From positions 4,030,001 to 4,094,000 of the forward strand of contig NZ_JACCBA010000001.1 in NCBI RefSeq assembly GCF_013409365.1: a stretch of 64,000 nucleotides of DNA, in the 5' to 3' direction. The notes beneath the pieces were generated by a model. It searched no databases and was not told where the DNA came from. It was given only the letters and a program-made list of their open reading frames with translations. This document shows, one piece after another, positions 1 through 64,000 of the stretch (position 1 is its first letter; each line of letters begins with the position of its first letter). This DNA comes from Actinomadura luteofluorescens (GTDB lineage Bacteria > Actinomycetota > Actinomycetes > Streptosporangiales > Streptosporangiaceae). A program made the translations under genes and the position numbers.

Positions 1-485
1 AACGCGGCGACCTTGCCGGGTGAGAAGCCCTGGCCGACCATGTCCAGCAGCAGGATCTCGGCCTTGGCGCAGTCGTCATCGTCGAGACGGGCGACAGCGT
101 CGGCGACGGTCGTGGCATAGCCGTAGGACAACTCGCCTCTGGCCAGCAGCTCGGTGACCGCGGGCAGCCGGTGGAGGTGCCGGGCCAGGGTGATGCGTTC
201 TTTGGCGCGCTGATCGCGCATACCCAGCCGTGACCTCAGCCACGCCTGGGCGGAAGGGAAGCCCCAGCGGCGCAGCTCACCGCTCTCGTCGACCCGGGCG
301 ATGAACCCGACCAGCGCACTCTCCTGGACGTCGGAGGCGGCCGCTAACGTCTCGGCCAACTCCATGCACTCCGCGGCAGACTCCGGAGCGGTGCGTGCGG
401 CCAGTTCGGAGGCGATCGCGGCGAGGGCGTTCACCAGTTCCGTGGTGGACGCCTCACCTAGATCCATATCCGTGACCGAACACAT
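1..485 (-). CDS. DUF222 / 13E12-repeat protein, N-terminal part (runs off left edge)
   Basis: The minus strand stays open from an ATG at 485 to the window edge. A second in-frame ATG lies at 467, and neither has a good ribosome binding site. The roughly 160 visible residues are helical and read like the DUF222 region that precedes an HNH nuclease domain in actinobacterial 13E12-repeat proteins. They include an acidic start, a segment like 'SAQAWLRSRLGM', then 'ARHLHRLPAVTELLARGELSYGYATTV' in pieces. The HNH motif, if present, lies outside the window, so activity cannot be judged. One Leu codon is TTA (345-347), which is rare here. The family is multi-copy and often linked to mobile DNA, but nothing mobile is visible next to it. 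Confidence 0.7.
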   Translation of the reverse strand, partial: MCSVTDMDLGEASTTELVNALAAIASELAARTAPESAAECMELAETLAAASDVQESALVGFIARVDESGELRRWGFPSAQAWLRSRLGMRDQRAKERITLARHLHRLPAVTELLARGELSYGYATTVADAVARLDDDDCAKAEILLLDMVGQGFSPGKVAA

Positions 486-685
486 ACACAGAGTTTATCG
501 AACTGGCGGTCGAGCACCCGCCGATACCAAGCCTGATTACTGTCACCACCGCGATAGTCGGAGTCCGATGGGACCGAAATCCGATTCGCGCCCTGGGCGC
601 CTGCGTTTGCCTGCCGGCGGGCCGATCGTTGGTCGGCTCCCGCAGCCTCCTCCCAGCAGCCCCGGACGTAGCGACGTCTGACGAC

Positions 686-975
686 ATGGATGTGATGTAT
701 GAACCTGTGTCCGAGGACGACTTCACCATCAGGCTCACGCGTGATCAGGCGTTGGTGCTCTCCGACCGGCTCGACCGGATGGAGGCCAATGAGCAGTTCG
801 ACAGGCTGGTGAACGAAGACCGAGCAGTGTGGTCGCCGATCCTTCAGATCTCCGGAACGTTGGATAGTCGCTGGCTGAGATCTTCATGCCTGACTGCACC
901 GCTCGTCTTGAAGCGGCCCGAGAACGGCTCAAGGACTCTCTCGGCGACCTTGGGCGTCCACCGGCGGCCCTTTAG
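686..975 (+). pseudogene. Frameshifted small conserved protein (about 95 aa)
   Basis: From ATG 686 the frame reads a compact acidic protein (MDVMYEPVSEDDFTIRL..., then ...SPILQISGTLDSRWL). Near 862-872 the sense moves to another frame, which continues as AEIFMPDCTARLEAARERL and then KDSLGDLGRPPAAL before TAG at 973-975. The first frame alone runs into an unconvincing Arg/Pro-rich tail ending at 994. The joined product is helical at its C-terminus, as expected of a small soluble actinobacterial protein. I do not recognise a named family. A one-base insertion or two-base deletion would explain the break. It could be a true pseudogene or a sequencing error. There is no clear ribosome binding site. 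Confidence 0.5.
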
Positions 976-1166
976 GCCTCGCGGGGCGGGATAGCCATGT
1001 CGCCCTGCCCCTGCCTCTCCCCTGCAACACGTGCGAACCAGAAGATAGGGAGATATTGCGCGATCAGGCCGGGGACGCACTGTGCCATCGGTTCTGCTGG
1101 GAGCTGCGACGCCCTGTGTCACCTGGCGCGTGGTAGTCGGTGGAGTGCCTGCTACGTTGCCGTTTC

Positions 1167-1892
1167 ATGACAACGTGCATGCTGGCGCGGGCGTTCGTGA
1201 ACTCTGAAGGGGCTCACGGAAATCCCGCGTTGGTCGTGGTCGAGCCGGAGGGCGCGACGGCGACGTCCCAGCAGCGTCAGGACCTCGCGGACGATCTCGC
1301 GGTTCCCGCCACCGTGTTCGTCCACGACGCCGCCGAGGGCCGGGTGAGCATCCACAGCAACTATGGGTCGCCCATTCGCTTCGGCGGTCATCCCTCGCTC
1401 GCCACGGTCGAGGTCCTGCACCACCTCGGCTTCCACGTCGCCGCCATCACCCCTGAAGCAGGCCGCGTCTCATGCCGCCGCGATTCCGATGGCACCGTCT
1501 GGCTGACCGCCCCGGCGTCGTGGTCCAAGCCCTGGCGGCACTACCAGATGGACGACGCCGAGGAGATCGACGCGCTGACCGGGCTGCCCGCCGGGGAGGA
1601 CTTCACCCAGGTCTGGGCCTGGATGGACGAACCCGCGGGCCGGGTCCGCGCCCGGCTTTGGGCGCCGCGCATCGGCAAGGGCGAGGACGAGGCGTGCGGT
1701 AGCGCCTCCATGCTGCTGACCCTGAAGCTGGCTCGCCCGCTCGAAGTCCTGCACGGCCGCCACCACTCGCTCATCCTCACCCAGCCTGTGGACGAAGAAC
1801 TCGTCGAGCTCGGAGGACGCTGCGTCCTCGACCCGCCGTCCGACGAGGTCCAGACCAAGGTCGACGCCTTCTATGGCCGGACACCACCCTGA
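1167..1892 (+). CDS. PhzF-family protein lacking the catalytic Glu
   Basis: This 241-aa protein has the PhzF/diaminopimelate-epimerase-like fold signatures. They are the early GNP motif (residues 18-20), 'RFGGHPSLAT' at 71-80 and 'GEDEACGSAS' near 178. PhzF enzymes isomerise small substrates by proton transfer with a Glu in the S-E-T motif after the first strand-helix unit. Here that motif reads P47-A48-T49, so the acid/base Glu is Ala. The rest of the active-site frame is kept, so the protein may bind a ligand without the usual chemistry or may use another residue. I chose ATG 1167; an earlier in-frame codon at 1140 adds nine unconserved residues. No neighbouring pathway gene hints at a substrate. 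Confidence 0.75.
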   Translation: MTTCMLARAFVNSEGAHGNPALVVVEPEGATATSQQRQDLADDLAVPATVFVHDAAEGRVSIHSNYGSPIRFGGHPSLATVEVLHHLGFHVAAITPEAGRVSCRRDSDGTVWLTAPASWSKPWRHYQMDDAEEIDALTGLPAGEDFTQVWAWMDEPAGRVRARLWAPRIGKGEDEACGSASMLLTLKLARPLEVLHGRHHSLILTQPVDEELVELGGRCVLDPPSDEVQTKVDAFYGRTPP

Positions 1893-2018
1893 CCGCAAGG
1901 GGCAGGACACCACGCGGAGAATCAGTTGCGGTGGCTCCCGCCAAGGGCGGGGTTGAGGCAAGGCTTGGGCGCGCTGATAACTGGGAGCGGTCTTCACAGG
2001 TGCTCTTGGAAGGAGAAA

Positions 2019-2062
2019 CGTCCCGGCGTTGGGCGGCTCGATGCCGCCTTTCCGCCGGGACG
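2019..2062. terminator. Long nested hairpin after the PhzF-like gene
   Basis: A 10-bp outer stem (2019-2028 with 2053-2062, CGTCCCGGCG/CGCCGGGACG) encloses a 6-bp inner stem (2032-2037 with 2043-2048) and a 5-nt loop. It lies between the end of the PhzF-like gene and the convergent acetamidase gene. No T-run follows, so this is either a Rho-independent-like actinobacterial terminator or a structured RNA. Confidence 0.5.
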
Positions 2063-2131
2063 CGCTAAAGCAAAGGCCCACGGTGCTACAGCTCAGTGAA
2101 CCTCAGGGTGACTCACCCTTGTTGTTGTGGT

Positions 2132-2152
2132 CGCCGCTGTCACACAGCGGCG
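2132..2152. terminator. Stem-loop downstream of the acetamidase gene
   Basis: A perfect 9-bp stem (CGCCGCTGT/ACAGCGGCG) with a 3-nt loop sits 56 bp past the acetamidase stop. A weaker hairpin (AGGACGG/CCGTCCT, 2164-2190) lies nearer the gene. Together with the nested hairpin at 2019-2062 these fill the 315-bp gap between two convergent genes. I see no gene in that gap. Confidence 0.5.
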
Positions 2153-2207
2153 CTCCCTGCCCCAGGACGGCACCTGCGGCTCCGTCCTGAACGGAAGGGC
2201 CGGCGGA

Positions 2208-3263
2208 CTAGTGCAGTCCGCCGCCCACAACGGGAAGGTCGGCTCCGCCCAGTAGGGGGCGCAGCCGGTCCTTGTGGACCTCGGCGACGATGACCTTGTT
2301 GCCGTTCACCGCCTCGGCGACCTTGAAGTCCGCCAGGAGGCCCGAGAACCTGTAGGCCTCGTCGTCCCGCATCCCCATGACGGCGATGAGGTAGTCGACG
2401 ACCTCCCGGTTGGCGATCCTCATGGCCTCGTCGAGGTCCTCGTGGATCCCCATGCACCAGACGTGATCGGCGTCCTCCGCGCGCGGAAACTTCAAGGCGC
2501 CGCCCTTGTGCACGAGGAACTGGACGGTCACCGCCATGGAGTGCTCGATGGCGGTCTGGCTGACTTCGCCGTGCCCCTGTGCGCCGTGGGTGTCGCCCGT
2601 GTAGAACATGCCGCCCGGCTGGAAGACCGGGAGGTAGAGGGTCGAACCCGCGACGAGGTCGCGAAAGTCCATGTTGCCGCCCCACCGGTCGGGCGGGTTG
2701 GCGGACACGGTGCCGGCCGAAGTCGGTGGCGCGACCGCCATGATCCCCGCGAACGGCCTGAAGGGGATCTCGATGCCGCCCCCGAAGGGGTAGAAGCGCT
2801 GTTCGGGGTCGAGCCGGAACAGGCGGGTGGACCGCCTCTCCAGCAGATCGCCGAGGACTCCGCAGTCCGGGCCGGTGATGTGCACGCCGTAGGGAACGCG
2901 CGGCGAGACGTCCAGGACGCGGACCTCCAGCACGTCGTCCGGTTCGGCGCCCTCGATGCTGATCGGCCCGGTGAGGATGTGGCAACTGGACCCTTCCGGG
3001 CGCGGAATCGTGGCCACTTCCAGCAGTTCGGGCAACACCTGGTCGGCAGGCACCCCCAGTGCCTCGAAGTAGGCGACCGGTCCCTCGGGAACGGTCGCTC
3101 CGACCCAGCTGACGGTCTTGATGGTGACGCACGCACCGGGCTGCACCGTCAGGACGGGTTCCGGGTGGGGTGTGAAGAGACCCCAGCCCGCGGTCTTTCG
3201 GCTGGTCTCCAGTACGACCGGCTTCGGCAAGCCGTCTCGGAGCCTGTCGGGCATCTCACTCAT
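2208..3263 (-). CDS. Acetamidase/formamidase family protein
   Basis: This 351-aa protein matches the FmdA_AmdA family, which hydrolyses formamide, acetamide or related short amides to the acid and ammonia in the cytoplasm. Recognisable blocks are 'GPISIEGAEPDDVLEVRVLDV' in pieces near 100, the middle 'FRPFAGIMAVAP' near 178, and 'FYTGDTHGAQGHGEVSQTAIE' in pieces near 225. The last carries the conserved Asp/His/Glu of the family. Length is close to the usual bacterial range. ATG 3263 has an upstream AAGGGA. It is a single-gene unit, and no amide or urea transporter is adjacent, so the natural substrate is unknown. Confidence 0.85.
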   Translation of the reverse strand: MSEMPDRLRDGLPKPVVLETSRKTAGWGLFTPHPEPVLTVQPGACVTIKTVSWVGATVPEGPVAYFEALGVPADQVLPELLEVATIPRPEGSSCHILTGPISIEGAEPDDVLEVRVLDVSPRVPYGVHITGPDCGVLGDLLERRSTRLFRLDPEQRFYPFGGGIEIPFRPFAGIMAVAPPTSAGTVSANPPDRWGGNMDFRDLVAGSTLYLPVFQPGGMFYTGDTHGAQGHGEVSQTAIEHSMAVTVQFLVHKGGALKFPRAEDADHVWCMGIHEDLDEAMRIANREVVDYLIAVMGMRDDEAYRFSGLLADFKVAEAVNGNKVIVAEVHKDRLRPLLGGADLPVVGGGLH

Positions 3264-3428
3264 AGCGAGAAATCCCTTCTCTGGTTTTCAGGCGCTTGGC
3301 CTTGCCGCCTTGTGCGGCCTTGCAGCGGGGACCGTCCGTCTCCCACCGCAGCGGGCAAGTCCGGACAGGCTGCCGTGAAAGCAGTTCTCATCTAGGAGGT
3401 CGGCGATTCTTTATCCCGGTATGCGAAA

Positions 3429-3457
3429 AGCGCCGGCCCGTTGGACGGGCCGGCGCT
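3429..3457 (-). terminator. Terminator of the 157-aa lipocalin-like gene
   Basis: A perfect 13-bp stem (AGCGCCGGCCCGT paired with its complement) has a 3-nt loop. Read on the minus strand it is followed by CTTTTCG. It lies 23 bp past the stop of the gene at 3480-3950. Confidence 0.8.
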
Positions 3458-3479
3458 CCACGGCGCTGGGTGGGGTGTG

Positions 3480-3950
3480 TCAGATGCGGGTCATGGTGGA
3501 CTGGTATCCGCCGCCGCCCGGGTAGACCCACTCGCCGGCGAGGGAGTCGCCGTCGGCGCTGAAGGTGCCCTTGAAGTAGGCGGGGCTGCCCTTCGCGCCG
3601 CCCCAGATGGTCAGCTGGTCGCCGGTCAGCTCGTAGACGTAGTCGAAGGTGTTTCCGAACGAGTCGTAGTACCGCGACATCACGTCCTCCCCGGCGGGCT
3701 CACCGAACGGGCGGAGGTTGCCGATCACCTCGATGCCTGTGACGGGCTCGCCGAACTGGGTGAGATCGACGTGCTGGAGCAGGAAGTAGCGGCCGGGCAT
3801 CCACTCGTAGCGCACGGTTCCTTCGGCTCCGCCGGTGACCTTCCAGGTGCCGACCAGGCGGTCGAGGGCCTTCACCTCGGTGCTCGGCGGCTCGGGCTCG
3901 TCCATGGGGGTTTCGTTCATGGGGGTTTCGTTCGGGGCGGTCTCGGACAT
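3480..3950 (-). CDS. DUF1579-like / lipocalin-fold hypothetical protein
   Basis: This is a soluble protein of about 156 aa. After a repetitive acidic start (two copies of NETPM) it has the pattern of small beta-barrel DUF1579-like proteins: 'LDRLVGTWKVTGG', then alternating strands with 'RYFLLQHVD', 'VIGNLRPFG', 'SRYYDSFGNTFDYVYEL' and a closing 'GEWVYPGGGGY'. These barrels usually bind a small hydrophobic ligand, and no catalytic residues are known for most of them. ATG 3950 is chosen because GGAGGA lies 5 nt upstream; the preceding GTG would be too close to it. The gene has its own terminator. Function is unknown. Confidence 0.7.
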   Translation of the reverse strand: MSETAPNETPMNETPMDEPEPPSTEVKALDRLVGTWKVTGGAEGTVRYEWMPGRYFLLQHVDLTQFGEPVTGIEVIGNLRPFGEPAGEDVMSRYYDSFGNTFDYVYELTGDQLTIWGGAKGSPAYFKGTFSADGDSLAGEWVYPGGGGYQSTMTRI

Positions 3951-4106
3951 CACGTCCTCCTCTGTAGTGGATGTTCGCCGGTACCTCGGAACGGCTTGAC
4001 CCGTTCCGACATGACACCTGTGTGACGTAGGTCACTTGAGGGCGGTGTCGAGATTCCGGCGGTGGTCCCGAGGTAGCGGCGAGACCCATCGATGAGGAGG
4101 AATCCC

Positions 4107-4760
4107 ATGGTCACCGCCACCGCCCCTTCGGCCCACGCCGACCGCCGCACGTCCCGCGCGCTGATGGCCGGCGCGCTCGCCGGGCCGCTGTTCTTCGGCT
4201 CGGCCGTCACCCAGATGGTCCTGCGGGACGGCTTCGACATCAGACGGCACCCGATCAGCCAGCTCGCCACCGGTGATCTCGGCTGGATCCAGATCGTCAC
4301 GTTCGTGCTCGCGGGACTGGGCGGCGTCGCGCTGGCCGTCGGCCTCAAGCACACGATCACCGAGGGGATCGGCCGGCGGGCCGTGCCGGTCCTCGTCGCG
4401 ATCTTCGGGGTCGGGCTGGTCGCCGCCGGGCTGCTGCCGATGGATCCGGAGAAGGGCTTCCCGGTCGGCACCCCGGAGGGGCCCGTCGACCAGATGTCCT
4501 GGCACGGCGTCGGGCATTCGGTCGCGGCCGCGGTCGCCTTCACCGCCCTGGCCATCGCCGCCGTCATGATGACCGTCCGGTGCGTGCGTCGGCGGGCCGT
4601 GTGGCCGGCCGTGCTGCACGGCGCCGTCGCGCTCGTGCTGCTGGTGCCCATGTCACCGGATCACATGAGCCTGCAGATCGCCCTGAACGGCCTGGTCGCC
4701 TTCACCTGGACGACCGTCGTCGCGCTGTTTCTGCGGCGCCGGGACATGCACCAGGGCTGA
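4107..4760 (+). CDS. DUF998 integral membrane protein
   Basis: This 217-aa protein has about six hydrophobic helices and the DUF998 layout. A first helix ('LMAGALAGPLFFGSAVT') is followed by 'HPISQLATGDLGWIQIVTF' and a central 'LLPMDPEKGF' loop. Further on comes a helix with 'SWHGVGHSVAAAVAF'. DUF998 proteins are uncharacterised membrane proteins of the plasma membrane. The start ATG 4107 follows GAGGAGG at good spacing. The gene lies 57 bp before the DGPF/sigma-factor pair on the same strand and may be co-transcribed with it, a link seen only as proximity here. Confidence 0.8.
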   Translation: MVTATAPSAHADRRTSRALMAGALAGPLFFGSAVTQMVLRDGFDIRRHPISQLATGDLGWIQIVTFVLAGLGGVALAVGLKHTITEGIGRRAVPVLVAIFGVGLVAAGLLPMDPEKGFPVGTPEGPVDQMSWHGVGHSVAAAVAFTALAIAAVMMTVRCVRRRAVWPAVLHGAVALVLLVPMSPDHMSLQIALNGLVAFTWTTVVALFLRRRDMHQG

Positions 4761-4817
4761 CCTGGCTATACACCTGTCACCCGGCCCGCGCACTCTGGAA
4801 CCAAGGGGAGAATCATC

Positions 4818-5189
4818 ATGAAGTACCTGCTGCTCAGCTACACCCCGGCCGCCGCCTGGGACGCCGCGACGGCCGACACTCCGTCGGAGGAGGCGCTCGC
4901 GGCGTTCGCCGAGTACCAGAAGTTCGAGCAGGAGCTGACCGAGACCGGCGAGTTCGTCACCACCGAAGGACTCGGGCATCCGGTGGTCAGCGTCACGGTC
5001 CGCAGGGCGCCGGACGGCGTGGTCGCGACCGACGGGCCGTTCGCCGAGCTCAAGGAGGTTCTGGCCAGCTTCGCCGTGATCGACGTCGCCGGCCGGGAAC
5101 GCGCCGTGGAGATCGCCTCGCGGATCGTCGAGGTGCTCGGGGAGCCGATCGAGATCCGGCCGATCATGGGGGAGGAGTTCACGGGGTGA
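4818..5189 (+). CDS. YCII/DGPF-domain protein, partner of the ECF42 sigma factor
   Basis: This 123-aa protein starts with MKYLLLSY and carries 'ATDGPFAELKEVLASFAVIDV', the DGPF signature of the YCII-related family, near residues 73-93. DGPF genes are the established genomic partners and regulatory targets of ECF42 sigma factors, and the next gene is exactly that type. The two overlap by 4 nt (GTGA), so translation is coupled. The biochemical role of DGPF proteins is not settled. An upstream AAGGGGAG supports the ATG. Confidence 0.9.
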   Translation: MKYLLLSYTPAAAWDAATADTPSEEALAAFAEYQKFEQELTETGEFVTTEGLGHPVVSVTVRRAPDGVVATDGPFAELKEVLASFAVIDVAGRERAVEIASRIVEVLGEPIEIRPIMGEEFTG

Positions 5190-6427
5190 ACGGCGACGTC
5201 GAACGTCTGCTGCGCACGGAGGCGCCGCAGGTGCTCGGCGCCCTGGTGCGGCGCTTCGGCCGGTTCGACATCGCCGAGGACGCCGTCCAGGAGGCGCTGC
5301 TGGCCGCCAGTGGGGACTGGCCCGTCCACGGCGTGCCGAGCGACCCGCGCAGCTGGCTGATCAGGATCGGCTACCGGCGGATGGTCGATCTGCTCCGCTC
5401 CGACCAGGCCCGGCGACGGCGCGAGCACGAGGCCGGGATGTCCGAGTCGGCCCTGCGGGAACCGGCCCGCCAGGCCGGTCCCCCGCAGGAGGTCGACGAC
5501 AGCCTCACCCTGCTGATGCTGTGCTGCCACCCCGCGCTGAGCACCACGTCCCAGGTCGCGCTCACGCTGCGCGCGGTCGGCGGCCTGACGACCGCGGAGA
5601 TCGCGCACGCGCACGGCACGACCGAGGCCACCATGGGGACGCGGATCAGCCGCGCCAAGCAGCGGCTGGCCGGCGCCGGTGCCCGCTTCACTCCCCCGAC
5701 CGACGCCGACCGGGACGCCCGGATGGCCGCCGTGATGCGGGTGCTCTACCTGATCTTCAACGAGGGCTACACGGCCACGGCGGGCCGGGAACTCGCCCGC
5801 GTCGATCTGACCAGCGAGGCGATCCGGCTGACCCGCATGCTCCACGCATCGCTCCCCGGCGACGCCGAGGCGGCGGGACTGCTGGCGCTGATGCTGCTCA
5901 CCGACTCCCGCCGACATGCGCGCGCCGGCGCCGACCACGAACTGGTGCCGCTGGACGAGCAGGACCGCACGCGCTGGGACCCCGACCTGATCCGCGAGGG
6001 CACCGAGCTGATCGACAGCGTCTGGAATCGCGGCGCGGCGGGCCCCTACCGGCTCCAGGCCGCCATCGCCGCCGTGCACGCGGCGGCCGCGTCGCCGGAG
6101 GAGACCGACTGGCCGCAGATCGCGATGCTGTATCTCTGGCTCGAACGCCTCACCCCGACCGCGCCGATCATGCTCAGCCGCGTGGTGGCGGTCGCCCAAG
6201 CGTACGGACCGGTCCGGGGTCTGGCCCTCCTGGACGACCTCAACAGCCGGCACCACCTGGACCGGGACCCCCTCACCCGGCAGCGCGAACGCGCCGTCCG
6301 CGCCCATCTTCTGCAGATGACCGGCGAGCATGCGTCCGCCGCCGACCTGTACCGCCAGGCGGCCGCCCTGACCGACAACCAGGTCGAGCAGCGCTACCTC
6401 CTCACCAAGGCCGACCGCCTCGCCTGA
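5186..6427 (+). CDS. ECF42-type RNA polymerase sigma factor
   Basis: This 413-aa protein starts at GTG 5186 inside the stop of the DGPF gene. Region 2 spans roughly residues 5-75 ('FDIAEDAVQEALLAA'), and region 4 spans about 105-165 ('LMLCCHPALS', 'GLTTAEIAHA'). A long C-terminal helical extension follows, with 'YLIFNEGY' near 195 and TPR-like repeats to the end. In ECF42 factors this extension replaces a classical anti-sigma factor in controlling activity. No anti-sigma gene is present here, as expected for the group. The likely regulon is its own DGPF operon. Confidence 0.92.
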   Translation: MNGDVERLLRTEAPQVLGALVRRFGRFDIAEDAVQEALLAASGDWPVHGVPSDPRSWLIRIGYRRMVDLLRSDQARRRREHEAGMSESALREPARQAGPPQEVDDSLTLLMLCCHPALSTTSQVALTLRAVGGLTTAEIAHAHGTTEATMGTRISRAKQRLAGAGARFTPPTDADRDARMAAVMRVLYLIFNEGYTATAGRELARVDLTSEAIRLTRMLHASLPGDAEAAGLLALMLLTDSRRHARAGADHELVPLDEQDRTRWDPDLIREGTELIDSVWNRGAAGPYRLQAAIAAVHAAAASPEETDWPQIAMLYLWLERLTPTAPIMLSRVVAVAQAYGPVRGLALLDDLNSRHHLDRDPLTRQRERAVRAHLLQMTGEHASAADLYRQAAALTDNQVEQRYLLTKADRLA

Positions 6428-6480
6428 CCTCAGGCGACGGCGCGGCCGGCCTTCGGGAGCGACGGACTCGCATGGCTTGG

Positions 6481-6494
6481 ATATCGAGATATCG
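6481..6494 (-). promoter_or_regulatory. Candidate ArsR-family operator, copy 1
   Basis: On the minus strand this reads CGATATCTCGATAT, two CGATAT half-sites. It sits 37 bp before the regulator start and matches copy 2 at 6876-6889 in 13 of 14 bases. This supports autoregulation. Confidence 0.65.
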
Positions 6495-6531
6495 TGGTCT
6501 GTCGGTTTGACCGGACGAAGGGGATCGGCTG

Positions 6532-6864
6532 ATGGGCGCTGCGGCGGAGTTGGGGTCGGAGGAGCTGATCGAGGTGTTCAAGGCCCTCGGCAACCCCGCC
6601 CGTCTGCAGATCATGCAGTGGCTGAAGGACCCCGAGCGGCACTTCGGCGAGTGGGAGCCGATCGCGGACCGCCGGGAGGTCGGCGTGTGCGTCACGCACA
6701 TCCAGGCCAAGGCGGGGCTCGCCCAGTCGACCGTCTCCAGCTACATGAGCACGCTCGAACGGGCCGGGCTCGTGCGTCCCACCCGGGTGGGCAAGTGGAC
6801 CCACTACCGGCGGGACGAGGAGCGGCTGGCGCGACTGGCGGAGGCGGTCACCGTCACCATCTGA
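6532..6864 (+). CDS. ArsR-family winged-helix regulator
   Basis: This 110-aa protein has the ArsR fold: 'EVFKALGNPARLQIMQWL' at about residues 14-31, a recognition helix 'GLAQSTVSSYMSTLERAGLV' near 63-82, and a wing 'RVGKWTHYRRD'. No CxC metal site is visible, so it probably senses something other than a heavy metal. It lies 34 bp before a flavodoxin-fold oxidoreductase gene. The near-identical sites before both genes suggest it represses itself and that gene. ATG 6532 follows a weak GGGGAT. Confidence 0.85.
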   Translation: MGAAAELGSEELIEVFKALGNPARLQIMQWLKDPERHFGEWEPIADRREVGVCVTHIQAKAGLAQSTVSSYMSTLERAGLVRPTRVGKWTHYRRDEERLARLAEAVTVTI

Positions 6865-6875
6865 TTGACGAATCG

Positions 6876-6889
6876 CGATATGTCGATAT
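6876..6889 (+). promoter_or_regulatory. Candidate ArsR-family operator, copy 2
   Basis: CGATATGTCGATAT lies in the 34-bp gap between the regulator and the oxidoreductase start at 6899. It is the same motif as 6481-6494, in the opposite orientation. It would block initiation or an internal promoter of the second gene. Confidence 0.65.
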
Positions 6890-6898
6890 GATTTTCTC

Positions 6899-7585
6899 AT
6901 GTCGACCTCGGACGCTGCTCCCGTCGCCCTGATCGTCCACGCTCACCCCGAGCCCCACTCGTTCAGCACCGCCCAGATGACCACCGCGGCCCAGGCCCTG
7001 CGCGACGCCGGTTACCGCGTCGACGTCCTCGATCTCTACTCCGACGCCTGGGCGCCGACCCTCGCCCGCGACGACTTCGCATCGGCGGAGGGCTACTTCA
7101 AGCCGCAGGCCGAGCAGATGCGCGCGGTCAAGGACGGGACGCTCGACGCGACCGTCCAGGCCCACCTTGACCGGCTGCTGGACGCCGACCTGCTGGTGCT
7201 GTCGTTTCCGCTCTGGTGGTTCTCGCTGCCCGCCATCCTCAAGGGGTGGGTGGACCGGGTCTTCGCCATGGGCGCGGTCTTCGGAGGGGACTACGGCCTC
7301 TTCGGCGACGCGGCGCTCGCAGGAAAACGAGCGATGCTGTTGTTCACGACCGGCGGGCCTAGCGAGATGTTCCAGCCTGGCATCTTCGGCTCCATGGACG
7401 ACTTCCTCTTCCACATCCATCGCGGAATGCTGGAATTCGTCGGCTACCAGGTGCTCGACCCCGTCATCACGTATGGACCGGCCCACATGGTCGACCAGGA
7501 ACGAGCAGCGGCGCTGGAGATGGTCCAAGAGTCCATCACGCGCATCGCAGCAGGTCCTAGGCCACGCGACGCCTCATTGGTGTGA
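6899..7585 (+). CDS. NAD(P)H-dependent flavodoxin-fold oxidoreductase (quinone reductase type)
   Basis: This 228-aa protein has the NQO1/MdaB-like flavodoxin fold. The FMN/FAD phosphate loop region is 'VHAHPEPHSFSTAQM' (residues 14-28). The segment 'LVLSFPLWWFSLPAILKGWVDRVF' in pieces near 99-122 is characteristic of NAD(P)H dehydrogenase (quinone) proteins. A later 'LLFTTGGPSEMF' forms the other flavin wall. Such enzymes reduce quinones or electrophiles by two electrons. An ArsR-type regulator in front suggests induction by a quinone-like or electrophilic compound; this is inference. Its 3' end overlaps the convergent hydrolase gene by 12 bp. Confidence 0.88.
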   Translation: MSTSDAAPVALIVHAHPEPHSFSTAQMTTAAQALRDAGYRVDVLDLYSDAWAPTLARDDFASAEGYFKPQAEQMRAVKDGTLDATVQAHLDRLLDADLLVLSFPLWWFSLPAILKGWVDRVFAMGAVFGGDYGLFGDAALAGKRAMLLFTTGGPSEMFQPGIFGSMDDFLFHIHRGMLEFVGYQVLDPVITYGPAHMVDQERAAALEMVQESITRIAAGPRPRDASLV

Positions 7586-8464
7586 GTCGGCCTCTTCGGT
7601 GAATTGCAGGACGCGCTCGTTCACGCGGTCGGCGCATTGGCCCGAGATGGCGTGCGTGGCGTCCGGCCACAGCTCTGCCCGGACGTGAGGAATCAGTCGC
7701 TGGGCTCGGTCGCGGGCGGTGGTGGGTTCATGGATGACGCTGCGGCCGGCGACGATGGCGAGAATCGGCATGCTCAGTGAGCGAAGTTGGGCGTCCTTGA
7801 ACAGCGCCGGTTGCGGTGTCGCCTTGCGGTATCCGCGCATCGCGGCGTCGATGACGCGGCCGACCGGGTCCGCGAGCGGGTCCGCGCCCTGGCCGTCGAT
7901 GTAGCGCAGGAAGCGGGGCGTCGCCCGCCGCGACAAGCCTGGGACCAGGGTGGGGATCGTGCGCAGGATCAGGCCGAGCGGCATGCGGGCAAGCGTGTTG
8001 ATGGGGTCGAGCAGGGTCGCCGAGGCCACCCTCTCAGGACGGCGGACGGCCAGGTTGCAGGCCGTCCAACCACCCATCGAGACACCGGCCAGGTGAGCGC
8101 GGGCCAGGCCGAGGCCCTCCAGTGTCTGGTCCAGCCATGCGGCCTGGTCGTCTGCGCTGCGGATGGGGGCCGTCTGGGTGCTGGCGCCTGGTTCGCCCAG
8201 AAGGTCGATGGAGAGGACGGTGCGCCGCCGCGCGAGCGGCTCGATGTTGGGCTCCCAGGAAACCGTCGTCCCGTTGGCGCCGTGCAGGAGCACGAGCGGC
8301 AAGCCGGGGGCGGAACCGAACCGGTACGCGCGAACCTCACCGAACGCCGTGCGCACGTCGTGGGTCTCGACCGGGGACGGCAGGCGCCGCATGCCCTCCG
8401 CGTAGGTGGCCCGAAAGCGTCGCTCCGCGTCCGGAGACTTGAACCGGCCGATCCGGTCTGGCAT
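7574..8464 (-). CDS. Alpha/beta hydrolase
   Basis: This 296-aa enzyme has an oxyanion 'LVLLHGANGT' near residue 60 and the nucleophile elbow 'AGVSMGG' near 125. A late 'ATHAISGQ' supplies His. A cap of about 60 residues separates strands 6 and 7. Substrate is unknown. ATG 8464 has GAGGGGG upstream, better supported than upstream in-frame codons. It diverges from a TetR gene, with a perfectly placed palindrome between them, so the TetR protein probably represses it. Confidence 0.85.
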   Translation of the reverse strand: MPDRIGRFKSPDAERRFRATYAEGMRRLPSPVETHDVRTAFGEVRAYRFGSAPGLPLVLLHGANGTTVSWEPNIEPLARRRTVLSIDLLGEPGASTQTAPIRSADDQAAWLDQTLEGLGLARAHLAGVSMGGWTACNLAVRRPERVASATLLDPINTLARMPLGLILRTIPTLVPGLSRRATPRFLRYIDGQGADPLADPVGRVIDAAMRGYRKATPQPALFKDAQLRSLSMPILAIVAGRSVIHEPTTARDRAQRLIPHVRAELWPDATHAISGQCADRVNERVLQFTEEADSHQ

Positions 8465-8481
8465 GGCGCACCCCCTCGTTG

Positions 8482-8499
8482 GCAATATGATCGTATTGC
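8482..8499. promoter_or_regulatory. Palindromic TetR operator between divergent genes
   Basis: GCAATATGATCGTATTGC is an 18-bp inverted repeat with GCAATA/TATTGC arms. It is centred in the 49-bp gap between the hydrolase start (8464, minus) and the TetR start (8514, plus). Both promoters would be covered by a bound dimer. Confidence 0.75.
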
Positions 8500-8513
8500 A
8501 AAAGGAGGCGCGC

Positions 8514-9107
8514 ATGCCAAGGCGGGTTGACCACGACCGGCGGCGGGCGGAGTTCGCCGAGGCCGTGTGGCGGATCGCGGCGGAAGCAGGGCCGGCGGCC
8601 GTGACGATGAGCGCGGTCGCCGCCGAGGCCGGGACGTCCGTCGGCCGGATCCAGCACTACTTCCCGGGCAAGGACGATCTCCTCGCCGCGGCCGCCGCAG
8701 CTCTTCGCGATCGGATCGACCGGCACGTCCGGGACGCGATCGGGCGCGTTCCCGATACCGCGAACGCGACGGCCACGCTCCACGCGCTGCTCATGGCCCT
8801 CCTTCCGGTGGACGAGGAGCGCCGCGCGACCGCCCTGGTCGGTGCCGCCTTCTTCCACCACACCCTGCGCCACCCGGAGTCGTCCGCCCGCCACCGCCAG
8901 GGGCACGAGCTGATCGTGTCCGCCGTGGCGGAGACGCTCCAGGGGGCGTCACCGTCCGGCGACGATGCCGAGCGCGAAGCCCTGCTCCTCGTCGCGCTCG
9001 TCCAGGGGCTCGCCACCCAACTCCTGCTGGGACAGATCACCGCCGAGGAGGCCGACGCGCTCGTCCGGCACCAACTCGGCCGTCTCCAGACGACCGGCGG
9101 GCCGTAG
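8514..9107 (+). CDS. TetR/AcrR-family regulator
   Basis: This 197-aa protein has an N-terminal HTH ('VTMSAVAAEAGTSVGRIQHYF', in pieces at about residues 26-47) and a TetR_C-like all-helical ligand domain. AGGAGG lies just before ATG 8514. It is divergent from an alpha/beta hydrolase and shares an 18-bp palindrome with it. The usual logic would be de-repression of the hydrolase by its substrate or product. Confidence 0.88.
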   Translation: MPRRVDHDRRRAEFAEAVWRIAAEAGPAAVTMSAVAAEAGTSVGRIQHYFPGKDDLLAAAAAALRDRIDRHVRDAIGRVPDTANATATLHALLMALLPVDEERRATALVGAAFFHHTLRHPESSARHRQGHELIVSAVAETLQGASPSGDDAEREALLLVALVQGLATQLLLGQITAEEADALVRHQLGRLQTTGGP

Positions 9108-9145
9108 GCCCGGGGGTGACCACCCGCCCGCCTGAGCATGTCCTA

Positions 9146-9177
9146 CTTTTTCCTGTAATCGCTTTTTCCTGTAATCG
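9146..9177. repeat. Perfect 16-bp tandem duplication upstream of the sigma-CAP gene
   Basis: CTTTTTCCTGTAATCG occurs twice head to tail (9146-9161, 9162-9177). It is AT-rich relative to its surroundings and ends 62 bp before the sigma-CAP start. It could be a doubled activator or sigma-factor site. Confidence 0.85.
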
Positions 9178-9239
9178 ACGGGAGGGCGGCGGGGTCTCTT
9201 CTGACGTGGCCGAGCGGTTCGGTCCGGTGGGGCGAAGGG

Positions 9240-10670
9240 ATGCGGATGGACGGCGGCGAGGAGCGGCTGGTCGCGGCGGCGCAGGCGGGGGACGCGGCGG
9301 CGAGGGAACGGCTGGTGTCGGGCTGCCTGCCCCTGGTGTACAACGTCGTCGGCCGGGCGCTGGACGGCCACGCGGACGTGGACGACGTCGTCCAGGACAC
9401 CATGCTGCGGATGCTGAACGGCCTCGGCGGCCTGCGCGACCCGTCGCGGTTCCGGTCCTGGCTCGTGGCGATCGCGATGAACCAGGTGCGGCGGCGCTGG
9501 TCGGCGAACCGGAGACGTCCCGCCGTCGGCCTGGACGCGGCGCACGAGATCCCCGATCCGGACGGCGACTTCGTCGAGATCACCATCGTCCGGCTCGGGC
9601 TGTCCGGACAGCGCAAGGAGATCGCCGAGGCCACCCGGTGGCTGGACCCGGCCGACCGGGACCTGCTCTCGCTGTGGTGGTTAGAGGTTTCGGGCGAGCT
9701 GACCCGCGCCGAACTCGCCGCCGCCCTGGACGTGAAGCGGCGGCACGCGGCCGTGCGCGTGAACCGGATGAAGGAGCAACTGGAGACGGGGCGGCTGGTG
9801 GTCCGCGCGCTCGCGGCGACGCCGCCGTGCCCGGGACTCGCCGAGCTGACGTCCTCGTGGAATGGACGGCCCACGCCCGTGTGGCGCAAGCGGATCGCGC
9901 GGCACGCGCGCGGTTGCGACGCCTGCCGCGCGCACCGGCACAGGCTCGCCCCGGCCGAGGTGCTGCTCGCGGGCATGGTCCTCGTCCCGCCCCCGGCCCA
10001 TCTTTCGGCGGCCGAACTGGCGGGGTTCAAGCTGTCGGGCGCGGACGTCGCCCTGCACGCGTCGCACGGCGCCCGCAATGCGGTGATCGCCGGGACGTCC
10101 GTGGTCGCGGCGGTCGCCGTGGCCGTCTGGTTCTTCGCCATGCCCGGCGACGAGCAGCGTCCGTCCGCCGCTCCCCCGAGCACGCCCGTCGCCACCCCGA
10201 GCGCGACGCCGGTCTCCCCCGACCCGTCGCCCACACCGTCCAGGACCCGCCGTTCGCCCAAGCCGCGCAAGACGTCCAAGCCGCCGCTCAGTCCGGGACG
10301 GCAGGTCATCCGGCTCGCCAACATCCAGCGAGCGCGGCACGGCTGCCGCCCCCTGCGCGAAAATCCGATGCTGACGAGGGCGGCCCAGAAGCACTCCGCC
10401 GACATGGCCGCCCGCCGCGTGCTCTCCCACGACGGCGCGAGCGGGCAGGACCCGGGCGCCCGCATCACCGCCGCCGGATACCGGTGGCGGGCCTGGGCGG
10501 AGAACATCCAGCAGGGCGCCGCCACGCCGTCCTCGGCGGTGTCGAGCTGGATGACGAGCACCTACCACCGCGCCAACATCCTGAACTGCGATTACACCGA
10601 GATCGGCGTGGGCTTCGTGTCCGGCGCCGGCGGCCCCTGGTGGACGCAGGACTTCGCCTCCCCGCAGTGA
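9240..10670 (+). CDS. ECF sigma factor fused through a membrane helix to an extracellular CAP domain
   Basis: This 476-aa protein is a multi-domain fusion. Sigma region 2 lies at about 10-90 ('DVDDVVQDTMLRML', 'FRSWLVAIAMNQVRRRW') and region 4-like helices at 130-190. A zinc-finger-type anti-sigma motif H222-x3-C226-x2-C229 follows. Then come one membrane helix (282-300), a Pro/Ser/Thr/Arg linker (301-350) and a CAP/SCP-PR1 domain (352-475) with H386, E421 and H443 ('YHRANIL'). A sigma factor, an anti-sigma-like clamp and an exported sensor thus sit in one chain. Leu148 is a TTA codon (9681-9683). The next gene, convergent, encodes a closely related CAP domain. ATG 9246 is an alternative start. 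Signalling by proteolysis or clamp release is inference. Confidence 0.85.
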   Translation: MRMDGGEERLVAAAQAGDAAARERLVSGCLPLVYNVVGRALDGHADVDDVVQDTMLRMLNGLGGLRDPSRFRSWLVAIAMNQVRRRWSANRRRPAVGLDAAHEIPDPDGDFVEITIVRLGLSGQRKEIAEATRWLDPADRDLLSLWWLEVSGELTRAELAAALDVKRRHAAVRVNRMKEQLETGRLVVRALAATPPCPGLAELTSSWNGRPTPVWRKRIARHARGCDACRAHRHRLAPAEVLLAGMVLVPPPAHLSAAELAGFKLSGADVALHASHGARNAVIAGTSVVAAVAVAVWFFAMPGDEQRPSAAPPSTPVATPSATPVSPDPSPTPSRTRRSPKPRKTSKPPLSPGRQVIRLANIQRARHGCRPLRENPMLTRAAQKHSADMAARRVLSHDGASGQDPGARITAAGYRWRAWAENIQQGAATPSSAVSSWMTSTYHRANILNCDYTEIGVGFVSGAGGPWWTQDFASPQ

Positions 10671-10714
10671 GGCGTGCCCGCCGCAGTGATTCGCCTCCCC
10701 GCAGTGAGGCGTGC
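10653..10714. repeat. 25-bp direct repeat at the end of the sigma-CAP gene
   Basis: A perfect 25-bp sequence (10653-10677 and 10690-10714) starts TTCGCCTCCCCGCAG and repeats with a 37-bp period. The first copy includes the last codons and stop of the sigma-CAP gene. The second lies in the 91-bp gap before the convergent CAP gene. It looks like a recent local duplication. Confidence 0.85.
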
Positions 10715-10761
10715 GCGCCGGGGCCAGCCTGTGACGGCCCCGGCGCGCACGCCCGCGCACC

Positions 10762-11541
10762 TCAGCGGGTGCCGAAGTTCTGCGTCCAGTACGGCGTCCC
10801 GGACTTGAGCGTGACGCCCACGCCGATGTTCTTGAACCGGCAGTTCAGGATGTTGGCCCGGTGCCCGGAGCTGTTCATCCACGCGGACATGACGGCGGCG
10901 GGCGTCCGCTGCCCGTAGGCGATGTTCTCGCCGTAGGTGGACCAGCGGTAGCCGGCGGCGGTGATCCGGTCGCCGGGGTTCTTGCCGCTGGGGTTGGTGT
11001 GGTCGAAGAAGTTGCGGGCGACCATGTCGTCGGAGTGGCCCTGCGCGGCGGCCTGGAGTTGGGAGTCGACCGTCAGGGCCCCGCAGCCGTTCTTGGCGCG
11101 CTCGGCGTTCGTCAGGGAGACGACCTGCTGGGCGAGCGTGCCACCGCCGGGCGTCGTGGAACGTGGCACCGGTGTGGTCGTCCGCCTCTTCTTCGCCGGA
11201 CGCTTCGTTGTACGCTTCGCGGGCTTCTTCGCGACGGTCGAGCGCTGGGCATTCTTGGACGCCTTGGGCTTGCCGTTCGGCACGTTCCTCCTGGTGGGGG
11301 ACGCCAAGGCGGGGGACGACGGGGCGGGCGCGGGTGCCGCGCGGTCGGCGACCGGAGTGGAATCGGCCGGCGCGTCGGAAGAGCCCGAGACGCCGTAGGC
11401 GACCCCGGCCGTCAGGGCGAGCACGCTCGCACTCGCGCCGACGGCGGCCCACCAACGCCCGCTCGGACGCGGCGCCCGCCCGTAGCTCCCGCGACGCGTC
11501 CGGGGACTCCGCCTCGACCCCGCGTTGTTCCTCTCGCTCAC
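10762..11541 (-). CDS. Secreted or membrane-anchored CAP-domain protein
   Basis: This 259-aa protein has a short Arg-rich cytoplasmic start, one hydrophobic helix (about 31-50) that could be a signal anchor, and a Lys/Arg/Thr/Pro-rich linker to about 132. A CAP (SCP/PR1) domain then runs to the end. The domain shares with the sigma-CAP gene the strings 'NPGDRITAAGYRW'-like, 'GENI', 'HRANILNC' and a terminal 'WTQ(N/D)F'. CAP proteins in actinobacteria are exported and poorly understood, and some bind lipids. It is convergent with the fused sigma gene and probably evolved from the same duplication. Confidence 0.85.
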   Translation of the reverse strand: MSERNNAGSRRSPRTRRGSYGRAPRPSGRWWAAVGASASVLALTAGVAYGVSGSSDAPADSTPVADRAAPAPAPSSPALASPTRRNVPNGKPKASKNAQRSTVAKKPAKRTTKRPAKKRRTTTPVPRSTTPGGGTLAQQVVSLTNAERAKNGCGALTVDSQLQAAAQGHSDDMVARNFFDHTNPSGKNPGDRITAAGYRWSTYGENIAYGQRTPAAVMSAWMNSSGHRANILNCRFKNIGVGVTLKSGTPYWTQNFGTR

Positions 11542-12372
11542 GTCAGCCTGCCTTCCGAGTTTCCAGGGATTTGTCGGACACCTGGGAGACCCGACCGCCG
11601 CGTACGGATAACAGAAATCGCGCCTAAATCCGAAGATTGCGCCTTACCTGCGAAAACAGATCAGCAACCAGCAAGCCCCGGCAGCTGCGCCCGCCAACCT
11701 CGGTTCTCGCGCAAGGAAGGAACGACCGCGCCTACCACGCGCTCGACGCAACCGGGCGCGAGCGCGACGCGGTCGCGGCGTCGGCGTAGTTGCGGCCCAA
11801 GGGGCAGCGCAGTCGAAGCACGGCTCGCCGCGCGAGGTCGCAAGGGCGGCAGCCGTGGTACGGGCTCGGCGCGGGCTCGGCACGAAAGGGTGCAAGGGGG
11901 GCGGCCGTGACGCGCGCTCGGCACGGGCTCGGCACAACCGTGGCGCGAGCGCGACGCGATGGGACGCAACCGTGACGCGCGCGGTAGGAGCACGAACTCG
12001 GTGTGAGGTCGACCAAACCGTGGCGCGAGGTCGGTGCGGTCGGGGAGTGCGGGTGGCGGTGCGGGCTGGGCGCAAAGGCGTGCGGTCGGGCCGGGGGGCG
12101 GCGTGGTCGGAGCGGGGGGCGGCGTAGTCGGAGCGGGGGGCGGCGTGGTCGGGGCGGGGCGGCGTGGTGGGGGTGTGAGGGGCCGCAGGGGTCTGGATGG
12201 GAGGGCGGTGGGGGTGTGGGGTTGTGGTGTTTGGGTGGGGAGGTTGGCGCGGTGGGTGGTTGTGGGTGAAAAAAGCTGTTTCACTCGCTGAGATCTTGCG
12301 TATTCTCCTCGTGACCTCTGGGCTCGGCGACGGGAAGGACGCGGGGATGGGCGGAAGCGGAGGCGGGGCGCG
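11542..12372. other. 831-bp gene-free region rich in degenerate GC repeats
   Basis: No convincing gene is present. The part from 11700 to 12060 is made of degenerate strings of the type 'gcgcgagcgcgacgcg' and 'gggctcggcac'. The part from 12060 to 12260 is strongly G-rich on the plus strand and contains a 21-bp array. Long open frames here have biased, low-complexity translations and no start signals. The start of the CAP gene lies at the left and a membrane-protein gene at the right. Confidence 0.7.
12093..12173 (+). repeat. 21-bp G-rich tandem array
   Basis: Three near-perfect copies (12093-12113, 12114-12134, 12135-12155) of a unit GGGGGGCGGCGTGGTCGGAG plus C, and a partial fourth. Runs of four to six G recur through 12260, so quadruplex formation is possible on the plus strand. 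Confidence 0.8.
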
Positions 12373-13287
12373 GTGAATCCCTATGGAGGAGGACAGGCGC
12401 CGGGGCCGGGGTGGCAGCCCGGGCCGCCGCCGCAAGGCCCATGGCAGCAGGGGCCGCCGCCCCAAGGGCCCTGGCACCAGGGGCCGCCGCCCCAAGGGCC
12501 TTGGCAGCAACAGCAGGGGCCGTGGCAGCCGAGGCAGCGGCGGCGGATGACCTTTGGGCGTCTCTTCAATCCGATCGCCGTGGGGAACGCGGTTTTCACG
12601 CCGTCCCGGCAGGACCGTGTGCACGACCCGGTGGTGAAGAAGGCGCAGATCTGGCGGACGGTCGTCGGTCTGGTCGCCGTCACGTGGATGCTGTTCTCCT
12701 ACGGGCTGGCCTCGGACGCCAATGCCGTGCTGGACGACCGATTCGCCCAGATCCGTACCACCCTCATCACGCTGGCGGTGACGTTCCCGATCGCGGTCGT
12801 CGTCTTCATCGCGGCGGCCCGTCCGCCCAACCGGCGCCTGTTCCTGCGCCGCGCGGTCAAGCCGGCCGTGGCGCTGATCACGCTGATCGTCACACTCGCA
12901 GCGCCGAGGCTGGCCACGGGGATGGGCTACGTGTCCGAGGACACGGACTGGACGGCATCGCCATGGCGGGTGGTGCTGCTGTTCGCGATCGGCGCCTTCT
13001 CGTTGTGGTACATCCCGTTCGGTCTCTACGGCATCGTGCAGTCACTCGTGCACGTCTTCCGGACCGCCGACCTGCATGACACGGTCCCGCCGCTCCTCGC
13101 GACGCTGCTCGTCTGGGAGGTCGCCATCTTCGACGTGTTCCAGGGCGCCTACGGCGGAGCCCCGCTCGGGGTACGGCTGGCGTTCATCCTGGGCGCCCCG
13201 CTGTCCGTCACCGCTGTGGCGATGTGGGAGCTGCGGCGGCTGCGCACACGGCACGGCATCACCGTGCGCGGAGCGCTGCACCGTTGA
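12373..13287 (+). CDS. Multi-pass membrane protein with Pro/Gln-rich N-terminal repeats
   Basis: This 304-aa protein starts at GTG 12373. The first 55 residues are repeats of the type QGPPPQGPW, a style common in actinobacterial membrane proteins with cytoplasmic low-complexity heads. The rest has about six hydrophobic helices (near 95-115, 130-150, 165-185, 200-225, 240-260 and 270-290). No enzyme motif is visible and I do not recognise the family. It is a single-gene unit ending in a strong hairpin. Confidence 0.75.
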   Translation: MNPYGGGQAPGPGWQPGPPPQGPWQQGPPPQGPWHQGPPPQGPWQQQQGPWQPRQRRRMTFGRLFNPIAVGNAVFTPSRQDRVHDPVVKKAQIWRTVVGLVAVTWMLFSYGLASDANAVLDDRFAQIRTTLITLAVTFPIAVVVFIAAARPPNRRLFLRRAVKPAVALITLIVTLAAPRLATGMGYVSEDTDWTASPWRVVLLFAIGAFSLWYIPFGLYGIVQSLVHVFRTADLHDTVPPLLATLLVWEVAIFDVFQGAYGGAPLGVRLAFILGAPLSVTAVAMWELRRLRTRHGITVRGALHR

Positions 13288-13329
13288 GCCGTCCCAACGC
13301 GGGCCGTCTCTGTTGCTGAGACGCCGCAG

Positions 13330-13364
13330 CGTCGATGGGCCGCCGTCCTGGCGGCCCATCGACG
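13330..13364. terminator. Bidirectional terminator
   Basis: A perfect 15-bp stem (13330-13344 with 13350-13364, core CGTCGATGGGCCGCC) with a 5-nt loop is followed by TGGGTTTT on the plus strand. It separates the membrane-protein gene from the convergent subtilase gene. Confidence 0.9.
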
Positions 13365-13371
13365 TGGGTTT

Positions 13372-14520
13372 TCAGAGGGAGCGCTTGCTCAGAAGGAGGT
13401 TGGGGGTTCCGGAGGGGTTTCCGGTGATCTTTCCGCTGACGGCGTTGTTGACGAGCCAGCTGCGGATCGTGCTGTAGGACGCGTCCCCGTTCGCGGACTT
13501 GTAGAGCGCGGCGACACCGGTGACGTGCGGGGTCGCCATCGACGTGCCGCTGATGGTGTTGGTCCCGCCGTTGAGCCAGGTGGAGGTGATGCCCGTCCCG
13601 GGCGCGTACAGCTCCACGCAGTTGCCGTAGTTGCTGTAGGACGCCTTGGCGTCGGTGCTGGTGCTCGCCGCGACGGTGGTGGCGTTGCTCGCGCTGGCCG
13701 GCGAGTAGTTGCAGGCGTTGCCGTTGTCGTTGCCCGCGGCGACGGCCAGGAAGACGCCAGAGCTCGCGAGGCTGTTCGCGGCCGAGTTCACCGAGGACGA
13801 GTAACCTCCGCCGAGCGACATGTTCGCCACGGACGGGCCACTGTGGTTCTGGGCGACCCAGTTCATGCCGGCGATGACGCCGGAGTTGGTACCGCTGCCC
13901 TGGCAGTTCAGGACGCGAACGCCGCGCAGGTTCACCTTCTTGGCGACGCCGTAGGTGGTGCCGCCGACCGTCCCCGCGACGTGCGTCCCGTGGCCGTTGC
14001 AGTCGACGCCGTTGCCGCCCGTGGCGTCGTAGACGTTGCTGGCCCTGCCCCCGAAGTCCGGGTGGGACGGGTAGATGCCGGTGTCGATGATGTAGGCGGT
14101 CACTCCGGACCCGGCCGCGTTGTAGGTGTAGCTCTTGGAGAGCGGGAGGCTGTCCTGGTCGATGCGGTCGATTCCCCAGGACGGCGGGTTCTGCTGCGTG
14201 GTGGCGAGGTGCACGACCGCGTCCTGTTCGACGGACGCGACACCGGGCGTCCGGCGAAGCTGGGCGAGCTGGTCGGAGCTGAGCTTCGCGGAGAAGCCGT
14301 TCAGCACCTTCCCGAACCGGTGGCCGGTGCGGATGCCGTGCTTGGAAGCGGTCTTGCCTACCGAGACGCCGGACTTCAGCGTCACGATGTACTGGCCGCT
14401 GACGCCCTGACCGGGTGCGGCGAGGGTGAGGGGAGCGTTGGGGGTCACCGCCTGCGCGGGTGTGGCCAGGACGGCCGCGAGAGGAGCCGCGGCCAGGACG
14501 GCGAGCAGGGGCTTTCTCAT
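13372..14520 (-). CDS. Secreted subtilase (S8 serine peptidase) with I9 propeptide
   Basis: This 382-aa preproprotein has a signal peptide ending near 'ATPAQA' (residue 24), an inhibitor-I9-type propeptide to about 108 ('[10 protein letters not shown]'), and a proteinase-K-like catalytic domain. The triad is D146 ('IIDTG'), H177 ('GHGTH') and S327 ('GTSMATPH'), with oxyanion N264. It is an extracellular broad-range endopeptidase by family. ATG 14520 (MRKPLL) is chosen because longer versions add a non-signal-like extension. It diverges, across 470 bp, from an SSI-type subtilase inhibitor gene. Confidence 0.93.
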
Positions 14521-14990
14521 TCGGAACTCCGTTTCGTGCGGGGGCCCGGCCAGCGGAGAGGCCGGATTCACGAAGAGCGAATGAGAGGATGATCAAACAG
14601 AACGTGAACAATCGTCAATTATTCGACGGCGATGCGATTTCAATGTCAACGCCATTCACGTTCGATGCTCGTCTCGGCACGGACCACCGGCTCGACCGCG
14701 GCGAGCGACCCGAGGCCCCTGCGCCCGGCCAAGGCGTCCATGCGTTCGCCGGGGTGATCGTTCGGTCCGATCCCGGATCGTCTCCTCGGCCGGTTGCGGC
14801 GTAGCGTGCGGCCGAGTCGCCGTCCATCGGCGGCTGGAATGGGCCCTTTGCGGTTATACAAGATCATCATTTTGGGGCGGGAAGAGGGGAACCTCTTGTG
14901 GTCATGACCGGTTCAGGACGCGGGAACGTGCCAATCATCGTGCTCTAATCGCTGTGCGTTTGTCCGTCTCGAGGTGAGGAGATTCTCAAA
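14521..14990. promoter_or_regulatory. Divergent promoter region between protease and inhibitor
   Basis: This 470-bp gene-free stretch is noticeably AT-richer than its neighbours at 14590-14650 and 14850-14960. An inverted repeat GAA-c-AAT-n5-ATT-a-TTC at 14606-14624 is a candidate operator. A 6-bp hairpin lies at 14882-14897. No promoter can be assigned with certainty. Confidence 0.4.
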
Positions 14991-15419
14991 GTGGAGTACA
15001 GAATGCGCGCCGCATTAGGCGGGGCCGTCCTGGCCCTCGGCGCGGTGGCGGCCTCGGCCCTGCCCGCGAACGCCCTGCCAGCGAACGCCGTGCCCGCGAA
15101 CGCCGCTGCGGCCACCCGGCTCACCGTGAGCGTCGCACCCGAGATCAGCACGGGCCCGGCTCCCAAGTCCGTCACGCTGGAGTGCGAGCCGGCCGGCGGC
15201 ACCCATCCCGACGCCGCGGCGGCCTGCGACGACCTGATCAAGGCCGGCGGTGACTTCCGGAAGATCCCGCCGCTGCCGGCGGGCTGCCCGACGTACTACA
15301 GCCCGGTCGTCGCCACCGTCCAGGGGCTGTGGCGGGGCACGCCCGTCTCGGCCAGCGCCCGCTACACCAACGCCGTCTGCGCCAACGTCCAGACCGGCGG
15401 CCACATCCTGCACTTCTGA
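14991..15419 (+). CDS. Subtilase inhibitor of the SSI family
   Basis: This is a 142-aa secreted protein. A signal peptide is followed by three PANA repeats (residues 25-38), and then the SSI domain with 'VTLECEPAGGTHPDAAAACDDL' in pieces. The four cysteines are C65, C79, C99 and C130, as in two-disulfide SSI proteins. SSI inhibits subtilisin by a canonical loop C-P-M|V. The equivalent here is C99-P100-T101|Y102, so the P1 residue is Thr. Start GTG 14991 follows GAGGAG by 9 nt; ATG 15003 is possible. Leu9 is a TTA codon (15015-15017). The divergent subtilase is the obvious candidate target. Confidence 0.9.
   Translation: MEYRMRAALGGAVLALGAVAASALPANALPANAVPANAAAATRLTVSVAPEISTGPAPKSVTLECEPAGGTHPDAAAACDDLIKAGGDFRKIPPLPAGCPTYYSPVVATVQGLWRGTPVSASARYTNAVCANVQTGGHILHF
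15058..15102 (+). repeat. 15-bp coding triplication in the SSI-type gene
   Basis: Three head-to-tail copies of CCCTGCCCGCGAACG with one or two changes encode LPANA/VPANA at the junction of signal peptide and mature protein. The period is in frame, so copy number can change length without a frameshift. Confidence 0.85.
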
Positions 15420-15562
15420 CCGGCGCCCGCTTCTGACCGCTCCCCTGCTCCCGTCATGAGCAAGCTCCCGGCCGGGGCGTGGTTCCTGCTCCCTGGGGAC
15501 CGCGTCCCGGCCGCGCCCCGTGGTCGCCGCCCATGGCGCACAATGCAAAGAGAAGAGGGGCG

Positions 15563-17323
15563 GTGCCAAGGGTGGAACGCGAGCATTACGGCCGCCTTCT
15601 GCGGCTCGCTTACCTGACGCTGGACGATGGTGACCACCCGCTCTCGCGCGCTCGCCGGGCCGCCGCCGGGGCCATGCGGGCACGGCGCGGTGGATATCCG
15701 GCCAAGCGGGCGCGGCTCGTCACGATCCTGCTCACGGATCCGCCGACCGGGCGGCACCGGCTGCACGGTCTCCTCTTCGAGCCCGCGCGGATCGAGCCGG
15801 GCCCCGTCCGGGCGGCTCTGCCGGAGTTTCCGCCGGACGAGCGGCTCGCCTATCTGCTGTATCGGGACGGCCTCACCGCTCCCGAGGTCGTCGCGGAGTT
15901 AAGCGGACATCTCGCGATCCGCTTCGAAGACGTGGACCGCGTCGTCGACGCCGTGGACGCCCGGACGGGACTGGACGAGGCCGGGCAGCGGGCCGAGATC
16001 GAGGCGTTCGAGCCCGACCTCGTCCGGCTGCGCCCGCCGGTCACCGTCCCGCCAGCGAGACGTGCCTCCATGGTGGGCGTCACCGCGGCGGGCGTGGTCG
16101 CGGCGGTGGTGCTGGCGGTCTCCGCGACCGTCTTCTCCCGGACGGACGAGGGCCACGGCACGCCCACTTTGATCGGCGCGCGCGCGTGGCTGGCGTCCAG
16201 CGCGCCGACCGTCGAGGAGTGGCCGTCCCAGGGCGGGCTGCTCCATGACGCGGCGCTGCTGCGACGGGCCGCGGACGCGTGGCGGGGCGATCGCCGCGAT
16301 CCGCCGGTCGGCCGCGTCGCCGTCATGTACGCCGGGACGGTGGACGGGGCGTCCCTCGTTGTCCTGCGCGACTCCCCCGGACCACGGGACATGCCCAGCG
16401 TGGCGCAGTACTTCGAGCGGCGGCGGTCGCGGGGCGTGGAGTCGGTCCGCAAGCTCGGGACGGACGCCGGGCAGCTCGTCATGGTGGGCATGACGTGGCG
16501 CTACCTCGTTCCGCCATGGCTGCTGGACGTGCGGGTGGCGGTGCCGTCGGGGCGGTCTCCGGAGTGGCAGCCGGTGGCCGTCCGGGACGGGCTGAGCGCG
16601 CCGCTGCCGTGGAACTGGTTCACGCCGCGCTGCCAGAACTACCTGGTGTTCCAGATGACGTCCGGGATGCAGACGATCACGCAGCTCGCCTCGAACGATC
16701 CGCGGTCGGCGGCGCCGCGCGTGTGGTTCCGGGACGCGCCGGACCAGGAGCCGCCGAAGCAGGAGCCGCAGAGGCGGGTGCCTCCGAAGCGGGGGACGCC
16801 GGAACAGAAGAGGCTGGAGCAGGAGGCGCGGTCCGCGTGGGCGGCGCTGAACGCGGTCGCCTGCGCGGGGGCGGCGACGCTGAGCGAGTCGGGCGACCTG
16901 CGGCTGGGCCGGCTCTGGAGCGGCGAGCTGCCCGACGGCGGCGGCCGGGCGACCCTGCTGACGGTGGACTCGGTCTCGTCGGGCGCGCCGGGCACGTCGA
17001 TCCTGATCTCCGAGGACGGGCGGGCGCTGTCCGAGCGGGGCGGGACGAACAGCGACCGCGTCTCGTCCGGCGCGACGTCGGCCGCCGCCGTGTGGTGGCG
17101 GTCGCCTCGGCGCTGGCGGCTGGTGGCCGCGGCCGGGCCGGGCGTCGCGCGGCTGAGGTCGATCGGCGAGCTGGGCTCCCACGAGGACACGGCGGACGGG
17201 CGGGGCGAGGCTCCCCTGCTCGTGGTGCCGGGCCCGCGCGACGGCGACGCGGGCCGCCTGCCGGTCGTCCAGGTCGTGGCCTACGAGCCGGACGGGGACC
17301 GCACCGTCATCACCCCTCGGTGA
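15563..17323 (+). CDS. Membrane protein with degenerate sigma-like cytoplasmic part and large exported domain
   Basis: This protein is about 586 aa from GTG 15563, with upstream AGAAGAGG; ATG 15533 is an alternative. Residues 1-155 are cytoplasmic. They begin 'REHYGRLLRLAYLTLDDGD' and contain 'PDERLAYLLYRDGLTAPEVVAEL', which resembles a decayed sigma region 4 hinge (inference). One helix at 168-190 crosses the membrane. The roughly 400-residue outer part has no domain I recognise. It includes a charged Pro/Gln/Glu/Lys/Arg segment near 390-430 and two Cys. Leu113 is TTA (15899-15901). Its neighbour upstream is the SSI-type inhibitor, 143 bp away on the same strand. Confidence 0.7.
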   Translation: MPRVEREHYGRLLRLAYLTLDDGDHPLSRARRAAAGAMRARRGGYPAKRARLVTILLTDPPTGRHRLHGLLFEPARIEPGPVRAALPEFPPDERLAYLLYRDGLTAPEVVAELSGHLAIRFEDVDRVVDAVDARTGLDEAGQRAEIEAFEPDLVRLRPPVTVPPARRASMVGVTAAGVVAAVVLAVSATVFSRTDEGHGTPTLIGARAWLASSAPTVEEWPSQGGLLHDAALLRRAADAWRGDRRDPPVGRVAVMYAGTVDGASLVVLRDSPGPRDMPSVAQYFERRRSRGVESVRKLGTDAGQLVMVGMTWRYLVPPWLLDVRVAVPSGRSPEWQPVAVRDGLSAPLPWNWFTPRCQNYLVFQMTSGMQTITQLASNDPRSAAPRVWFRDAPDQEPPKQEPQRRVPPKRGTPEQKRLEQEARSAWAALNAVACAGAATLSESGDLRLGRLWSGELPDGGGRATLLTVDSVSSGAPGTSILISEDGRALSERGGTNSDRVSSGATSAAAVWWRSPRRWRLVAAAGPGVARLRSIGELGSHEDTADGRGEAPLLVVPGPRDGDAGRLPVVQVVAYEPDGDRTVITPR

Positions 17324-17344
17324 CCAGAACCGGACGGAAGGCGG

Positions 17345-18184
17345 TCATTTGAGGTTGGCGGTGAGGGTCCCCTCGGCGCCGAAGAGCTCCTCGCGCCAGC
17401 GTTCCAGCAGGTCGGTGCTGTCGAAGTCGTCCGGGTGGAAGCCGGGCTCGTTGTAGGCGCGCAGCCTCCGGATCACGTCGCGCTTGAGGAACGGCGAGTG
17501 GCGCAGCGCGACGAGGCTGCGGCGCAGCCGTCCGGGACGGTAGGTCGCGGGGTCGCCCAGCAGCGAGATGAACGTGCCGGTGACCATGAGGAACAGGAAC
17601 CCGGCGCTGATGACCCGCATGGTCCGGACGCGGGTGCGCTCGGTGCCGCCGACATGCCGGAAGACGTCGAACGCGACGGCCTTGTGCTCGGACTCCTCCA
17701 GCGCGTGCCACAGCAGGATCGACCGGACGCTGGTGTCTCCGAGCAGTTTCTGCGCGCGCGGGTCGGTGAGCAGGCACTCGGCCGCGGTCGCGGTGTAGTG
17801 CTCCAGCCCGGCGGTGAAGCCGAGGCGGACGATCGGCGGCAGGAAGCGGTCGGCGAGGCGGAGGTCGCGCTTGACGACGGCGGAGATGCGGTGGGTCGGG
17901 TAGCCCATCGCGCGCAGGGTCGTGTTGAGGTGGTCGTGTTCGCGGCCGTGGACGACCTCCTGCCCGATGAAGCCGCGCACCTGGGCGGCGAGATCCGGGT
18001 CGGTGATGCGGTCGCGGTAGTGCCGCACCGACCGGACGAAGAAGTCCTCGCCCGGGGGGAACGTCGCCGACAGCAGGGCCACGAGGTGGCTCATGACCAG
18101 GTCGCCGTCCACGTAGTGGCGGCGCAGGGACCCTTTCGGGTGGTCGAAGGCGACCCGGCGGGTCTGGATGGGGTGCTGGGTCAT
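17345..18184 (-). CDS. PF10118-type metal-dependent hydrolase
   Basis: This 279-aa all-helical protein matches the family annotated as metal-dependent hydrolase (PF10118). Metal-binding candidates sit in 'FIGQEVVHGREHDHLN' (about 85-100) and 'WHALEESEHKAVAFDVF' (about 170-186), an ExxH-type pair like ferritin-fold diiron proteins. The start ATG 18184 overlaps the stop of the upstream monooxygenase gene by 4 nt (ATGA), so the two are co-translated. In other actinobacteria this family often accompanies flavin monooxygenases. The substrate is unknown. Confidence 0.8.
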   Translation of the reverse strand: MTQHPIQTRRVAFDHPKGSLRRHYVDGDLVMSHLVALLSATFPPGEDFFVRSVRHYRDRITDPDLAAQVRGFIGQEVVHGREHDHLNTTLRAMGYPTHRISAVVKRDLRLADRFLPPIVRLGFTAGLEHYTATAAECLLTDPRAQKLLGDTSVRSILLWHALEESEHKAVAFDVFRHVGGTERTRVRTMRVISAGFLFLMVTGTFISLLGDPATYRPGRLRRSLVALRHSPFLKRDVIRRLRAYNEPGFHPDDFDSTDLLERWREELFGAEGTLTANLK

Positions 18185-19716
18185 GCGGACCTCTCCTCGG
18201 ACGCGGGGGACGTGTCGGGGGCCGAGTAGGCGTAGTCGTCCAGCGGGAACGTGCGGGCGGCGTGCGCGGCCTGCGCCGCACTCGTCGGCCGCAGATAGGG
18301 GGTGTCGCCGTGGTGGTCGAAGTAGTAGCTGTTCGCGGTGGCGCAGCCGTTGGTCGCCCACAGCGAGCCGGCGAGGCGCTCGCGCATGCGGTGCGTCCAG
18401 CGCTCGGTCGGTTCGGGACGCACCTCCACCGAGGTCGCGCCCCGGCGGCGGGCCTCCTGGAGCACGCGGACGACATGGGCCGACGTCGTCTCGACGAGCT
18501 GGTGCCAGGTGCCGCCGACCCAGCCGTACGGCCCGAACATCATGAAGTGGTTGGGCAGCCCGGGGATGCTGATGCCCTCGTAGGACGCGAGCCGGTTCTC
18601 GGTGTAGAAGGTCGCGAGGTCGAAACCGTCGCGGCCGCGCACCGGGGTCCGGCGGTAGACCTCCGGATCGCTGGCGAGGCGGAACCCCGTCGCGAGGATG
18701 AAGGCGTCCACGTCGCGTTCGCGACCGTCCACGGTGAGGACGCCCGTGGAGGTGACCCGGTCGATGGCGTCGGTGACCAGGGCGACGTTCGGCCGGTTGA
18801 AGGTTCTGAGGTAGGTGTTGGAGACGGACGGGCGCTTGCAGCCGAGGCCGTAACCGGGGGTCAGCCTCCGGCGCGTGTCGGGATCCTTGACCTGCGTCCG
18901 GTACCAGAGGGACCGGGCCAGCCGCGCGCCGCCTTGCGCGACGTACGGCGCCTTGCCGTGCCCGACGACCAGGTCGACCAGGACCTTCTCGACGCCGCGC
19001 GTGGCCGCCCGGCGCACGGCGTCCTGGACGCGCGGGGCACGCCGGAACAGCCACCGCACCGGGGGCGGGACGGGCGCGTCGAGCTTCGGGCCCACCCAGA
19101 TCGGGGTGCGCTGGTAGACGTCGAGGCGCGCGGTCCGGGGTGCGATCTCCGGGATGATCTGGACGGCGCTGGCGCCCGTCCCGATGACCGCGACCCGCCT
19201 GCCGGTCAGGTCGTAGCCGTGGTCCCAGCCTGACGAGCGCAGCACCGTCCCTTCGAAGTCGTCGAGGCCCGCGATGCCTGCCGGCTTGGGGTCGACGAAC
19301 GCGCCGATCGCGCTGACCACGAAGCGGGCCGTCACCTCCCCGGCGGGCGTCCGCAGGCGCCAGAGCCCGGCGCCCTCGTCCCAGACCCGTTCGGTGACCT
19401 CGGTGCGCAGGCGGACGTGGCGGCGCATGCCGTACCGGTCGGCGAGCCGGTCGAGGTACTCCTTGACCTCGGAGCCGGGGGCGAACACCCTGCTCCAGCG
19501 CGGGTTGAGGGCGTAGCTGAACTGGTACGCCTGCGCGGGCACGTCCACGCCGATGCCGGGGTAGACGTTGTCGCGCCACGTCCCGCCGATGTCACCGGCG
19601 CGCTCCAGGATGACGAAGTCGTCGATGCCGGCGCGCTGGAGCGCGATCCCCATCCCGATCCCGCTCACCCCGGCCCCGATGATCGCGACCTCGGCGTCGG
19701 GCACGGCGACCGGCAT
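18181..19716 (-). CDS. Flavin-containing / Baeyer-Villiger-like monooxygenase
   Basis: This 511-aa protein has two dinucleotide-binding motifs: 'IIGAGVSGIGMG' (12-23, FAD) and 'VIGTGASAVQ' (177-186, NADPH). Baeyer-Villiger enzymes carry F-x-G-x3-H-x3-W-(P/D) between them. Here the stretch reads F154-E-G-T-V-L-R160-S-S-G-W164-D, so the His is Arg. That puts it among atypical BVMO-like enzymes that insert oxygen into ketones or hydroxylate lipophilic compounds. It is the first gene of a two-gene operon with the PF10118 hydrolase. Upstream, CTATTGGAGTCGATGTCGAATAT is a plausible control region but shows no clear operator. Confidence 0.88.
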   Translation of the reverse strand: MPVAVPDAEVAIIGAGVSGIGMGIALQRAGIDDFVILERAGDIGGTWRDNVYPGIGVDVPAQAYQFSYALNPRWSRVFAPGSEVKEYLDRLADRYGMRRHVRLRTEVTERVWDEGAGLWRLRTPAGEVTARFVVSAIGAFVDPKPAGIAGLDDFEGTVLRSSGWDHGYDLTGRRVAVIGTGASAVQIIPEIAPRTARLDVYQRTPIWVGPKLDAPVPPPVRWLFRRAPRVQDAVRRAATRGVEKVLVDLVVGHGKAPYVAQGGARLARSLWYRTQVKDPDTRRRLTPGYGLGCKRPSVSNTYLRTFNRPNVALVTDAIDRVTSTGVLTVDGRERDVDAFILATGFRLASDPEVYRRTPVRGRDGFDLATFYTENRLASYEGISIPGLPNHFMMFGPYGWVGGTWHQLVETTSAHVVRVLQEARRRGATSVEVRPEPTERWTHRMRERLAGSLWATNGCATANSYYFDHHGDTPYLRPTSAAQAAHAARTFPLDDYAYSAPDTSPASEERSA

Positions 19717-19881
19717 GGCGCACCTCCTGCTATTGGAGTCGATGTCGAATATACAGCCGGAGGCCCACTCCGGCAGGTGTCGTCAGCTACACCCCCCGCT
19801 CGGGTTCTGGGCCCCGTGCCGCCGCGCGCGCCGCCCGGAAGGCTTGATCACGTTCAGCGGACGACCTTCCAGGAGGACCCC

Positions 19882-21039
19882 ATGTCGCGCATCTCCGTCA
19901 CCGCCTCGGCCACCGCCCTCATGGCCGGTACGGCCCTTCTCGCGGGGGCGGCCCTCGTCGCCGCCCCGGCGGCGAGCGCCACCCCGGCCGCGGGCGGCGG
20001 CCCGGCACGGGGCCCGCACGGGCTCGACCGGAAGGTGCGGGCCGCCGCCGACCGGCTCGTCGCCGACGGCGCGCCCGGCGTGATCGTGATGACCCGCCGC
20101 GGCGGGCGCGTCTCGCACGTGACCGCGGGCGTGTCCGACAAGGCCACCGGCGCCCCGATGGACCACCGGCTGCTGTTCCGGATCGCGAGCGTGACCAAGT
20201 CGTTCACCTCGACGGTCGTGCTGCAGCTCGCCGCCGAGCGCCGGCTGTCGCTGGACGACACCGTCGACAGATGGCTGCCGGGCGCCGTCGCCGGCCACGG
20301 CAACGACGGCTCGAAGATCACCATCCGGCAGTTGCTCGCGCAGACCAGCGGGCTGAACGACTACACGCCCGACCCGCGGGTGATGTCCGACCCCGCGCGG
20401 GCCTGGACGCCGGAGGAGCTCGTCGCGATCGCGATGGAGAAGCCGCCGCTGTACGCGCCCGGCACGGACTGGAACTACTCCAACACCAACTACATCCTGG
20501 CCGGGATGATCATCGAGAGGGCGACCGGGCGCTCGGTCGGCACCGAGTTCCAGCGGCGCATCTTCACGCCGCTCCGGCTGCGGCACACGTCCTACCCGAC
20601 GGCCGACCCCTCGTTCCCCGGCCGGTACGTGCACGGGTACTACTACGACTACGGGGACGTGAGCACGCAGATCAGCCCGTCCAGCGCGCGGACGTCCGGC
20701 GGCATCGTCAGCACGGTCGACGACGTGGCCCGGTTCCACCGCGCCCTGTTCACCGGACGGCTGCTGCCGGCGAAACAGATGCGCGAGCTGCGGAACGTCC
20801 GGCCGGTCGACGACGACGGGATCGTGGAGGACTACGGCCTCGGCGTCGCCCGGATCAAGTTCTCCTGCGGATACGCGTGGGGCCACGACGGCGGCTTCCC
20901 CGGCTACCGCACATGGACCTACACCAGCGCCGACGGACGCAGCCAGGCCGTCATCACCTACAACGAGTCCAAGCTGGAGTACGACAAGACCTTCCGGACC
21001 GACCTCACTAAGGCGGCCGACACCGCCTTCTGCGCCTGA
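19882..21039 (+). CDS. Secreted serine hydrolase (beta-lactamase / DD-peptidase fold)
   Basis: This 385-aa protein has a Sec signal peptide to about residue 33 (AASA). It carries the class C / Pab87 active-site set: S103-V-T-K106, Y199-S-N201, and 'GHDGGFPGY' near 336 in place of KTG. Members include D-alanyl-D-alanine carboxypeptidases and esterases. The export signal suggests wall or extracellular substrates. AGGAGG precedes ATG 19882. It stands alone, with a PucR regulator downstream on the same strand. Confidence 0.9.
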   Translation: MSRISVTASATALMAGTALLAGAALVAAPAASATPAAGGGPARGPHGLDRKVRAAADRLVADGAPGVIVMTRRGGRVSHVTAGVSDKATGAPMDHRLLFRIASVTKSFTSTVVLQLAAERRLSLDDTVDRWLPGAVAGHGNDGSKITIRQLLAQTSGLNDYTPDPRVMSDPARAWTPEELVAIAMEKPPLYAPGTDWNYSNTNYILAGMIIERATGRSVGTEFQRRIFTPLRLRHTSYPTADPSFPGRYVHGYYYDYGDVSTQISPSSARTSGGIVSTVDDVARFHRALFTGRLLPAKQMRELRNVRPVDDDGIVEDYGLGVARIKFSCGYAWGHDGGFPGYRTWTYTSADGRSQAVITYNESKLEYDKTFRTDLTKAADTAFCA

Positions 21040-21191
21040 CCCCCGGTTCCTCGCAACCACGCCAGGCATACAGCGTGTTCGGTTGTCAGCAGGTGAGCAG
21101 TGGTCGCGGGGTTTTGTTCCTTCGCCCTACAGAAGAAGGGTGCGTGCGGTGCGTACGGTCGGGGCGTCCCGCTGCACAGCTGGGCAGACGG

Positions 21192-21228
21192 AGGTGTGCC
21201 GATGGAAAGCACCGAGGTGTGCCGATGA
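21192..21228 (+). other. Duplicated initiation region with an 8-codon leader frame
   Basis: GAGGTGTGCCGATG occurs at 21191-21204 and again at 21215-21228. The first ATG (21202) opens MESTEVCR and stops at a TGA overlapping the second ATG (ATGA), which is the start of the PucR gene. Translation coupling or a start-site duplication are both possible. Confidence 0.5.
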
Positions 21229-22511
21229 ACCGAGCCGTCGCGTCCGGCGTTCCCGACGCGCACCTACCGCCGCGGCTCGCCGAGCTGATCCGGCCGGAGC
21301 TGCCGAGTCTCGCCGAGGAGATCGTCGCCGAGATCCGGCGCGCCATCCCCGAGTACGCCCGGCCGCTCGACGGGCCCTACGGCCACGTGCTGCGGCTCGG
21401 CGTCGAGCGCAACCTGGCCGTGTTCGCCGAGAGGATCGCCGCGCCGGGCGGGCCGCCGTCCGGCGACGACTCCGCCGGGACGGCGCGGATGCTCGGCCAG
21501 TACGAGGCGCACGAGGGCCGCAGCATGGACAGCCTCCAGGCCGCGTACCGGATCGGCGGGCAGGTCGCGTGGCGCCGCGTCATGAAGGTCGCGCCGCGCC
21601 ACGACATCTCCTCGGCCGTGCTGTCGCGGCTGGCCGACGCGCTGCTGACCTACATGGACGAGCTGGCCGCGCAGTCGCTCGACGGCTACCTGCACGCCAA
21701 GGCGCGTCCCATCCTCGCGTTGGACGAGCGGCGCCGGCGGCTGCTGCGCCTCCTCCTCGCGGCCGCCGACCCGGACGGCGCCGATCCCACTGCCGCCGTC
21801 GAACTGGAGTCGGCGGCGGACGGAGCCGGGTGGTCCCTGCCGGACAGGGTCACGCTGGTCGCCGTCGAGCCGGCCGCCCACTGCGTCTGGACGGCGCTGG
21901 ACGAGGACGTCCTCGCCGAACTGGAGTGCCCGGAGCCGCACCTGCTCCTGCCCGGCCCGTTCACGCCCGAGCGCCGCGCGATGCTGGAGGAGGCGCTTCC
22001 GGGCCGCCGGATCGCGGTCGGTCTCGCGATGCCGGCCGGGCAGGCCACCGACTCGCTGCGCTGGGCGCGCCGGGCGCTCGGCCTCGCGCTGGACGGCGTC
22101 CTCGACGGGCCGGTGACGTTGTGCGAGGAGAACCTCGTGACGCTGTGGCTGCTGTCGGACCCCGCGCTGGTCGAGCAGCTGACCCGGCGGCGCCTCGGCG
22201 TCCTGGACGGCATGACCCCGGGCCAGCAGGACCGCCTGACCGAGACCCTGCGGACCTGGCTCGTCACCCGCGGCACGGCCGCCGAGATCGCCGAGCGGCT
22301 GCACATCCACCCGCAGACCGTCCGGTACCGGATGCGCAAGATCGAGCAGATCCTCGGGGACGCGCTGGCCGACCCGGAGGCCCGGTTCGGCATCGAGATC
22401 GCGCTCCGCGCCGCCCACCTCCGGTCGCGCCGTCCCGCTTCCGCCCCGCACCGCCCGGTGGTGCGGCCTCGCGGGCCCGCCCGCCCCCGCAGCCTCCGAC
22501 ATTTGCGATGA
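21225..22511 (+). CDS. PucR/CdaR-type transcriptional regulator
   Basis: This 428-aa protein has an N-terminal helical region with 'GRSMDSLQAAYRIGGQVAWRR' in pieces near 95-115, typical of the RsbT-rd-like half of these proteins. A GGDEF-like middle follows, and the C-terminal HTH_30 domain 'RGTAAEIAERLHIHPQTVRYRMRKIEQ' in pieces lies near 346-372. Actinobacteria encode many such regulators, whose ligands are mostly unknown. The start ATG 21225 is coupled to a tiny upstream frame. A 7-bp gap to the following lipoprotein gene suggests an operon. Confidence 0.88.
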   Translation: MNRAVASGVPDAHLPPRLAELIRPELPSLAEEIVAEIRRAIPEYARPLDGPYGHVLRLGVERNLAVFAERIAAPGGPPSGDDSAGTARMLGQYEAHEGRSMDSLQAAYRIGGQVAWRRVMKVAPRHDISSAVLSRLADALLTYMDELAAQSLDGYLHAKARPILALDERRRRLLRLLLAAADPDGADPTAAVELESAADGAGWSLPDRVTLVAVEPAAHCVWTALDEDVLAELECPEPHLLLPGPFTPERRAMLEEALPGRRIAVGLAMPAGQATDSLRWARRALGLALDGVLDGPVTLCEENLVTLWLLSDPALVEQLTRRRLGVLDGMTPGQQDRLTETLRTWLVTRGTAAEIAERLHIHPQTVRYRMRKIEQILGDALADPEARFGIEIALRAAHLRSRRPASAPHRPVVRPRGPARPRSLRHLR

Positions 22512-22518
22512 TCTGCGA

Positions 22519-23157
22519 GTGAACGTCACGAAGCGGACCCGTATCCGCCTGATCGGCGCAGCGGGCACAGCCCTCGGCACGCTCGCCCTCGGCGCGTGCG
22601 GCACCGCCGCCGTGCCCGGCGCGGGACACGCCGGGGGGCGCGGCGCGGGATCCACCACGGGGCCCGCCGCCGCGACACCGCCGCCTCCCACCATGCCCGC
22701 GGTCCAGCGGCGGCCTTCGCCGCCGCCGCCGGCTCCCTGCACGCCGGAGGGCATCGCCGTCTCGATGAACGAGCCGGACGCCGCGATGGGCGTGCGCGCC
22801 GCTCGGATCGTCCTGCGCAACTGCGGGAGCCGCCCGTACCGGCTGAACGGCTACCCGGCGCTGCGCGTCCTCGACGAGAAGCAGCAGCCCTTCGACGTGA
22901 CGACCGTGCCCGGCACCAGGCAGGTCGAGGACGCGGGGCCGAAGTCGCTGACGATCCGTCCGGGCCGCGAGGCCGAGTTCGTGATCGTCTGGCGCAACAC
23001 GGTCACCGACGCGAACACGGTGGCGGTGGCCGGAAAGTACCTGGAGGTCCGTCCGGCGCCGGGACGGCCCGTCGTGGTCGTCCCGGCCAACGGGCCGATC
23101 GACCTCGGCAACACGGGCCGCCTGGAGGGGACCGCCTGGCGGCTCCCGTCCCGCTGA
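22519..23157 (+). CDS. DUF4232-type lipoprotein
   Basis: This 212-aa protein has a lipobox 'LALGAC' with the lipidated Cys at 27, a Gly/Ala then Pro-rich linker to about 73, and a DUF4232-like beta domain. Its features are 'CTPEGIAVSMNEPDAAMG', 'VLRNCGSRPYRLNGYPALRVLD' in pieces, and 'WRNTVTD'. DUF4232 domains are exported actinobacterial beta-sandwiches of unknown role. Two cysteines (about 74 and 100) could form a disulfide. It starts at GTG 22519, 7 bp after the PucR stop. Confidence 0.82.
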   Translation: MNVTKRTRIRLIGAAGTALGTLALGACGTAAVPGAGHAGGRGAGSTTGPAAATPPPPTMPAVQRRPSPPPPAPCTPEGIAVSMNEPDAAMGVRAARIVLRNCGSRPYRLNGYPALRVLDEKQQPFDVTTVPGTRQVEDAGPKSLTIRPGREAEFVIVWRNTVTDANTVAVAGKYLEVRPAPGRPVVVVPANGPIDLGNTGRLEGTAWRLPSR

Positions 23158-23158
23158 C

Positions 23159-24040
23159 TCAGCGGGACGGCGCCTGGACCTTGCCGATGCCGAGCGTGTT
23201 CTGCGCGGGCATCAGGCCGGTCTCCAGCACCTTCACCAGGATCGGCATCGTGAGCTGCGCCAGCCGGTCGGCCTTGGCGGCGCCGAGCGTCCGCCACGGC
23301 TCGTAGGCGAGGTCGTCGGTCGTCCGCTCGATGTCGTCACGCAGCTCGCGTCCCCGCTCGGTCGCGGCGCCTTCGGCGTCGACCAGCCCGCGGGACGCGA
23401 GGCGGTCGCGGGCGGCGGCCCACTCCTCGCCCGTCCAGCCGCGGCTCGCGAACGTCTCCACCGAAGCGGCCCCGACGGAGGCGAACGACACCAGCGCCTC
23501 GACCGGGTCGAGCCCGCGGGCGAGGAGCGCGGCCACGTGCCCGTCCCCGCGCTGCTCGCGCAGGATGCCGATGGCGTGCCACAGGACGAGGTGCGGCTCG
23601 TCCGGCCAGGGCAGGTCGGCGTTGGCGGCGGCGAGGGGGCGTCCGGCGGTGCTCGCGGCCTCGACGGCGGCCCGGGCCAGCTCAGCGGCCTCGGCCAGGT
23701 CCGGCGCCCCGATCCCGTCGCCGAGAAGCGCGCGATACATGCTGTCGACTGCGCGCATGCGGGCCTCCAGGACGCGGTCGGGCGGCGCGACCGTCCAGGC
23801 GGCGGGGATGTGCTCGGCCACCATGCGCGGGCTGAAGCTGTAGAAGGCGGCCGACACGGCCCGGCTGCCCGCGGCGCCGAGCGGTGCGGCACGCCAGGCG
23901 AAGTAGCTCGGCCAGCGCGTCTCCACGTCATGGCCAAGCCCGCGCGCCTCCGCGAAGACCTCCGGGGAGTACCAGAACAGGGCGTGGAGGGGTTCGAGCT
24001 GGTGCCACATCTGCCGTGCGAAGCCGGGGTCCTCCGCCAT
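23159..24040 (-). CDS. SCO6745-family protein
   Basis: This 293-aa cytoplasmic helical protein resembles the actinobacterial group annotated as SCO6745 family. It begins 'WHQLEPLHALFWYSPE' and 'SYFAWRAAPLGAAG', and later has 'LVLWHAIGILREQRGDGHVAALLARGL' in pieces. A C-terminal winged-helix-like stretch follows ('RLASRGLVDAEGAATERGREL'). The biochemical role is unknown. ATG 24040 is preferred over GTG 24043 because AAAGGA is better spaced. It lies 22 bp behind the DMT permease gene on the same strand. Confidence 0.78.
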   Translation of the reverse strand: MAEDPGFARQMWHQLEPLHALFWYSPEVFAEARGLGHDVETRWPSYFAWRAAPLGAAGSRAVSAAFYSFSPRMVAEHIPAAWTVAPPDRVLEARMRAVDSMYRALLGDGIGAPDLAEAAELARAAVEAASTAGRPLAAANADLPWPDEPHLVLWHAIGILREQRGDGHVAALLARGLDPVEALVSFASVGAASVETFASRGWTGEEWAAARDRLASRGLVDAEGAATERGRELRDDIERTTDDLAYEPWRTLGAAKADRLAQLTMPILVKVLETGLMPAQNTLGIGKVQAPSR

Positions 24041-24062
24041 CACGCGGTCCTTTCTCTCGGGA

Positions 24063-25193
24063 TCACCTCCACTCTATCTTGACACTGCCTAGATTGGCGT
24101 TGCCCGGGTGGGTCTGCCGGTTCGCCACCGGCCATCCACCGGGAGGCGCGCTGATCTGGGACGGCGGCACGGGCGGCGCCCCGCCCGGACGGGACGGCGG
24201 CACCACGGGCAGCGTGTGCGACCGCAATGGCAGGACGGTGGGCAGCTCGCGCGGCTCGTCCGATCCCGGGGACGTCTGGCCGCGGGGAGCGAGCGGGGCC
24301 CGGCGCTCGTGACGGGGGAACGCCAGCAGCGCCAGTACGGCCAGCCCGACGCCCGCGGCCCGGAGCCAGAACGGCACGGGCTCGCGCGGCCACGGCTCCG
24401 CGTACAGCAGCGTGGCCGACAGCAGCAGATGCGTCTTCGCAGTGACCGTGACGACGGTGACGATGACGGTGAGGCGGCAGCGCTGGAGGCCGATCGACAG
24501 CAGCCCGACGCCGAGCACGCCCGCGAGCAGGAACAGGTAGGGGTGCGGCGAGGACGGCACGTCCGCCGCCCGGCCCGCCGCGAACATCATCGCCATGCCC
24601 TCCCCGAAGACCTCGGTCGCGCCGAGCAGGACGCCCGCGCCGATCCCGTAGGCGATGCCCGTCAGCGGGCGCGCGTGCCGGCCGCCGACCGCGCGGTCGC
24701 GCACGCAGAACATCCACAGCGGGACCGCCAGCGAGGGCACGCACACCAGCGCGGCCTTCCACAGCGGCAGCGCGGCCGCCGCGGCGCCGAGGCGGTCCGG
24801 CACGGCCCCGCCGTGACCTGGCGGCACCGGCAGCACCGACAGCGCCGCCGTGACCATCGCGGCGACCGTGATGAGGACGGCGAGCCACTCGCGCGACGTG
24901 GGCCGCTCGCCGAAGCCGCTCATGCCAACGACCAGCAGCAGGACGAGGCCGAGCCCGTAGGCGGGCAGCGTCGCCGCGACGGGCAGGGCGACCAGCGCGG
25001 TCGCGGAGAGCCCGAAGCCCGCCATCAGCACCGCGAGACCGGCGAGCCAGCGCGGGCTCCGCACGAGAAGCCCGGCGGCGTGCAGCGCGTGGCGACCCGA
25101 GAGCGGGTCCATCCGCCCCGCGGCCGTCTTGAACAGGACGTAAGCGACGATGTAGACGACCTGCGCAGCGCAGGCGAGGACGACCGCGTACAT
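24063..25193 (-). CDS. DMT-superfamily (EamA-like) membrane protein
   Basis: This 376-aa protein has about nine or ten hydrophobic helices in two halves, as in the drug/metabolite transporter superfamily. A Pro/Arg-rich cytoplasmic tail of about 65 residues follows. 'SGFGERPTSREWLAVLITVAAMV' in pieces near 95-115 is the typical middle of this group. Substrate is unknown. GGGAGGA lies 7 nt before ATG 25193. It is the first gene of a two-gene unit with the SCO6745-type protein. Confidence 0.8.
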   Translation of the reverse strand: MYAVVLACAAQVVYIVAYVLFKTAAGRMDPLSGRHALHAAGLLVRSPRWLAGLAVLMAGFGLSATALVALPVAATLPAYGLGLVLLLVVGMSGFGERPTSREWLAVLITVAAMVTAALSVLPVPPGHGGAVPDRLGAAAAALPLWKAALVCVPSLAVPLWMFCVRDRAVGGRHARPLTGIAYGIGAGVLLGATEVFGEGMAMMFAAGRAADVPSSPHPYLFLLAGVLGVGLLSIGLQRCRLTVIVTVVTVTAKTHLLLSATLLYAEPWPREPVPFWLRAAGVGLAVLALLAFPRHERRAPLAPRGQTSPGSDEPRELPTVLPLRSHTLPVVPPSRPGGAPPVPPSQISAPPGGWPVANRQTHPGNANLGSVKIEWR

Positions 25194-25482
25194 GGCGTTC
25201 CTCCCAGGGGTGGGGCCCCAGCGTGACATGAGGAAGGTGTGCGGTGATTCTCGCTGGAAGACGGAGATAATCCCGGTTTTGTGCGCCCGGGTGAGTAGTG
25301 CCCCACGCGACGGAGATGTTTTTCATGATGTGCGGTTGGAGCGGCGACTCCTGCCGTAAGCTCCGCCACCTAAGGCCGACCTGTCCCGGAAAGGCCAAGA
25401 TCAAAGCGTACGTCGCGTTGCCCGGTCACTCAGCGCAGGTGAATGATTGCGGAACGCTACCTGAACCGAGTGTGGTGATGCA

Positions 25483-25890
25483 GTGACCGAGAGGATGGAA
25501 CGGCTCGGCGAACCGATCGGCTTCACCGGGGAGGGCGACGGCGGCCGCCGCGCCCGCCGCGCCGTCCGCGAGCGCGCCGCGAAGGTCTTCGCCGACGAGA
25601 CTCTCCTCGACGACGTCGAGCTGATGACCGCCGAGGGCGTCGCCAACGCCATCCTGCACGGCTCCGGACTCATCAGCGTCACGATCGCCACCGACGGCAG
25701 ACGCCTCCACGTCGAGGTGTCCGACGACGGCCCAGCCCAGGCCGACCCCGACGGCCCGCCCCGCCTCGACCACGGCCGCGGCCTCACCGTCATCGACGCC
25801 CTCGCCGGCGAATGGGGCCTGGACCAGACCCCCCATCGCACCCGCCTCTGGTTCATCCTCGACGGCCACCGCCCACCCGCCGCAGTGTGA
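25483..25890 (+). CDS. Anti-sigma-like ATP-binding protein (HATPase_c_2)
   Basis: This 135-aa protein is a stand-alone GHKL kinase-like domain. It has an N-box-like 'LMTAEGVANAILHGSG' (about 48-63), a G1-like 'VEVSDDGP' (about 78-85) and a G2-like 'DHGRGLTVIDALAGEWG' (about 96-112). This is the architecture of RsbW-type proteins that bind or phosphorylate anti-sigma antagonists. No STAS partner or sigma factor is adjacent. The start is GTG 25483 or ATG 25495; no strong ribosome site is visible, so it may be leaderless. Confidence 0.82.
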   Translation: MTERMERLGEPIGFTGEGDGGRRARRAVRERAAKVFADETLLDDVELMTAEGVANAILHGSGLISVTIATDGRRLHVEVSDDGPAQADPDGPPRLDHGRGLTVIDALAGEWGLDQTPHRTRLWFILDGHRPPAAV

Positions 25891-25984
25891 CCCGCCAGCC
25901 GCACATCCCCGCCTGCCGCACGTCCCCACGGGCCTCGCCGGTGGGCGTTTGACTGGGTGTTGTCCGGGGTGGCTCGAGTGGGGT

Positions 25985-27637
25985 TCAGGTGGGGAGGGCT
26001 CGGCGCAGGACCTTGCCGGTGGGGTTGCGGGGGAGGGCGTCCAGGAAGTGGACGTCGCGTGGGACGGCGTAGCGGGCCAGGTGGTCGCGGACGTGGGCGC
26101 GGACGGCGTCCTCGTCGAGGGTCTCGCCCTCGCGCAGGACGACGAACGCGGCGGCGCGCCGGCCGAACTCCTCGTCCGGGACGCCGACCACCGCGACCTC
26201 CCGCACCTGCGGCAGCCTCTCCAGCACCTCCTCGATCGCGCTGGGGAAGACGTTCTCCCCGCCCGAGACGATCATGTCGTCGTCGCGGCCGTGCACGAAC
26301 AGGCGGCCCTGCTCGTCGAGGTGCCCGACGTCGCCGAGGCTCATCAGGCCGTCGCGCATCTCCTTGGTGTCGCCGCTGGTGTAGCCGGCGAACAGCAGCT
26401 CGTTCGCGGCGAAGATCCGGCCCGTGGTGCCGGGCGGGACGGGGGCGCCCTCGTCGTCCAGGACCGCGACCCGCGTCCCCGGCGGCGGCGTGCCCGCGGT
26501 GTCGGGGCGGGCTCGCAGGTCGGCGGGCGTCGCGATGGTCACCCAGGACGCCTCCGTCGACCCGTACAGGTTGTAGAGGACGTCGCCGAACTCGTCCATG
26601 AAGGCGGTGGCGAGCGTCGCGGGCAGCGCCGAGCCGCTGACGGCCGCGATCCGAAGCGAGGACGTGTCGTGCTTGCGGCGCGCGGCCTCCGGCACGTCCA
26701 GGACGCGTTGCAGCATGACCGGGACGGCGACCAGCGCGGTCGCGCGGGTCTGGTCGATCGTGCGGAGCGTCTGCTCGGGGTCGAACCGGGCCCGCAGGAC
26801 GATCGTGGCGCGGAGCGAGACCGCGATCTGGAGCATCGCGTAGCCCCAGGTGTGGAACAGCGGCGCCTCGATGAACATCCGCTCGTGCACCCGGTAGGGG
26901 AGGCGGGACAGGATCGACGTGAGCGGCGACAGCCCGGGGCGCGAGTGCCGGTCGGCGCCCTTGGGGCGGCCGGTCGTGCCGGAGCTGAGGACGATCGTCC
27001 GGCCCGCTCTGGCCGGGGGGCCGATCGGCGCGGCGGGCGCCGTGACGATGAGGTTCTCCAGCTCCGAGCCCCTCCCGCCGGCGGTGACCACCCGCACGGT
27101 CTTCGGCACGGCCGCGATGAAGCCGGCGAACTCCGCGTCGGCGATCACCACTTCGACCTCCTGCCGCCGCAGGACGGTCACGAGCTGCTCGGTGCTCATC
27201 CCGGTGTTCAGCAGGACGAGGTCCGAGCCGCGCTTGCTGCACGCGACGAGCGCCTCGACCATGCCGCGGTGGTTGCGGCACAGGACGGCTACGCGCGGCG
27301 CGGCCCCATGTTCGGGGGCGGAGCCGGGGGCGGTGAGGGCGGCGGCGAGCCGGTCGGTGCGGGCGTCGACCTCCGCGTACGTGAGTTCCCCGTCGTCGTC
27401 GACGATCGCGACGGCGCCGGGGTCGCGGGCGGCGGCGGAGGCGAGCGTCCCGCCGAGCAGGGTGCCCCAGCGGCGCAGGGCGCCGAGCTGGCGGGCGACC
27501 CGCAGCGGCGGGCCGGGACGCCACAGGCCGCTGCGGGCGAACATCCCGCCCGCCCGCGCGGCCGACACCACCCGACCGGCCGACACCGCGCGCCCGGCCG
27601 ACACCGCGCGGCGCCCGAACTCCGATCGTCCGCTCAT
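25985..27637 (-). CDS. Acyl-CoA synthetase / AMP-dependent ligase
   Basis: This 550-aa ANL-superfamily enzyme has the P-loop-like 'IVLSSGTTGRPKG' near 213, 'NLYGSTEA' near 350, 'GRDDDMIVSGGENVFP' near 450, and the catalytic Lys in 'PRNPTGKVLRR' at the C-terminus. It activates a carboxylic acid as acyl-AMP and transfers it to CoA. The N-terminus carries an imperfect RAVSAG repeat not seen in typical members. It lies 97 bp behind the DHA2 exporter gene on the same strand. The chain length of the substrate cannot be judged. Confidence 0.9.
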   Translation of the reverse strand: MSGRSEFGRRAVSAGRAVSAGRVVSAARAGGMFARSGLWRPGPPLRVARQLGALRRWGTLLGGTLASAAARDPGAVAIVDDDGELTYAEVDARTDRLAAALTAPGSAPEHGAAPRVAVLCRNHRGMVEALVACSKRGSDLVLLNTGMSTEQLVTVLRRQEVEVVIADAEFAGFIAAVPKTVRVVTAGGRGSELENLIVTAPAAPIGPPARAGRTIVLSSGTTGRPKGADRHSRPGLSPLTSILSRLPYRVHERMFIEAPLFHTWGYAMLQIAVSLRATIVLRARFDPEQTLRTIDQTRATALVAVPVMLQRVLDVPEAARRKHDTSSLRIAAVSGSALPATLATAFMDEFGDVLYNLYGSTEASWVTIATPADLRARPDTAGTPPPGTRVAVLDDEGAPVPPGTTGRIFAANELLFAGYTSGDTKEMRDGLMSLGDVGHLDEQGRLFVHGRDDDMIVSGGENVFPSAIEEVLERLPQVREVAVVGVPDEEFGRRAAAFVVLREGETLDEDAVRAHVRDHLARYAVPRDVHFLDALPRNPTGKVLRRALPT

Positions 27638-27730
27638 CTACCGCCTCCGGGGTACGGGGTTGGGGTTACCGACCGTACGGACGGAGGCTTTCGTCCTCTT
27701 CTGACTCGACCCAGCTCTTCGGCCGGGCTT

Positions 27731-27748
27731 TTGTCAGGAGCCTGACAA
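27731..27748. terminator. Palindrome at the exporter stop codon
   Basis: TTGTCAGG-AG-CCTGACAA is a perfect inverted repeat overlapping the stop of the exporter gene and preceding the ligase gene. It could be an operator for the ligase gene or a weak terminator. Confidence 0.4.
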
Positions 27749-29332
27749 CGCGCGGCCCTCCGCGGCGGGCGCGGGGACGTCCCGCTTCGCGGGCTCCGGC
27801 GCGTCCCCGAGGTCGAGGCTGTCGCGCAGGGTCACCGGCTTGAGGAAGGCCGCCGCGACGATGCCGACGATCGCGATCGCCGCGGAGATCAGGAAGATGT
27901 GGCCGGTCGCGTCGCCGTAGGCGGCCCGGACGACTTCCTGGACGGGCGCGGGGAACGCGCCGATGTCGAGGGTGCCCGCGTCGCCGCCCGCGCCCGGCTT
28001 CACGCCGAGCTTGCGCAGCCCGTCGGCGATCCGGTCCGCGACCTGGTTCGCCAGGACGGCGCCGAGCACGGAGACGCCGACCGTCCCGCCGAGGGAGCGG
28101 AAGAACGTGACCGTCCCGCTCGCGGCGCCGATCTCGTGCAGGCGCACCGAGTTCTGCACGACGAGGACGAGGTTCTGCATCGTCATGCCGACGCCGGCGC
28201 CGACCAGGAACATCGCGGCGCCGATGAAGACGAGCGAGGTCTGGTGGTCGATGGTGGCCAGCAGACCGAACCCGGCGGTCAGCACGACCGTCCCGGCGAG
28301 GATGTACGGCTTGACCTTGCCGGTCTTGCTGGCGAAGCGCCCGGCCACGGTGGACGCGCCGAACACGCCGAGCATCATCGGGAACGTGAGCAGGCCCGCC
28401 TTGGTCGGGCTGTAGCCGCGCCCGATCTGGAAGTACTGGCCGAGGAAGACGGCGCCGCCGAACATCGCCATGCCGACGGCGAGGCTGGCCGTGATCGCGA
28501 GCGCGGTGTTGCGGCGCGCCACGATGTCCAGCGGGACGATCGGCTCCGCCGCGCGGGACTCGACCCACACGGCCGCGGCGAGCAGCACCACGCCGGAGCC
28601 GGCCATCGCGGCGGTCTGCCACGAGAGCCAGGCGAAGTTCTCGCCGACGAAGGTGACCCAGATCAGCAGGACACTGACGCCGGCGGCGATGAGCGTCGCG
28701 CCCAGGTAGTCGATCTTCACGTTCGGCCGCCGGACGTGCGGGAGCCGCAGGGTCTTCTGCAGCAGCGCGAAGGCCACCACCGCGAACGGCACGCCGATGA
28801 AGAAGCACCAGCGCCAGCCGAGCGCGGAGTCCACGATGAGGCCGCCGAGCAGCGGCCCGCCGACCGTGGCGACGGCCATCACGCCGCCGAGGTAGCCGTA
28901 GTAGCGGCCGCGGTCCCGCGGGCTGATCATCGCGGCCATGATGATCTGGACGAGGATCTGCAGCGCGCCGACGCCGAGGCCCTGCACGGCCCGGAACGCG
29001 ATGAGCTGCGCGGTGCTCTGCGCGAAGCCGGACGCCACCGACGCCAGGACGAAGATGCCGACGCCCGCCTGGAGCAGCATCTTCTTGTCGTAGAGGTCGG
29101 CCAGCTTGCCCCAGATCGGGGTGCTGGCGGTCGACACGAGCAGCGTCGCGGTGACGACCCAGGTGTACTGCGACTGGCTGCCCTTGAGCGCGCCGATGAT
29201 CTGCGGCAGCGCGGTGGACACGACGGTGCTGCTCAGCATCGCCACGAACAGCACCAGCAGCAGGCCGCTGAGCGCTTCGAGGATCTGGCGGTGCGACATC
29301 GGGGCCGATCTCGCGGGGACCTGCTCGGTCAA
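27734..29332 (-). CDS. MFS drug exporter of the DHA2 (14-helix) type
   Basis: This protein of about 532 aa has fourteen hydrophobic helices. The motif-A-like loop is 'WGKLADLYDKKMLL' (about 75-88), and motif C is in helix 5 ('VMAVATVGGPLLGGLIVD' in pieces). EmrB/QacA relatives export lipophilic compounds by proton antiport. I chose TTG 29332 because GGAGG lies 6 nt upstream; the first ATG (29299) has no ribosome site. A TetR gene diverges from it, with a palindrome between, so it is probably repressed by that protein. Confidence 0.9.
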   Translation of the reverse strand: MTEQVPARSAPMSHRQILEALSGLLLVLFVAMLSSTVVSTALPQIIGALKGSQSQYTWVVTATLLVSTASTPIWGKLADLYDKKMLLQAGVGIFVLASVASGFAQSTAQLIAFRAVQGLGVGALQILVQIIMAAMISPRDRGRYYGYLGGVMAVATVGGPLLGGLIVDSALGWRWCFFIGVPFAVVAFALLQKTLRLPHVRRPNVKIDYLGATLIAAGVSVLLIWVTFVGENFAWLSWQTAAMAGSGVVLLAAAVWVESRAAEPIVPLDIVARRNTALAITASLAVGMAMFGGAVFLGQYFQIGRGYSPTKAGLLTFPMMLGVFGASTVAGRFASKTGKVKPYILAGTVVLTAGFGLLATIDHQTSLVFIGAAMFLVGAGVGMTMQNLVLVVQNSVRLHEIGAASGTVTFFRSLGGTVGVSVLGAVLANQVADRIADGLRKLGVKPGAGGDAGTLDIGAFPAPVQEVVRAAYGDATGHIFLISAAIAIVGIVAAAFLKPVTLRDSLDLGDAPEPAKRDVPAPAAEGRALSGS

Positions 29333-29464
29333 GGAACGCCTCCGGGTGAAGTGGGCCGGGGTGGAGTGGGCCTCCGAGGGGATGAGCCCCTCCGGGTGGA
29401 GTGCGCCGCTCGGTGAGGTGGGAACGAGGGGATCAACCCCCGGCCCGGACACTTTATTCCCACT

Positions 29465-29480
29465 GCGCAAAATTTCGCGC
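29465..29480. promoter_or_regulatory. Candidate TetR operator between exporter and regulator
   Basis: GCGCAAAATTTCGCGC is palindromic in 14 of 16 positions. It lies inside a wider ACTGC...GCAGT frame (29462-29488), 35 bp before the TetR start. Being AT-cored in a GC-rich setting, it may cover the promoter. Confidence 0.55.
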
Positions 29481-29514
29481 TGGGCAGTTTTTTGCCCGCT
29501 AGGCTGGTGCGACC

Positions 29515-30099
29515 ATGGAGAGCACCGGCGGGCTGCGCGAACGCAAGAAGGAGGCGACGCGCCGCGCCCTGCACGAGGCCGCGGTGCGCCTCGCCGTCGA
29601 GCACGGCCTGGACGAGGTCACCGTCGAGGCCATCGCCGACGCGGCGGGCGTGTCCCGCCGCACCTTCTCCAACTACTTCGCCGGCAAGGAGGACGCCCTC
29701 CTCTACGGCGACGAGCAGCGGATGAACGCCGTGCTGGAGACCTTCGCGTCCCGCCCGTCCGGCGAATCGTCCTGGAGTGCGCTGCGCGCCTCACTGGACG
29801 CCCTGCACGCGGAGGCCGGCGAGCTGGACCCCCAGTGGGCAGCGCAGACGCGCCTCGCCCGCAAGCACCCGTCCGTCCTCGGGCGGCAGCTCGCCACCTA
29901 CGCCGAGTTCGAGCGCGCCCTGGCCGACCTGATCGCCTCCCGGGACGGCCTCCCCCGCCTGCGCGCCCGCGTCATGGCGGGCGCCTTCATGACCGCGCTG
30001 CGCATCGCGTCCCTGACCTGGATCGAGGAGCAGCCCGTCCGCCCCCTCGCCGAGGTCGCGGCCGAGACCCTCACCGAGATGGCCCGCGAGTTCCACTGA
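29515..30099 (+). CDS. TetR-family regulator of the exporter
   Basis: This 194-aa protein has a classical HTH ('VTVEAIADAAGVSRRTFSNYF' in pieces, about 36-57, then 'AGKEDAL'). Its C-terminal domain resembles MftR-type actinobacterial regulators ('AGAFMTALRIASLTW'). It is divergent from the DHA2 exporter, and this arrangement usually means local repression relieved by an exported compound. Confidence 0.88.
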   Translation: MESTGGLRERKKEATRRALHEAAVRLAVEHGLDEVTVEAIADAAGVSRRTFSNYFAGKEDALLYGDEQRMNAVLETFASRPSGESSWSALRASLDALHAEAGELDPQWAAQTRLARKHPSVLGRQLATYAEFERALADLIASRDGLPRLRARVMAGAFMTALRIASLTWIEEQPVRPLAEVAAETLTEMAREFH

Positions 30100-30229
30100 G
30101 CCCGGCCATGGCGGCCGGCCGCTCGAAGACCTCGAAGTCCCAGATGAGCGATACAAGCCCCGGACGCCGAGGGACGAACTCGTGTAGAGGCCACGGCCAG
30201 ACCGCCGGGTTCCAGCGCTTCCCGGCCCG

Positions 30230-31963
30230 TCAGGGGCGGGGGATGTTGCGGAGGTTGCTGCGGGCCAGGTCGAGCATCTTGCCGACGCCGCCGGTGAGGA
30301 CGGTCTTGCCCGCCGACAGCGCGAAGCCCTTCACCTGCTGCGGTGTGATGCGCGGCGGGATGGACAGGGCGTTCGGGTCGGTCACGACGTCCACCAGGTA
30401 GGGGCCGGGCGCGGCGAGCGCGCGCTCCATCACGGTGCGGACGTCGGACGGGCGCTCCACGCGCGCCGACTCGATGCCGGCCGCCTCGGCGATCGCGGCG
30501 TAGTCGACGGGCTCGTGGTCGGTCTCGTAGGACGGCAGGCCGTCCACCATCATCTCCAGCTTCACCATGCCGAGCGACGCGTTGTCGAACAGGATGATCT
30601 TCACGGGGACGCGGTGCAGCCGCACCGTGAGCAGCTCGCCGAGCAGCATGCCGAGACCGCCGTCGCCGGAGATCGACACGACCTGGCGTCCGGGCGCGCC
30701 GAACTGCGCGCCGATGGCGTGCGGGAGCGCGTTGGCCATCGAGCCGTGGACGAACGAGCCCATCACGCGGCGGCGCCCGTTGGGGGTGAGGTAGCGGGCC
30801 GCCCAGACGTTGCACATACCGGTGTCCACGGTGAAGATCGCGTCGTCGTCGGCGAGGTCGTCCAGGACGCCGGCGACGTATTCGGGGTGGATCGGGATGT
30901 GCCGGTCGATGTCGCGGGTGTAGGCGGAGACCACGTTCTCCAGCGCCCGCGCGTGGCGGTGCAGCATCTCGTCGAGGTAGGAGCGGTCGCGCTTCTGCTC
31001 GACCTTGTCCAGAACGAGCCGGATCGTCTCCCCGACGTCCCCGTGGACGGCGAGGTCGAGCGGGGTGCGGCGCCCCGGCTTCGACGGGTCGTCGTCCACC
31101 TGGATGGTGTTCTTTCCCGGCAGGAACGGGTCGTAGGGGAAGTCGGTGCCGAGCAGGAGGACGAGATCGGCGTCCTGCATCGCCTCGTAGCAGGCGCCGT
31201 AGCCGAGCAGGCCGCTCATGCCCACGTCGAACGGGTTCTCGTACTGGATCCACTCCTTGCCGCGCAGCGCATGGCCGACCGGGGAGAGTAGCCGGTGCGC
31301 CAGCTCGATCACCTCGGCGTGGGCGTCCCTGACGCCGTAGCCGCAGAACAGCATCACCTTCCGCGCCCGGTTGAGGGCCCCGGCGAGCTGCTCGACCTGG
31401 TCGGACGGCGGCCGGACGATCCCCTTCTGGACGAGGAAGTCGTGCTCGCCGGTGGGGCCGGCCGTTTCACGTCCCGCGACGTCGCCGGGCAGCGTCAGCA
31501 CGGAGACGCCGCCGAGCCCGATCGCGTGCTGGATCGCGGTCCGCAGGATGCGCGGCATCTGCTCCGGAGTGACGATCGGCTCGCAGAAGTGGCTGCAGTC
31601 GACGAACAGCCGCTCAGGGTGCGTCTCCTGGAAGTAGCCGCTGCCGATCTGCACGCTCGGGATCTGCGACGCCAGCGCCAGCACCGGCGCACCCGACCTG
31701 TGCGCGTCGTAAAGGCCCTGGATGAGGTGCGTGTTTCCGGGGCCGCAACTGCCCGCGCACACGGCGAGCCGTCCCGTGGTCTGCGCCTCGGCCGCCGCCG
31801 CGAACGCGCCCGCCTCCTCGTTGCGGACGTGCACCCAGTCGATGCCCCGCGTCCGCCGCACGGCGTCCACGACCGGGTTGAGGCTGTCGCCCACCACCCC
31901 GTAGATCCGCCGGACGCCGGCCTGCCGCAGCACCTCGATGAACTGGTCGGCGACGGTCGCCAT
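30230..31963 (-). CDS. poxB: Pyruvate dehydrogenase (quinone) / pyruvate oxidase
   Basis: This 577-aa ThDP-dependent enzyme starts 'ATVADQFIEVLRQAGVRRIYGVVGDSLN' (in pieces), with the catalytic Glu in 'RNEEAGAFAAAA' near 49. A central FAD-type domain follows ('LFCGYGVRDA', 'LLLGTDFPYDPFLP'). The ThDP/Mg motif 'SGDGGLGMLLGELL...FDNASLG' lies near 430-460. It resembles PoxB and likely decarboxylates pyruvate to acetate, passing electrons to quinone at the membrane. GGGAGAGG precedes ATG 31963. Other pyruvate-oxidase-type reactions cannot be excluded. Confidence 0.88.
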   Translation of the reverse strand: MATVADQFIEVLRQAGVRRIYGVVGDSLNPVVDAVRRTRGIDWVHVRNEEAGAFAAAAEAQTTGRLAVCAGSCGPGNTHLIQGLYDAHRSGAPVLALASQIPSVQIGSGYFQETHPERLFVDCSHFCEPIVTPEQMPRILRTAIQHAIGLGGVSVLTLPGDVAGRETAGPTGEHDFLVQKGIVRPPSDQVEQLAGALNRARKVMLFCGYGVRDAHAEVIELAHRLLSPVGHALRGKEWIQYENPFDVGMSGLLGYGACYEAMQDADLVLLLGTDFPYDPFLPGKNTIQVDDDPSKPGRRTPLDLAVHGDVGETIRLVLDKVEQKRDRSYLDEMLHRHARALENVVSAYTRDIDRHIPIHPEYVAGVLDDLADDDAIFTVDTGMCNVWAARYLTPNGRRRVMGSFVHGSMANALPHAIGAQFGAPGRQVVSISGDGGLGMLLGELLTVRLHRVPVKIILFDNASLGMVKLEMMVDGLPSYETDHEPVDYAAIAEAAGIESARVERPSDVRTVMERALAAPGPYLVDVVTDPNALSIPPRITPQQVKGFALSAGKTVLTGGVGKMLDLARSNLRNIPRP

Positions 31964-32060
31964 CGGCCTCTCCCCCGCTGAGTTCCCGGTACTTGCCTCC
32001 GCTCCGCCAATGCCCGATGCCTCACCCCTGACACCGACCCGCCCCACACCGACTGCGGCC

Positions 32061-32188
32061 GAGACCGGCTGCGGTGGAGACTCCGCGGTGGAGACTCCGC
32101 GGTGGAGACTCCGCGATGGAGACTCCGCGATGGAGACTCCGCGATGGAGACTCTGCGATGAAGGCTCTGCGGTTGAGACCGGCTGCGG
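32061..32188. repeat. 14-bp tandem array between poxB and marR
   Basis: A lead-in copy (32061-32076) is followed by eight 14-bp units (32077-32188) of the type GAGACTCCGCGGTG, with gradual drift to GAGACTCCGCGATG and then to diverged ends. It occupies the shared upstream region of two divergent genes. No gene is present in 31964-32265. Confidence 0.9.
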
Positions 32189-32227
32189 GCTGGACTGGCT
32201 GACACTCGCGCCCCACGGGGGTTAAAT

Positions 32228-32244
32228 AGTCAATCCATGAACTA
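32228..32244. promoter_or_regulatory. Candidate MarR operator before its own gene
   Basis: AGTCAATCCATGAACTA aligns with AGTTAATGCATTAATCA upstream of hmgA at about 12 of 17 positions. It lies 21 bp before the marR start, in an AT-rich patch. Confidence 0.55.
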
Positions 32245-32265
32245 GATCGGGCGGGCGGCGAGCGG

Positions 32266-32817
32266 ATGAGCGCGGGCGCGGGCATGGGCACCGAGGGCGG
32301 GGAGGAGCTGGACTTCTGGTCGTTCGTCGATCTCGCGGGCCGGCGGCTCTCGGAGGAGTTCGGGTTCGGGCACCGGCTGGCGACGCGGCTGCTGCTGACC
32401 CTGAACCGGGCGTCGGCGATCGTGACCTACGACCTGGAGTCGACGGTGCACCGGCCGCGCGGCCACTCCTGGTCGGCGTTCCGGCTGCTGTTCGTGACCT
32501 GGCTGGCCGGGCCGCTGGAGCCCGGGCGGGCCGCCACGCTGGCCGGGATGAGCAGGGCCGCCGTGTCCAACCTGGTCAAGACGCTCGTCGCGGACGGCAT
32601 GCTGGTGCGCAGCCCCGGCGAGCGGGACGGCCGGTCGGTGATCCTCGCGCTGACCGAGCGGGGGCAGGACGCCATGCTGGAGATCTTCGCCGGGCAGAAC
32701 GAGCGCGAGCGGCAGTGGGCGGACGTGCTCACCGAGACCGAGCAGCGGATGCTCGTCATGCTGCTCGACAAGCTCATCGCGGGGCGCGGCTCGTTCGACG
32801 TCCGCGAACGCAGCTGA
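32266..32817 (+). CDS. MarR-family regulator of the homogentisate operon
   Basis: This 183-aa protein has a winged helix near 85-130: 'AATLAGMSRAAVSNLVKTLVADGMLVRSP' in pieces, then a wing 'RDGRSVILALTERG'. Its position 155 bp before hmgA on the same strand and the matching sites before both genes make it the likely repressor of tyrosine/homogentisate breakdown. The inducer would be a pathway intermediate; this is inference. It starts at ATG 32266; no strong ribosome site is visible. Confidence 0.85.
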   Translation: MSAGAGMGTEGGEELDFWSFVDLAGRRLSEEFGFGHRLATRLLLTLNRASAIVTYDLESTVHRPRGHSWSAFRLLFVTWLAGPLEPGRAATLAGMSRAAVSNLVKTLVADGMLVRSPGERDGRSVILALTERGQDAMLEIFAGQNERERQWADVLTETEQRMLVMLLDKLIAGRGSFDVRERS

Positions 32818-32905
32818 TCAGAGCCCTGCCGATCGGGGCATGGTCGATCAGGGCCTTCTGATGGGGCCTTGCTGATCGGGGCCCCGCTGATTGGGGCCTT
32901 CCCTT
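32815..32905 (+). repeat. Degenerate 14- to 16-bp repeats between marR and hmgA
   Basis: Six imperfect units of the form TGATCGGGGCCTTGC follow the marR stop. They precede the AT-rich hmgA promoter region. Confidence 0.7.
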
Positions 32906-32939
32906 CGGAGGGAGAACAGCCTTAGGGTCGGCAGAAAGT

Positions 32940-32956
32940 AGTTAATGCATTAATCA
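32940..32956. promoter_or_regulatory. Candidate MarR operator before hmgA
   Basis: AGTTAATGCATTAATCA contains the perfect palindrome TTAATGCATTAA (32942-32953), 19 bp upstream of hmgA. It resembles the site before marR. Confidence 0.65.
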
Positions 32957-32972
32957 TCGGAGGCGAGAGAGC

Positions 32973-34178
32973 ATGGCCCACTACCGCCGGGTCGGCCACG
33001 TGCCGCCGAAACGCCACACCCAGCACCGTCACATCGGCCACGGGGACGGCGAGGAGCGGCTCCACTTCGAGGAACTGATGGGCGAGGAGGGCTTCTCCTC
33101 CGACTCGTCACTGCTGTACCACCGGGAGATCCCGTCCGCGATCGTCGACTCGCGGGTCTGGGACGTCCCCGACCAGGGCACGACGCCGAACCATCCGCTG
33201 CGGCCGCGCCACCTCAAGCTGCACGAGCTGTTCCCCAAGGAGACGTGGTCCGAGACCGACGTCGTCACCGGCCGCCGGGTCGTCCTCGGCAACGCCGACG
33301 TCCGGCTCTCCTACGTCGTGTCCGCCGCCGACTCGCCGCTGTACCGCAACGCGACCGGCGACGAGATCGTCTACATCGAGTCCGGCACCGCCACGGTCGA
33401 GACGATCTTCGGGACGGTGGAGGCGAAGCAGGGCGACTACGTCGTCATCCCGACCTCGACCACCCACCGGTGGCTCCCGACCGGCGACCAGCCGCTGCGC
33501 GCGTACGCGATCGAGGCCACCGGCCACGTCGCACCGCCGAAGCGCTACCTGTCGCGCTACGGCCAGTTCCTGGAGAACGCCCCGTACTGCGAGCGCGACC
33601 TGCACGGCCCCGGCGAGCCCCTCCTAGCCGACGGCACGGACGTCGAGGTCCTCGTCAAGCACCGGACGTCGCGCGGAATCACCGGCACCCGCCTGACCTA
33701 CGCGCGCCACCCGTTCGACGTCGTCGGCTGGGACGGCTGCCTGTACCCGTTCACGTTCAGCGTCCACGACTTCGAGCCGATCACCGGACGCGTCCACCAG
33801 CCGCCGCCCGTCCACCAGGTGTTCGAGGGCCACAACTTCGTGGTGTGCAACTTCGTGCCGCGCAAGGTGGACTACCACCCGCTGTCGATCCCGGTGCCCT
33901 ACTACCACTCGAACGTGGACTCCGACGAGATCATGTTCTACTGCGGCGGCGACTACGAGGCGCGCAAGGGCTCCGGCATCGGGCAGGGCTCGGTCTCGGT
34001 GCACCCGGGCGGCCTCGCGCACGGCCCGCAGCCCGGCGCCTACGAGCGCAGCATCGGCGTCGAGTTCTTCGACGAGCTGGCGGTCATGGTCGACACCTTC
34101 CGCCCGCTCGAACTGGGCGAGGGCGGCCTGGCCTGCGAGGACGAGGCGTACGCCTGGACGTGGGCGGGGCGGCGATGA
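32973..34178 (+). CDS. hmgA: Homogentisate 1,2-dioxygenase
   Basis: This 401-aa enzyme opens the ring of homogentisate with Fe(II) and O2 to give maleylacetoacetate, the central step of tyrosine catabolism. Recognisable blocks are 'GDYVVIPTSTTHRW' (cupin, about 150-164), 'PPPVHQVFEGHNFVVCNFVPRK' in pieces near 274-296, and the metal-site region 'YYHSNVDSDEIMFY' near 310-323 with 'HPGGLAHGPQPG' near 341-352. GGAGG lies upstream of ATG 32973. It is the first gene of a three-gene operon with 4-bp overlaps. Confidence 0.95.
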   Translation: MAHYRRVGHVPPKRHTQHRHIGHGDGEERLHFEELMGEEGFSSDSSLLYHREIPSAIVDSRVWDVPDQGTTPNHPLRPRHLKLHELFPKETWSETDVVTGRRVVLGNADVRLSYVVSAADSPLYRNATGDEIVYIESGTATVETIFGTVEAKQGDYVVIPTSTTHRWLPTGDQPLRAYAIEATGHVAPPKRYLSRYGQFLENAPYCERDLHGPGEPLLADGTDVEVLVKHRTSRGITGTRLTYARHPFDVVGWDGCLYPFTFSVHDFEPITGRVHQPPPVHQVFEGHNFVVCNFVPRKVDYHPLSIPVPYYHSNVDSDEIMFYCGGDYEARKGSGIGQGSVSVHPGGLAHGPQPGAYERSIGVEFFDELAVMVDTFRPLELGEGGLACEDEAYAWTWAGRR

Positions 34179-35026
34179 TCCCCCCGTTCGCGATCCCCCC
34201 GTTCGCGGTGGGCCTGTGCGACGACGCCGCCGTCTTCCCGCCGGGGCTCGCGCCGCTGGCCGACGCCGTCCCGGCGCACCGCGACCACCGCGCCGCCCCC
34301 TACGCCGCCCTCGTCGGCCCGCTCGTGCTGCCCGCCACCGCGCTCGACGCGCTGTACCCGCTGCTCGGCGGCGACCCGCTCGACCTGTCGATCACCGCGC
34401 CGAACGGCCCCTGCGAGGCCGCGAAGGCGGTGGGCGTGGCCGCCGACCTGCCCGTCGAGGTGCGCGGGCTGGAGGTCGCCGTCCCGCCGGGCATGGACCC
34501 GGAGGAGTTCTTCCGCGTGCTCGGCCGCCCCGGCGTGCCCGTGTACGTCGAGATCCCGCGCGACGAGCGGCGCCCCGCCTTCGTCGAGGCCGTCGCCGCG
34601 CGCGGCGACCGTGCGAAGTTCCGCACCGGCGGGGTGAAGGCCCACCTGTACCCGGGCCCGGACGAACTCGCCGCCGCCGTCACGTCGGTCGTGGAGGCGG
34701 GCGTGCCGTTCAAGGCGACGGCGGGGCTGCACCATCCCGTTCGGAACACCGACCCCGAGACCGGGTTCCACCAGCACGGCTTCCTGAACCTGCTGCTCGC
34801 GACCGACGCCGCCCTGCGCGGCCGCCCGGGCGCGGAGCTCGCCGCCGTCCTGGCCGACCGCGACGCGCCGTCGGTCGCCGCCCGCGTGGCGGGGCTCGGC
34901 GAGGCGCGCACGGCCGCGGCCCGTGCCCGCTTCCTGTCGTTCGGGACGTGCAGCATCACCGACCCCCTGACCGAACTCGCGGACCTCGGGCTGCTCGGGT
35001 CCGCACTTCTGGAGACCTCCCGATGA
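34175..35026 (+). CDS. Conserved unknown protein between hmgA and fahA
   Basis: This 283-aa protein overlaps hmgA and fahA by ATGA on both sides, so all three are translated as a set. It has alternating beta/alpha character with 'AKFRTGGVKAHLYP' (about 148-161) and 'GVPFKATAGLHHPVRN' (about 175-190). That suggests a TIM-barrel-like fold with conserved Lys and His residues. I do not recognise a named family. It sits where a maleylacetoacetate isomerase would be expected, and no glutathione- or mycothiol-dependent isomerase gene is in the operon. A role in that step, or in salvage of a by-product, is a hypothesis only. Confidence 0.8.
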   Translation: MIPPFAIPPFAVGLCDDAAVFPPGLAPLADAVPAHRDHRAAPYAALVGPLVLPATALDALYPLLGGDPLDLSITAPNGPCEAAKAVGVAADLPVEVRGLEVAVPPGMDPEEFFRVLGRPGVPVYVEIPRDERRPAFVEAVAARGDRAKFRTGGVKAHLYPGPDELAAAVTSVVEAGVPFKATAGLHHPVRNTDPETGFHQHGFLNLLLATDAALRGRPGAELAAVLADRDAPSVAARVAGLGEARTAAARARFLSFGTCSITDPLTELADLGLLGSALLETSR

Positions 35027-36189
35027 CCCGCATCGCGATCCCCGAAGGCTCCCTCTTCGGGCTCGCCAACCTCCCCTACGGCGTGTTCTCGACACCGGGC
35101 ACGGCGCCCCGCGTGGGCGTCCGCGTGGCCGACTCCGTCGTGGACCTCGCCGCCGGCCTCGGCGACGACGTCTTCGCCGCGCCGTCCCTCAACCCGTTCA
35201 TGGCGCAGGGCCACGCGCGCTGGGTCGAGGTCCGCGAGCAGGTCCTCGACCTGGTCTCCGAGGACGTCCCGGACGAGGCCGTCCACCCCCTCGACGCGGT
35301 GACCCCGCACATGCCGTTCGAGGTCGCCGACTACGTGGACTTCTACGCCTCCGAGCACCACGCGTCCAACCTCGGCCGGCTGTTCCGCCCGGACTCCGAG
35401 CCGCTCATGCCGAACTGGAAGCACCTGCCGGTCGGGTACCACGGCCGCGCCGGGACGGTCGTTCCGTCCGGGACGCCGATCGTGCGCCCGAGCGGGCAGC
35501 GCAAGGGCGAGACCGCTCCGACCTTCGGGGAGAGCCGCCGCCTGGACATCGAGGCCGAGGTCGGCTTCGTCGTCGGTACCGGCTCGGCGCTGGGCGACCC
35601 GGTGAGCGCGGACGACTTCGACGAGCGCGTCTTCGGCGTCGTCCTGGTCAACGACTGGTCGGCCCGCGACATCCAGGCATGGGAGTACGTCCCCCTCGGC
35701 CCGTTCCTGGGGAAGAGCTTCGCGACGTCGGTTTCCCACTGGGTCGTCCCGCTCCTCGCCCTGGAGGCCGCCCGCGTCGCCACGCCGCCGCAGGACCCCG
35801 AGCCGCTGCCCTACCTGCGGGAGAAGAACCCGTGGGGCCTGGACCTCGACCTCGCCGTCTCCTGGAACGGGCAGGTCGTCTCCCGTCCGCCCTACCGGGA
35901 GATGTACTGGTCGCCCGCGCAGATGCTCGCGCACATGACGGTGAACGGCGCGTCGTCCCGCACCGGCGACCTGTTCGCCTCCGGGACGGTCTCGGGCCCG
36001 GCCAAGGACCAGCGCGGCGCCTTCATCGAGCTGACGTGGGGCGGCAAGGAGCCCGTGACGGTCGGCGGCGAGCCGCGCACCTTCCTGGAGGACGGCGACG
36101 AGGTCTCGATCACCGCCTCCGCCCCCGGCCCCTCCGGCACCCGCATCGGCTTCGGAGAAGTCACCGGCCGAATCCTCCCCGCCCCCTGA
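35023..36189 (+). CDS. fahA: Fumarylacetoacetase
   Basis: This 388-aa enzyme hydrolyses fumarylacetoacetate to fumarate and acetoacetate, the last step of the homogentisate route. It has an N-terminal SH3-like region ('GSLFGLANLPYGVF'), then the FAH domain. The metal ligands are in 'YVDFYASEHHASNLGRLFRP' in pieces (Asp near 108), 'DIEAEVGFVV' (the E-x-E pair near 181-183) and 'LVNDWSARDIQAWEY' (Asp near 210). It is coupled by ATGA to the preceding gene. Confidence 0.95.
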   Translation: MTRIAIPEGSLFGLANLPYGVFSTPGTAPRVGVRVADSVVDLAAGLGDDVFAAPSLNPFMAQGHARWVEVREQVLDLVSEDVPDEAVHPLDAVTPHMPFEVADYVDFYASEHHASNLGRLFRPDSEPLMPNWKHLPVGYHGRAGTVVPSGTPIVRPSGQRKGETAPTFGESRRLDIEAEVGFVVGTGSALGDPVSADDFDERVFGVVLVNDWSARDIQAWEYVPLGPFLGKSFATSVSHWVVPLLALEAARVATPPQDPEPLPYLREKNPWGLDLDLAVSWNGQVVSRPPYREMYWSPAQMLAHMTVNGASSRTGDLFASGTVSGPAKDQRGAFIELTWGGKEPVTVGGEPRTFLEDGDEVSITASAPGPSGTRIGFGEVTGRILPAP

Positions 36190-36305
36190 GTCCTCGGTCG
36201 GCTTGATCGCCGTTCGTCCCGTGCGGGCGGGCGGCGGGGGCGGACATGAACTGGGTCGTGTCCCCGTGCGTCCGATCAGCGGGTCCGCTTACGGGAAGGA
36301 CGCGC

Positions 36306-36836
36306 ATGACCGGTCTCATCGTCTTCGTCCTCCTCGTCGCGGTCGCGATGTTCGTCCTCGGATGCATGGACCAGCGGACCGTCTACTGGAAGACCCGCGC
36401 CTGGCAGTACCGGAACCCGGAGGCCAACGAGCCGTCCGACGCCGCGCTCGCGACGGGTCGCGCCGGAGCGTTCGCGGGCGCCGTCGCGCTGCTCGTCACC
36501 GCGGGCGTCCTGCTGGGCGTCGAGAACGCGCGGACCTACTCGACCGAGCAGGTCAGTTCCGTCGCCTACGCCGCGGCGTCACGGCTGGACGAGGGCCCGT
36601 CGTCGGGACTCGGGTCGTCCTTCGGCACCTTGTCCGACATCTACAAAGCCGTGAACGACGAGGGCGGGGGCAACGTGCACATCCGCTCGGCGGGCGGCGA
36701 CAAGTACGAGCTGACGAACCGCAAGGGCAAGAACCCCGTGTGCCTCACGGTCACGGTCGACAACGAACTGGACCTCGGCGGCGGCGAGCCCTGGAGCCAC
36801 TCGGTCACCACCTCCGTGGACGACGGTCCCTGCTGA
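36306..36836 (+). CDS. Small two-helix membrane protein with exported C-terminal part
   Basis: This 176-aa protein has hydrophobic helices at about 2-19 and 52-74. A short loop between them reads 'RTVYWKTRAWQYRNPEANEPS', resembling small actinobacterial membrane proteins of the DUF6199 type (tentative). About 100 residues after the second helix form a soluble part with two Cys. I see no catalytic motif. GGGAAGGA lies just upstream of ATG 36306. Confidence 0.7.
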   Translation: MTGLIVFVLLVAVAMFVLGCMDQRTVYWKTRAWQYRNPEANEPSDAALATGRAGAFAGAVALLVTAGVLLGVENARTYSTEQVSSVAYAAASRLDEGPSSGLGSSFGTLSDIYKAVNDEGGGNVHIRSAGGDKYELTNRKGKNPVCLTVTVDNELDLGGGEPWSHSVTTSVDDGPC

Positions 36837-36849
36837 CAGGGCGTGCCGG

Positions 36850-37815
36850 TCACAGGTCGGCGAGGAAGGCGAGCATGGCGGCGTTGACCTGGTCGGCCGC
36901 TTCCATCTGGACGAAGTGCCCGGCACCCTCGATGACGTGGACATCGCGCAGGCCCGGCACCTGAGCCCCCATCTGCTTCAGCGCGCCGGACCCCATCATC
37001 TGGAGGACGGGGTCACGCTCCCCCACGAGGAACATCGTGGGGACCGTTACAGGCTCGTCCGGACGGTTCTGCTTCTCGTTCCAGACGTGGTCGTAGGCCC
37101 GGTACCAGTTGAGGCCACCGGTGAAGCCCGTCCGGCGGAACTCCTGGACGTAGTAGGCGAACTCGTCCTGCGACAACCACGGCCATGGCAGGGGCGGAGC
37201 TTCGGGGAGCACATCGAGGTATCCGTTGCCTTCACTCGGGTGCTGCCAAATGTCGAGGTACCGGTAGCCGCCGCTGAGCGCCCAGAAGACATTCGCCAGG
37301 AAGCGGTCCGGCGCGGCCCCCAACTCCTCGTCCGCAGGTCCCTCCTTCTGGAAGTAATGCACATGGACGAAGTGCTGCTCGGCCATCCGCGCATACACCT
37401 CGGTAGGCGGACGCTTCGAGACGGGCATGCGCGGCACGCTCAGCTGCATCAGTGCCTTGACCCGGCCCGGGGCCCATTGCGGCAGGTCCCAGACCAGCGC
37501 GGCGCCGAAGTCGTGGCCCGCGAAGACGGCCTCGTCGATTTCCAGGGCGTCCAGGACGCCGACGAGGTCGGCGACGGTGTGCCGCCGGTCGTAGGCCTGC
37601 GGTGAAGACGGGCGACTGCTACGCCCGTATCCCCGCATGTCGAGGGCGATGGCGCGGTAGCCCGCAGCGGCCAGCGCCGGAAGCTGCCACCGCCAGCTGA
37701 ACCAGAGGCCCGGGAAGCCGTGACACATCACCACCGGGACGCCCTCGCCCTGTTCGACCACGTGAAGGGCGGCTTCGCCCGCGTCCAGCATGTGGTGGCG
37801 TTCGCGAAAGCTCAT
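36850..37815 (-). CDS. Alpha/beta hydrolase of the epoxide-hydrolase type
   Basis: This 321-aa protein has an oxyanion 'MCHGFPGLWFSWRWQL' near 30-45 (HGxP, as in epoxide hydrolases) and the nucleophile elbow 'AGHDFGA' with Asp near 103, rather than Ser. Its charge-relay His is in 'EGAGHFVQMEAAD' near the end, and the cap Tyr residues are in 'YYVQEF' and 'WYRAY'. This set predicts opening of epoxides to diols. GGGAGG lies upstream of ATG 37815. The divergent gene encodes an NTF2-like protein, so a shared pathway is possible. Confidence 0.88.
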   Translation of the reverse strand: MSFRERHHMLDAGEAALHVVEQGEGVPVVMCHGFPGLWFSWRWQLPALAAAGYRAIALDMRGYGRSSRPSSPQAYDRRHTVADLVGVLDALEIDEAVFAGHDFGAALVWDLPQWAPGRVKALMQLSVPRMPVSKRPPTEVYARMAEQHFVHVHYFQKEGPADEELGAAPDRFLANVFWALSGGYRYLDIWQHPSEGNGYLDVLPEAPPLPWPWLSQDEFAYYVQEFRRTGFTGGLNWYRAYDHVWNEKQNRPDEPVTVPTMFLVGERDPVLQMMGSGALKQMGAQVPGLRDVHVIEGAGHFVQMEAADQVNAAMLAFLADL

Positions 37816-37968
37816 GCCGTTGGCCTCCCTCCGGCAGGACGATCCTGTACCGGACCTGGCCCCCGTAGGACGATCCTGAAGCCTCGCGCGCGGACGGTCC
37901 GCCGACCTCCCGTTCACCGGGACAGCGGTTGGACGAGCGGCCGTTCCGTCGGCGAAGGTCGGGCCACC

Positions 37969-38472
37969 ATGTCGCAGCCCCCGAGTCCCGACCTCGCCGC
38001 GCGCGTCGCCCGGCTGGAGGCCATCGAGGAGATCAAGGCGCTCAAGCACCGCTACCTGCGGGCCTGCGACGCCAAGGACCCCGACGGGTTCCGCGCCTGC
38101 TTCATCGCCTCCGGCGCCTCGATCGACTACGGGCGGCTGGGCGCGTTCGACGACGGGGAGGGCATGGTCAAGGTCTTCGAGTCGATCGCGCTCCGGAAGG
38201 TCGACGGCAGGAACGTCATCCTCGACATGCACCACGCGACGCACCCCGACATCGTCGTGCACGACGGGACGCGCGCGTCGGGCCGCTGGACGCTCAAGTT
38301 CCGCCAGGTGAACCTGGAGGACGGCACCGAGTCGGTGAGCACCGGCGAGTACGAGGACGAATACGTGGTCGAGGACGGCCGCTGGAAGATGGCCAAATGC
38401 CACTTCCACCGGCATTGGACGATCACCCGCCCACTCGGCCCGGACTGCCGCGTCGACCAGGCAACCGACTGA
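37969..38472 (+). CDS. SnoaL/NTF2-like protein
   Basis: This 167-aa cone-fold protein has 'EEIKALKHRYLRACDAKD' at about 18-35, then beta strands with 'HHATHPDIVVHDGTRASGRWTLKF' in pieces and a terminal 'HRHWTIT'. The family covers polyketide cyclases, dehydratases and binding proteins. The paired Asp/His of this SnoaL_4-type group are present. It is divergent from the epoxide-hydrolase-type gene, 153 bp away. Confidence 0.82.
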   Translation: MSQPPSPDLAARVARLEAIEEIKALKHRYLRACDAKDPDGFRACFIASGASIDYGRLGAFDDGEGMVKVFESIALRKVDGRNVILDMHHATHPDIVVHDGTRASGRWTLKFRQVNLEDGTESVSTGEYEDEYVVEDGRWKMAKCHFHRHWTITRPLGPDCRVDQATD

Positions 38473-38480
38473 AGACCACA

Positions 38481-38570
38481 CGCCCGGCTGGGAGGTGCAC
38501 GGCCCGGCTGGGAGGTGCACGGCCCGGCTGGGAGGTGCACGGCCCGGCCGACGGGTGCACGGCCCGGCTA
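38481..38570 (+). repeat. 20-bp tandem array
   Basis: Four units (38481-38500, 38501-38520, 38521-38540, 38541-38560) of GGCCCGGCTGGGAGGTGCAC with small changes, and a partial fifth. They lie just after the NTF2-like gene. Confidence 0.9.
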
Positions 38571-38624
38571 GAGTCGCACCTGATAGGCAGCACGGGCAGG
38601 TGAGCGGTGTGCCGGTGGGCGCCC

Positions 38625-38696
38625 GCGGGTGACCACGGGCTGGTGGGTGACCACGGGCTGGCGGGTGACCACGGGCCGGTGGGTGGCACGGACTTG
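38625..38696 (+). repeat. 18-bp tandem array ahead of the acetyltransferase gene
   Basis: Four units of GCGGGTGACCACGGGCTG type (38625-38642, 38643-38660, 38661-38678, 38679-38696). The period is a multiple of three and the array is open in the frame of the following gene, encoding GDHGLV-type repeats if translated from an upstream GTG at 38607. Confidence 0.88.
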
Positions 38697-38705
38697 GTGG
38701 GGAGC

Positions 38706-39230
38706 ATGGAACCGATCTTCCGGACGGCGACGGCGGACGACGTCCCGGCGCTCGTCGCGCTCGTGGAGAGCGCCTACCGCGGGGACTCCAGCCGCGCCGG
38801 ATGGACGACCGAGGCCGACCTTCTCGACGGGCAGCGCACGGACCCGGACGCCGTCGCGGCCGTGGTGCACGACCCGCAGGCGGTGATGCTGGTGGCCGAG
38901 GTGGACGGCGCGCTCCTGGCCTGCTGCCAGTTGGAGGACCGTGGCGGGCACGCCTACTTCGGCATGTTCGCCGTCAGCCCGTCCGTGCAGGGCGGCGGGC
39001 TCGGCCGCCGGGTCCTCGCCGAGGCCGAGCTGAGGGCGCGCGAGCAGTGGGGCGCGGCCGAGATGCACATGACGGTGATCAGCCTGCGCGAGGACCTGAT
39101 CGCCTGGTACGTCCGGCGCGGCTACGCCCGGACCGGCAAGACGAGCCCGTTCCCGTACGGCGACGAGCGCTTCGGCCTGCCCAAGCGCGGCGACCTGGAG
39201 TTCGAGCAGCTGGTGAAGAAGCTCCGCTGA
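38706..39230 (+). CDS. GNAT-family acetyltransferase
   Basis: This 174-aa protein has the GNAT core. 'FRTATADDVPALVALVESAYRGD' in pieces lies at the start, beta4 is 'AYFGMFAVSPSVQGGGLGRRVLAEAE' (in pieces, about 81-105, the acetyl-CoA pyrophosphate loop), and the C-terminus has 'WYVRRGYARTGKT'. The acceptor substrate is unknown. ATG 38706 fits the domain start; a GTG at 38607 would add 33 residues encoded by the upstream repeat array. Confidence 0.88.
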   Translation: MEPIFRTATADDVPALVALVESAYRGDSSRAGWTTEADLLDGQRTDPDAVAAVVHDPQAVMLVAEVDGALLACCQLEDRGGHAYFGMFAVSPSVQGGGLGRRVLAEAELRAREQWGAAEMHMTVISLREDLIAWYVRRGYARTGKTSPFPYGDERFGLPKRGDLEFEQLVKKLR

Positions 39231-39233
39231 CGC

Positions 39234-40409
39234 CTACGCGCGCGACGCCGCGCCACCGCGACCCGAGGCCCGCGCGTGCCGTTCGAGCCGTTCCGCGGCG
39301 TACGCCGGGCCCGGTGCGGCGCGGAGGCGTCCGGCCAGTGCGGTCGCGGCCGCCCGGTACGACGGGTCCTCGATCACGGCGCGGACGGCCGCCGCGATCT
39401 CTTCCGGCCGGGCGCTCTCCCCGTCGAGCGCGATCCCGGCGCCCAGCTCGACCGTGCGCCGGGCCAGGGCGGGCTGGTCGGCCGCCGGATTCGGAAGTGC
39501 GATGATCGGCACGCCGTGGGCGAGCGCGGCGGTGACGGTCCCGTGGCCGGCGTGCGTCACGACCGCGGCAGCGTGCGGCAGCACCTCGGCATGCGGGACC
39601 CACGGCAGGACGACCGCGTCACCCGGCACCCGCAACCCGGCGACGTCCGTCATGGCGCTGGTGACGAGGACGCGATGGCGCCCGTCGGCGAGGGCGTCAA
39701 GGGTGCGCTGGATGCGCGAGGTCTGGTCCCATGCCGGGCCGGTCGAGAATCCGGCCACCACCAGCGGGCGGGCGTCGTCCGCGGGCCAGGGAAGGCGGAG
39801 GTCGGACGGCGGCTGCTCGTCAGGGACCGGACCGATGAAGTCGAACGACGGCGGCGCCTCGTCGGCGAAGGGGTCCAGGTCGCGGATGGTGGTGCACAGC
39901 GGGAGGAACGGCGCCCAGGCGTCCCACAGCCTGCCGATCGGCGGCTGCCCGGCTTGGCCGCGCACGGCGTTCACCACGGGCAGGAGCATCTGATCCATCG
40001 GGCCGCCCGGCGGGCAGAGCGCACCCGGCGCGCTGTGCACCAGGACCGCCGCCGGGGTCGGGGACGCCTCCAGCGCCGCCAGCGCACCGAACATCAGGCA
40101 GTCGGCGACCACGCCGTCGTAGGCGCCGTCCGCCAGCAGCCCGGAAACGTCCTCCACATGCGCGGAGCAGGCCCACACGGCGTCGACCAGCGCGGGCAGC
40201 CAGCCTTCCGGCGGGGGCGCGGCGGGATAGCCGGCGTCGGCGCGTGGAAGGGGCCGGAACCCGAACCCGGCTTCGGAGAACCGGTGCCGCTGCCAGCGAT
40301 AGCCCGCGACCGTGACCTCGTGGCCCCGCGCCTTCAGGTGACGCGCGAGGCCGGTCATCGGCCCCTGGTTCCCGGCCCCGTCCCAGGTGAGCAGCAGCCA
40401 GCGCGCCAT
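39234..40409 (-). CDS. UGT-like glycosyltransferase
   Basis: This 391-aa GT1-type enzyme has the acceptor half 'GPMTGLARHLKARGHEVTVAG' at the start. The nucleotide-sugar half carries 'VLPWVPHAEVLPHAAAVVTHAGHGTVTAALAHGVPIIALP' in pieces near 280-325. The H-A-G-H-G-T motif and the downstream 'ADQPALARR' are typical of macrolide- and natural-product-type transferases. The gene begins 2 bp after the TetR gene on the same strand and is followed by no biosynthetic cluster. It may therefore inactivate an antibiotic or xenobiotic by glycosylation (inference). Confidence 0.87.
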   Translation of the reverse strand: MARWLLLTWDGAGNQGPMTGLARHLKARGHEVTVAGYRWQRHRFSEAGFGFRPLPRADAGYPAAPPPEGWLPALVDAVWACSAHVEDVSGLLADGAYDGVVADCLMFGALAALEASPTPAAVLVHSAPGALCPPGGPMDQMLLPVVNAVRGQAGQPPIGRLWDAWAPFLPLCTTIRDLDPFADEAPPSFDFIGPVPDEQPPSDLRLPWPADDARPLVVAGFSTGPAWDQTSRIQRTLDALADGRHRVLVTSAMTDVAGLRVPGDAVVLPWVPHAEVLPHAAAVVTHAGHGTVTAALAHGVPIIALPNPAADQPALARRTVELGAGIALDGESARPEEIAAAVRAVIEDPSYRAAATALAGRLRAAPGPAYAAERLERHARASGRGGAASRA

Positions 40410-40411
40410 CG

Positions 40412-40975
40412 TCACACCCCTCCCAGCAGGGATTCGATCATCAAGGCCATCGTCGCCTCGGCCTCGGTCCGCGACCGCCCCATGTCCCGGCGGAGCAGCT
40501 TCCACGTGTAGACGTCGCAGGCGCAGACGAGCGCGTCGACGACCACCGCCCGCCGCGCCTCGGGCACCGCGTCCAGCCGTGGACCGAGCTGCCTCTCGAC
40601 ATGCCGCCGGTGCCGGGTCCTGCCGATCTGGACGATGGGCGCCACCGCCGGGTCGGCCTCGTCCGCCAGGTTCCGCACCACCGCGTCCCCGTACTTCTCG
40701 TAGTGGTCGAACCACGCCGAGACCGAGCCTGGAACGTCCCCCGGCTCGGGCTGCCGCAGCTCGGCGCCGATGCCTTCCAGGACCTTCTCCAGGGCCAGCT
40801 CGATGAGCCGCGCGCGGCTGCCGTACGCCCGCAGCACCGTCGGGACGCTCACGCCCGCCTCGGCGGCGACGTCCTCCAGCCGGATGTCGGAGCGCAACCG
40901 CGAGCCGAGCAGCCGCACCGCCGCGTCCAGCACCCGCCGCCGCGTCTCATCCGCCGACTGCGCGCGGGCCCGCAT
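40412..40975 (-). CDS. TetR-family regulator of the glycosyltransferase
   Basis: This 187-aa protein has an HTH near 'IRLEDVAAEAGVSVPTVLRAYGSR' in pieces (about 29-52) and a TetR_C-like domain with 'CDVYTWKLLRRDMGRS'. It is first in an operon with the glycosyltransferase, so it probably represses both genes. The AT-richer sequence upstream (40981-41020) has imperfect TTTCACGATAAT / ACTAACACGAAAG arms that may be its operator. Confidence 0.85.
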   Translation of the reverse strand: MRARAQSADETRRRVLDAAVRLLGSRLRSDIRLEDVAAEAGVSVPTVLRAYGSRARLIELALEKVLEGIGAELRQPEPGDVPGSVSAWFDHYEKYGDAVVRNLADEADPAVAPIVQIGRTRHRRHVERQLGPRLDAVPEARRAVVVDALVCACDVYTWKLLRRDMGRSRTEAEATMALMIESLLGGV

Positions 40976-41148
40976 GGTGTAGGTCCTTTTCACGATAATC
41001 GAGACTAACACGAAAGTGGCGGAGGCTCCGGAGTGCATCCGCAGCCGAGTTGAGGGTTAACGGCTCTCAATCAGCGCTTTGGCTGCTGAACCTTCACTGG
41101 GAGTTTCAATGACACCCTTGAAGGTGTCGATCACAGGGAGGCACGCGC

Positions 41149-41343
41149 ATGAAGTTCGTTCTCGAAGTGGACCTGAGTGAGGGCGCCGTCGCCGAAGACG
41201 CCATCGCCGAACTGGGACGGATCCTGCGCTACTGGGGCGGGAACGTCCGGCACTACGACTTGAAGCCCGGAGACGGATCCGCCATCTACGACTCGAAATA
41301 CAGCGAGGTAGGACGCTGGAAGATCACCGAAACACCCGCCTAG
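41149..41343 (+). CDS. Small conserved hypothetical protein (64 aa)
   Basis: This small protein starts MKFVLEVDL, continues 'AIAELGRILRYWGGNV' and ends 'YSEVGRWKITE'. It is an alpha/beta mini-domain widespread in actinobacterial genomes as an unannotated protein. GGGAGG lies 8 nt upstream of ATG 41149. It stands alone. No function is known to me. Confidence 0.75.
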   Translation: MKFVLEVDLSEGAVAEDAIAELGRILRYWGGNVRHYDLKPGDGSAIYDSKYSEVGRWKITETPA

Positions 41344-41786
41344 TCCCCCGAGACGGTCGCGCCAACACCGCCGCGCAGCGAAGCAAGAGCGCAGCAAACC
41401 GAGCGCACAGCCAAGCAAACGCACAGCCAAGCAGACGCACAGCCAAGCAGACGCGCAGCGAAGCGGGCGTGCGACGAAGCGGGCGTGCGACGAAGCGGGG
41501 GCGTGGCGCTGGAACGTAGCGGAGCTGGAACGTAGCGAATCGAGCGCACGGCCAAGCAGGCGCGTGGCGAGGCTCAACGTGGCGAAGCTGGAACGCCGCG
41601 GACCGGGCGCGCAGCCAAGGGAACACGGTGAGACGCACGCATGGCCAAGCAGGCGCGCGGGCAGCAGGCGCGCGGGCAGGTAGGGGCGCGGGCGAGTAGG
41701 GGCGCGGTCCGTTTGTGCGTGGCGGAACGCCCGGCCGGGAGAGGGGGAGCCGGCCGGGCGTTTCGCGGGAGCTTTGCGGGGTCAGG
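41344..41786. repeat. Gene-free region with a 16-bp periodic array
   Basis: Six successive 16-bp units run from 41405 to 41500: three of GCACAGCCAAGCAGAC, then diverged forms such as GTGCGACGAAGCGGGC. Degenerate 'gaagc' and 'ccaagcaggcgcg' strings continue to about 41690. No plausible gene is present. A 13-bp hairpin follows at 41726-41762. Confidence 0.85.
41726..41762. terminator. Hairpin downstream of the NlpC/P60-like gene
   Basis: A perfect 13-bp stem (AACGCCCGGCCGG with its complement) with an 11-nt loop lies 24 bp past the stop of the minus-strand NlpC/P60-like gene. TTTC follows on the plus strand. Confidence 0.75.
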
Positions 41787-42368
41787 TCAGGTGAGGTTCT
41801 TCGGGCGGTAGGCCTTGTACTGGCTGCCGCTGGACAGCCCGTAGGTGCGGGTGCGGTGGTCGGTGCCGTAGCCGCCGCGCTGCTCGTACGCCCAGTAGGC
41901 GGTGTGCTTGCTGCTGGTCCACTTCTCGAAGATGACGACGTGCCGGGTGGTGTTGCTCCCGATCGCGTCGATGATGAGGTCGCCCTTCTTCAGCTGCGAC
42001 ATCGAGATCCGCTTGCTGTAGGTGGACGAGGCCAGGCCGACGGTGTTGGGGCCTGGCTTGGGGAGCCGCAGCGTCATGGACGCGTAGCCGGAGCAGTCGG
42101 TGCGGTAGCCGCCGTGGGTCTTCGACTGGCTGTAGGGGACGCGGCTGCTGGTGTGCGGGTGCCAGGTCTTGGCCCGGGCGATCACCTGGTCCCGGGTGAC
42201 CTTCGGGACGGCCGCCACCGCGACCCTGGCGTCCGCCGCCTGGAGCTGGACGCCCTGCGCCGGCGCCGAGTGCGCGGCAGGAGCGGACACGCCGTACAGG
42301 CCGAAGGCGGTTCCGCCGGCCAGCGCCAGCGAGCTGACGCCGAGGAGAACGGTCCGGGGGGAAGGCAT
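41787..42368 (-). CDS. Secreted NlpC/P60-like cysteine amidase
   Basis: This 193-aa protein has a signal peptide to about residue 35 (AHSAPA) and a compact papain-like domain. The catalytic Cys is C92 in 'GYRTDCSGYASM' and the His is H143 in 'TRHVVIFEKW'. The pattern resembles NlpC/P60 or CHAP-type wall peptidases, though the domain is shorter and its family name is uncertain. It would act outside the cell on peptidoglycan stem peptides or similar amides. GGAGG lies 7 nt before ATG 42368. The divergent gene encodes a membrane-tethered regulator carrying an inactive copy of the same domain. Confidence 0.82.
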   Translation of the reverse strand: MPSPRTVLLGVSSLALAGGTAFGLYGVSAPAAHSAPAQGVQLQAADARVAVAAVPKVTRDQVIARAKTWHPHTSSRVPYSQSKTHGGYRTDCSGYASMTLRLPKPGPNTVGLASSTYSKRISMSQLKKGDLIIDAIGSNTTRHVVIFEKWTSSKHTAYWAYEQRGGYGTDHRTRTYGLSSGSQYKAYRPKNLT

Positions 42369-42696
42369 TGACAATCCTCCGTGAATTGTGCGGGAATTGC
42401 GCCCCGTTGGGCGCCGAGTTCGGGGGTGTCGATCGACCCGGCACACGATAGGGATCACCTCGCGCCATTCGGCAAGGCCGCCGAAAAGGTTGGGACACCG
42501 GGACGCACGGGACGCTTCCGAACTGCGAGAACGCCGTCCCAGCAAGGGGTTGCGCGGGACAACGAGACAACACGGAATGCATGAGGCGGTCACAAAGGGT
42601 GTTTATTCACGAACCCTGGGTGATCAAGCTTTGGTCCTCTTACCGGCGCAGGGGGAACTGGGCATAATGGCCAGCCCTGCCCGAGGGAGACGAGCA
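42369..42696. promoter_or_regulatory. Divergent promoter region of the NlpC/P60-like pair
   Basis: This 328-bp region has no gene. The part from 42570 to 42660 is AT-richer ('gtgtttattcacg' and 'gtgatcaagctttgg') and probably holds the promoter of the fused regulator. No clear inverted repeat was found by eye. Confidence 0.4.
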
Positions 42697-43983
42697 ATGA
42701 GCCGAAGACGACCGCCGACTCCGCTGCCCGACGGCCTGCCTGAGGCGGCACGCATCCTGCTCACCGAACTGCGCGCATTGAAAGAGGATTCCGGGCTCGA
42801 TCTGCGCGCCCTGGAACGCAGGACGCATGCCAGCCGCTCGTCCTGGAGCCGCTGGCTCAGCGGCGAGACGTGGATCCCGGTCGACGCCGTCACCTCACTC
42901 GCGGACCTGTGCAGCGCGGACGCGCGCCGCCTCGCCGTGCTTTGGGAGCTTGCGGACGAGGCTCGGCGCTCGACCCCGTCCGCGACGGAGGCGGCGTCTG
43001 CAGCCGATCCCCTTGCCGCCGCGCCGCACCCAACCGGACCGAACAACCCAGCGCCCCCCGCAGGCGCGACGGCCGTCGCTGATGATGCGCCCGCAGGTGG
43101 TGCCGTGCCCACCGGTGGTGCGACGCCCGTCGCTGATGCGGCACCCGTCCCTGATGTGACGACCGTCCCTGATGTGACGACCGTCGCTGACGCTGCACCC
43201 TCCGGTGATGCGGCACCCCTCCCTGGTGCGGCGCCCGTCCCTGATACTGCGCCAGCCGGTGGTGCCGTGCCCGCCGGTGGTGCTGCGGCCGTCCCTGGTT
43301 CAGCGCTTGTCGGTGGGGCTGCGACTGTCGGTGGGGCTGCGGCCGTTGGTGGTTTGGGTGGTACTGAATCCGCGCGGCCGGGCGGGCTGGCGGGGCGGGT
43401 GCGGTCGCGGCGGTTGCTTTTTCTTGGGGCCGTTGCCGGGTGCACGCTCGTTGCCGGGAGCGCCGGGGTGGCCTTGGGGGCGGCGTTGAAGACGCCGCCG
43501 GTGGCCGGGGACGCGGGTGCGCGGCCGTCCGAGGCGGCACGGCGGCCTGTCAAGGTGATCAGCCGCCGTGAGGTCCTGGCCCGGACGAGGTCGTGGCATC
43601 CACACAGCGCCCGGCGGGTGCCGTACGACCAGAACGCCGGTTACCACGGCTACCGGACCGACGGATCCGGGTATGCGTCGATGGCGCTCGGGCTGCCGAA
43701 GCCCGGCCCCAACTCGGCGCTCCTCGAAGCGTCCTACTGCAGGCGGATCCCGATGGCGTCGCTGCTCCCCGGCGACCTCGTCATCAAGGCGAGCGGCGGC
43801 GCCGACGTGCGCGAGGTTCTGGTCTTCGACCGGTGGACGGGGCCCGCCCGCCGCGGCTACTGGGCCTACCAGCAGCGCCGCGGCTACGGCACCGACCACC
43901 TGGTCCGCAGCGACGGCCTCGCATCCGGCGCCGACCATCACGGCTGCCGCCCCTACAACGTGCAGGACGACCCGGTCGGCTGA
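42697..43983 (+). CDS. HTH regulator fused by a membrane helix to an inactive NlpC/P60-like domain
   Basis: This is a 428-aa protein. Residues 15-90 form an XRE-like helix-turn-helix region of the type found at the N-terminus of many actinobacterial proteins ('LRALERRTHASRSSWSRWLSGE' in pieces). Residues 91-235 are an Ala/Pro/Gly/Val linker with PDVTTV repeats. A helix at 238-262 crosses the membrane. Residues 285-425 match the secreted neighbour ('RSWHPHSARRVPY', 'GLPKPGPNS', 'RRGYGTDH'). The catalytic Cys is G323 ('TDGSGYASM') and the His is E373 ('REVLVFDRW'). It is a pseudoenzyme sensor by inference. ATG 42697 follows GGGAG by 8 nt; ATG 42667 is possible. Confidence 0.85.
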   Translation: MSRRRPPTPLPDGLPEAARILLTELRALKEDSGLDLRALERRTHASRSSWSRWLSGETWIPVDAVTSLADLCSADARRLAVLWELADEARRSTPSATEAASAADPLAAAPHPTGPNNPAPPAGATAVADDAPAGGAVPTGGATPVADAAPVPDVTTVPDVTTVADAAPSGDAAPLPGAAPVPDTAPAGGAVPAGGAAAVPGSALVGGAATVGGAAAVGGLGGTESARPGGLAGRVRSRRLLFLGAVAGCTLVAGSAGVALGAALKTPPVAGDAGARPSEAARRPVKVISRREVLARTRSWHPHSARRVPYDQNAGYHGYRTDGSGYASMALGLPKPGPNSALLEASYCRRIPMASLLPGDLVIKASGGADVREVLVFDRWTGPARRGYWAYQQRRGYGTDHLVRSDGLASGADHHGCRPYNVQDDPVG

Positions 43984-44009
43984 CCCTGACGAACGTCCGG
44001 GCGACGGGG

Positions 44010-44696
44010 TCAGGAGCGTGCCGGGACCAGGCGGAAGGCCACGAAGGCGGGGGACTGCTCCAGCTTGGCGTGGTCTTCGGGGTAGCGGTCGGCCATCTCG
44101 GGCGAGGGACGCGGCTCCAGGAGCTCTTCGATGAGGAATCCGGCCGCGCGGAACTCGGCGCAGATCGCAGTAAGGGGGCGCCGCCACGCCCGGATCGGCC
44201 AGTCCCGTTCGGGGCTCAGCGACTCCTCCACCGGCTCTTCGAGGAAGTAGGAGCCGCCCAGGCGCAGCCATCCCGCCATCGGATGCTCCGTCGACAGGAC
44301 GACCGCTCCGCCCGGGGACAGGATGCGGCGGAATTCCTTCAGCAGCGCGACGCGGTCGTCGAAGTAGTGCAGGGCCAGCGCCAGCACCACCAGATCGACG
44401 GAGGCGTCCGGCATCCAGGCCACGGGCGTGGACAGGTCGTGGACGCGCAGGTCGGCGCGGCCCCTGGTGCGTTTCAAGGCCATGTCGACGAACGTGGGGC
44501 TCACGTCGCAGCCGACTACGCCCGCGCCGCGGTCCAGCAGTTCTCGCGCGTAGAGGCCTGGACCGCACGCGGCGTCGAAGACCGTGAGGCCGGCCACGTC
44601 CCCCGCGAGGCCGAGCACGGCGGGACGGTCGTAGAAGGCGTTGTAGGAGCTGTCCTCGGCATGGGAGGCGTACTCGTGGGCGAAGCGCTCGTACAT
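44010..44696 (-). CDS. Class I SAM-dependent methyltransferase
   Basis: This 228-aa protein has motif I 'VFDAACGPGLYAREL' (about 40-54), an acidic end of strand 2 ('VGCDVSPTFV'), and 'DLVVLALALHYFDDR' as the post-II motif. It resembles the Methyltransf_11 group and methylates a small molecule by type. The substrate is unknown. A terminator-like hairpin lies just upstream (44722-44748), so it is transcribed on its own. Confidence 0.87.
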   Translation of the reverse strand: MYERFAHEYASHAEDSSYNAFYDRPAVLGLAGDVAGLTVFDAACGPGLYARELLDRGAGVVGCDVSPTFVDMALKRTRGRADLRVHDLSTPVAWMPDASVDLVVLALALHYFDDRVALLKEFRRILSPGGAVVLSTEHPMAGWLRLGGSYFLEEPVEESLSPERDWPIRAWRRPLTAICAEFRAAGFLIEELLEPRPSPEMADRYPEDHAKLEQSPAFVAFRLVPARS

Positions 44697-44718
44697 GCCT
44701 CCGATCGTGCCAGAAAGA

Positions 44719-44868
44719 TCAACCGGCCGTGTCAGGAGGACGGCCGGTCTCTGTCAGATCCTTGGGCCGGGCCGACGCGGGCGCGTTGAGGTGGCAGCGG
44801 TAGGCGGCGATGTCGTCGAGGAGGCGGCGGGCCTGGATCTCCTTGGCGTCCGGACCGGTGCGGGCCAT
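44719..44868 (-). CDS. Possible small protein or gene remnant (49 aa)
   Basis: From ATG 44868 the frame reads MARTGPDAKEIQARRLLDD and then IAAYRCHLNAPASARP, helical and protein-like. It lacks a ribosome site, and its last codons overlap a 9-bp hairpin (44722-44748) that looks like a terminator. It may be the remnant of a longer gene. No family is recognised. Confidence 0.3.
   Translation of the reverse strand: MARTGPDAKEIQARRLLDDIAAYRCHLNAPASARPKDLTETGRPPDTAG
44722..44748 (-). terminator. Probable terminator of the ABC transporter operon
   Basis: A 9-bp stem (ACCGGCCGT/ACGGCCGGT) with a 9-nt loop is followed on the minus strand by TGATCTTTCTGG. It lies downstream of the ATPase gene and upstream of the methyltransferase gene. 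Confidence 0.6.
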
Positions 44869-44986
44869 GAGGATGGGCGATGTTGGCCGGGGCCGGCCAC
44901 GCGGGTGCGGACGCGCGGGTGCAGCCACCGCGGGCGCTCGATTTTGCGGCGGTGCTTCTCCTGCCTCTTGGGACGAGTGCGCCGGC

Positions 44987-46294
44987 TCAGGTTTTCGTCA
45001 CGGGCGTCTCGTCCGCGGCGTCGTCGGACGGCTCGTGCCGGGCCTCCCGCAGCGCCTCCCGGTGGGCGGCGCGCGACTCCTCGGCGAGCCTGTCGAGCTG
45101 CGCGACGTGCTCCTCGTCGCGGGTCAGGTTGTCGCCGGTGGACGGGTCGAACAGATGCACCCGCGTCGTGTCGATCCACAACTCCGCCTCGCGCCCCGGC
45201 GCGATCGTGCTGGAGGCGTCCAGCGCCACGACGGCCTGGGTCCGCAGCTGGTCGCTGTCGAGCTCCCGTGACAGATCACGCAGCCGGGCCGCGAGGTCCT
45301 CGGGCGCCTCGTACGGGACGTAGGCGTACAGCTCGTTGCCCAGCCATTCGGTCACGTCCACCCGTACCCGCACGAGGCTGCCGCGGGCCTGCTTGTCCTC
45401 GCCGACGAGCGAGGCGTCCTCGAAGTGGTCCGGGCGGATCCCGACGAGCACGACCGACCGGTCGCCGATCGCGGCGGCCTTGCGCGCGTCGCGCAGCTCG
45501 AACCGTCCGAGCGGCGTCTCCAGGAACACGCCGTCGCCGGAACGGTCCGTCGTGACGGAGGCGGGCAGGAAGTTCATCGACGGCGACCCGATGAACCCGG
45601 CGACGAACAGGTTGACCGGCTCCTCGTACAGCTCGCGCGGGCTCCCGACCTGCTGCAGGACGCCCTTGCGCAGCACCGCGACGCGGTCGCCGAGCGTCAT
45701 CGCCTCCGTCTGGTCGTGCGTGACGTACACGGTGGTGACGCCGAGGCGCCGCTGGAGCCGGGAGATCTCGGTGCGCATCTGCCCGCGCAGCTTGGCGTCG
45801 AGGTTCGACAGCGGCTCGTCGAACAGGAACGCGTCGGCCTGGCGGACGATCGCGCGGCCCATCGCGACCCGCTGCCGCTGCCCGCCGGACAGGTTCGCGG
45901 GCTTGCGGTCCAGGTGCTCGGTCAGCTCCAGCAGCTCGGCGGTCTCGTTGACGCGCCGCCGCACCTCGTCGCCCTCGGTCTTCGCGAGGCGGAGCGGGAA
46001 CGCGATGTTCTCGAACACGCTGAGGTGCGGGTAGAGCGCGTAGTTCTGGAACACCATCGACAGGTTCCGCTGCCGCGGCGCGACCTTGTTGACGACCCGG
46101 TCGCCGATGAGCATCTCGCCGGACGTGATGTCCTCCAGCCCGACGATCATCCGCAGCAGCGTGGACTTGCCGCAGCCGGACGGGCCGACCAGGATCATGA
46201 ACTCGCCGTCCCGCACGTCCAGGGAGACGTCGTTCACGGCCGGGAAACCGTCGCCGTACCGCTTGACGATGTTCTTCATGGTGATGGCGGCCAT
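44987..46294 (-). CDS. Sugar ABC transporter ATP-binding protein (SugC/UgpC/MsiK type)
   Basis: This 435-aa protein has Walker A 'GPSGCGKST' (about 39-47), signature 'LSGGQRQR' (about 136-143), and Walker B 'AFLFDEPLSNLDAK' followed by 'YVTHDQTEAM'. The C-terminal regulatory/TOBE-like domain is typical of MalK-type ATPases. A further charged tail of about 45 residues ends the protein, which is longer than usual. It powers the importer encoded just upstream in the same operon (gap of 9 bp to the permease gene). Confidence 0.93.
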   Translation of the reverse strand: MAAITMKNIVKRYGDGFPAVNDVSLDVRDGEFMILVGPSGCGKSTLLRMIVGLEDITSGEMLIGDRVVNKVAPRQRNLSMVFQNYALYPHLSVFENIAFPLRLAKTEGDEVRRRVNETAELLELTEHLDRKPANLSGGQRQRVAMGRAIVRQADAFLFDEPLSNLDAKLRGQMRTEISRLQRRLGVTTVYVTHDQTEAMTLGDRVAVLRKGVLQQVGSPRELYEEPVNLFVAGFIGSPSMNFLPASVTTDRSGDGVFLETPLGRFELRDARKAAAIGDRSVVLVGIRPDHFEDASLVGEDKQARGSLVRVRVDVTEWLGNELYAYVPYEAPEDLAARLRDLSRELDSDQLRTQAVVALDASSTIAPGREAELWIDTTRVHLFDPSTGDNLTRDEEHVAQLDRLAEESRAAHREALREARHEPSDDAADETPVTKT

Positions 46295-46303
46295 GTCTCC
46301 CTC

Positions 46304-47134
46304 TCAGCCTTTGACGGCACCGGACGTCAGCCCGGCCACGATGCGGCGCTGGAACGCCAGGACGATGATCACGACGGGGACCGTGACGACGACGGCGGCG
46401 GCGCAGATGGCGGTGGTGGGCTGCTCGAAGTAGGACTCACCGGTGAAGAACGCCAGCGCCGCCGGGACGGGACGGGCCCGGTCGGTGGAGGTCAGCGAGA
46501 TCCCGAAGACGAAGTCGTTCCAGCAGAAGAAGAAGGTCAGGATCGCGGCGGTGAACACGCCGGGCGCCGCCAGCGGGACGATCACCTTGCGGAACGCCTG
46601 CCAGGTGGTCGCCCCGTCCACCTGCGCGGCCTGCTCCATCTCCCACGGGATCTCGCGGAAGAACGCCGACAGCGTCCAGATCGCGAGCGGCAGCGCGAAC
46701 GAGATGTAGGGGATGATCAGGCCCGGCCAGGTGTCGTACAGGCCGATGGTGCGCCACAGGTCGAACAGCGGCCCGACCAGCGACACCACCGGGAACATCG
46801 CGATGGCGAGCGCGAACGACAGGATCAGCCGCTTGCCGGGGAACTCCAGCCGCGCGATGGCGTACGCCACCAGCGTCGCGAACACCACCCCGACGAACGT
46901 GGCGATCAGCGAGATGCCGATCGAGTTGATCAGTGCCGAGGTGAACAGGTCGGTCCTGAAGACCGTCTCGTAGTTCTCCCACGTCCAGGTCTTCGGGAAG
47001 AAGCCCTGGACGTTGCCGATCTCGCTGGGCTGCTTGAACGACAGCATCACGATCCACACGACCGGGAACGCCGTCCACACCAGGATCAGCAGCGAGGCGG
47101 CGACCCACAGCCACTTCGAGCGCGCCGACTCCAT
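46304..47134 (-). CDS. Sugar ABC transporter permease (MalG/SugB type)
   Basis: This 276-aa protein has six hydrophobic helices. The EAA loop is '[28 protein letters not shown]' in pieces near 185-212, and it ends '[16 protein letters not shown]', the classical CUT1 carbohydrate permease end. The start ATG 47134 overlaps the stop of the other permease gene by 1 nt (TGATG). Confidence 0.93.
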
Positions 47135-48084
47135 CAGCGATCACCTCGCACCTGGGACAGGTCCACGCGGAACCCCTTGATGAACACGGCGGCGATCAGC
47201 ACCACCGACAGGAACAGCAGCACCCCGACCGCGTTGCCGAGGCCGAGCTCGGTCCGCGTGATGATCTGCTGGTAGGTCAGGAACGACAACACCTGGGTCT
47301 TCTCCTGGCCGGACGTCATGATGAACACGTTGTCGAAGATCCGCCACGCGTCCAGCGTCCGGAACAGCACCGCGACGAGGATCGCGGCCTTCATGTTCGG
47401 GATCGTGACCCGTTTCAGGCGCTGCCACGCCGTCGCGCCGTCCACCGTCGCGGCCTCGCCGAGGTCGGCCGGCACCTGCGCCAGCCCGGCGAGCAGCAGC
47501 AGCGACACGAACGGCGTCGTCTTCCAGATCTCCGACAGGACGATCACGAAAAGCGCCGCCCAGCGGTCGGAGAACCAGGCGAAGTCGCCGAGCCCGAACC
47601 AGGAGTTGACGAACCCCGACTGGACGTCGAAGGCGTACTTCCAGGCGAACGCGGAGATGACCGTGACGATCCCGTAGGGCAGCAGGATCGCGGTCCGCAC
47701 CGTCCGCCGCCCGAAGACGGCGCGGTGCATCACCATCGCGAGCGCGAATCCGATGACGAGCTCCACCCCCACCGTCGCCACGGTGATGATCAGGGTGGTG
47801 AGCACCGTCTGCCAGAACAGGGCGTCCGACAGCGCGGTCGCGTAGTTGCCGAGCCCGACGAAGTGCCGGTCCTCCGGCGCGGTGATCCGGTAGCTGAACA
47901 GGGACTGGTAGACGGCGTTGACCAGCGGGTACGCGGTGACCAGGAGCATCACCACCACGGCGGGCAGCGAGAGCAGCAGCCCGAGCCTGCGCTCGGCGCG
48001 GCCGCGGTCGGAGATCTCCGCGCGGGCGGGGGCGGGGGCGCTGCCGGACCGGCCGAGCTTCGGCGCCGTTTCTGCGGACGTCAT
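47134..48084 (-). CDS. Sugar ABC transporter permease (MalF/SugA type)
   Basis: This 316-aa protein has six helices and the EAA loop '[25 protein letters not shown]' in pieces near 230-255. Its N-terminal cytoplasmic part is Arg-rich. It pairs with the MalG-type permease to form the membrane channel. The gap to the binding-protein gene is 28 bp, and the order SBP - permease - permease - ATPase matches the LpqY-SugABC arrangement. Confidence 0.93.
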
Positions 48085-48112
48085 CCGGACACCTTCCTTT
48101 CCGAGCCTTCCC

Positions 48113-49492
48113 TCAGAGCAGCGCCTGGTCGCTCAGGACCGCCCGGACGAACTCCGCGGACCGGCGCGGCGTCGTCGCGGGGTTCACCGACGCGGGCGGA
48201 TGCCAGCGGTTCTGGACGGCGCCGGACAGGTCGGCGTAGTAGGGGGTGGCCGGGCGGGGCGCGGCCGCGGCGATGGAGTCCCGCATCAGCGGGGCCATCG
48301 GGAACTCCTTGAGGATGTCGGGATCATCGAAGATCGCCGGCCGGGCGGCGACGTTGCCCTCGTCGAGCATGTACCGCTTCATGTTGGCCGGTGAGGTGAT
48401 GCACCGGGTCGCCTCGACGGCGAGGGTCTCGTGCTTGCTGTACGCGCCGATCCCGATCTCGATGCCCCCGAAGGGCGGCTTGCTCGGCTGCCGCGGGTCG
48501 ACCCGCGGGTAGCGGGCCCAGCCGAGGTCGCCGACGACGTTCTTGCCGATGGCGCCCGCGTCGGCGTCGCCCTTCTCGGCCCGCCAGACGTAGCCCCAGT
48601 TGAGCAGGAAGCCGCCGCGCGCGCCGTTGATCGTCGCCCGGGACTGCTCCTCGATGTCGGTGGACAGCGTCGGGCTCGCGGCCGAGGACCGGGCGAGCCT
48701 CCGGATGATCGACGCGGCCTGCTTCGCGGCCGGCGAGTCGATGTCGATGCGCGCGTCGTCGCCCTTCTCGGCGTCGCTGATGATGCGGCCCCCGGCCGAG
48801 GCGATCAGCGCGTTGATCCACACCATGTAGCCCTCGTACCGGTTGCCCTGGACGCCGATCGTGGTGTTCGTCCGGACGGCCGCGTCGAGGAGCTTGTCCC
48901 AGGTGAAGTCGGCGGCGTTCGGGTCGATGCCCGCCTTCTTCGCCACCGACTTGCGGTACCACAGCAGCTGCGTGTTGGCCCAGAAGGGCGCCGCGTAGAG
49001 CCTGCCCTCCCACATCGAGCTCTGCACCGCGGGGGCGAAGACGCCGTCGGTCAGCGGTGCGGCCTCGCCCTTGGTGAACGGGCGCAGGAAACCGGCGTTG
49101 GCCGCCTCGGCGACGAACACCGGGTCCAGGCTCATGAGGTCGAGCCCGGAGTCCTTGGCGGCCAGCCGCCTGATCAGCTGCTCGCGCTGCTGCGTCGCGT
49201 CGCTCGGAAGCAGCGACGTCTCGATCCGGTACCGGCCGCCCGCGGCCTGCGTGCAGGACTTCGCGAGGGCCGCCTGACCGCCGTTGTCGGGGTTGACGTA
49301 CCAGGTGAGCTTCGGCGTCCCGCCGTCGTCGCCGCAGGCCGTCAGCCCGCCGGCCAGCAGTGCCAGCGCCACCGCGCCCCTGAGCCAAGCCGATCGCGCC
49401 CGCTCCGCGGGACCGTGCCGCCCGGCCGCCCTCTCCCGGGGCCGGGCCCGTCCCGCCTGGTCGCTCTCCGTTCGATCGGCTCGCTCATCCAT
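48113..49492 (-). CDS. Sugar ABC transporter substrate-binding lipoprotein (LpqY-like)
   Basis: This 459-aa protein has an unusually long cytoplasmic N-terminus (about 36 residues rich in Arg/Glu/Asp) before the hydrophobic core. The lipobox is 'GLTAC' with Cys at 53. The mature part has the two-lobed type I extracellular solute-binding pattern ('LIRRLAAKDSGLDLMSLDPVFVAEAA' in pieces, 'YAAPFWANTQLLWYRK', 'GGFLLNWGYVWRAEKG'). By length and gene order it resembles LpqY, the trehalose-binding protein of mycobacteria, but the sugar is not proven. GGGAGG lies 4 nt upstream of ATG 49492. Confidence 0.9.
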   Translation of the reverse strand: MDERADRTESDQAGRARPRERAAGRHGPAERARSAWLRGAVALALLAGGLTACGDDGGTPKLTWYVNPDNGGQAALAKSCTQAAGGRYRIETSLLPSDATQQREQLIRRLAAKDSGLDLMSLDPVFVAEAANAGFLRPFTKGEAAPLTDGVFAPAVQSSMWEGRLYAAPFWANTQLLWYRKSVAKKAGIDPNAADFTWDKLLDAAVRTNTTIGVQGNRYEGYMVWINALIASAGGRIISDAEKGDDARIDIDSPAAKQAASIIRRLARSSAASPTLSTDIEEQSRATINGARGGFLLNWGYVWRAEKGDADAGAIGKNVVGDLGWARYPRVDPRQPSKPPFGGIEIGIGAYSKHETLAVEATRCITSPANMKRYMLDEGNVAARPAIFDDPDILKEFPMAPLMRDSIAAAAPRPATPYYADLSGAVQNRWHPPASVNPATTPRRSAEFVRAVLSDQALL

Positions 49493-49678
49493 GAGGCCTC
49501 CCGAAGGTCCCACCGGACCGCGGGCACTTCGCCGGGCCGCACCCTCGGCGGGATTGGTCCCCCATTCGACCACCGGATCGGGTGAGTGTCGAGATCCGGA
49601 GAGTAATCGGAAGGCAAAGGATCTTGGTCTCCGCATGGGGTGACCCGGGCCTTCACGTGATCAGAATTCACGGCGCGA

Positions 49679-49733
49679 GAAGGCGCGGAGAGAGCGCGGG
49701 CCCCGACCGGCCCGCGCTTCCCTCCGCGCCTTC
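49679..49733. terminator. Very strong nested hairpin
   Basis: An outer 12-bp stem (49679-49690 with 49722-49733, GAAGGCGCGGAG) continues into an inner 10-bp stem (49693-49702 with 49709-49718). It lies downstream of the minus-strand repeat lipoprotein gene, before the promoter of the ABC operon. Confidence 0.8.
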
Positions 49734-49766
49734 GCCTGATGGGCGGATGTGGCGTGGTGAACGGCT

Positions 49767-50753
49767 CTAGTAACCGCCGCCCGACCCGTAGCCGCCGCCT
49801 CCGCCGCCGCCCCCGTCACCGGTGCCGGATCCCGTGCCGACGGCCTTCTTGCCGGTCGGGGTGGTGGCCCACCAGACCCCGCCGACGCCCTGGCCCTTGG
49901 TGTCACCGGGCTGCTTGTCCTGCTCGTAGTAGTACATGGGCCAGCCGTCGATGGTGAGCTGGCACTTGCCGTCGTCCTTGCGCTCGATGAAGTTGACGAC
50001 CTTCTTCGAGACGCCTTCCAGCTTGAGGTGCTTCCAGCCATTGAAGACGGCCGGCGGCCACGCCTTCTTGCACGAGCCAAAGCAGTTGGTCGTCGGCGGC
50101 TTGTTCTTGTCCTTGTCGTAGCGGTAGAGCGTCATGCCCTTGCCGTCGGTCAGGATGAGGCCGAGTTTCGGGTCCCGCTTGGCCTTGACGACCGTCCAGC
50201 CCTTCCAGCGGTTGCCGTTCGCCTGCTTGAGCGGGGCCGCCTTCTTGCCGGTCGGGGCCGCGGCGTACCAGGTGCCGCCCACGCCCTGGCCTCTCGTGTC
50301 GCCGGGGCTGCGGTCCTTGGCGAACCGGTAGAGCGGCCACCCGCCCAGCGTGACCTGCCACTTGCCGTCCGGCCGCTTCACCTTGCCGACCAGCGACTGC
50401 TGGACGCCCTTGACCTCGGTGTTCCCCTGGCCCGCCCACACCGGCGGCCACGCCTTGGCGCACGCGTCCGCGCAGGTCGACGCGGGCGGCCGGGCGGTGT
50501 CGTTGTCGAAGCGGTAGAGCGTCATGCCCGTGCCGTCGGTGACGACCCTGCCGAGCTTGGTGACGCTGGCCACCTCCAGGACGGTCGGTTCCGGGGCGGG
50601 CGACTCGGACGGCTCGGCCGACGGCTGCGCCTGCGCCTGGGTGCCCGCGGCGTTCTGCTTCCCGCCGGCCTTCTCCTGCCCGCACCCGCTCAGCACCAGT
50701 CCCGACGCCGTGAGGGCGGCCGCAGCGGGGATCGCCCAACGTGGGAATTTCAT
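49767..50753 (-). CDS. Lipoprotein with four PF03640-type repeats
   Basis: This 328-aa protein has lipobox 'VLSGC' with Cys at 24, then a Gln/Ser/Pro linker. Four copies of the secreted 'lipoprotein_15' repeat follow in two pairs: 'DGTGMTLYRFDNDTARPPASTCADACAKAWPP' in pieces; 'WQVTLGGWPLYRFAKDRSPGDTRGQGVGGTWYA' in pieces; then the same two again. A Gly/Tyr tail ends the protein. Relatives such as the SCO0930 type are cell-surface lipoproteins of unknown or redox-linked role. GGAGG lies 7 nt before ATG 50753. Confidence 0.85.
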   Translation of the reverse strand: MKFPRWAIPAAAALTASGLVLSGCGQEKAGGKQNAAGTQAQAQPSAEPSESPAPEPTVLEVASVTKLGRVVTDGTGMTLYRFDNDTARPPASTCADACAKAWPPVWAGQGNTEVKGVQQSLVGKVKRPDGKWQVTLGGWPLYRFAKDRSPGDTRGQGVGGTWYAAAPTGKKAAPLKQANGNRWKGWTVVKAKRDPKLGLILTDGKGMTLYRYDKDKNKPPTTNCFGSCKKAWPPAVFNGWKHLKLEGVSKKVVNFIERKDDGKCQLTIDGWPMYYYEQDKQPGDTKGQGVGGVWWATTPTGKKAVGTGSGTGDGGGGGGGGYGSGGGY

Positions 50754-50954
50754 GTCGTGTCCTCCAGGTGGTCCTGGGCCCCGGCTCCGGTTCCAGGTCC
50801 CGCACGTCGATCGAGGTGGAGCCGCCGCTCTCCCGGATCGAGGAGGAATACGGTGAACCCCTCGGAGCGGGTTCAACCGCCTGGAACCGGCCACCCTCGC
50901 GCCGAGTCCCATGCTTGTGCCGCATGCCTGCGGCGGCGGACGAGGAAGGCTGCG

Positions 50955-52166
50955 GTGACCACGGGAAACGACTCAGCGGACGGCCCGGTCGACCTCACGA
51001 AGAAACGTCCCCCGGCGCCGGTACCGGAGCGGGGTTCGGTACAGGAGCGGAGTCCGGTACCGGCGCGTCCGGGGCCGGCGTGGATCGTCGTGCCGGCTCG
51101 CGTGGTGGCGCTGATCGTCGTGGTCCCGCTGCGGCTCGGATGGGACCTGGCCGTGCTGGCTGCCCGCGGTGTCCGCGCGGCGTGGAACGTTCTCATGCGG
51201 GTGCCGGGCCGGTTCGCCCGGCTCCTCGGCCGGATGCTCCGCGGCACCTGGAACGCCCTGTACCGATGGCTGCTCGCTCCGGCCGGACGGCTGCTGGCCG
51301 CCATCGGACGGGGCATCGCCGCGCTGCTCGACCTCCTGCTCGTCCGGCCGCTGCGCTGGCTCGCCGTCGTCGTGGTCCTCGGCTTCCTGCGGTGGGTCGG
51401 GCGCGGGACCGGACGGCTGGCCCGCTGGATCCACCGCGTCCTCATCGCGCCGATCGGCCGTTTCCTGGCCCTGATCGGACGCGGCCTCGGAGGACTGCTC
51501 GCGTTCCTCGTGCTCCGTCCGCTCCAGGTCCTCGGCCGCGGGCTCGCCTGGCTGTTCGGCGTCCTCGGGCGCGGTCTCGGGCTGCTTCTCAAGGGCATCG
51601 GCCTGCTGATCGGCGTGCTCGTCGTCCTGCCTGCCGTGCTGCTGTGGCGCTACGTCCTGCGCCCGCCGCTGCTCGGCCTCGCCTGGCTGGCCCGCGCCCT
51701 CTGGGCCGGCCTCGCCTGGCTCGGCCGCGGCACGCTCACCCTCCTGGTCGCGCTCGGCGGCGCGCTCGCCACCGGCTGGCGCGCCCTCGCGGCGGCGGTG
51801 GCGTGGTCATGGCGGCTGATCGGCCGCTTCCTGGCCTGGCTGGGACGCGTCCTGATCGTCGTGCCCGCACGGGCGATCTGGCGCTACCTCCTGGCCCCGA
51901 TCGTCGCCGGGGCCATGGGAACCTGGCGCCTCGCCGCCCGGATCCTCCGCTGGCTCTGGCGAACGCTCGTCGTCGTCCCGCTGCGGGTACTGGTCGTCGC
52001 CCCGGCCCGCTGGGTACGGCAGAGCGTCCTACGCCCGATAGGACACGGCGTCCGCTCAACCTGGCGAGTCACCGTACGAGACCCCCTACGCGCGGCACGG
52101 CGCACGATGCGAGAAGCAGCCCACGACGTCCGCCTCACCCTCCGCCGGACCTTCCGCGGAAAGTAG
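50955..52166 (+). CDS. Arg/Trp-rich multi-helix membrane protein with internal repeats
   Basis: This 403-aa protein starts at GTG 50955, preceded by GAGGAAGG. After a hydrophilic head (1-42) it consists of about ten hydrophobic helices linked by 'V-x-P-x-x-R' or 'L-x-P-x-x-R' corners (prolines at about 47, 58, 109, 132, 166, 189, 304, 315, 342, 350 and 361). Two near-identical strings 57 residues apart are 'LLAPAGRLLAAIGRG' and 'LIAPIGRFLALIGRG'. There is no Asp or Glu from 127 to 375, while Arg and Trp are frequent. I do not recognise a family. A strongly positive amphipathic membrane-surface protein is the best description. Confidence 0.78.
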   Translation: MTTGNDSADGPVDLTKKRPPAPVPERGSVQERSPVPARPGPAWIVVPARVVALIVVVPLRLGWDLAVLAARGVRAAWNVLMRVPGRFARLLGRMLRGTWNALYRWLLAPAGRLLAAIGRGIAALLDLLLVRPLRWLAVVVVLGFLRWVGRGTGRLARWIHRVLIAPIGRFLALIGRGLGGLLAFLVLRPLQVLGRGLAWLFGVLGRGLGLLLKGIGLLIGVLVVLPAVLLWRYVLRPPLLGLAWLARALWAGLAWLGRGTLTLLVALGGALATGWRALAAAVAWSWRLIGRFLAWLGRVLIVVPARAIWRYLLAPIVAGAMGTWRLAARILRWLWRTLVVVPLRVLVVAPARWVRQSVLRPIGHGVRSTWRVTVRDPLRAARRTMREAAHDVRLTLRRTFRGK

Positions 52167-52199
52167 AACGCGCTGACCCCCAAGGGGACCAGCGCGTTC
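52166..52199. terminator. Bidirectional terminator
   Basis: A 10-bp stem GAACGCGCTG/CAGCGCGTTC with an inner CCCC/GGGG pairing starts at the last base of the membrane-protein stop. It serves the convergent DUF6243 gene too. Confidence 0.85.
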
Positions 52200-52205
52200 C
52201 GTTCG

Positions 52206-52400
52206 CTACTCGTCGGTGTCGGTGGTGCGCTGCTCGGTGCGTTCGCGCATCTTGCGGAGCAGGTCCTTCTTCTTCTCGGCCGCCTTGGCGGCCTCGCCGT
52301 CGGCTGCCCGCGCCTTGCCGCCGCGCAGTTCTCCGCGCGACAGGTTCCTACGCTGGCCGCCCACGCCGAGCATGCCGTTGCGGCCTCGGCTCTTGGACAT
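52206..52400 (-). CDS. DUF6243 small protein
   Basis: This 64-aa basic protein starts MSKSRGRNGMLGVGGQRRNL and ends in a charged helix ('AKAAEKKKDLLRKMRERTE'). It matches the small actinobacterial family annotated DUF6243 (function unknown). The Arg/Lys/Gly start suggests nucleic-acid binding, which is inference. It is a single-gene unit convergent with the Arg/Trp-rich membrane protein. Confidence 0.82.
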   Translation of the reverse strand: MSKSRGRNGMLGVGGQRRNLSRGELRGGKARAADGEAAKAAEKKKDLLRKMRERTEQRTTDTDE

Positions 52401-52645
52401 GGTGATCTCCCGTCCGGCTGGGTGTCGTGGTCGGTCGCACCCAGGTCCGGCCGTGCGGGAGCGCGCAGCTCAGACGCGAATCGCGTCCCGGCCGGACCCG
52501 GCGGCGGGACGGTCGCGGTAGACGCGCTGGGGAGTGGGCCACCAAGCGGTGGCCTCGGCATTGAGAAGCATGCGGTCAGGGTGGCAGCCGGTTCGGTGGG
52601 CCTCAAACGAATTTCTTGTAAGGGCTGCTGGGATACTGGTGAGTG

Positions 52646-53716
52646 ATGTACAGACTCCTTTTCTCACTGGTCATCGCCCGCGTCTCGGCGGAGAGCGTCC
52701 ACCATCTGACCCTGCGGGCTCTGCGTGCGATCCAGGCGGTGCCCGGTGCGGTGCCGCTGCTGCGGCGGCTGTTCGCACCGCGCGACCCGGCGCTGGCCGT
52801 CCGCGCGTTCGGGCTGGACTTCCCGAGCCCGCTCGGGCTCGCCGCCGGGTTCGACAAGGACGCCGTCGCCTACGCGGCGCTCGGTGCCTTCGGGTTCGGC
52901 CACGTCGAGATCGGGACGGTGACCGGGCGCCCGCAGCCCGGCAACCCGCGCCCGCGGCTGTTCCGGCTCGTCCCTGACCGGGCGGTCGTGAACCGGATGG
53001 GCTTCAACAACGAGGGCTCCGAGGCCGCCGCGCGGCGGCTCGCCGAGCGGGCTCCGGGAGTGGTCGTCGGCGCCAACATCGGCAAGACCAAGGTCGTCCC
53101 GGAGGCCTCGGCCGCCGCCGACTACGTGGCGAGCACCGAGCGGCTCGCCCCGCACGCCGACTACCTCGTCGTCAACGTCAGCTCCCCCAACACGCCGGGC
53201 CTGCGGAACCTCCAGGCCGTCGAGCACCTGCGCCCGCTGCTGACGGCCGTGCGCGAGGCCGCCGACCGCTCCTCCGCCCGCCGCGTCCCGCTGCTGGTGA
53301 AGATCGCACCCGACCTGGCGGACGACGACGTCGACGCCGTCGCCGACCTCGCCCTCGAACTCGGCCTCGACGGCATCATCGCGACCAACACCACCATCGG
53401 CCGCGACGCCCTGCTCAGCCCGCCCGCGCTGGTCAAGGAGACCGGCGGGCTGTCGGGCGCGCCGCTGCGCGAGCGGTCGGTCGAGGTGCTGCGCCGGCTG
53501 CGGTCCCGCACGGGCGGGCGGCTCGTGCTGATCTCCGTCGGCGGGGTCGAGACGGCCGACGACGTGTGGGAACGCGTCCGGGCGGGCGCGACCCTCGTCC
53601 AGGGGTACACCGGGATGATCTACGGCGGTCCGCTCTGGGCGCACCGCGTCAACCGCGACCTGTCGCGCCGCCTGCGCGGCAGCGCCTTCCGCACTCTGGA
53701 CGAGGCCCGCGGCTGA
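52646..53716 (+). CDS. pyrD: Dihydroorotate dehydrogenase (quinone), class 2
   Basis: This 356-aa enzyme of pyrimidine synthesis oxidises dihydroorotate to orotate and reduces quinone. The N-terminal helices ('[20 protein letters not shown]' in pieces) mark the membrane-associated class 2. The core has '[10 protein letters not shown]', 'NRMGFNNEG', the catalytic Ser in '[11 protein letters not shown]' near 178, 'NTT' for orotate binding, and the FMN phosphate site '[10 protein letters not shown]...GYTGMIYGG'. ATG 52646 is used; a GTG immediately before it is also possible. It stands apart from other pyr genes. Confidence 0.95.
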
Positions 53717-53735
53717 CCCGGGGCGTTCCCCCGGG

Positions 53736-55175
53736 CTAGGCGAAGAAGCCGTCGGCGATCAGCTCCGGCAGGACGGCGGCGGCGTGCGCGCGGACCTCGC
53801 CGGGGTCCATGCCCGTGAGTTGGGCGATGGCGTCCAGGAGCGGATCGAGGGGCAGGGTGCCGTCGCAGACCCCCGCGAGGGCCGCCTCGACCGTTCCGAC
53901 GCCGGCGGCGCGGCGGAGCCGGCCGGCCTGCCGCAGGACGATCCGCTCCGGGTCCTCGGCACCGGGCGGGCCGATCTGTTCCTGGACGAGACCGGGCGCC
54001 GCCGCGAGCAGTCGTCCACAGGCTGTGGAAAACTCTTCCGCTCTCACGAGGCCGTCGAGAACCTCGTGCGCGTAGGCGCCGGCGGGCTGCTCGACGGCGT
54101 GCCGCAGCTCCTCGATCCGGACGGCCGGGCGCTCGCTGCGCCGCAACGTGATCCAGCCGAACCCGATCCCGGTGACGTTCCGCCGCTCGAACTCGTCGAG
54201 CCACGCCCCGTACCGGGCGCGGTATTCGGGCGTGCCCGCCTCGCAGGAATCCCGCAGCCACAACTCGGCGTACTCCGCCGGATCCTGGACGTCGCGCTGC
54301 ACGATCCACGCGTCGCAGCCGTCCACCCACGCGCCGACGCGCTCCTCCCAGGGAGTCCCTCCGACATGCAGCCAGTTGGCCAGGAGCTGGCAATATCCGC
54401 CGTCGTTCAGGTAGCGGGAGGCGTTCTCGACGAGGCGGCGGCAGAAGTCGTCGCCCGCCATCCCGGACTCGCGGTAGGTGAACCGCCGGTCGCCGGGCGG
54501 CGCGACGACGAACGGCGGATTCGACACGATCAGGTCGAAGCGGCGGCCCTCGACCGGCTCCAGCAGCGACCCGCACAGCCGTTCGGCGCCCTCCACGCCG
54601 GACAGCGCGAAGCTCATCCCGGCCAGCTCCAGCGCCCGCGGATTCACGTCCGTCGCGGTGACGCGCGCACCCGGCGACCGTCCCGCCACATGCACGGCCT
54701 GGACGCCGCATCCCGTGCCCAGATCGAGCACGCTGTCCACAGGCCTGTGGATAACCAACCGGGCGAGATTGCCGGACGCGCCACCGGTTCCGACCACATG
54801 ATCGTCCGCCGGGAGGCGCCCGTCCCCGGGCCGCACCTTCAGATCGGACACGGCATAACCGGCGTGCCCGTCGCCGTCCACCGCCTCCAGCGGCTCGACG
54901 CGCAGCAGCGCCCGCACCTGCCCGCCCGACACCTCGGCGAGCCCCGCCGCCACCAGATCGTCCGAGGCGACCGCGCCTTCGGGGACGGGCACCTGGAGCC
55001 AGAACAGCCGCGTCAGCGCCTCGACGGGCGATCCGCCGGCCGTCGCCCGCAGCGCGGGCACGATCTCGTCCCGCGCCAGCGCCCCACCCGCGACCGGGCC
55101 GAGCGACTCGCGCACCCCCGCGACGGTGTAACCGGCTCCGAGCAGCAGTTCGCGCACACGACGAAGATCAGGCAT
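53736..55175 (-). CDS. SAM-dependent methyltransferase with N- and C-terminal helper domains (DUF7059 type)
   Basis: This 479-aa protein has an N-terminal helical domain (1-90). A Rossmann methyltransferase centre carries motif I 'VLDLGTGCGVQAVHVAG' (about 147-163) and 'IVSNPPFV' (about 214-221). The N-P-P-F signature marks N-methylation of an amide or base, as in HemK/PrmA/RsmC-like enzymes. The C-terminal 130 residues form another helical domain ending 'PELIADGFF'. This three-part plan is common in actinobacteria (DUF7059/DUF7782 helpers). The substrate may be a nucleic acid or a protein. Confidence 0.85.
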   Translation of the reverse strand: MPDLRRVRELLLGAGYTVAGVRESLGPVAGGALARDEIVPALRATAGGSPVEALTRLFWLQVPVPEGAVASDDLVAAGLAEVSGGQVRALLRVEPLEAVDGDGHAGYAVSDLKVRPGDGRLPADDHVVGTGGASGNLARLVIHRPVDSVLDLGTGCGVQAVHVAGRSPGARVTATDVNPRALELAGMSFALSGVEGAERLCGSLLEPVEGRRFDLIVSNPPFVVAPPGDRRFTYRESGMAGDDFCRRLVENASRYLNDGGYCQLLANWLHVGGTPWEERVGAWVDGCDAWIVQRDVQDPAEYAELWLRDSCEAGTPEYRARYGAWLDEFERRNVTGIGFGWITLRRSERPAVRIEELRHAVEQPAGAYAHEVLDGLVRAEEFSTACGRLLAAAPGLVQEQIGPPGAEDPERIVLRQAGRLRRAAGVGTVEAALAGVCDGTLPLDPLLDAIAQLTGMDPGEVRAHAAAVLPELIADGFFA

Positions 55176-55230
55176 CCGCTCATCCTGCCCGCTGCGGGCC
55201 GGGCGCGCGTCCCGGATCGCCGTCCGGGGA

Positions 55231-56070
55231 TCAGCCCAGGTAGGTCTGGAAGCCCTCGGCCAGGGACTCGGCGATGCGCTGCCGGAAGGACGCGCTGGAC
55301 AGCTTGTCCGCGTCGCCCTTGTTCTGCATGTTGCCGCACTCGATGAAGACCTTCGGCACGGTCGACATGTTGAGCCCGCCGAGATCGTCGCGCCGGTCGA
55401 TGGCCTTCTTGCCGAGGTAGTTGGAGTACGGGATGCCGGTGCCCTCGTGATAGGCGTTCCGCAGCGCCTCGCCCAGCTCGGCGGAGCCGGACACCATCTC
55501 GGAGTTCCGGCCGATGGACAGCGGCTCGATGATGTGGAAGCCGTGGCCGGACGCGGACGCCCCGTCGGCGTGGATGGACAGCGCGGCGTCCGCCTTGAGC
55601 CGGTTGCCGAGCGCGGCGCGCTCGGTGACGCAGGGGCCGACGCTCTTGTCGTCCTTGCGGGTCAGCGAGACCTTCGCCCCCCGGGACCTCAGGATGCCGG
55701 CGAGCCTCTTCGACACGTCCCAGGTGAAGGCGTGCTCGGTGTAGCCGGCCCTGGTCTCGGTGCCGGTCGTGTCGCACGCCTTGCTGCCGTTGCCGATCTT
55801 CACCTGCCGGTTGATCTCGGACGGGTGGTCGGCGTTGCCGCCGTTGTGCCCGGGGTCGATCACGATGACCTTGCCGTCCAGCGACCGCGCGTCACCCTGG
55901 GCGGACGCGGGCGACTTGCCGCCCCCGGCGCCCGGGGACGCCGCCCCGGCCGTCGGCGGCCCGGCCGCCTCGCCGCCGCCGGACGTCCCGGAGGAACCGT
56001 TGCACGCGACGAGCGCGCCCAGGCACAGCGCGATACCGGCGACCGCGGGGCCGCCCCGATGAATCCGCAC
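55231..56070 (-). CDS. N-acetylmuramoyl-L-alanine amidase (Amidase_3) lipoprotein
   Basis: This 279-aa protein has a lipobox-like 'ALVAC' with Cys at 23 and a Gly/Pro/Ala linker to 63. The amidase_3 fold has 'VIVIDPGHNGG' (H75 as zinc ligand), 'YTEHAFTWDVSKRLAGIL' (Glu ligand), 'DAALSIHADGA' (second His) and 'FIECGNMQN' (catalytic Glu). It cleaves the amide between MurNAc and L-Ala in peptidoglycan. Two or more additional Cys (about 99, 138) suggest a disulfide, as in mycobacterial Rv3717-type enzymes. Confidence 0.9.
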   Translation of the reverse strand: MRIHRGGPAVAGIALCLGALVACNGSSGTSGGGEAAGPPTAGAASPGAGGGKSPASAQGDARSLDGKVIVIDPGHNGGNADHPSEINRQVKIGNGSKACDTTGTETRAGYTEHAFTWDVSKRLAGILRSRGAKVSLTRKDDKSVGPCVTERAALGNRLKADAALSIHADGASASGHGFHIIEPLSIGRNSEMVSGSAELGEALRNAYHEGTGIPYSNYLGKKAIDRRDDLGGLNMSTVPKVFIECGNMQNKGDADKLSSASFRQRIAESLAEGFQTYLG

Positions 56071-56154
56071 AGGCCGTTTTCCTCCGTGATGACTTCGTTA
56101 CCGACCCTGACAGTCTGCACACCGGTACGGGTTCGTCAAACGGAGTCGGGAAAA

Positions 56155-56394
56155 TCAGCCTCGCAGCGGGTCCTCCTTGCCCAGCAGGGCGGCGAGGGCG
56201 CGCGCCTCGTCGGCGTCCAGGCCGAGGACCACGCGGGGACGCCCCCACGGGTGGTCGATCGAATGGGCAACGTAGCTGGCGACGGACTCCGACACCTGCT
56301 CGGCGAGGCCGCGGGCGTGCCGCCACTCCGACCACGCGCGTTCCAATTCGCTCGCCGCGCGCTGCGCGCACGACACCAGTTCCGGATCACGCAC
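56155..56394 (-). CDS. Small hypothetical protein (79 aa)
   Basis: This protein starts at GTG 56394, which has GAGGGG 8 nt upstream. A longer version adds 38 Pro/Gly/Arg residues without ribosome support. It is mostly helical ('CAQRAASELERAWSEWRHARGLAEQVSESVASYV' in pieces) and ends 'LGLDADEARALAALLGKEDP', a helix-turn-helix-like ending. It is an uncharacterised actinobacterial protein with no assigned function. Confidence 0.65.
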   Translation of the reverse strand: MRDPELVSCAQRAASELERAWSEWRHARGLAEQVSESVASYVAHSIDHPWGRPRVVLGLDADEARALAALLGKEDPLRG

Positions 56395-56870
56395 GACCTG
56401 TTCCCCTCTGGTGAACGGACCCTCTCCCGACCGCCGGCAGGACCGTCCCGGCGGCCTTCCGTGAGGCCGCCCGGGACCGCCCGCCGACGGTGAAGTCCCA
56501 TTAACCACCTGGCCGCGTGCCCCGTCCCGGGGAATGCGGCAGGTTTGGCCAGCCCCTTACCCGGCGCGCGCCGGTTCGACGAACGATCGACCGTCCCCGT
56601 ACCCCGGCCATAACCGGCCCCGGGCGACGGCGCCGGCACGATGCACGACGTCGAGGACCATGACGCCACGATCGTGGGACGCGTCAGCGGCGAGCCGACA
56701 GGACGACGGACCTCGGGAGCACGGCCGCGGCGGCACGGGGCGGAGCTGCGCGGGACGCGGCGTCACCGGCCAGGGCGGCGGGCGTCACGACGCGCGGATC
56801 ACGGCACGGACCGGGCTTGGCGGGAGCGAGGAGAAGGCGGGGGGACGTCCTGCGGCGGCGCACAGGCGGG
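56395..56870. other. 476-bp gene-free region
   Basis: No gene or clear hairpin pair was recognised. Open frames here have Arg/Pro-biased translations and no ribosome sites. It lies between the small hypothetical gene and the 3' end of the LacI gene. Confidence 0.5.
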
Positions 56871-57977
56871 TCACGGGGCGGGCGCGGGCCCCGTCGTCGA
56901 GCGGACCACCAGGTGCGGGACGACCAGCTTCTGCCGCGCGGCGCGGGACGGGTCGCCGATGCGCGCGGTGAGCATCTCGGCGGCCACCCGGCCCATGTCG
57001 CGGCGCGGCTGGTCGACGCTGGTCAGCGAGATGTGCCGGATCGCCGCGAGGTGGGTGTTGTCGTAGCCGATGATCGAAAGGTCCGCCGGGACCCGCATGC
57101 CGAGCTCGTCGGCGGCCGACAGCGCCCCGGTGGCGACCAGGTCGTTGGGAGCGAAGATCGCGGTCGGCCGGGCGTCGCGGCGCAGCAGCGAGAGCGCGGC
57201 CCGGTAGCCGCCGTCCTCGGTGAAGTCGCCGGGCTCGACGACGATCTCGCCGGCCAGGTCGTGCCGCCGCATCGCCTTCTCGTAGCCGGCGCGGCGGTAG
57301 CGCGCGGTGGTGGAGCGCGCGCCCTCGATGTGCGCGATCCGGCGGTGGCCGTGCTGGACGAGATGGTCGACGGCGAGGTTCGCACCGAGCTCGTCGTCGT
57401 CCACCACGATGTCGACGCCCACCACGTCGCGCTCGCCGACGACCACCACGGGGACGCTGGCGGCCGCCTCCTTGAGCGACTCGGGGACGACGCTGAGCAG
57501 GACCAGCCCGTCCACCCGCATCTCCAGGAACGCCTCGACCGCCTCGGCCTCGAACATCGGGTCCCAGCGGCCGCTGCCGACCAGCATCCGCAGCCCCGCG
57601 CCGTGCAGGCTCTCCTGGAGCCCGTCCAGGAACTCGGCGAAGAACGGGTTGTGCAGGTCGGCGACGATGGCGCCGATCAGCCGGGTGCGTCCCTCGACCA
57701 GGCTGCGCGCCACCGCGTTCGGGCGGTAGCCGAGCTCCCGGGCGGCCTGCAGAACGGCCTGTCTCCGGCGTTCGCTCACATGCGGTGACCCTCGCATGAC
57801 CAGCGAGACGAGCGATTTGGACACTCCCGCGCGTTCAGCGACATTGCGGATGGTCGGTTTCGGCGCGGGCACCGTCCTGCCCTCGTCGCGCGGTGCGGGA
57901 GAGGGCTCGCTGCGCGGCCGAGGCACCGCGCCCTCTCCCTGCAAGTCGTGCGGGGGATTTGCTTCATCTGCTGACAT
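56871..57977 (-). CDS. LacI-family regulator
   Basis: This 368-aa protein has a low-complexity head of about 40 residues before the HTH ('TIRNVAERAGVSKSLVSLVMRGSPHVSE' in pieces, about 41-68, with the hinge 'RPNAVARSL'). A periplasmic-binding-like effector domain follows ('LIGAIVADLHNPFFAEFLDGLQE' in pieces, 'DGLVLLSV', 'AIFAPNDLVATGAL', 'SIIGYDNT', 'LTSVDQP'). It likely responds to a sugar. No sugar operon is adjacent; the nearest is the ABC importer about 7.4 kb away. ATG 57977 has GGAG upstream; longer starts lack support. Confidence 0.88.
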   Translation of the reverse strand: MSADEANPPHDLQGEGAVPRPRSEPSPAPRDEGRTVPAPKPTIRNVAERAGVSKSLVSLVMRGSPHVSERRRQAVLQAARELGYRPNAVARSLVEGRTRLIGAIVADLHNPFFAEFLDGLQESLHGAGLRMLVGSGRWDPMFEAEAVEAFLEMRVDGLVLLSVVPESLKEAAASVPVVVVGERDVVGVDIVVDDDELGANLAVDHLVQHGHRRIAHIEGARSTTARYRRAGYEKAMRRHDLAGEIVVEPGDFTEDGGYRAALSLLRRDARPTAIFAPNDLVATGALSAADELGMRVPADLSIIGYDNTHLAAIRHISLTSVDQPRRDMGRVAAEMLTARIGDPSRAARQKLVVPHLVVRSTTGPAPAP

Positions 57978-58258
57978 GGCACTCCGTCCAGGGGAACCTG
58001 CAGGACCTGCCGCGGCGGCGCCCCGGTGAGGGATTCGGCGCACCGCCCTCCGCTCAGGAGGAGATGCCATGATGCCGCGCCTTCCCCCCATACCGCCGCG
58101 ACACTGAGTAACGGGCATCCGACAATGGTGGTTCGGGCCTGTGGTGTTCTGGATCACACTCGTGGCGGGGAACCGGCGGCGGGCCCGCCGGCGTCGCGCT
58201 CGGTGTGCGCCCCGACGGCGCCCGGCTCGGATACCCTGCCCAGGTGGGAGATCGTGCG

Positions 58259-58933
58259 ATGGCCGGTGCGAAGGCGCGCGGCCGGCCGAGCGGCGGGCGC
58301 GGCCGGCGCCGGCTCAGCGTGGACGAACGGCGGGACGAGCTGATCGAGGCGGCGCTGCAGCTTTTCAGCACGCGCTCGCCCGAGGACGTCTCGATCGACG
58401 ACGTCGCGGCGAAGGCGGGAGCCTCCCGGGCGCTGGTCTACCACTACTTCGGCGGCAAGAACGAGCTGTACATCGCGGCGCTCGGCAGTGCCGCGAAGCA
58501 GCTGTCGGTACTGCTGGAACCGCCCACGGAGGGCAGGCCGCTCGAACGGCTGCGGATCTCGCTGAAGCGCTACTTCGACTTCGTGGAGAGCCACGCGGCC
58601 GGGTACACGGCGCTGCTGCGCGGCGGGCCGGCCGACCGCTCGGGCGAGGCCGGCGAGATCGTGGACGGGATCCGCCGGCTGCTGCTGGACCGGATCCTGC
58701 ACTCGCTGGACGTCGACGTGCCGCCGCCGATCCTGCGCATCACGCTGCGCTGCTGGATGGCGACCGTGGAGACCGCCGGCCTGGACTGGCTGGAGAACCG
58801 CGACGTGTCCCGCCCCGATCTGGAGCGGCTGCTGGTCGACCAGCTCGTGGTGATCATGCAGGTCTCCGGCAGGCACGACCCGGGCACGGGCGCCCTGTTC
58901 GACCGCCTGGCCCACGAAGAGATGAACCATTAG
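58259..58933 (+). CDS. TetR-family regulator
   Basis: This 224-aa protein has a Gly/Arg-rich start (GRPSGGRGRRRL) and the HTH 'VSIDDVAAKAGASRALVYHYFGGK' in pieces (about 42-65). The ligand domain resembles actinobacterial regulators of lipid metabolism ('YFDFVESHAAGYTALLRGG'). It is divergent from the LacI gene across 281 bp. Neither an operator nor a target is evident. GTG 58244 is an alternative start. Confidence 0.86.
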   Translation: MAGAKARGRPSGGRGRRRLSVDERRDELIEAALQLFSTRSPEDVSIDDVAAKAGASRALVYHYFGGKNELYIAALGSAAKQLSVLLEPPTEGRPLERLRISLKRYFDFVESHAAGYTALLRGGPADRSGEAGEIVDGIRRLLLDRILHSLDVDVPPPILRITLRCWMATVETAGLDWLENRDVSRPDLERLLVDQLVVIMQVSGRHDPGTGALFDRLAHEEMNH

Positions 58934-59668
58934 GCCGTGTTTCAACGTCCCGGCCCACTTCGCTCGCCTGGCGGCTGTGTTTCAACAGTCCCGGCCCACT
59001 TCGCTCGCCTGGCGGCTCGCTACGTGACCGGTACTGGGCGAACGCGGCATCGCTTCGCGATCTGCCCGGTTCCGCTCGCCTTCGGCTTCGCTCCACCGGC
59101 CAGGTCACGCGTTCGCGCGTGCGGCTGAGCCACTTCGAGACAGGCCCTAGCCGCCCGGAGACGAACCACTAACCGCTCGACCTGCGGTTATCGCGCTGAC
59201 GTGCGCGGAGTTTCGGACACCCAACTCACCCGCGTCCACAACCGGACACACCCCCCGCAACCAAACCACGTCCCGCGACGGGCGCGTCCCTCGCACCGGC
59301 GCGGCATCCTCAACCGGCGCACCGCTCAGACCAGGTGCGTTCCGTGACAGACGCGTCGTCCGCAACCTGCGCGTCTCTCAGGAGAGACGCATTGTCCGAA
59401 ACCTGTGCGATCGCCGGAACTGGGGCGTTGTTTTGGGAGTGTGCGCTCTGTCCCCGGGAGCGGGTTGGTGCCCGTCCCAGGGACAGCGCGACTTCGGCGT
59501 TCGGGACCGACGGTTCTCGGATGACCGTGGTCCCGTGTCGGCCAGGAGACCACTGAGCGGGTCCCCGCACGTATCTCGGGCGCGAGGTCCGATCAAGGGC
59601 CTCCTGGCCGCCCCCCTCTTGCGCTGTGCGTCCGGAGGGCTCCGCTGGAGCCCTGCCGGTCGGCGTGC
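58934..59668. other. 735-bp gene-free region with a tandem duplication and hairpins
   Basis: A 40-bp segment (58937-58976), beginning GTGTTTCAACGTCCCGGC, is repeated at 58977-59017 with one inserted base. A 9-bp arm pair GCGTCTCTC/GAGAGACGC sits at 59371-59390. Degenerate 'accggcgc' and 'acctgcgcg' strings occupy 59280-59400. I see no gene: frames on both strands are Arg/Ser-rich and lack starts with ribosome sites. Confidence 0.6.
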
Positions 59669-59872
59669 CTACTCCGAACGCTGCTGCGGGATTCCCGCGA
59701 GCAGCGCCCGCACCTCCGCCTCGCGGTACCGGCGATGCCCGCCGAGCGTGCGGATCGACGTGAGCTTTCCCGCCTTCGCCCAGCGCGTGACGGTCTTGGG
59801 GTCGACGCGGAACATCGTCGCCACCTCCGCCGGCGTCAGCAGGGGCTCGGCCTCTGGCGTACGTGCTGACAT
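59669..59872 (-). CDS. bldC: BldC developmental regulator
   Basis: This 67-aa MerR-like winged helix reads 'EPLLTPAEVATMFRVDPKTVTRWAKAGKL' and 'SIRTLGGHRRYREAEVRALL' in pieces, essentially the Streptomyces BldC sequence pattern. BldC binds DNA cooperatively to direct repeats and restrains entry into development in Streptomyces. ATG 59872 gives the standard length; GGAGGAG lies 11 nt upstream. The position beside vdh and purM is the conserved actinobacterial one. Confidence 0.93.
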   Translation of the reverse strand: MSARTPEAEPLLTPAEVATMFRVDPKTVTRWAKAGKLTSIRTLGGHRRYREAEVRALLAGIPQQRSE

Positions 59873-60145
59873 GTTTGCGGCCTCTCCTCCGTGGACCGAT
59901 GACAGCGATCCTGCGATTGATCCTCGCGTGGTCACTGATGTCCCCTATGGCCCGAAAGAGCCACTATGACATCACAACGTGTAACCTTGCCACCACTCAG
60001 CGCAACAAGCAAGTTCCTGGCGGTAGTTGCGTGCAAACATCCCCGCGAGAGCGGGGAAGTGTGCATGTCCGGCGACGGCTGGGTCACGCTGCGTGATTCT
60101 AGCGACACGTATAGTCGTATCGCGCGCGGATTCGGGAAATTTGTT

Positions 60146-61066
60146 TTAGTTCGCGGCCTCCAGCGCCCGCACGGGGCGCCAGCGGGCCAGGAGACGCTTG
60201 TACATCGCGACCGTCAGCTCGACCTCACCTCGCTCCATCCCGGTGAGGGCCACGGTCATCTCCGCGACCGACTCGTCCGTACGGAGCGTGGCGTCGTCCA
60301 GGAGATGGACGAGCCCGCCGTAGTCGAGTTCCACGAGCGCGCCGGGATGGAACTCGCCGAGCCACCGGCCGAGGGTGTCCAGCCGTCCCGCCGACAGGAG
60401 GTAGACGTCCTCCGTCCCCTCGCCGAGATTCTCGCGCACCACCGGGAGCGCGGCCGCCACCCGGCGGCGCGCCTCCCCCATCGAGGTGACGTAGATCAGG
60501 GTCCGCACGGGCGCCGCCGTCGCCGGGCCGTGGGCCGCGGGCTCCTCGGCCGTGTCGTCCGGCGGCCGGTAGCCGGTCCCCGGCGTGCCGAGCGTCAGGC
60601 ACCGCTCGCCGCGCGCGAACGGCACGAACCAGTCCAGCGGGACGTGCCAGGTGCTCGTCAGGATGTGCGGGCGGAGGGAGCGGCCGGCGTTCTTCCACTG
60701 CTCGAAGTCGCTGCGCACCCGCTCGGACAGGGGCGGCGGGACGAAGGCCGCCGCGACGCCCGCCGCGTGCTCGTCCCTGAAGCGCTCGAAGGCCAGCCAG
60801 GAGCGCAGCCGCGTCCCCCACGGGCACACGTAGATCATGTCCTCCAGGCGCCGCACGTAGGCGTCCCTGCTCTCCCGCTCCGGGACGACCTCGGGCGGCG
60901 AGCCCGTCAGCCTGAGCACGGCCTCCCGGTTCTCCGCCCCGAGCGCGTGGATCCGCCTGGGACGGCGCCTGGAGTCGGCGTAGACCGTCCACAGGGTCCG
61001 CGCGGGCTCCGGGAAGGCGGTCACCGGTTCATAAACCCGTAGGTACGCCGCGTACGGAAGCACCAT
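60146..61066 (-). CDS. Conserved unknown protein of the bldC-vdh block
   Basis: This 306-aa protein starts MVLPYAAYLRVYEPVTAF, ending in a TAA stop. It is a soluble alpha/beta protein with 'RIHALGAENREAVLRL', 'MIYVCPWGTRLRSWLAFERF' in pieces, 'PLDWFVPFARGERCL', 'RTLIYVTSMGEARRRVAAAL' in pieces and 'LVELDYGGLVHLL'. I do not recognise a domain. In Streptomyces coelicolor the same slot between bldC and vdh is held by a hypothetical gene (SCO4090, from memory). ATG 61066 has no good ribosome site and follows a 19-bp duplication. Confidence 0.78.
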   Translation of the reverse strand: MVLPYAAYLRVYEPVTAFPEPARTLWTVYADSRRRPRRIHALGAENREAVLRLTGSPPEVVPERESRDAYVRRLEDMIYVCPWGTRLRSWLAFERFRDEHAAGVAAAFVPPPLSERVRSDFEQWKNAGRSLRPHILTSTWHVPLDWFVPFARGERCLTLGTPGTGYRPPDDTAEEPAAHGPATAAPVRTLIYVTSMGEARRRVAAALPVVRENLGEGTEDVYLLSAGRLDTLGRWLGEFHPGALVELDYGGLVHLLDDATLRTDESVAEMTVALTGMERGEVELTVAMYKRLLARWRPVRALEAAN

Positions 61067-61102
61067 CGCATCGTGACATGAGAATCGCATCGTGACATGA
61101 GA
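61065..61102. repeat. Perfect 19-bp tandem duplication at the start of the unknown gene
   Basis: ATCGCATCGTGACATGAGA occurs at 61065-61083 and 61084-61102. It overlaps the start codon of the minus-strand gene and lies in the divergent promoter region with the dehydrogenase gene. Confidence 0.9.
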
Positions 61103-61168
61103 TTCGGTCGGGCGTGGCGCCATCGCGCGCCCTAGGCTGATCTTAGAGACAGAGAGGAGGGCACTACC

Positions 61169-62251
61169 GTGCCTAATGTCTTCGGGGCGCCCCACAAGGG
61201 CACCGAACCCCGACACGAGCAGGTCGTCTTCTGCCAGGACGAGGCCAGCGGCCTGCGCGCCATCATCGCCATCTACTCCACCGCGCTGGGCCCGTCCCTG
61301 GGAGGCACCCGCTTCTACCCGTACGGCTCCGAGGAAGAGGCCCTCGCCGACGTGCTGAACCTGTCCCGGGGCATGGCGTACAAGAACGCCCTGGCCGGGC
61401 TCGACCTCGGCGGCGGCAAGGCCGTCATCATCGGCGACCCCGCCACGGACAAGTCCGAGGCGATGCTGCGGGCCTACGGTCGGTTCGTCCAGTCGCTGAA
61501 CGGCCGGTACTACACGGCGTGCGACGTGGGCACCTTCAGCGAGGACATGGACATCGTCGCGCGCGAGTGCCGCTTCGTCACCGGACGGACGGTCGCGCAC
61601 GGCGGCGCCGGCGACTCGTCCATCCTCACGGCGTTCGGCGTGTTCCAGGGCATGCGGGCCGCGGCCGAGACGGTGTGGGGCCAGGCCACGCTGCGCGGCA
61701 GGCGGGTCGGGGTGGAGGGCGTCGGGAAGGTCGGCCACCGCCTGGTGGAGCACCTGCGCGAGGACGGCGCGGACGTCGTGATCTGCGACGTGGACGAGGC
61801 CGCCGTCGACCGCGTCCGGGCACTGCACCCCGAGGTGGAGGTGGTCGCCGACGCCGACGCCATGGTCCGCACGGAGCTCGATGTCTACGCGCCGTGCGCG
61901 CTGGGCGGCTCCCTCAACGACGACACCGTGCCCGTGCTGGGCGCCAAGGTCGTCTGCGGCGCCGCCAACAACCAGCTCGCCCACCCGGGCGTGGAGAAGC
62001 GCCTCGCCGACCGCGGCGTCCTGTACGCGCCCGACTACGTGGTGAACTCCGGCGGCGTGATCCAGGTCGCGGACGAGATCGAGGGCTTCAACTTCGACCG
62101 CGCCAAGGCCCGCGCCGCGGGCATCTACGACACCACCCGGAAGATCTTCGCGCTGGCCTCCGACGAGGGCGTCCCGCCGGCGGTGGCCGCCGACCGCCTC
62201 GCGGAGCGGCGGATGTCGGAGGTCGGCAGGCTGCGCGGCATCCTTCTCTGA
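61169..62251 (+). CDS. vdh: Glu/Leu/Phe/Val dehydrogenase, probably valine dehydrogenase
   Basis: This 360-aa enzyme oxidatively deaminates a branched-chain amino acid with NAD+. Active-site Lys72 ('[16 protein letters not shown]') and Lys84 match the Lys pair of leucine dehydrogenases, the 'TACDVGT' Asp follows, and the NAD loop is '[13 protein letters not shown]'. The C-terminal '[13 protein letters not shown]' is typical. GAGGAGGG lies 8 nt before GTG 61169. The order bldC - unknown - vdh - DUF3073 - purM equals that of Streptomyces, which supports vdh over other members. Confidence 0.9.
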
Positions 62252-62343
62252 GCTTCGCGGGGTACGGCCTCCGAGCTCGCGGAAGGCGCGGGCGGAGGGT
62301 GCACTCCCTAGACCTGTTTAGACCGTTGCAAAACCGTTGTGAG

Positions 62344-62382
62344 GGCCACCGTGGGGCGGCGTACGACCGTCCCACGGTGGCC
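62344..62382. terminator. Terminator after vdh
   Basis: A 12-bp stem (GGCCACCGTGGG/CCCACGGTGGCC) with a 15-nt loop is followed by TTCG. Confidence 0.8.
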
Positions 62383-62472
62383 TTCGCACGTTCACGTGAC
62401 CACCGGATACACTGTTGTCATCAGCAACAGGGGCGCCGCCACGTACCGTCGATGTACCGAGCCAGGCGCAAA

Positions 62473-62492
62473 ACGGGTACGGTTGTACCCGT
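62473..62492 (+). promoter_or_regulatory. Perfect 8-bp hairpin upstream of the DUF3073 gene
   Basis: ACGGGTAC-GGTT-GTACCCGT lies 93 bp before ATG 62586. It may be an operator (dyad) or a leader hairpin. The 334-bp stretch after vdh holds this and the terminator, but no gene. Confidence 0.5.
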
Positions 62493-62585
62493 GACTGACG
62501 CATGGCTCATCAGGCACCGGTTCGTGTGGTACACGCGCGCGTTGATGGGCCCACGAAAGCCCTGACCATCGAGGGGGTCGAGCCA

Positions 62586-62792
62586 ATGGGTCGCGGCCGA
62601 GCCAAGGCCAAGCAGGTGAAGGTTGCCCGGCAGCTCAAATACAGCACCGGCAACACGGACCTCGACCGCCTGAAGGATGAACTAGGAGTCAGCGACTCCG
62701 GCGAAGACTCCTATGACGAGCTCGCCGAGAAGTACGCCGACTACGCCGATGACTACGGCACGGAGACCCGCAAGGACGACACCTCCGGTTGA
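62586..62792 (+). CDS. DUF3073 protein
   Basis: This 68-aa protein has MGRGRAKAKQVKVARQLKYS at the start, the DUF3073 hallmark, and an acidic tail with 'DDYGTETRKDD'. It is a conserved actinobacterial small protein encoded beside purM, of unknown function. The basic start and acidic end suggest an RNA- or protein-binding role, which is inference. Longer in-frame starts (62502) have no support. Confidence 0.92.
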   Translation: MGRGRAKAKQVKVARQLKYSTGNTDLDRLKDELGVSDSGEDSYDELAEKYADYADDYGTETRKDDTSG

Positions 62793-62805
62793 CCGGCAGA
62801 CAGCA

Positions 62806-62835
62806 CGCCACCGCCCGCACCGCCGGGCGGTGGCG
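62806..62835 (+). terminator. Strong terminator after the DUF3073 gene
   Basis: A 12-bp stem CGCCACCGCCCG/CGGGCGGTGGCG with a 6-nt loop is followed by TTTGT. Confidence 0.9.
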
Positions 62836-63009
62836 TTTGTCATGGGCCGGACCAGGTCCGGGGGCCGCCGCTCACGCTGAGCGACCCCACGGGCCGCGTT
62901 CGGTGTCCGGCATGCCTCCGTTGCCCTGAGAGGTCCGGGAGGGGCTCAGCGTCCCGTTCAGCCCCGTCCGCGAGGTCGGGTGGGGCGGCGGGGTCCGCAG
63001 GCCGGCGGA

Positions 63010-64000
63010 TCAGCGGAAGGTCGCTTCGCCGGTTCCCTCGGTGATCTCACCGAGGACCCAGGACGGGACGCCGCGGGAGGTCAGCAGGCGGAGCGCCTCG
63101 TCGGCGCGGTCCGGGGCGACGATCGCGGCCATGCCGACTCCGAGGTTGAACGTCTTGTCCATCTCGGCCTGCGGCACGTCGCCGTGCGCCTGGAGCAGGC
63201 GGAACACGGCCGGGACCTCCCAGGACGAGCGGTCCAGCACGGCGTCCGCCCCGGGCGGCAGCGACCGGGCCAGGTTCGCCGCCAGCCCGCCGCCCGTGAT
63301 GTGCGCGAACGCCCGCGCCCCTCCGGTCTCGGCCAGGGCGAGGCAGTCCTTGGCGTAGATGCGCGTCGGGGTGAGGAGCTCCTCGCCCAGCGGACGGTCG
63401 AGATCGGCCGATCGTGACTCCAGCGTCAGATCCGTCGTCGCCAGGATGTGCCGGACGAGCGAGTACCCGTTCGAGTGGATCCCGGACGACGCCATGGCGA
63501 TCACGACGTCGCCCGCCCGCACGCGTTCGGGCCCGAGGATCCGGTCGGCTTCGACGACACCCGTCCCGGCGCCCGCCACGTCGAACTCGTCGGCCTCCAG
63601 CAGGCCGGGGTGCTCGGCGGTCTCGCCGCCCACGAGGGCGGCGCCGGCGAGAGCGCACGCGTCGGCGATCCCGCCGACGATGTCGGCGATGCGCTCCGGG
63701 ACGACCTTGCCGCAGGCGATGTAGTCGGTCATGAACAGCGGCTCGGCGCCGCACACCGCGAGGTCGTCGATGACCATGCCGACCAGGTCGTGCCCGATCG
63801 TGTCGTAGACGCCCAGGCGCCGCGCCAGGTCGACCTTGGTGCCGACGCCGTCCGTGGACGTCGCGAGCAGGGGCCTCTTGTAGCGCAGCAGTGCCGAGGC
63901 GTCGAAGAGCCCCGCGAACCCGCTGACGTCGTCGACGACCTCGGGCCGCCGCGAACGGGCCACCCGGGACTTCATCAGCTCGACGGCGCGCTCGCCCGCC
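63010..64000 (-). CDS. purM: Phosphoribosylformylglycinamidine cyclo-ligase (5' end outside)
   Basis: This frame is open to the right edge. About 330 C-terminal residues of the AIR synthetase are seen. They include 'FAGLFD', 'STDGVGTKVDLA' (ATP-linked Lys/Asp region), 'HDLVGMVIDDLAVCGAEPLF' in pieces, 'GGETAEHPG', 'GIHSNGYSLVR' and 'HITGGGLAANLAR'. The enzyme closes the imidazole ring in purine synthesis. The next gene outside would be purF in most actinobacteria. It is transcribed away from the edge and convergent with the DUF3073 gene. Confidence 0.95.
   Translation of the reverse strand, partial: AGERAVELMKSRVARSRRPEVVDDVSGFAGLFDASALLRYKRPLLATSTDGVGTKVDLARRLGVYDTIGHDLVGMVIDDLAVCGAEPLFMTDYIACGKVVPERIADIVGGIADACALAGAALVGGETAEHPGLLEADEFDVAGAGTGVVEADRILGPERVRAGDVVIAMASSGIHSNGYSLVRHILATTDLTLESRSADLDRPLGEELLTPTRIYAKDCLALAETGGARAFAHITGGGLAANLARSLPPGADAVLDRSSWEVPAVFRLLQAHGDVPQAEMDKTFNLGVGMAAIVAPDRADEALRLLTSRGVPSWVLGEITEGTGEATFR

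Follow-up and report, generated by a model that had tools for sequence, protein, structure and literature searches.

A predicted membrane-tethered HTH_31 regulator with a catalytically dead NlpC/P60 outer domain faces a secreted, intact relative in Actinomadura and other genera of its family

The window (the whole 64,000-nucleotide stretch of Actinomadura luteofluorescens DNA analysed here) contains two divergent genes, one for a putative transcription regulator and one for a secreted-type NlpC/P60 protein, separated by an intergenic region with several candidate control elements (Table 1). The regulator frame is uninterrupted, and a longer GTG-initiated frame from 42388, considered as its start, is unneeded because the relatives share the start MSR...PLP. 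Its N-terminal part contains a domain of DNA-binding type, in that the Pfam HTH_31 match scored 39.5 bits against a cut-off of 27 and an HTH fold was recovered in structure comparison, with the structure model confident in this region (residues 11-90, blocks at 92-97). Six residues of the recognition helix (S46, R47, S48, S49, W50, and R52) were invariant in 50 aligned relatives. The linker that follows had been described as a 145-residue low-complexity segment; it is indeed long, the longest of the intact relatives measured, but much of it is encoded by an expansion of an 18-bp repeat (about 15.6 copies, 43073-43353), and linkers in the other HTH-bearing relatives measured span about 25-108 residues.

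Table 1. Features of the divergent gene pair and its intergenic region, in window coordinates.
Feature	Coordinates	Strand	Remarks
Secreted-type NlpC/P60 protein, divergent; 193 aa, intact Cys92, His143, Glu162	41787..42368	-	
Palindrome GTCGATCGAC near predicted hydrolase transcription start	42428..42437	.	
Putative hydrolase promoter: -35 TTGCCG 42470-42475, -10 TATCGT 42445-42450	42445..42475	-	Inspection only
GGGAC[AG] cluster 1 (42492, 42500, 42509), candidate operator	42492..42514	+	
GGGACA cluster 2 (GGGACAACGAGACA), 64 bp from cluster 1	42556..42569	+	
Two GTGATCAC-like sites about 30 bp apart (GGTCAC 42588, GTGATCA 42620)	42588..42626	.	
GGGCATAATG, likely -10 region of regulator gene	42660..42669	+	Invariant in 11 aligned Actinomadura loci
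Regulator gene: HTH_31, linker, TM helix, dead NlpC/P60-fold outer domain	42697..43983	+	428 aa
HTH region, residues 16-92 (Pfam HTH_31 at 23-80)	42742..42972	+	
Ala/Pro/Gly-rich linker, mostly 18-bp repeat expansion	42973..43401	+	Length varies among relatives
Predicted membrane helix, residues 240-258	43414..43470	+	Hydropathy; positive charges on HTH side
Dead NlpC/P60-fold outer domain, residues 285-424	43549..43968	+	Model and structure comparison
Gly323 (GGA) at catalytic Cys position	43663..43665	+	
Glu373 (GAG) at catalytic His position	43813..43815	+	
Gln392 (CAG) at likely third catalytic position (neighbour Glu162)	43870..43872	+	

A single, Gly/Ala-rich membrane segment was assigned, in the regulator as in its relatives, from hydropathy windows. 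The maximum in the regulator (19-residue window 240-258, mean 1.96) is preceded by a net charge of +4 within ten residues, and the model places a short helix of low confidence at 236-252 (53-60). Apart from the frameshifted P0066, the HTH-bearing relatives measured had a comparable hydrophobic segment (1.45-2.66), preceded in nearly all by positive charges, in keeping with a predicted membrane segment. The outer domain was modelled with confidence (blocks from 281 onward at 83-97), and residues 285-424 aligned with NlpC/P60 domains, including that of the non-catalytic RipD, such that the NlpC/P60 fold is present in the predicted structure. These matches surfaced only in a second structure comparison; the earlier Foldseek search with the whole regulator had returned HTH-type structures only in its top 50, none at an E value of 0.001 or better. 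By sequence, PF00877 (NlpC/P60) did not match the regulator up to an E value of 10, and the family profile did not match PDB chains up to an E value of 1. Together, the HTH_31 score, the hydropathy maximum, and the structure model agree with the original prediction of a single chain that joins HTH, linker, membrane helix, and outer domain.

The regulator's outer domain has its intact counterpart in the divergent neighbour. The neighbour scored 20.8 bits against PF00877, under the cut-off of 23, while its relative P0136 reached 25.8; its signal peptide was judged by eye. The catalytic Cys and His of the neighbour (Cys92 and His143) correspond in the regulator to Gly323 and Glu373, exactly at the positions first proposed, and a further change had been overlooked, in that Glu162 of the neighbour is replaced by Gln392. 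The adjacent pocket residues Asp322 and Ser324 are retained, as are many other residues of the outer domain.

To place these replacements, 84 regulator relatives from a protein search (7991 candidates scored) were aligned, together with the regulator (85 in total), against 120 secreted proteins that included the neighbour and were the best 120 of 519 matches to it. The regulator group takes in P0083-P0085, which are secreted and lack the HTH, and P0080-P0082, which lack the HTH end. All of these best 120 of 519 secreted proteins had Cys, His, and Glu at the respective positions. Across the 85 proteins of the regulator group, the Cys position was Gly in 83 (in P0066 by frameshift accident), Asp in one, and missing in one; with P0066 (frameshifted across the site) and P0086 (partial) excluded, Gly was found in 82 of the 83 readable proteins, the regulator included, Asp in one, and Cys in none. 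The likely third catalytic position was Gln in 84 and missing in one. At the His position the group had Gln (41), Glu (31), Ala (10), Arg (1), Met (1, P0071), and one missing residue; this position is thus not fixed as Glu, and it was never His (0/84, the regulator included). A profile search returned 92 matches, seven of them new, and the six of these seven with a visible domain all had Gly, a non-His residue, and Gln, although one is this same regulator protein in shortened form. Hence Cys was as absent from the further readable dead domains (0/6) as from the first set. Another profile match, P0164, is an intact secreted protein without an HTH. Both the protein and the profile searches scored part of the candidates. 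A single-protein scan of genome contigs gave six loci, one of which was a low-complexity match in a Streptomyces record. On the residue counts of the two groups, the replacements of Cys by Gly and of Glu by Gln are fixed and class-specific in the sequences aligned.

A sequencing error at codon 323 was ruled out, because GGA lies two bases away from a Cys codon and the relatives agree in encoding Gly. The 23 dead domains for which DNA was read used GGC (15), GGG (4), GGT (3), and GGA (1), such that Gly is retained while the codon varies. For the dead domain, each of the 28 pairs drawn from eight Actinomadura loci gave a dN/dS of 0.08-0.36; dN was 0.05-0.18 for the outer domain versus 0.005-0.10 for the partner, hence the outer domain evolves faster. 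In the same eight loci, dS of the intact hydrolase domain was 0.07-0.37 compared to 0.15-0.88 for the regulator outer domain, perhaps reflecting high expression or codon bias of the hydrolase. A tree of 61 domains placed 27 live domains on one side of a branch (support 98/91) and all dead domains on the opposite side. Because of this separation, and subject to the position of the root, the live and dead forms probably split before these genera did.

The regulator faces a divergent intact relative in all 18 loci with readable flanks, comprising 12 of Actinomadura type, three from genus g73, which we take to be Actinoallomurus from its similarity to named relatives, and three from two other genera of the family; a locus at a contig edge (L097) was excluded from the count. 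The partner catalytic domain was 84-99% conserved across the Actinomadura pair loci. The regulator was present in 8 of the 36 genomes of this genus that were examined, counting the one with the window, thus its distribution is patchy. Some of the loci fetched had a secreted relative but no HTH gene beside it.

In three genomes (G102, G144, and G186) the secreted partner consists of a live domain followed by a dead domain, and in two of these (G102 and G144) a further secreted-type gene lies downstream with a dead domain at its end. Within each of the G102 and G144 loci, the dead copies, the regulator's included, share 98-99% DNA identity, whereas they diverge from the live domain by 20-24%, and in the tree these copies cluster by genome and not by gene. 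Gene conversion or recent duplication would account for such near-identity. The two dead copies of G186 share just 77% DNA identity, and in 15 of the 18 pair loci the partner had no visible dead copy. We also observed secreted-type proteins without an HTH that combine a conserved N-terminal region with a dead NlpC/P60 domain, at L092 and L095 (in both, downstream of the partner) and in P0083-P0085; P0083 and P0085, the two tested of the latter three, gave no Pfam match.

The shared intergenic region looks like an operator, as judged from its conservation. The core CGATCGAC of the palindrome was invariant in 11 of 11 aligned Actinomadura loci and the full palindrome in nine, while the conservation of the GTGATCAC-like sites varied among Actinomadura loci. 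Both CGATCGAC and GGGCATAATG are Actinomadura features, CGATCG being found in only one (L090) of the six loci from other genera, and GGGACA repeats were present in all six. Over the 18 intergenic regions, GGGACA occurred 48 times on the regulator strand and five times on the opposite strand, a rate of 7.9 per kb compared to 0.20 in 279 kb of flanking sequence (40 times), and the highest count in 1000 simulations was 11, by which a chance GGGACA content was rejected. With distances chosen by hand and G[GA]GAC[AG] allowed, the two clusters lie 63-64 bp apart in the 12 Actinomadura loci and 51-53 bp apart in the six elsewhere. Between the two groups the mean distance changes by 11.1 bp, close to a helical turn; this is a single shift with a chance of about 0.19, and taken singly is weak evidence. 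Cluster 1 lies approximately 17 bp upstream of the putative hydrolase -35 element, an activator-like place, and in G102, G186, and G144 the regulator start codon (as placed here) follows cluster 2 by 13-43 bp, which puts that cluster in a repressor-like place. These positions suggest, from geometry only, that the hydrolase would be activated and the regulator repressed.

We also searched this genome for the GGGACA pair pattern, which had 11 matches in 10 places compared to eight for the reversed pattern, and many of these matches are probably chance. Four matches lay upstream of an HTH_31 domain at a distance of at most 350 bp, among at least 74 such domains (150 of 549 first-look candidates scored); the genes concerned are this regulator, one of 914 aa, and a small one, and the fourth case is in opposite orientation. 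None of seven reversed matches tested lay so close upstream of an HTH_31 domain (the eighth overlaps a tested one), and the chance of finding three of the other nine pair places near HTH_31 is about 2e-6. Relatives of the 914-aa gene retain GGGACA repeats. A query with the HTH only matched in 14 of 148 genomes of the class, this one included, and the best matches outside this genome were tethered too. The 28 loci outside this genome encoded PG_binding_1 (4), DUF2690-like domains (13), a short tail after the membrane segment (3), an SH3-like domain by eye (1), or had no clear membrane segment (7); Pfam confirmed PG_binding_1 at all four loci and DUF2690 at both tested. Three of the four PG_binding_1 genes had a GGGAC[AG] pair at 53 bp, versus 1-2% in shuffles, and two of the 13 DUF2690-like genes had one at 54 or 63 bp. 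The spaced motif was found in none of the four short-tail or SH3-like genes and in none of the eight without a clear membrane segment; four of these eight, long HTH_31 proteins that by eye we presume to be of NB-ARC type, had GGGAC[AG] in triplicate, though with a spacing of 59/69 bp. One of the four PG_binding_1 loci (motif search) had a divergent secreted PG_binding_1 twin, with the GGGACA motif between the genes.

Regulators that combine a DNA-binding domain and a membrane segment in one chain, about 56% of them single-pass, are a described class, the transmembrane transcription regulators (TTRs; CadC, ToxR, TcpP, BcrR, and others), which according to parts of PMC10269533 read a signal outside and change transcription from the membrane. 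The regulator resembles them in its predicted DNA-binding domain and at least one predicted membrane segment. It differs in that neither 'NlpC' nor 'peptidoglycan' occurs in the main text of PMC10269533, no actinomycete appears among the characterised members in its Table 1, and its passages on TTRs describe no regulator accompanied by an intact version of the regulator's outer domain. RipD (Rv1566c) is described in passages of PMC12067865 and PMC6628586 as a non-catalytic NlpC/P60 protein that binds peptidoglycan, and as in RipD the fold is kept in the regulator while catalytic residues are replaced. However, these passages show RipD keeping the Glu, while the regulator family has Gly, then Glu, Gln, Ala, Met, or Arg, then Gln, and its dead domain is fused to a tethered HTH, which the RipD passages do not mention. 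For the endopeptidase RipA, the same two sources give the catalytic residues as Cys383-His432-Glu444 and report that the Asp preceding the Cys contacts the gamma-D-Glu of the stem peptide, the Ser following it being another contact (passages of PMC6628586 and PMC12067865). The invariance of Cys92, His143, and Glu162 in the best 120 of 519 secreted proteins suggests that the neighbour has a Cys-His-Glu triad as in these RipA passages. The equivalence of Glu162 and Glu444 is inferred, because the His-Glu distance is 19 residues in the neighbour and not 12 as in RipA, and the neighbour is small, with no room for the RipA prodomain. A looser parallel is the Mycobacterium tuberculosis XRE regulator Rv0023, in an operon with an NlpC/P60 gene (passages of PMC7020754). 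The claim that no such system had been described therefore stands for the combination, in that the open-licence literature yielded no tethered HTH joined to an NlpC/P60 domain, whether dead or live, an absence that is weak evidence, and not for its parts, as the TTRs (in the parts of PMC10269533 cited above) and RipD are each described separately.

The fixed replacements, the conserved pair, and the conserved DNA sites point to a cell-wall sensor that controls a hydrolase. We consider it likely that the regulator is a TTR of one-component type, whose dead hydrolase domain would sense wall peptides and which would control both its own gene and that of the hydrolase. The original terms 'ligand-binding' and 'controlling transcription' remain inferences, to which the operator-like conservation of the DNA now adds evidence. 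Under this reading, the membrane segment would anchor the protein while HTH_31 would bind the GGGACA repeats, probably in the form of dimers that cooperate along the same face of the helix. Outside, the dead domain would recognise the wall by binding peptidoglycan stem peptides without cutting them, as the retention of Asp322 and Ser324 favours. Peptide binding, or its loss as the hydrolase removes peptides, would alter the action of the tethered HTH. The regulator would thereby set the level of the hydrolase, and its own, by reading the hydrolase's own substrate.

Other readings account for parts of these data. The dead domain of a DNA-binding regulator might instead recognise the secreted hydrolase or its tandem dead copy, as protein-level feedback, which would fit the pairing in every locus, the near-identical dead copies in regulator and secreted partners of two genomes, and the conservation of the partner catalytic domain. 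We regard this as unlikely, given that the partner lacks a dead copy at most loci, that pocket residues are retained as ligand binding predicts, and that related tethered regulators bear PG_binding_1 instead. RodZ has the same layout as the regulator and shares the HTH fold, and a scaffold of that kind, with the HTH contacting the cytoskeleton and the dead domain anchoring to the wall, would have no transcriptional role. Their HTH sequence families differ, however, and membership of RodZ was ruled out by sequence: the regulator had no match to HTH_25 (PF13413) up to an E value of 10, and the genome has a separate HTH_25 gene (69.8 bits, G000:C1:2007396-2007581). The invariant recognition helix also weighs against a scaffold, as do the motif repeats, which are kept in the promoter region and recur near other HTH_31 genes; we deem a scaffold improbable.

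The flexible linker of variable length and the single Gly/Ala-rich membrane segment would suit a regulator held at the membrane by its outer domain until cleavage under wall stress frees the HTH, but nothing specific favours such proteolytic release, and we give it a small probability. The loss of the catalytic residues and the faster change of the outer domain relative to the partner are what a decaying gene fusion without function would show. This explanation is contradicted by the fixation of Gly and Gln across genera, by the low dN/dS in every pair, and by the conservation of the pairing and the intergenic sites, and is very improbable.

It has long been asked how bacteria with a cell wall monitor the condition of their peptidoglycan. 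If correct, the sensing of wall peptides by a dead hydrolase domain would be a one-gene answer, the sensor being a dead copy of the hydrolase under its control, and therefore its ligand should be the hydrolase's own substrate; the GGGACA clusters would be its operator. The motif and layout further suggest that tethered HTH_31 regulators whose outer domains recognise peptidoglycan form a larger group. The HTH_31-TM-PG_binding_1 and HTH_31-TM-DUF2690 proteins of genomes that we judge to be of Streptomyces type (family f20) share the layout and a related HTH, but their outer domain is of a different family and they have no pairing of live and dead enzyme; a description of them was not found in the open-licence literature. 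Tentatively, and with slightly more doubt than confidence, we propose that filamentous actinomycetes have a hitherto undescribed class of twin-domain wall sensors, in which a tethered HTH_31 protein bears a peptidoglycan-recognition domain, may lie opposite a secreted protein that carries this domain too, and works via phased GGGACA clusters. Here the outer domain would be a dead NlpC/P60 domain, and regulators of this branch would read the wall through an inactive copy of the very enzyme under their control; in Streptomyces-type genomes it would be PG_binding_1, perhaps also DUF2690. As part of the same tentative proposal, some lineages would probably keep the dead domain near-identical between regulator and secreted partners by gene conversion. 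Transmembrane regulators and RipD-like non-catalytic NlpC/P60 proteins are each known; their combination with a live partner appears to be new, and there is a fair chance that the wider class is undescribed.

Several further loci were recorded. At four of four Streptomyces-type loci (L170-L173), an HTH_31-TM-PG_binding_1 gene is followed by an HTH_31-TM-DUF2690-like gene, and L170 has a divergent secreted PG_binding_1 protein with GGGACA repeats in between. L046 (G033:C22, 6879-8498) encodes a secreted-type relative with intact DCSG and an additional C-terminal region, in a locus without an HTH gene. Another secreted-type relative, with DCSG and RHVVIF motifs, is on a Streptomyces plasmid (L176, NZ_CP109020.1:3482-4096), a linear record in which RICIN-domain and glycosyl hydrolase genes adjoin it, the motifs and context coming from this one record; in five plasmid records, those listed of 18, a secreted-type relative lies 2-4 kb from the record end. 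Lastly, long HTH_31 genes with frames of 780-1071 aa (NB-ARC type by eye) have upstream GGGACA repeats (G000:C1:384003-384437, covering L004 and L098, as well as L023, L025, L026, L027, and L149-L151), with two GGGACA copies 10 bp apart and a third GGGAC[AG] about 59 bp further, possibly their own autoregulatory site.
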